A stretch of 19,217 nt of DNA from a bacterium (lineage in GTDB: Bacteria; ARS69): assembly GCA_025774865.1 (NCBI GenBank), contig JALGZO010000661.1, forward strand, positions 1 to 19,217, read 5' to 3'. The notes under the pieces were generated by a model that did not search any database, was not told the origin of the DNA, and saw only the letters and a list, made by a program, of their open reading frames with translations. Both the position numbers and the translations under genes were made by a program. Positions 1-19,217 of the stretch are shown here, in pieces; position 1 is the stretch's first letter, and each line of letters begins with the position of its first letter.

Positions 1-544
1 TCGCCGGGAGAATCACGCACGCGCTCGCGTTCATCTCCAACGTCTTCCCGGCGATCTCGTCGGCCTCGAGACCTTTGCTCTCACCGGCCAGGTGCTCGGC
101 CGCCTTCGCGTCGATCTCCTTCTCGTAGATCGAACCCTGGACGATCACGCGCTTGCCCGCGAGATCCTTCGGAAAGGCGTACTTGCCGCCGCAGCCGGAC
201 GACCAGCGCACCCAGATCGGATCGCCCTCGCCGTCGGTCATCGTCATCCAGCAACCCTTCGACTGACAGACGTTTGCGGCCGTCGCCTCGACGAGAATCG
301 TCTTCTCGAAGTAGCCCTCCGGACTGCTCGTGACCGCGGCAAGGCGAACGGGCGCCTCCACGGTGATCTCCTCGCCGACCTGAACGGCTCCGGCCGGAGC
401 CTCGTAGCCTCCGTGGTGCGCTTTCTCTTCGTGTTTTCCTCCGCCGAGCTTGATTCCGCTGCCGCCCTTGCTCCCGTGCTCCACCTTGACCGAGCATCCG
501 GCGACGAGCGCCGCCGCCAGCACGGCGATCCAGATCTTACCCAT
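1..544 (-). CDS. DUF4920-family lipoprotein, C-terminus cut by window edge
   Basis: A reading frame starts at ATG 544 and runs leftward off the window, giving 181 visible residues. The N-terminus MGKIWIAVLAAALVAGCS is a short lipoprotein signal peptide with a lipobox (LVAGC, Cys17), so the product is probably an envelope-anchored lipoprotein. A Gly/Lys/His-rich linker follows. The domain carries CQSKGCWM near residues 97-104, then DLAGKRVIVQGSIYEKE and a C-terminal region ending in ACVIL. The CQxKGCWM signature is typical of DUF4920, whose function is not established; the paired Cys suggests metal or redox chemistry, which is inference. It starts 1 nt after the stop of the damaged MFS gene, with AAAGGA upstream as ribosome site, so it is the last visible gene of the leftward glgP-pckA transcript. 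Confidence 0.82.
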   Translation of the reverse strand, partial: MGKIWIAVLAAALVAGCSVKVEHGSKGGSGIKLGGGKHEEKAHHGGYEAPAGAVQVGEEITVEAPVRLAAVTSSPEGYFEKTILVEATAANVCQSKGCWMTMTDGEGDPIWVRWSSGCGGKYAFPKDLAGKRVIVQGSIYEKEIDAKAAEHLAGESKGLEADEIAGKTLEMNASACVILPA

Positions 545-545
545 G

Positions 546-1263
546 TCAGTCCTTTCGGCTCCGGGTCGAGGGGACGAGAAACGGCAGCATCAACATCGGG
601 CCGAACGCGATCAACGCGTCGAGCCGGATGGTCGCCGCGTAACCGGCAACGTCCGCCATTCTCCCCTGCCAGATGCTCGAGTACGAGTACACGATGTTCT
701 TCAGGGCCATATACCCCGTGAACTGCGTCCCCGCCACGAGCGGAGACGTCAGGCCCATGAACACGGCGATCGCGGTCCCTTGCAGGAGCCCGCTCGTGAA
801 GTTGTAAAGAATCGCCACGCGATAGTACTCCGCGATCGTCACTCCTTCCATCCCCGCCGCGCCCGTGAACTGCCCGGAGAGCCAGAACGTGGGGATCGTC
901 GTGAGGCCGTACCAGACCGCGAGCATCCGGCGGTGGCCGAGGCGGTCCGAGACCCAGCCGCCGATCACGCAGCCGAGGGCCGCGACGACCGTGGTGTAGA
1001 GGTTCAGCTCCGCGAGCTGCCCCTCGTCCATTCCGAGATCGACCTGCATCGTGCTGCTCAGCGCACGCCCATTTGAATCCCCAGGGCGCGTAGAGCGAGC
1101 TCGTGAAGAGCCCGATCTCCATGAGCCCCACCCCCTGCTGACGCAGATACGCTGTCAGCGCGATGGCGCTGAATCCGAAGGGAATCCCTTCGGACAGGTA
1201 CAGGAGTGAGAAGGCGGCGAGTCTCCCCCCCTCGACTCCAGTACGTTTTTCGGCAGCAACCGT
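546..1263 (-). pseudogene. AmpG-like (PAT family) MFS transporter with internal deletion and frameshift
   Basis: Two pieces of one transporter lie in different frames. The first (about 1242 to 1066) reads RLAAFSLLYLSEGIPFGFSA, then LRQQGVGLMEIGLF and YAPWGFKWA, which is the start and second helix of AmpG-type transporters. The second (about 1073 to 546) reads STMQVDLGMDEGQLAELNLY, a GGWVSDRLGHRR loop, FTGYMALKNIVYSYSS and a terminal LMLPFLVPSTRSRKD, matching the C-terminal half. Together they give roughly 235 residues where the family has about 400-430, so helices 3-6 (near 190 residues) are absent and the junction at 1066-1073 also changes frame. The first piece has no good ATG: the in-frame codon just upstream is the pckA stop, and a C7 run at 1225-1231 may hide a second frameshift that would join it to a TTG at 1259. 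An alternative view is a real 167-residue ORF starting at ATG 1049. A chimeric assembly is not excluded. Confidence 0.72.
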
Positions 1264-2835
1264 TCAGATCCGCGGCGCGGCCGTGATCACTTCCTCCGAG
1301 GCCTCAGATCGGTACTGGTCGAAGTTCTTCACGAAGAGCTCGGCCAGATGCTTGGCCTTCGCGTCGTAGGCCGACTTGTCATCCCACGTATTGCGCGGGG
1401 TCAGCACTTCGGTGGGAACGCCGGTGCAGGACTTCGGCACCGCGAAGTGGAAGACCGGGTCGTTCTCGTACTCCACGCGGTCCAGCTCGCCGCTGAGCGC
1501 CGCCGTGATGAGAGCACGCGTGTGGTGAATCGACATGCGCTCGCCCACGCCGTAAGGCCCTCCGGACCAGCCGGTGTTCACGAGGAAAACGCTCGCCCCG
1601 TGCTTCTCCATCTTCTCGCCGAGCATCTTCGCGTAGCGAGTGGGATGGCGAGGCAGGAACGGGGCGCCGAAGCAGGCACTGAAAGTGGCGGTAGGCTCGG
1701 TCACTCCCGCCTCGGTCCCGGCGAGCTTCGCGGTGTAGCCGGAGAGGAAATGGAACATCGCCTGCGCGGGCGTGAGACGGGCGATCGGCGGCAGTACTCC
1801 GAAAGCGTCGGCCGCGAGGAACATGATCGTCTTGGGATGACCCCCCACGCCGGGAATCACACAGTTGTCGATGTGCTCGACCGGATAGGTCACCCGCGTG
1901 TTCTCGGTGACCGCATCGTCGTCGTAGTCGATTACGCGACTCTCGTCCATGACGACGTTCTCGACGACCGATCCGAACTTGATCGCATTCCAGATCTGCG
2001 GTTCGGCCTCTTCCGAGAGCCGGATCACCTTCGCGTAGCAGCCGCCCTCGAAATTGAAGATGCCGTCGTCACTCCAGCCGTGCTCGTCGTCGCCGATCAA
2101 GCGTCGCCCGGGGTCGGCCGAGAGAGTCGTCTTGCCGGTGCCGGAGAGCCCGAAGAAGAGAGCGGTGTCCCCGTCCCGGCCCATGTTCGCCGAGCAGTGC
2201 ATCGTCAGGACGCCCCGTGCGGGCAGGAGATAATTCATCACGGCGAAGATGGACTTCTTGGTCTCCCCGCCGTACTGGGATCCGCCGATGATCACGATCC
2301 GGCGTTCCAGATTCACCACGATGAACACGCCGGTGCGCGTCCCGTCGGTGGTCGGATCCGCCTCGAGCATGCAAGCGTTGATCACCGTGAACTCGGGCTC
2401 GTGCGACGCGAGCTCCTCCGCGGACGGGCGAACGAACAGCGTGCGCGCGAACAGGCTGTGCCAGGCTTTCTCCGTGATGATGCGGACGGGCAGGCGGTAC
2501 GAGGGATCAGCGCCCGCGAACCCGTCGAAGACGAACTGATCCCGGTCCCGCATGTGTTGCTTCACTTTGTCGTAGAGCTTGTCGAACGTCGCCTCGTCGA
2601 CGGCGACGTTGACCTTGCCCCACCAGATGTCATCGTGGATTCCGGGAGTGTCGACGACGAAGCGGTCGTTCGGGGAACGTCCCGTGCGATCGCCCGTCCC
2701 GACACTCAAGGCGCCGTTCGCGGCGAGAACTCCCTCGTTCCGCGCCAGCGATTCTTCGACCAGAAGGGCAGTGGGCAGGTTTCGGTAGATCTGGCCCGAC
2801 GTCGGAACTTCCAGCCGAGCCGTTTGCGTCGACAT
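1264..2835 (-). CDS. pckA: Phosphoenolpyruvate carboxykinase (ATP)
   Basis: The 523-residue product converts oxaloacetate plus ATP to PEP, CO2 and ADP, the first step of gluconeogenesis, in the cytosol. The length is normal for the ATP-dependent family. Visible motifs are the substrate-binding TGRSPNDRF (51-59), [12 protein letters not shown] (184-195, with the metal-site Lys and Tyr), [14 protein letters not shown], the P-loop GLSGTGKTT (229-237) and the kinase-2 motif LIGDDEHGW (246-254). The start is ATG 2835, because GAGGAG lies 8 nt upstream; a start at 2883 would add 16 residues that overlap the glgP stop hairpin. It lies 49 nt downstream of glgP on the same strand. The damaged transporter begins directly after its stop. 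Confidence 0.97.
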
Positions 2836-2871
2836 TTTCGTTGCTCCTCGTTCGCGGTTCAGATCGGCCGG

Positions 2872-2891
2872 CGCGTGACTCACGTCACGCG
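2872..2891. other. Stem-loop overlapping the glgP stop codon
   Basis: CGCGTGAC (2872-2879) and GTCACGCG (2884-2891) form a perfect 8-bp stem with a 4-nt loop in the glgP-pckA spacer. The glgP stop codon lies inside the stem. No U-tract follows in the direction of transcription, so an intrinsic terminator is unlikely. An mRNA-stability or processing element, or a protein-binding palindrome, fits better. Confidence 0.5.
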
Positions 2892-5479
2892 AGGACCGGC
2901 TCTTCGTCGTTAATCGGATCGGAATTCCAGCGAATCAAACCCGGCACGAAAGAGGTGGCCAGCTCCGGGTGGTACGGAAGGACGCGGATCGCGAACCCCC
3001 GATGCCCGGTCTCCCGGCACGGGACGTGCCCCTCGAACCAGTGCGTCCCGTCGCCGCCGTCCCCGCCCGGAGACATCGGTACGGCCTCGGCCTCGACCAG
3101 ATCCCCCTCCGCATCCACGCGCCCGTGGTAGACCTGGACCTCGACCTCACCGGTCGTCAGCTCGCCGAGACAAACGCGACTCCGGACCTGGACCGTCTCG
3201 CCCACGGAACGCTCGGTCAACTCATCAGAGTCGATCTCCACGACCTGGACGTGCGGCCATTGTTCCGCCAGCCGCCGCCGCCATCGGGCGAGGTTTTTCA
3301 CCCCTTCGTGTCCGTTCGTGACGAGCCGCGACGATCGGTTCGCAACCGGGAGGTAACACTTCTCCACGTACTCCGCGACCATGCGGCTGGTGTTGAACAC
3401 CGGACACAACTCCTTCAACGCCTCCTTCATCATGCGGATCCACTCCCGTGGCAAACCGTCGCGGCCGCGCTCGTAGAACCGCGGTACGATCTCTTGCTCG
3501 AGCAGGTCGTAGAACGCGTTCGACTCGCTCTGGTCCTGCTCCTCGGGATCCGCTCCCTCCTCGCCACTTCCGATGGACCATCCGAGGTGCTCACTTGCCG
3601 CCTCGGCCCACCATCCATCCAACACGCTGAGGTTGAGCGCGCCGTTCGCACTCGCCTTCATGCCGCTCGTCCCGCTCGCCTCCATCGGGCGACGTGGGTT
3701 GTTGAGCCACACATCGACGCCGTTCACCAGATGCGCTGCGACGTCCATGTCGTAGTCTTCGATGAAAACGATGCGACTCCGCGTAGCGGGGTTGCGCGCG
3801 AAGTGGACGATTTCCTGGATGAGCTTCTTTCCCTCGTCGTCACGCGGGTGCGCCTTACCCGCGAAGATGAACTGTACCGGCCGGTCGGGGTCGCCCAGGA
3901 TCGACTTCAACCGCTCGGGATCCCGCAGAATCAGGCTCGCCCGTTTGTACGGAGCAAACCGCCGGGCGAAGCCGATCGTCAACGCATTCGCGTCGAGGAC
4001 GTCGTTCACGGAGGCGACCTCGGCGGCGGGCGCGTTGCCAGCCTCGAGCTGACGCCGCATGCGCTCGCGCACGAACGAGACCAGCCGCTGCCGCTGCACC
4101 TCGTGCGTCCGCCAGAGCTCTTCGGTCGAGATCTTCGCCACGCCTTCCCAGATCGACGTGTCGCTCGGATCGCGCGCCCAGCGGGGCCCGAGGTTTCGAT
4201 CGAAAACTTCCCGTATCTCCTGCGAGATCCAGGTCTGGCTGTGAATACCGTTCGTGATGGACGTGATCGGAATCTCGGCCTCGGGAACGCCGGGCCACTG
4301 CGCGCGCCACATCTTGCGGCTGACCTCTCCATGGAGCTTGCTGACGCCGTTCACCGTGTCCGCCATTCGCAATGCGAACACGGCCATGTTGAACGGCTGC
4401 TCGGAGTCGCCGGCGCTTTCCCGGCCGAGGTCCATGAACTCCTCCGTCGTGAGCCCGAGACCCTCCCGCCACGGCGCGAAGATCGCCTCCATCTGGTCCG
4501 TCGAGAAGCGGTCGATCGCAGCGCGGACGGGCGTGTGCGTCGTGAACACGGTGGAAGCCGCGCAGGCGAGGCTGGCCTCCGGGAACTCGAGGGAATGCCG
4601 CTCCATGAGCTGCCGGACGCGCTCCAGCGCCAGAAAGGCCGAGTGACCCTCGTTCATGTGAAAGATGTCGGGCTCGATTCCCACCGCACCGAGTGCCCGG
4701 GTCCCCCCGACCCCGAGCACGAACTCCTGGCGGATCCGGACGTGAGGATCGGCGTCGTAGAGTGTGCTCGTGATTCCGCGATTATCCGGATGGTTCATCG
4801 GGACGTTCGTGTCGAGAAGGACGAGGAGCACCCGCCCGACTTCCATTCGCCAGACCTTGATGTGAAGGGTCTTCCCCTCGAAGGGTAGCTCCACGAAGAT
4901 GTCGCGCCCGTCCGCGTCGCGCGCCGGGCGCATCGGCAGCCGGTGGAAGTCGGTCTCCGGATAGCTCTCCTGCTGCCAACCGTCGGAGTCCAAGTGTTGC
5001 CGGAAGTAGCCGCGCTGGTAGAGCAGAGACACTCCCACGAACGGCAAACCGAGGTCGGACGCGGACTTCAGGTGATCGCCGGCCAGGATGCCGAGACCGC
5101 CGGAGTACTGCGGTACGCAGGCGGCCAACCCGAACTCGGCCGAAAAATAAGCAGTCCGCGGCCAGTCCGGGTTCTGGGTCGTCTTCGCATACCAGGTCGC
5201 CTCGCTTTCGAGGTACTTCGAGAAGTCGCCCCAGACCCGGTCGAGATTCGCCAGAATCGCGTCGTCTTGCGCGCATTCCTCCAGCCGTTCCTGCGAAATG
5301 GTGCCCAGCAAGAGCACGGGATTGTGACCGCACTCCTCCCAGAGGCTCGCGTCCAGCATCCGGAAGACATCACAAGTGGACGGATCCCAGCTGAATCTCA
5401 GATTCCAGGCGAGACCGCGGAGCCTCTCGAGGCTCTCGGGGAGCTGTGGCACGACGGAGAACGACTGATGTGGTCGCAT
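2885..5479 (-). CDS. glgP: Alpha-glucan phosphorylase (GT35, DUF3417-containing)
   Basis: The 864-residue product phosphorolyses alpha-1,4-glucan (glycogen or maltodextrin) to glucose-1-phosphate, using PLP, in the cytosol. The N-terminus (about 8-120, [20 protein letters not shown]) is the DUF3417 domain that marks the actinobacterial/deep-branch type of about 850 residues rather than the E. coli GlgP type. Other marks are YFSAEFGL (111-118), [16 protein letters not shown] (123-138), MNEGHSAF (275-282), [10 protein letters not shown] (408-417), RRFAPYKR (506-513) and the PLP site EASGTSGMK (600-608) with Lys608 as the expected Schiff-base lysine. The last about 130 residues look like a beta-rich tail. 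ATG 5479 is chosen because AGGAGAGGA precedes it and the DUF3417 homology begins there; the frame stays open 100 codons further upstream but without homology. It heads the leftward gene group and faces the beta-helix gene. Confidence 0.95.
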
Positions 5480-5510
5480 GAGGTCCTCTCCTCGTTCAGT
5501 CGTCAGTTCA

Positions 5511-5524
5511 GGCTCCGCGGAGCC
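5511..5524. promoter_or_regulatory. 14-bp perfect palindrome in the glgP leader
   Basis: GGCTCCGCGGAGCC is a perfect palindrome between the glgP start (5479) and the only AT-rich -10-like hexamer upstream of it (TACAAT on the minus strand, 5546-5541). Just inside lies a TTCAGTCGTCAGTTCAG stretch with a repeated TTCAG. It could be an operator or a leader hairpin. No matching -35 box was found, so the promoter part is weak. Confidence 0.35.
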
Positions 5525-5540
5525 CGGATAGCGCGGGCAA

Positions 5541-5546
5541 ATTGTA
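5541..5546 (-). promoter_or_regulatory. Possible -10 hexamer for glgP
   Basis: On the minus strand this reads TACAAT, five of six matches to the sigma70 -10 consensus, placing a transcript start near 5534 with a leader of about 55 nt. I see no convincing -35 hexamer at 16-18 nt, so this is only a candidate. Confidence 0.25.
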
Positions 5547-5720
5547 CGTGAGTTCCGTTTCCCCTGCCCTCGGAATCTAGTTTCTCGGGGGACTCCGGAC
5601 GAGGGGGTCGCCCGAATTTCGGTTGCGGCAACGCACATCCCGGCCAAACCAATGAGGCTCATCTCCTGGACGAGATCGACCGAAGTCTCCGACAGAAGCC
5701 TTCCCCGTAAATCTCTGTCC

Positions 5721-5726
5721 GAGGAG
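5721..5726 (+). promoter_or_regulatory. Ribosome binding site choosing the TTG start of the beta-helix gene
   Basis: GAGGAG sits 6 nt before TTG 5733. The in-frame ATG codons at 5652 and 5778 have no comparable site, so this decides the preferred start. Confidence 0.5.
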
Positions 5727-5732
5727 CCACGC

Positions 5733-7211
5733 TTGCCCGTCGTGTCGTCCGCTGTGGACCCGATCCGGATCCGTGCCATGTCGGGGTGCGGGACCCTGCA
5801 CTCACCTTGGACCGGCTGGGAGGACCAGATCGAGGACGGGCCTCCGAGTCACACCTACCAGTTCGTGCCCGGGTTCTACGCCGCCTCCCATCCCGTGCGT
5901 CTCGGATCCGGCACCGTGCTCGAGCCACGACCGGGGCAGCCGGGTCGCGCGTGGTTCCTTCCGCGGCGCGAGAGCGGCGATCCGTTCGAAGCGTTGTTCG
6001 TCGTCGACGGCGCTCACGGTATCGCCCTGCGGGGCCTCTGCTTCAACGGCGGAGGGGATGGCGCCCGGCACGGGCTGCTCGTCCGCTGCGCCACCGGGCT
6101 CCAGATCGAGGGGTGCCGTTTCGGCGACTTCGGCGCGCAGGACGGATCCGCCATCCGGATCGAAGGCGAAGGTGAGCACCGCCACGTTCGCGAGGTCGTG
6201 ATCCAGGCGAGCCGCTTCATCAACGATCGATGCGGAGTTCGTCTCGGCCCCTGGGCGTCCGATCTCCTGATCGCCGATAACCGATTCGAAGAGGTGTGGG
6301 GCCCCGCGTTGCTCGTCGACCCGCGCGACCACCGGTCGGACTACGGCCTGATCTTCGTCAAGAATCACCTTCGGGCGGCGAGGCCGGGGCGGGAAGGGCC
6401 GTTTATCCGGATCCTCGCGGGGGCGGAGGGAATCCGGGTCGCCGAGAACACGATCGACGGGGCGGCGGCGAGCCCCGCCCTCGGGCCGAGCGCGGCGCGC
6501 GAGGTCAGCCCCGGCATCGAAGTCCGGGGAGAAGGCCGACAGGGCGTTCGGCGGCTCGAGATCATCTTGAACCAGATTCGCGGAACGACCGGTCCCGGCC
6601 TCGCCGCGTTGCGGTGCGATGCGGGCCTCCTCGCGGCGGGGAACCACCTCACCGCGTGCGGCAGCGCGCAGCTCGGAGGCGTCGATCTCGTCTCGTGCCA
6701 CGGGGCGCTCGTCGAGGACAACGAGATCCGCGAGCAACCGGGCCCGGGAATCCGTCTGCAAGATTGCTCGAGCTCCCGTCTGAACGGCAACGAAATCTGC
6801 GGCGGCTCCGACTCTCCCGTCCGTGGCGGGACGGTCGGGCTGCTCGTGGGCGGCTCGACGACGCGCCGAGTCCGTGTCACGGACAACCGAATCTCGGGGG
6901 TACGCGAGGAGGGAGTGCGGGTCAGCTCGTCGCTCGGGCTCCGACTCGTCGGGAACGAAGTCCAGGATTGCGGTCACGGAATCCGGATCGCGGCGGCGAC
7001 GAATCTTCTTCTCGTCGGCAACGATTGCCGCGACAATGGGCGCGGCGGCATCCAGGTCGACCCCCCGGTCCACCGGGGCCTGGTCGCCCTCAACTACGCG
7101 ATTCTGAACGGTGTGATGGACTTGGAGGTGCGGGGCCACCGGATTCGCTGCCGCGACAACAAGGTGGACAAGCAGGGCTCTCAGCCGGAACCGGCGATCT
7201 CGGAGGGCTGA
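5733..7211 (+). CDS. Right-handed parallel beta-helix repeat protein
   Basis: The protein is about 492 residues. From about residue 90 to the end it is built of coils of 20-25 residues with the rhythm of PbH1 repeats: stretches such as GIALRGLCFNGG, GLQIEGCRF, LLIADNRFEE, IRVAENTIDG, ALVEDNEIRE, SRLNGNEICG, VRVTDNRISGV, LRLVGNEVQD and LLLVGNDCRDN. The recurring Asn/Gly pair at each turn is typical of NosD/pectate-lyase-like solenoids. I see no catalytic signature and cannot name a substrate. No signal peptide or lipobox is visible from any candidate start, which is unusual for this fold. TTG 5733 is preferred for its GAGGAG; alternatives are ATG 5778 (shorter by 15 residues) and ATG 5652 (longer by 27). 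It diverges from glgP and precedes rho. Confidence 0.8.
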   Translation: MPVVSSAVDPIRIRAMSGCGTLHSPWTGWEDQIEDGPPSHTYQFVPGFYAASHPVRLGSGTVLEPRPGQPGRAWFLPRRESGDPFEALFVVDGAHGIALRGLCFNGGGDGARHGLLVRCATGLQIEGCRFGDFGAQDGSAIRIEGEGEHRHVREVVIQASRFINDRCGVRLGPWASDLLIADNRFEEVWGPALLVDPRDHRSDYGLIFVKNHLRAARPGREGPFIRILAGAEGIRVAENTIDGAAASPALGPSAAREVSPGIEVRGEGRQGVRRLEIILNQIRGTTGPGLAALRCDAGLLAAGNHLTACGSAQLGGVDLVSCHGALVEDNEIREQPGPGIRLQDCSSSRLNGNEICGGSDSPVRGGTVGLLVGGSTTRRVRVTDNRISGVREEGVRVSSSLGLRLVGNEVQDCGHGIRIAAATNLLLVGNDCRDNGRGGIQVDPPVHRGLVALNYAILNGVMDLEVRGHRIRCRDNKVDKQGSQPEPAISEG

Positions 7212-7553
7212 CGGAGGGGCTCGCGCCCGAATCAGGACTTGATCCGGGGCTGAAGTTGAGGTAGACAGGGGGTCCGAAATCGGGCTGAAATGTCCCGCCG
7301 AAAGGTTGTATCCTAGAGGGGCGAGATTTCGGGCTCTCGAGGCAACGCCTCTTCCGCCGATGGATGCCCGCGCGACGCGTCCGGACATCCCGCGCTTCCC
7401 CGGACCGCAGCAAGACCGGCACTGGACCTTCGCGACGTAGACGAAGCGTCCGTCGAGAGCGAGTTCGACCATTCCAGTTTCGCTGAAGTCGGGTAACATC
7501 CCGAAGACCCGGCATCCTCACGTGTTCGGCGCCTTGCGCCGCCAGAGAGAATC
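7212..7553. other. 342-bp spacer between the beta-helix gene and rho
   Basis: I find no convincing gene here. The plus-strand frames are short and stop-interrupted. A minus-strand frame opening at ATG 7499 has codon use that could pass for coding over about 30 residues, but it then runs into the antisense of the beta-helix gene. No cold-shock domain of Rho is recognisable in any plus frame. The spacer holds the rho leader, including a stem-loop at 7527-7541, and presumably the rho promoter, which I could not place. Confidence 0.5.
7527..7541 (+). other. Stem-loop in the rho leader
   Basis: CGGCGC-CTT-GCGCCG is a perfect 6-bp stem with a 3-nt loop, ending 12 nt before the rho start and abutting its AGAGAG ribosome site. 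It could tune rho translation. There is no U-tract, so it is not an obvious terminator. Confidence 0.35.
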
Positions 7554-8738
7554 TTGATCACACATCGATCGAACTTTCGGTCCCGTCGCCCGCGCCCGCG
7601 GAAGCGGGGTCCCGGTGATGGCGCCAGTGGTCCACCACGAAAGAAACCTCCGAACGGCTCGGGCAACTCGCGCAGCGGGCGAAGGAGCCGGCCCGGTCGC
7701 GGGGGTCCACGCCGCGTCGACAACGGTTACCAGGAATCCCAAGAGGGACGCGGCGGGAACAGCCAGGGCAATAGCCCCCATCGAGAGAATCGGCGCCGCT
7801 CAGGCGGCGGACGCTCGGGAGGGCGAGGCGGCCAGGGGCGCCGGCCGCGCATCCCCGTCGGAGACATCCCGGCGCTGAAGATCGTTCAACAGGGGGTCAG
7901 CATCGATCCCTTCGAGCGATTGAAGCTCGAGACGACGTCGGACGAAGTGACCTGTCGGGTGCTGGATCTCGTCACCCCGATCGGCCGCGGGCAGCGTTGT
8001 CTGATCGTGGCGCCGCCGATGGCCGGCAAGACCACGCTCCTCATCAACATCGCGAATGCCGTCGCGGCGAATCACCCCGACGTCCGCTCCTACGTGCTCC
8101 TCGTCGACGAGCGGCCCGAGGAAGTCACCCACTTCCGGCGCAGCACCGCGGCCGAGATTCACGCCGCGTCGAGCGACATGTCGGCCGCGCAGCACATCAG
8201 CGTCGCCGAAGCTTGCGTGAACGAGGCGCTCGAGCACGTGGTCGCCGGAGAGGACGTCCTTCTCCTTCTGGACTCGATCACTCGTCTCGCCCGCTCGTAC
8301 AACACGCAGGGGGATTCGGGCCGCACCCTTTCGGGTGGTCTCGACGCGAACACGATGCTCATCCCGCGTCAGGTGTTCGGAGCGGCGCGCAAGATCGAGG
8401 ACGGAGGAAGCCTCACGATCGTCGGCACCGCGTTGATCGACACGGGCTCCCGCATGGACGAGGTCATCTTCCAAGAGTTCAAAGGAACGGGGAACATGGA
8501 GCTGTTCCTGTCCCGCGAGCTGTTCACGAAGCGGATCTTCCCGTGCGTCGACATCGAGAAGTCGGGAACCCGTAAGGAAGAGAAGCTGGCGACACCCGAA
8601 GCTCTGGCGCGCATCCACCTTCTCCGCCGACACATGACGGCCATGAAGCCGCACGAGGCCATGACCTTCATGCTCGAGCTTCTGGCCCGCTACAAGACGA
8701 ACGCCGATCTACTCGCGAGCCTCGTCGCCAAGACCTGA
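7554..8738 (+). CDS. rho: Transcription termination factor Rho with atypical N-terminus
   Basis: The 394-residue product has the RecA-like hexameric RNA helicase/ATPase core of Rho from about residue 118 to the end: FERLKLETT (120-128), IGRGQRCLIVAPPMAGKTT with the P-loop at 154-161, the catalytic-Glu region DERPEEVTHFRRS, Walker B VLLLLDSITRLAR (235-247), the Q-loop/R-loop SGGLDANT then GAARKIEDGGSLTI, and GSRMDEVIFQEFKGTGNMEL. Normal Rho (about 420 residues or more) has a Rho_N helix bundle and a cold-shock RNA-binding domain before this. Here residues 1-99 are Arg/Gly/Ser/Pro-rich and look disordered and RNA-binding (RGRGGP, GGRSGGRGG runs). The start is TTG 7554 with AGAGAG 4 nt upstream; the previous in-frame stop is at 7494, so nothing longer is possible in this frame. 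The P-loop has Met where most Rho proteins have Lys. It could be the only Rho or a paralogue. Confidence 0.93.
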   Translation: MITHRSNFRSRRPRPRKRGPGDGASGPPRKKPPNGSGNSRSGRRSRPGRGGPRRVDNGYQESQEGRGGNSQGNSPHRENRRRSGGGRSGGRGGQGRRPRIPVGDIPALKIVQQGVSIDPFERLKLETTSDEVTCRVLDLVTPIGRGQRCLIVAPPMAGKTTLLINIANAVAANHPDVRSYVLLVDERPEEVTHFRRSTAAEIHAASSDMSAAQHISVAEACVNEALEHVVAGEDVLLLLDSITRLARSYNTQGDSGRTLSGGLDANTMLIPRQVFGAARKIEDGGSLTIVGTALIDTGSRMDEVIFQEFKGTGNMELFLSRELFTKRIFPCVDIEKSGTRKEEKLATPEALARIHLLRRHMTAMKPHEAMTFMLELLARYKTNADLLASLVAKT

Positions 8739-8752
8739 TCCACGGGGCCGGA

Positions 8753-8771
8753 GGCGGCTTGGGCGCCCGCC
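8753..8771. terminator. Hairpin between convergent rho and nuclease genes
   Basis: GGCGG (8753-8757) pairs with CCGCC (8767-8771) around a 9-nt loop inside the 34-bp gap between two convergent stop codons. The position suits a bidirectional terminator, but neither side has a T-tract, so the call is weak. Confidence 0.3.
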
Positions 8772-8772
8772 G

Positions 8773-10710
8773 TCAGCGAATTCGCAGGAGCTTTCGCGTC
8801 TCGACGACTGACCCCGAGACGAATCGTGCGAAGTAGATACCCGGCGCGAGCGCACTTCCGGCCGCATCGCGGCCGTCCCATTCACGCGCGTGAACCCCGG
8901 CCGCGAGCGATCCCTGAACGAGCGTTCGCACCTGGCGCCCACCGACGTCGTAGATCCGCAGATCCACCCGACCGGCCGCATGCAGCCCGAAACGGATCTC
9001 GGTGCTGGGCCGGAACGGATTCGGGGCCACGCCCAGGAGGCCGGTGTGGGACGTCCCGAAGCGGCTGGACCCGACGCCGGTCGGGTCGGTGACGACCGTC
9101 GCCGCGAGATCGAACGTGAGATCGTCGAGGTCGATGGCGCCGTCGAGATCTTGCTGGTCTCGCGTGCTCAGGGTCAACGTGCCGAGGTAGACGCCTTCCG
9201 CCGCCCCGGCCGCGTCGAAGCTCACGGCCGTACTCTCCGGCGCCACTCCGACGAGGAAGCCCGAGAACCCTCCCGGCACGAAGAAACGTGGGTCCCCCGT
9301 CAGGGCCGCGTCCCACACGTCGAGCGACGCCTGGAACGCGTCGGCGGGGAAATTGTGGACGACGGCGTGGGCGTGAACGGTGTCGTCGACCGCGACCGTC
9401 CCGAGGTCGAGCAGGGCCTCAGTCAGAATCACGTCGGAGCTCGTGCTCGGTACGGCGTGCGCCAGAACGGTCGCGGTCAGCGGCACGAGGTGCGCCGGCC
9501 GATCGGGGTCATCGGTGGTGATCGTGAGATCCCCCGCGTGGAGCCCGGGAGTCACGGCAGGGTGGTCGACCGGGTGGAGCGCCGCGGGGGCGCCGGCCTC
9601 GGCCTGGAACGAGCCGGGTGGGGCCGCGAAGCCGGCGGGCGCGGTGAACGAGTAGTCGAGCTCGTCGGCCGGGATCGGGGCCGCATTCTCGACCGAGAGA
9701 TCGGCCGAGGCCGTGCCGCCGACGATGGCGCTGCCGAGATCGAGGGCGAGGTCGGTGTCGAGCACCGGGTGGACCTGGAAATCCGCGTACACCGGAAGGT
9801 GGTCCGACGCGTCGTGCAGATTGCTCGCCATGATCGAATCGATCACGACGTAGGGTGGGACGTTGATCGCGTCATTGAAGTGTTTCCCGTCCTGTCCGAA
9901 CGCTGTGTAGGACGCTTCGACGATGTCGATGCCCTCCCCATCCTGCCCGGCCGGACCCACGAGCATCATGTCGAAACGATCGTCCAGACCGCCGTTCGCG
10001 CCGCCCCCGAACTGCTCGACCCGGGGAGATTGCGTGTGCACGTCCGCGAAATCGGGATTGTTGTGCCAGTTGCCCTCGCGATCGATCGGATCCTGCACCA
10101 CGCCGGCCAACCCGTTCGCGGAGCTCGTCATGTAGAGGTAAGCCGGCTCGGTCGCCCGGTAGATGTTGAAGTCGCCGGCCACGACGTAGTTCTGCCCGAC
10201 GGGGAACGTCTCCAACCGGGCTCGCATCGCCGTGACCTCCGCAAGCCGCTTCTGCTCGTTGTCCGTGCCCTGGCTCGCCTTCAGGTGCGTGGTGTAGACG
10301 CGAACGTTCGCCTCGGACGACGTGTGGGAAGCGGGCCGGAACGTCCACTCGTCGATGTCCCGAAGCGCGGTCGAGATGACGAAGTGCGAGAGGTACGTGA
10401 CCGTGGCGGTTCGGTAGTAGAACCCGTTGTCGGTGTCGGTGCCGTTTACGAAGGCGCCCGCCGCCCACTCGCCCGGATCGACCTGGTCGAGGACGAGATT
10501 CCGGAACCGGTCGACCGCCGCCTGCGACAGGATTTCCTGGACCACGAGCACGTCAGGCTGTGTCGCCGCGAGGATCTCTCGAAACTCCGCCTCCCGGCCT
10601 GAATTGTAGTTCAGAATGTTGTAGGTCATGAGGCGCAGCGCCGCCGCGTCGATCGGGGCGAGCGCGACGACGATCAGACTGGCGAGACTGGCGGAAACGT
10701 GGACACGCAC
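8773..10710 (-). CDS. Secreted endonuclease/exonuclease/phosphatase-family protein with FlgD/Ig-like C-terminal tail
   Basis: The product is 645 residues. An N-terminal signal peptide (SLASLIVVALAPIDAAA) leads into an EEP-fold hydrolase domain (about 26-312) with all core residues visible: Asn31 in MTYNILNY, Glu59 in VVQEI, His142 in YTTHLKAS, Asp180/Asn182 in VAGDFNIY, DDRFDMM (243-249) and Asp303-His304 in ASDHLPVY. It probably cleaves nucleic acid or another phosphodiester outside the cytoplasm. About residues 312-555 are beta-rich, resembling Ig/ASH-type modules (DLDLGSAIVGG; TLSTRDQQD). The last 80-90 residues (NPFRPSTEIRF, LRIYDVGGRQVRTL, APGIYFARF, ETRKLLRIR) are a FlgD/Ig-like tail of the type seen on exported proteins of Eisenbacteria-like and other FCB bacteria. 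GTG 10710 is chosen because AGGAG lies 7 nt upstream. It sits 57 nt after HMG-CoA lyase on the same strand and may be read through from it. Confidence 0.9.
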   Translation of the reverse strand: MRVHVSASLASLIVVALAPIDAAALRLMTYNILNYNSGREAEFREILAATQPDVLVVQEILSQAAVDRFRNLVLDQVDPGEWAAGAFVNGTDTDNGFYYRTATVTYLSHFVISTALRDIDEWTFRPASHTSSEANVRVYTTHLKASQGTDNEQKRLAEVTAMRARLETFPVGQNYVVAGDFNIYRATEPAYLYMTSSANGLAGVVQDPIDREGNWHNNPDFADVHTQSPRVEQFGGGANGGLDDRFDMMLVGPAGQDGEGIDIVEASYTAFGQDGKHFNDAINVPPYVVIDSIMASNLHDASDHLPVYADFQVHPVLDTDLALDLGSAIVGGTASADLSVENAAPIPADELDYSFTAPAGFAAPPGSFQAEAGAPAALHPVDHPAVTPGLHAGDLTITTDDPDRPAHLVPLTATVLAHAVPSTSSDVILTEALLDLGTVAVDDTVHAHAVVHNFPADAFQASLDVWDAALTGDPRFFVPGGFSGFLVGVAPESTAVSFDAAGAAEGVYLGTLTLSTRDQQDLDGAIDLDDLTFDLAATVVTDPTGVGSSRFGTSHTGLLGVAPNPFRPSTEIRFGLHAAGRVDLRIYDVGGRQVRTLVQGSLAAGVHAREWDGRDAAGSALAPGIYFARFVSGSVVETRKLLRIR

Positions 10711-10767
10711 GAGCGGACTCCTACCGTGGGACGACGCTTACCATCCTAGCACGACGCCCACTCCAAC

Positions 10768-11682
10768 TTACCGCGTCGACGCCTCCCAGGCCGCTCGCGC
10801 TCGCGAGGGCAACGGACGGCCGATCTCGGCCCCGACGGCGCCGGAGGCTTCCGCGACCTTCGCGAGCGACACGTCGCACTCGATCCCCAGGCGCCCCAGG
10901 AAGTACACGAGGTCCTCGGTCGCGAGATTCCCCGTGGCGCCCGGTGCGAAGGGGCAGCCGCCGAGGCCACCCGCCGACGAATCGAACACGGCGATTCCGC
11001 GCTGCAGACCCGCGTACACGTTTGCGAGCGCCGTACCGCGAGTATCGTGAAGGTGGAGTCCGATCGCGTCCCGCGACACGCCCATGCTCTCGTGAGCATC
11101 GAGTACGGCGTCGACGTCCCCCGGGGCAGCGACCCCGATCGTGTCTCCGAGCGAAATCTCGTCGGCACCTGCATCCATGAGGGTGCGCGACACGCGGGCG
11201 CCCGCCACCGGCTCCACCTCGCCGTCGTACGGGCAGCCGAAGACCGTGGACACGTAGCCCCGCACCCGGAGCCCGGCGTCCTTCGCGTCACGGATCACGG
11301 GCTTCAACCGCGCGAGCGACTCCTCCACGCTCGCGTTGACGTTCGCGCGGTTGAACCCGTCGGTGGCCGCCGTGAACACCGCGACGTTCGTGACGCCGCT
11401 TTCGATCGCGCCGGCGAGACCCTTCGCGTTGGGGACCAGCGCCCAGTGGCGCACGCCCGGGTTGCGCGTGATGCCGCCCATGACCTCGCTGGCGTCGGCG
11501 AGTTGCGGAACGCGATCGGGGCGGACGAAACTCGTGACCTCGACATCCGTGAGCCCCGCCTCCGACAACGCATCGACGAACGCGATCTTCACGTCCGTGG
11601 TGAGTCGGCTCGGCGAGTTCTGGAGCCCGTCGCGCGGGCCCACTTCGACGATTCGGACCCGCGGGGGCAATGCGGAGCTCAT
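10768..11682 (-). CDS. Hydroxymethylglutaryl-CoA lyase
   Basis: The 304-residue protein cleaves HMG-CoA to acetoacetate and acetyl-CoA, the last step of leucine breakdown, in a divalent-metal-dependent TIM-barrel. The start of the barrel is EVGPRDGLQN (13-22) with Arg17 and Asp18 expected at the active site. Metal ligands are expected at His210 and His212 in GLHLHD. The family signature GGLGGCPFAPGATGNLATED (238-257) holds the catalytic Cys243. It is the normal length of bacterial HMGCL (about 300). ATG 11682 overlaps the TGA of the biotin-carrier gene as ATGA, so translation is probably coupled. It is last in the MCC operon. Leucine-pathway names liuE or mvaB are used for this gene in other bacteria. 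Confidence 0.95.
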   Translation of the reverse strand: MSSALPPRVRIVEVGPRDGLQNSPSRLTTDVKIAFVDALSEAGLTDVEVTSFVRPDRVPQLADASEVMGGITRNPGVRHWALVPNAKGLAGAIESGVTNVAVFTAATDGFNRANVNASVEESLARLKPVIRDAKDAGLRVRGYVSTVFGCPYDGEVEPVAGARVSRTLMDAGADEISLGDTIGVAAPGDVDAVLDAHESMGVSRDAIGLHLHDTRGTALANVYAGLQRGIAVFDSSAGGLGGCPFAPGATGNLATEDLVYFLGRLGIECDVSLAKVAEASGAVGAEIGRPLPSRARAAWEASTR

Positions 11683-12185
11683 TCGGCGTCCTCGGCTCCT
11701 TCGATTTCCGCGAGGATCTGGCCCGCGTCGCAGGGATCGCCTTCCACCGCCGCGACGGTGACCACGGTGCCGTCGGATGGCGCCGAGATCTTGAATTCCA
11801 TCTTCATCGCCTCCCCGATGAGAAGATCCTGCCCTTTCGCCACCGCATCACCCGGACTCACGAGTACCTTGACGACGGTGCCCGGCATCGGAGCCGCGAG
11901 CCCGCCCGCGCCGGCGTCCGGCCGTCGCCGGAGTCCGGATGCCTCACGCTCGAAGCGCGCCTCCCCTTCGCCCTCGATCGTGACGTGCCGGAACGCGCCG
12001 TCGCGATCGACGCACACGCGCCACGACCGCTCGGCCTGTGACATCCGGAACCGCCCCGGTCCGAGCGGAACGACCCGGAACTCGCCGCGAACTTCCCCGG
12101 ATTCCGCGAACGCGGTGAAGGGCGCCTTCACCTCCACCGACACTTCGTGAGTTCCGCCGCCCGGCCGGCGGTAGACGACCTTCAC
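11679..12185 (-). CDS. Biotin-carrier (BT-BCCP) piece of methylcrotonyl-CoA carboxylase alpha subunit
   Basis: This 168-residue protein carries the biotin that shuttles CO2 from the biotin carboxylase to the MCC beta subunit. Residues 1-85 are beta-rich and fit the barrel of the BT domain. Residues 95-165 are a biotinyl domain: APMPGTVVKVLVSPGDAV, then GEAMKMEF with Lys128 as the biotinylation site, then SDGTV and ILAEIEG. The start is GTG 12185, which overlaps the stop of the upstream carboxylase gene (GTGA) and has GGAGGA 6 nt upstream. In most bacteria this part is fused to the biotin carboxylase in one subunit of about 660-680 residues; here 509 + 168 = 677. The frame is open further upstream, but that stretch is the wrong frame of the carboxylase. 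Confidence 0.88.
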   Translation of the reverse strand: MKVVYRRPGGGTHEVSVEVKAPFTAFAESGEVRGEFRVVPLGPGRFRMSQAERSWRVCVDRDGAFRHVTIEGEGEARFEREASGLRRRPDAGAGGLAAPMPGTVVKVLVSPGDAVAKGQDLLIGEAMKMEFKISAPSDGTVVTVAAVEGDPCDAGQILAEIEGAEDAE

Positions 12186-13711
12186 GACACATCCTCCGAG
12201 AGACCGCGCTGGCGCCAGCCGGCCAGCGTCGAGAAGGGATCGGAGACGGGTTCGCGGCCGTCGGACCGCAGGGGGGTGGACGCCCCCTCTCCGGTCAGTC
12301 CGAAGCGGTCCGCGAGGGCAGCGGCAACCGCGAGCAGGTCCTCCGTGCCACCCGCCAGGCGGCGCTCCCGCTCCGGCATCCACTCGTCCTCGATCGACTG
12401 CGTGTGGAAGTCGCCGGCGATCACTTCCGGCCGGCTCGAGACCTCACGCAGGAAGTCGAGATTCGTGACGGGCCCGTGGACGACCGTCTGTCCGAGCGCG
12501 CGGGTCAACCGGCGCCAGGCCGTCTCCCGGTCCGAACCGAAGGCGACGATCTTCGCGAGCATGGGATCGTAGTGCGGCGACACCGTGTCGCCGGTCGCCA
12601 CACCGCAATCCACTCGGATCCAGGGACCGGATGGCAACTCCACGCGGAGCAGGTCGCCCGACTGGGGCAGAAACCCGGCGTCCGGGTCTTCTGCGTACAA
12701 TCGCGCCTCGACGGCGCAGCCGGCGGCGGAGACGTCGGCCTGCGCGAAGGGCAGCCGGCCGTCCCGCGCGATCTCGAGCTGCGCGCGGACGAGGTCACGA
12801 CCGGTGACCAGCTCGGTGACCGGGTGCTCCACCTGGATGCGTGCATTGACTTCGAGAAACCAGAAGCTCTCGTCCGCGTCGACGAGGAACTCGCACGTCC
12901 CGGCCGAGCGGTACTTCACGTGCTTCCCGATCGCGACCGCGGCCTTCGTCAGGGCTCTGCGGGTCTTCTCCGAGATCGAAGGCGCCGGCGACTCTTCGAA
13001 CACCTTTTGGTGCCGGCGTTGCAGCGAGCACTCGCGCTCGAAGAGATGGACGACGTTCCCCTCGCCGTCTCCGAGGATCTGGACCTCGACATGTCGCGGC
13101 CGGATGATCAGCTTCTCGAGGTAGATCGACGCATCGCCGAACGCCGACGCGGCGACCCGCGCCGCCGTGTCGAGCGCTGCGCTGAGCTCGCCCGGCCCGT
13201 CGACACGCGTCATGCCCTTGCCGCCCCCACCGAGAGCCGCCTTCACGAGGACCGGCCACCCCATCTTCTGCGCGGCCGCGGCCGCACCACTTCGGTCGGC
13301 GGCGTCCCCCTCCCACCCCGGCACGACCGGCACCTTCGTCTTCGCGGCGACCGCCCGTGCCTCCCGCTTGTCCCCGAGCAGCGCGATCGTCTCGGGCCGT
13401 GGACCGAGAAAGGTCAGCCCGGCCGCTTCCACGGCCTCCGCGAAGCGGGCGTTCTCCGCCAGGAATCCGTACCCCGGATGCACGGTGTCGGCCGAGGTGG
13501 CGGCGGCCGCCTCCAGGATTTTCTCAATCGCAAGGTACGATTCCGCGGCGGCGGCCGGTCCGATCTCCACGGCTTCGTCCGCCGCGCGTACATGCATCGC
13601 CTCCCGGTCTACGTCGCTGTGGACGGCGACGGATGCGATCTCCGCCTCGCGAAGGGCCGCAATCACGCGACAGGCGATCTCTCCGCGATTCGCGACGAGC
13701 ACTCTCTTCAT
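12182..13711 (-). CDS. Biotin carboxylase piece of methylcrotonyl-CoA carboxylase alpha subunit
   Basis: The 509-residue protein carboxylates biotin using ATP and bicarbonate. Domains are the N-terminal biotin-carboxylase fold ([28 protein letters not shown] at 78-87), ATP-grasp (LVKAALGGGGKGM, 155-167; HVEVQILGD, 207-215; RRHQKVFEESPAP, 232-244) and the catalytic EVNARIQVEHPVTE (287-300), then the C-terminal domain (CAVEARLYAEDP; SPHYDPMLAK). After this come only about 60 residues, ending DPFSTLAGWRQRGLSEDVS, which is where the BT domain of MCC normally starts. ATG 13711 overlaps the TGA of the hydratase gene (ATGA). The genetic context (MCC beta, hydratase, HMG-CoA lyase) favours MCC over acetyl- or propionyl-CoA carboxylase. 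Confidence 0.93.
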   Translation of the reverse strand: MKRVLVANRGEIACRVIAALREAEIASVAVHSDVDREAMHVRAADEAVEIGPAAAAESYLAIEKILEAAAATSADTVHPGYGFLAENARFAEAVEAAGLTFLGPRPETIALLGDKREARAVAAKTKVPVVPGWEGDAADRSGAAAAAQKMGWPVLVKAALGGGGKGMTRVDGPGELSAALDTAARVAASAFGDASIYLEKLIIRPRHVEVQILGDGEGNVVHLFERECSLQRRHQKVFEESPAPSISEKTRRALTKAAVAIGKHVKYRSAGTCEFLVDADESFWFLEVNARIQVEHPVTELVTGRDLVRAQLEIARDGRLPFAQADVSAAGCAVEARLYAEDPDAGFLPQSGDLLRVELPSGPWIRVDCGVATGDTVSPHYDPMLAKIVAFGSDRETAWRRLTRALGQTVVHGPVTNLDFLREVSSRPEVIAGDFHTQSIEDEWMPERERRLAGGTEDLLAVAAALADRFGLTGEGASTPLRSDGREPVSDPFSTLAGWRQRGLSEDVS

Positions 13712-14502
13712 GACTTCGTCTCGCTCCGATCCCACACAGGCTTACGCTTTTCGAAGAACGCCCGCAGCCCCTCCTGCCCTTCCTCGGAGGCGCGGGCCTC
13801 GGCGATGAACTCGGGCGTGAGCGCATTGGCTTCGTCGAGGGAGCCGACGGTCACCGCGTCGAGGAGGCGCTTGATCCGGCTCTGGGCGTCGGGGCTGCCG
13901 CGGAGGAGGTCGTGCACGACGCGGTCGATCGCGTCGTCGAGCTCCTCCGGCTCCACGACCTGAGAGCAGAGACCGACGGCGGCCGCCTCCTCCGCTCCGA
14001 AGGACTCCCCCGTCAGGAAGAGGCGCCGCGCGACCCCGGCCCCGATGCGTCGCACGACATACGGGCTGATGACGGCTGGGAGGATGCCGAGCCGTACCTC
14101 GCTGAACGCGAAGCGCGCGCCGCGGGCGACGACCGCGATGTCGCACGCCGCGACGAGCCCGACGCCGCCTCCGAGGACGTTGCCGCGGACGCGCGCGACG
14201 ACGGGCCGCGGGAACGACCAGATTGCGCGGAACACGGCTCCGAGGCGCTCCGCGTCCGCCCGGTTCTCACCCGCGGACGCGTCCCCCAGCCGCTTCATGT
14301 CGTTCAGATCCGCTCCCGCGCAGAAGTCACGGCCCCGACCCTCGAGGACGACGACGCGCACGTCCCGGTCGCCGGACGTCGACTCGAACGCCGAGGCCAA
14401 CTCCGCGACGAGCTCACTGGACAGTGCGTTCCTGACCTCGGGACGGTCGAGGGCGACCCGCAGGACCCCCCCGTCTCGACTCACGGCGACGAGCCCGCTC
14501 AC
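13708..14502 (-). CDS. Enoyl-CoA hydratase family, probable methylglutaconyl-CoA hydratase
   Basis: The 264-residue crotonase-fold protein probably hydrates 3-methylglutaconyl-CoA to HMG-CoA, linking the carboxylase to HMG-CoA lyase. It shows [12 protein letters not shown] (19-30), the first oxyanion loop [10 protein letters not shown] (61-70), the second [17 protein letters not shown] (107-123) and [20 protein letters not shown] (133-152), with Glu135 as probable catalytic acid/base. The phrase ending in PAVISPYVV is characteristic of the LiuC-like branch rather than of fatty-acid hydratases. GTG 14502 overlaps the MCC beta stop as GTGA. The substrate is assigned from context and motif, not proven. 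Confidence 0.88.
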
Positions 14503-16106
14503 ATGCGGTACACCCCGAACGTCGTCGGCTCGGCCGGCGCGTTCATCGTGGCGGAGAGCGCCAGGCCGAGGACATCGCGCGTCTGCCGCGGATCGATGAT
14601 GCCGTCGTCCCAGAGGCGCGCCGTCGAGTAGTAAGGGCTCCCCTCCCGCTCGTACTTCTCGAGGATCGGCCGCATGTACTCCTCCTGCTCGGCCTCCGAC
14701 ATCGACTGGCCCTTCGCCCGGAGCTGCTCGACCTTGACCGTGCGCAAGACGTTCGCTGCCTGCTCCCCGCCCATTACGCTGATCCTCGCGTTCGGCCACA
14801 TGAAGAGGAAGCGCGGCGAGTAGCCGCGACCGCACATACCGTAGTTGCCGGCCCCGTAGCTGCCGCCGACGATCACCGTGATCTTCGGCACCCGCGCGTT
14901 CGCGACGGCGTGCACCATCTTCGCGCCGTCCTTCGCGATGCCACCGTACTCGGCGTCCTTGCCGACCATGAAGCCCGTGATGTTCTGCACGAAGAGCAAC
15001 GGAACGCCGCGCTGCGCCGCGAGCTCGATGAAGTGCGTCGCCTTGAGCGCGCTCTCCGAGAAGAGGACACCGTTGTTCGCGAGCACCGCGACGGGGTAGC
15101 CGTGGATGTGGCCGAATCCGGTGACGAGGGTCGTGCCGTAGCGCGCCTTGAACTCGTGGAAGCGGGATCCGTCGAGAATACGGACGAGGATCTCGCGCGC
15201 GTCGTAGGCCTCGCGGAGGTCGCGTGGGAGGATCCCCAAAAGCTCTTCGGGATCGTACCGCGGCGCCTCCGGCTCGGCTCGCACGACCGGCACCGGCTTC
15301 GTCTGATTCAGATGCGAGACGATCTCGCGGCAGATCGCGATCGCGTCCTGATCGTCCTCCGCGAGGTGATCGGCCACACCGGAGATCCGCGTGTGCACGT
15401 CGCCGCCGCCGAGCTGCTCGGCGGTGACCTCCTCTCCGGTCGCGGCCTTCACGAGGGGCGGACCGCCGAGGAAGATCGTCCCTTGCTGCTTCACGATGAC
15501 CGCTTCGTCGCTCATGGCCGGCACGTACGCGCCCCCGGCCGTGCACGATCCCATGACGGCGGCGACCTGGGGGATTCCTTCGGCGGACATGCGCGCCTGA
15601 TTGTAGAAGATGCGTCCGAAGTGCTCTCGATCGGGAAAGACCTCGTCCTGGAGAGGAAGAAACGCGCCGCCGGAATCCACGAGGTATACGCACGGAAGAC
15701 GATTCTCCAGCGCGATCTCCTGCGCGCGCAGGTGCTTCTTGACCGTCATCGGGAGATAGCTGCCGCCCTTCACGGTGGCGTCGTTCGCGATGATCATCAC
15801 CTCGCGGCCGAACACGCGCCCGATGCCAGTGACGACGCCCGCACACGGCGCCGCCCCGTCGTAGAGGCCCCACGCCGCGAGCGGCGACATCTCGAGGAAC
15901 GGACTGCCCTCGTCGAGAAGGGCGTCGATACGGTCCCGGACGAAGAGCTTGGCTCGCCTCTCGTGCCGCTCGCGGGCGGCCGCACCACCGCCTTCTCGCA
16001 CCTCGGCCAGGCGATCGGCGAGTTCCTTCGCGAGAGCCACGTGGTGGGCGGCTCTGGCCTTGGCCTGGTCGGTCGACGAATCGACGTGGGTCTCGAGGAT
16101 TTCCAT
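14499..16106 (-). CDS. Methylcrotonyl-CoA carboxylase beta subunit (carboxyltransferase)
   Basis: The 535-residue protein transfers CO2 from biotin to 3-methylcrotonyl-CoA. It has both carboxyltransferase crotonase-like halves: [19 protein letters not shown] (54-72), the acyl-CoA oxyanion loop [16 protein letters not shown] (186-201), and in the second half [20 protein letters not shown] (336-355), [17 protein letters not shown] (374-390) and [20 protein letters not shown] (414-433), followed by [16 protein letters not shown]. These phrases match MCC beta rather than propionyl-CoA carboxylase, and the length matches (about 535). There are tandem ATGs at 16109 and 16106; GGAG spacing (6 nt) favours the second. 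First gene of the five-gene operon, about 90 nt after rsgA. Known names elsewhere are liuB or mccB. Confidence 0.95.
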
Positions 16107-16123
16107 CATCGGCTCCAGGTGAC

Positions 16124-16146
16124 ACGGGAGTCGGAATCGCTCCCGT
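16124..16146. other. Stem-loop between rsgA and the MCC operon
   Basis: ACGGGAG (16124-16130) and CTCCCGT (16140-16146) form a 7-bp perfect stem with a 9-nt loop in the 89-nt spacer. It is 15 nt upstream of the MCC beta ATG. No U-run follows on the minus strand. It may separate rsgA transcription from the operon or act in the operon leader; neither can be decided from sequence. Confidence 0.4.
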
Positions 16147-16195
16147 TTACCAGTACCAGACGGGTCCGGAGAGGTCCAGGAGAGCCGCCCACGCC

Positions 16196-17278
16196 TCAGC
16201 CGGCGCGGATCTCGTCCATCAGGACCAGGTAGCTCTCGAGCCGATCGGGCAAGATCTCTCCCACTGCGACCGCTGCGGGCACCGCACAGCCTTCGTCGCC
16301 CCGGTGGCGACAATCCGAGAATCGGCAGGACTCGGCCGCACGCGCGATCTCGGGGAAGAACTCGCGAAGGGCGGCGGCGGTCGGGGCGTGCAGCGAGAAC
16401 GAGCGCACGCCGGGCGTGTCCACCACGGCTCCGCCGAACGGAAAGCGATAGAGCGTGGAGGCACTCGTCGTGTGCCGCCCCTTGCCGACGCGCCCGTACA
16501 CCTCCTGCGTATGGATCTTCAGCTCCGGGGCGAGCCGATTCAAGATCGACGACTTGCCGACGCCGGACTGGCCGGAGAAGACCGCCGTACGGTCTCGAAG
16601 AACCTCGACCAGGGCTTCGATCCCCTCGCCGGTCACCGCGGAGACCGGGAGGCACGGGAAGTCGAGGTGTCGATACGGGGCCAGAAGTCGGTCGGCTTCG
16701 CCGGGACCGATTCCGTCGATCTTGTTGAGCACGAGCACCGGCTCGAGGTCGCCCTGTTGTATCGAGATGAGATAGCGGTCGACGAGCCGAGGCTTGAATG
16801 GCGGCTCGACGGCGGACGCGACGATCACTCCGAGATCCACGTTCGCGCAGATCACGTGCTCTTCGCCGCCGCGCCGCCCGCGGACCAGGCGCGTACGGCG
16901 CGCCTCGACCTCGGTCAGAACGAAGGGCTCCTCGTCGTCCGAGAGGTAGCGCACCCGATCGCCCACGACCACCGGACTGGCGGGGGTCCGCGGGCCTCGC
17001 GTCGACTTTCGGAGAATGGTGAGGACGGGCTCGCCGCCAGACTCCGGCTGCACGAACGCTTCGCGACCCCGGATCGAAACGACCTGGCCGCTGCGCACGT
17101 CGCCTTCGACCTCGGAGCGTGAGGCCTGGTCCGGCACCACATCCACGTTGTCACGGCCCCGCAGGATCTTCTCGCGCCGGGACTCTTCGTCCACCGCGTC
17201 GTCGTCCGCGTGAACCTTGCGCCGACCCGGTCCCCGCCGGACGGAGCGACCGACCTGCTTTCGTTTGCGCTTCTTCAA
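16196..17278 (-). CDS. rsgA: Ribosome small-subunit-dependent GTPase RsgA
   Basis: The roughly 360-residue circularly permuted GTPase helps late maturation of the 30S subunit. The domains in order are a very basic N-terminus (KKRKRKQ), an OB-fold (about 60-120, [18 protein letters not shown]), then the GTPase with permuted motifs: G4 NKID (185-188), G5 VSAVTGEG (212-219), G1 GQSGVGKSS (236-244), G2 GRHTTSAS and G3 DTPGVRSF (287-294). The C-terminal zinc-binding set is Cys318, Cys323, His325 and Cys331 ([14 protein letters not shown]). TTG 17278 is preferred because GGAGAG stands just upstream and the product then begins with the usual Lys/Arg-rich tail; a TTG at 17329 would add 17 residues without a good site. 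About 40 residues more than E. coli RsgA lie ahead of the OB-fold. Confidence 0.95.
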
Positions 17279-17282
17279 AGTT

Positions 17283-17288
17283 CTCTCC
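17283..17288 (-). promoter_or_regulatory. Ribosome binding site choosing the rsgA TTG start
   Basis: GGAGAG on the minus strand ends 4 nt before TTG 17278 (its GGAG core 6 nt before). The alternative TTG at 17329 has no comparable site. Confidence 0.45.
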
Positions 17289-17549
17289 GCGGCCGGACCC
17301 CCGCCCAGCCGCCCGAATCTTCGAGCCAACGCCCCGAGGATTCAAGCGCGGTTCCGGTCCGATCCTTGCGGCAGACCGAGCGGGACCACCCACCGGACCG
17401 CCGCGGTGGCACGCTAGCCGCTCCGGGCGGGGGTCTTTCCGGCGACGACCCGACCCGCGCTGTCCCGAACGCGAGCAGGAGGATCGAAGGTTGAACACGG
17501 GACGGCGACCATTCCGCCCCCGGGAAGGGATCCGCCGAGCATTGGACGG

Positions 17550-17559
17550 GTGAGCTCAC
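17550..17559. promoter_or_regulatory. 10-bp palindrome upstream of the Smr gene
   Basis: GTGAGCTCAC is a perfect palindrome 21 bp before the Smr ATG. It would fall within the spacer of a very weak promoter TTGGAC-18-CATGAT (17543-17548 and 17567-17572, approximately), so it is a plausible operator site. Short palindromes also occur by chance. Confidence 0.2.
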
Positions 17560-17580
17560 TTAGACCATGATTCCCTTGTC

Positions 17581-17868
17581 ATGAGCGACCCGTCCGAGGG
17601 GGATGCCGTCGAGCTGCCGCTCGACGGCATCCTCGACCTCCACACGTTCCGCCCGCGCGACGTACCGGACGTCGTGTCCGAGTATCTCCGCGCGTGTCGC
17701 GAGCGGGGAATCTTCCGGATCAAGATCATCCACGGGAAGGGCATCGGCGCGCTGCGCGAGACCGTGCACCGAATGCTCGAGTCGCGTGACGACGTCGAGC
17801 GGTTCCGGATCGACTCGGAGTCGGCGTCGGGCTGGGGCGCCACTCTCGTCGATCTCGAGCCCGATTGA
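17581..17868 (+). CDS. Stand-alone Smr-domain protein
   Basis: The 95-residue protein is little more than one Smr domain: LDLHTFRP (18-25, the DLH motif), a helix with DVPDVVSEYLRACRERG, then IKIIHGKGIGALRE (the HGKG/HGRG motif) and a closing helix and strand (GATLVDLE). Smr domains in this group bind nucleic acid, and some nick or cleave DNA or RNA; the exact role of stand-alone bacterial forms is not settled. ATG 17581 is the only start in frame and has no Shine-Dalgarno sequence in front of it. The SDR gene begins 33 nt after its stop, so they may be co-transcribed. Confidence 0.88.
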   Translation: MSDPSEGDAVELPLDGILDLHTFRPRDVPDVVSEYLRACRERGIFRIKIIHGKGIGALRETVHRMLESRDDVERFRIDSESASGWGATLVDLEPD

Positions 17869-17901
17869 GTGCCTCGCGGCGATGGCCCTGAAGGGCGGCG
17901 G

Positions 17902-18954
17902 ATGAGCGACGTCGTCGGGGTCACGGGCGCATCCGGATTCATCGGGTCGCACATCGTCCGTGAGCTCCTGGAAGGCGGCACCCGGGTTCTCGGCACCGTC
18001 CGCCGCCCGAGTGAAGTGGCGCACCTGACCGCCCTCCCCGGTGCGCCGGATCGGCTCGAGCTCGCCACCGCCGACTTGCTCGACGAGGACGCGTTCGACG
18101 ACCTCGTCGTGCGGTGCGACTCCGTGATCCACACGGCCGGCCCCTACACGCTGGACGTGAAGGACCCCGTGCGGGATCTCGTGGAGCCGTTCGTTGCCGG
18201 CACGCTGAACGTCTTGCGGGCCGGCCGGGAGTCCGGCCGGGTGAAGAGGGTCGTTCTCACGTCGTCGATGGCGGCCATCACCGACGAACCCGACCCGAAG
18301 CACGTCTATACGGAGAAGGACTGGAACGTTCGCTCCTCCCTGAAGCGCAATCCGTACTACTTCGCCAAAGTCAGCGCGGAGCGCGCCGCGTGGGAGTTCA
18401 TGAAGCGTGAAGGCCGCGACGCGTTCGAGCTCGTGGCGATCAACCCGTTCCTCGTGATCGGACCTTCGATGATCCCCGCGCTCAACACCTCGAGCCGCAT
18501 CTTCGCCGAGCTGCTCAACGGAAACTATCCGGGGCTCATGGACTTCGCGTGGGGGATGGTGGACGTACGAGACGTCGCGACCGCCCACGTTCGGGCCCTC
18601 GAGGCCGAAGGCGCCTCCGGGCGCTACCTCTGCGCGGCGGAGACCGTCACGATGCGGGAGCTCGTTCGTCTGCTCGACCAGCACGGCTACGAAGCTTCTG
18701 CGCGGATCAAGTTCAACTTGACCGGTCCCGTGGGCGGGTTCGCGGTGAAGCTCGCGTCCTGGCTCCGACCGAGGGGAACCGGGGCGTACCTTCGCAGCCA
18801 CGTGGGCCGAATCCCCCGCTTCGACAATGGCAAGATCCGCCGGGAGCTCGGAGTGGAGTTCCGGCCCGTCGAGCGATCCATCCTCGACACGATGGAGAGC
18901 CTCGAGCACTGGGGCCACGTTCCACGGCGGACATCGCCCGCGCAATCGGCCTGA
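17902..18954 (+). CDS. NAD(P)-dependent extended-SDR reductase/epimerase, dihydroflavonol-reductase-like
   Basis: The 350-residue protein has the Rossmann NAD(P)-binding motif TGASGFIGSH (8-17), DSVIHTAGPY (73-82), the catalytic Ser in LTSSMAAI (119-126) and the YxxxK pair Tyr152-Lys156 in PYYFAKVSAE. It continues with AINPFLVIGPSM and VDVRDVATAHVRAL, both usual in the dihydroflavonol-4-reductase/aldehyde-reductase branch of extended SDRs. In bacteria such proteins reduce assorted aldehydes or ketones; I cannot name the substrate. ATG 17902 is chosen over GTG 17869 because homology begins at MSDVVGVTGASG; the ribosome site is weak (GGGCGG). It lies in the same direction as the Smr gene, 33 nt after it. 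Confidence 0.9.
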   Translation: MSDVVGVTGASGFIGSHIVRELLEGGTRVLGTVRRPSEVAHLTALPGAPDRLELATADLLDEDAFDDLVVRCDSVIHTAGPYTLDVKDPVRDLVEPFVAGTLNVLRAGRESGRVKRVVLTSSMAAITDEPDPKHVYTEKDWNVRSSLKRNPYYFAKVSAERAAWEFMKREGRDAFELVAINPFLVIGPSMIPALNTSSRIFAELLNGNYPGLMDFAWGMVDVRDVATAHVRALEAEGASGRYLCAAETVTMRELVRLLDQHGYEASARIKFNLTGPVGGFAVKLASWLRPRGTGAYLRSHVGRIPRFDNGKIRRELGVEFRPVERSILDTMESLEHWGHVPRRTSPAQSA

Positions 18955-18986
18955 CTCGAGGCGGTCGGGGCCATAGCGCGCACCCC

Positions 18987-19016
18987 TTGTCTCGCGGTAC
19001 TCCATCCCGGGATAAT
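18987..19016 (+). promoter_or_regulatory. Sigma70-like promoter for the exported protein at 19061
   Basis: TTGTCT (18987-18992) and GATAAT (19011-19016) are separated by 18 bp. The -10 matches five of six and the -35 four of six consensus positions. The transcript would begin near 19023, giving a leader of about 38 nt to ATG 19061. It is the best promoter match in the window. Confidence 0.5.
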
Positions 19017-19060
19017 TCTCATGTCGGCGCGATGAGCCGTCACGAGCCGGAGGCATTGAA

Positions 19061-19217
19061 ATGCGCCAGTTCAAACACGTCCTGGTCGGATTGGCAGCGA
19101 TTGCGGCCGTCCTTCCCGCGGGCCCCACCCCGACCCGGGCTGGACCCTGGGAGATCCACGTCTTTCTCAGCGACTCCGACAAGTCCTACACGTTCAACAC
19201 CTCGACCCCGTGGGTAG
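19061..19217 (+). CDS. Exported protein of unknown function, C-terminus cut by window edge
   Basis: ATG 19061 opens a frame that is still open at the window end, showing 52 residues. GGAGG lies 7 nt upstream. The N-terminus MRQFKHVLVGLAAIAAVLPA is a signal peptide (Arg/Lys, then a hydrophobic Ala/Leu/Val core), with likely cleavage after the TRA at 25-27. The visible mature part, GPWEIHVFLSDSDKSY, resembles no family I recognise. It has its own promoter and is separate from the SDR gene. Confidence 0.7.
   Translation, partial: MRQFKHVLVGLAAIAAVLPAGPTPTRAGPWEIHVFLSDSDKSYTFNTSTPWV

Follow-up and report, generated by a model that had tools for sequence, protein, structure and literature searches.

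The window analysed here, a 19,217-nt stretch of DNA (contig JALGZO010000661.1 of assembly GCA_025774865.1), carries a gene for a protein with the motor of the transcription terminator Rho but without its cold-shock domain (CSD), located between genes for a beta-helix protein and a phosphatase-like protein (Table 1). Rho is a ring-shaped motor that ends RNA synthesis and is conventionally described in two parts, a CSD that selects the RNA and a motor that translocates it. Among the three orthologues of the window gene, two also start with TTG and the third with ATG.

Table 1 Features of the window and of the related phage-plasmid gene (window positions unless an accession is given)
Feature	Position	Strand	Remarks
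Right-handed beta-helix (NosD-like) protein, upstream neighbour	5652..7211	+	Also adjoins the gene in G002 and G004
AGAGAG, weak Shine-Dalgarno-like stretch 5' of TTG	7544..7549	+	Seen in sequence; putative function
CSD-less Rho paralogue	7554..8738	+	394 aa; TTG start at 7554, stop ends at 8738
Residues 1-99, Arg/Gly/Ser/Pro-rich tail with RGG/GRG runs	7554..7850	+	
Residues 100-116, linker IPALKIVQQGVS	7851..7901	+	Conserved across orthologues
Residues 117-392, Rho motor core	7902..8729	+	RecA-like ATPase, PF00006
P-loop APPMAGKT	8010..8033	+	K159, T160 = E. coli K184, T185; K181 replaced by M
F194, family signature	8133..8135	+	= E. coli M219
S206-S207, family signature	8169..8174	+	Canonical T-F = E. 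coli T231-F232
D240, Walker B aspartate	8271..8273	+	= E. coli D265; retained
R340, arginine finger	8571..8573	+	= E. coli R366; retained
Endonuclease/exonuclease/phosphatase-family protein with FlgD_ig, downstream neighbour	8773..10710	-	Kept in 3/3 orthologous loci
Spartinivicinus ruber pB CSD-less Rho	NZ_CP048880.1:54176-55135 (L112:3881-4840; L103:2890-3849)	Opposite to holin/terminase	319 aa

A Rho motor behind a disordered tail

The first-pass annotation had read a complete Rho ATPase core from about residue 118 onwards, and NF006886, Pfam and AlphaFold2 bore this out. The protein scores 382 bits against NF006886 (cut-off 315) and about 369 bits against the rho equivalog TIGR00767, whose cut-off of 509 bits is not reached; Pfam reports only ATP-synt_ab, at residues 134-337. 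The solved structures nearest to the core are Rho proteins of several species. In its AlphaFold2 model, mean pLDDT is about 90 or higher across most of residues 121-390 and drops at 251-270; fitted onto E. coli Rho, the core model gives an rmsd of about 1.7 Å over some 280 alignment columns. An alignment to solved Rho proteins supplied the E. coli numbering of the P-loop residues; K310 and R300 of the window protein correspond to E. coli K336 and K326. The protein thus qualifies as a Rho superfamily member by its Rho-type RecA/F1-like core, P-loop, catalytic Glu, Walker B Asp and arginine finger. Its core is about 54% identical to that of E. coli-type canonical Rho (NF006886, TIGR00767), with which it shares all ATPase, arginine-valve and arginine-finger residues.

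The difference lies in front of the core, where canonical Rho has Rho_N and the CSD and the window protein has an Arg/Gly tail. Pfam found neither the CSD/OB RNA-binding domain that forms the primary site (PF07497) nor the Rho_N helix bundle (PF07498) in the window protein, whose residues 1-118 match nothing. A CSD profile made from canonical Rhos was searched against the window and three orthologous loci in six frames and found no CSD; the faint matches near the gene cover only the last ~14 profile positions, which are the linker. Since this profile was partly trained on canonical Rhos of the window's family (f1), its strong scores there arise by construction; as an independent control, PF07497 and PF07498 were both positive on the canonical Rho that this genome encodes. 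The earlier claims that residues 1-99 hold neither domain, and that none is hidden in another frame, therefore stand.

That canonical Rho, a 444-aa protein with Rho_N, CSD and core on contig C584, turned up in the search for a second full-length rho that the first-pass annotation had proposed. It makes the window gene a paralogue and rules it out as the cell's only Rho: the anatomy read at first pass (motor, disordered Arg/Gly-rich N-terminus, CSD absent) holds, and the idea of the cell's Rho with a new N-terminus does not.

The tail was described at first pass as disordered and rich in Arg, Gly, Ser and Pro with RGG-like runs, in agreement with our analysis. Virtually the whole of residues 1-112 has an AlphaFold2 pLDDT below 50; residues 1-99 show no secondary structure in the model and are predicted to be disordered. 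Arg and Gly make up 48% of the tail vs 20% (SD 9) in the other window genes, a share attained by 1.2% of open six-frame stretches, some of which overlap the tail itself. The 116 predicted disordered residues preceding the core contain eight RGG/GRG/GGR matches (overlaps counted), so that clustered repeats and predicted disorder, the marks of an RGG-type tail, occur together. Neither the window gene nor the G003 orthologue has an in-frame start between the initiation codon and the core, and the tail must therefore be translated to obtain an intact core. Comparison of orthologues shows two motifs kept in the tail: RSRRPRxRK, close to its beginning, and RVD[NS]GY, shared by three of the four orthologues. 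The latter, at about 7713-7730 in the window and also present in the G002 and G004 orthologues, stands out in an otherwise variable tail and is a possible short binding motif.

Searches at the level of order, class and phylum all return the same five genomes, one family with five genera. Four of them carry the CSD-less gene, at 71-77% identity; the fifth genome is 67% complete. Wherever contigs permit a comparison, the genes follow the same order: glgP, pckA, beta-helix, rho paralogue, endonuclease/phosphatase protein. Among the orthologues, core dN is about 0.1 vs a dS of 0.9-1.8, and by these substitution rates the core is under strong purifying selection. The tail evolves much faster (dN 0.45-0.87) and nonetheless retains its composition.

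A family of Rhos without a cold-shock domain

Of 290 genomes surveyed, in most cases one or two from each family, 267 contained Rho cores; those that had an additional core, or a frame of unusual shortness, were examined further. CSD scores fall nearly into two classes. The match is clear in almost all Rhos (E 1e-10 or better), and absent or confined to the linker in f1 (four genomes), G168, G186, G073, G169, G213, G033 and G022; in G060, a relative of G022, the CSD-less gene is cut by the contig start. L098 of G067, with a partial CSD match (E 4e-4), was excluded from both groups, and a second copy in G029 was left out of the CSD-less count. Outside f1, CSD-less Rhos thus occur in at least eight genomes and at least seven families among the matches listed. 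None of these lineages belongs to the phylum of the window, and G022 falls in a separate phylum (two genomes examined), which brings the family to at least three phyla. The genomes outside f1 also have a canonical CSD-bearing Rho, except G186, where it is cut by the contig end, and G060, where none was found at the cut-off. A conserved operon partner was sought, and none is common to the different lineages. Other lineages contain short second Rhos that have a CSD and lack Rho_N (L024, L087, L092, L097), possibly of the paralog_Rho2 type. In G056, a one-contig genome of 6.8 Mb, the Rho core match is divided between two overlapping frames (C1:133636-134455), as in a broken or frameshifted rho.

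In trees built from the core only, the 12 CSD-less rows form one side of a branch, with a support of 99/88 among 78 rows, and none of 500 label shuffles came out as low. Support was 97/94 in a tree of 31 rows with fewer CSD-less members and 94/84 after the addition of viral contigs. Lineage-specific duplication, modelled by holding the CSD-less and canonical Rhos of f1 together, was rejected (p-AU 1e-39), as were the equivalent duplications in G022 (p-AU 4e-5) and G073 (p-AU 0.005). The trees call for caution owing to long branches, yet other long-branch Rho paralogues place elsewhere. Residues of the core separate the groups as well: F194 and R272 are found in all 12 CSD-less Rhos, where all 42 canonical Rhos have Met and Lys, respectively; T258 and S320 each occur in 12/12; and S206 and S207 occur in 10 and 11 of the 12, vs T-F in 42/42 canonical Rhos. 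The window protein lacks the CSD, places its core inside the clan and carries F194, S206-S207, T258, R272 and S320. On this evidence, the window gene very probably belongs to an old family of paralogues in which the C-terminal motor was kept whole, whereas CSD and Rho_N at the N-terminus were either lost or never present.

The motor itself is strongly conserved. Without exception, the 12 CSD-less Rhos have the P-loop Lys and Thr, the catalytic Glu, the Walker B Asp and the equivalents of E. coli R269, K336, R353 and R366; they are therefore likely to be active ATPases. Two positions vary: that of E. coli K181 (Met in f1, Lys in six and Gly in two, vs Arg or Lys in canonical Rhos) and the R-loop position of E. 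coli K326, which is non-basic in 3/12 and basic in the window protein. Changes of E. coli M219 presumably confer resistance to bicyclomycin, a link for which we found no support in the open-access literature; with Phe at this position in 12/12 members, CSD-less Rhos may be insensitive to the drug.

Tails differ between lineages. In f1, G168, G186 and G073 they are Arg/Gly-rich with net charges of +18 to +28 (canonical N-termini of f1: -3 to +1), in G033, G169 and G213 they are short and basic (+6 to +8), and in G022 only about 17 residues with a net charge of zero remain. The Arg/Gly-rich tail of the first-pass annotation thus recurs in f1, G168, G186 and G073, and fails as a definition of the family (G033, G169, G213, G022), whose defining trait is the missing CSD and not the RGG tail. 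With the tail almost absent in G022 and short in three further genomes, RGG loading cannot be the general mechanism.

Mobile members and known short Rhos

The first match of the motor core in a plasmid collection was plasmid pB (NZ_CP048880.1) of Spartinivicinus ruber, a cultured gammaproteobacterial strain for which the pB sequence is complete. Since pB encodes capsid, tail and terminase as well as ParA/ParB and replication genes, it is a phage-plasmid. Its Rho (WP_163836858.1), annotated by NCBI simply as Rho, adjoins holin and terminase genes, is identical to the IMG/VR protein L103 and falls inside the CSD-less group together with G169 and G213. Phage-borne spread in general was considered and set aside; the matches in phage collections mostly look like bacterial rho within host DNA that was deposited as phage. 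A 291-aa core-only Rho without CSD lies well within a 132-kb viral contig (L107:2947-3822; IMGVR_UViG_3300007609_000005). It resembles the CSD-less Rhos in its layout but has the canonical TF at 206-207 and groups with canonical Rhos (99/95), which indicates an independent loss of the N-terminal domains. Its neighbours, named by eye, are HD-hydrolase-like and 2'-5' ligase-like genes.

NCBIfam NF041509 (paralog_Rho2, 'Rho, short form') likewise describes a short second Rho. Its 360 positions leave space for an N-terminal domain ahead of the core, whereas CSD-less proteins match only the last ~280; membership was rejected, with 330 bits for the window protein and 315-390 for five other CSD-less Rhos against a cut-off of 628. 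The short Rhos near this size (L024 and the three others named above) carry a CSD and lie outside the CSD-less group. Long, disordered and charged N-terminal regions are also found in the Rhos of Mycobacterium, Micrococcus and Bacteroides thetaiotaomicron (PMC8828861, PMC13269538). There, the insert increases RNA affinity (Micrococcus and Mycobacterium; PMC8828861) or aids condensation (B. thetaiotaomicron; PMC13269538). Those proteins are the cell's canonical Rho and carry the insert in addition to a CSD; the window protein is a paralogue without a CSD. The CSD-less family is apparently undescribed: we found no description of such paralogues in the open-access literature. A 2013 phyletic survey (D'Heygere, Rabhi and Boudvillain) may mention truncated Rhos.

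A proposed mode of action without the primary site

The best reading of these data is an ancient Rho paralogue whose motor would engage RNA without the primary site, or would work together with canonical Rho. In the mechanism we propose for the window protein, the ring would still form, hydrolyse ATP and pull RNA through its central pore, the secondary site. Lacking the CSD, it should not recognise C-rich rut sites, nor would it have the N-terminal surface that contacts RNA polymerase in E. coli Rho. In f1, the Arg/Gly tail would then supply RNA affinity; this cationic tail may bind RNA in a non-specific, multivalent manner, load it into the ring and perhaps also condense with it. As a loader in f1 the tail is the obvious candidate, given the precedents of RNA-binding disordered inserts in actinobacterial Rho and of condensation by Bacteroides Rho. 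Its probable job would be to remove or terminate certain RNAs or RNA-DNA hybrids independently of rut, alongside canonical Rho. In E. coli, NusG largely makes up for weak primary-site binding at most terminators (PMC4150792), and a motor-only Rho is therefore a plausible RNA translocase that loads RNA without specificity. We assign this whole mechanism, a tail-loaded, rut-independent motor acting alongside canonical Rho, a probability of about 0.42. For the family across several phyla and the phage-plasmid, we tentatively favour, with slightly less confidence, a rut-independent motor or modulator of canonical Rho, with RGG-tail loading in some lineages. The first-pass interpretation is thereby partly supported.

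One objection would be that the gene is an artefact or a decaying copy produced by frameshift, mis-assembly or pseudogenization, and the window genome, probably a metagenome assembly, is indeed fragmented (785 contigs, 92.7% complete, 8.3% contamination). Three independent genomes with the same layout, open frames, synteny and a core dN/dS near 0.1 remove the concern over contamination and fragmentation and speak against both frameshift and decay. The profile search shows no CSD in any frame, no frameshift restores one, and none of the three orthologous loci carries one, so that none of the three outcomes that could have overturned the first-pass annotation materialized. With related CSD-less Rhos in other phyla and on a complete plasmid of a cultured strain, we consider an artefact highly improbable.

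The main rival reading is that the protein acts through canonical Rho, its CSD-less subunits joining mixed hexamers or competing, and thereby tunes or poisons the canonical enzyme; on this reading, the member on the phage-plasmid would serve anti-termination, directed against host Rho. This is consistent with the canonical Rho in nearly all CSD-less genomes, with the similarity of the two cores and their shared arginine finger and K336, and with the nearly tailless G022 core, which would need a partner to find RNA; the S. ruber copy beside holins makes it attractive. We nevertheless regard it as rather unlikely, as the core surfaces differ consistently between the groups at 27 positions and the fully conserved ATPase residues suggest catalysis of its own. 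The protein could instead be a Rho-derived ATPase that remodels RNA or R-loops and has lost transcription termination. An intact motor (12/12) without the N-terminal domain, to which both rut binding and RNA polymerase contacts map in E. coli Rho (PMC8828861), would fit such a role; given that E. coli Rho motors with weak primary sites do terminate with NusG (PMC4150792), we judge it unlikely.

The CSD-less family is a natural experiment on the purpose of the primary site, and its member on a phage-plasmid of a cultured gammaproteobacterium makes bench work possible. A conserved motor-only family would show that the second half of Rho has a natural job of its own.
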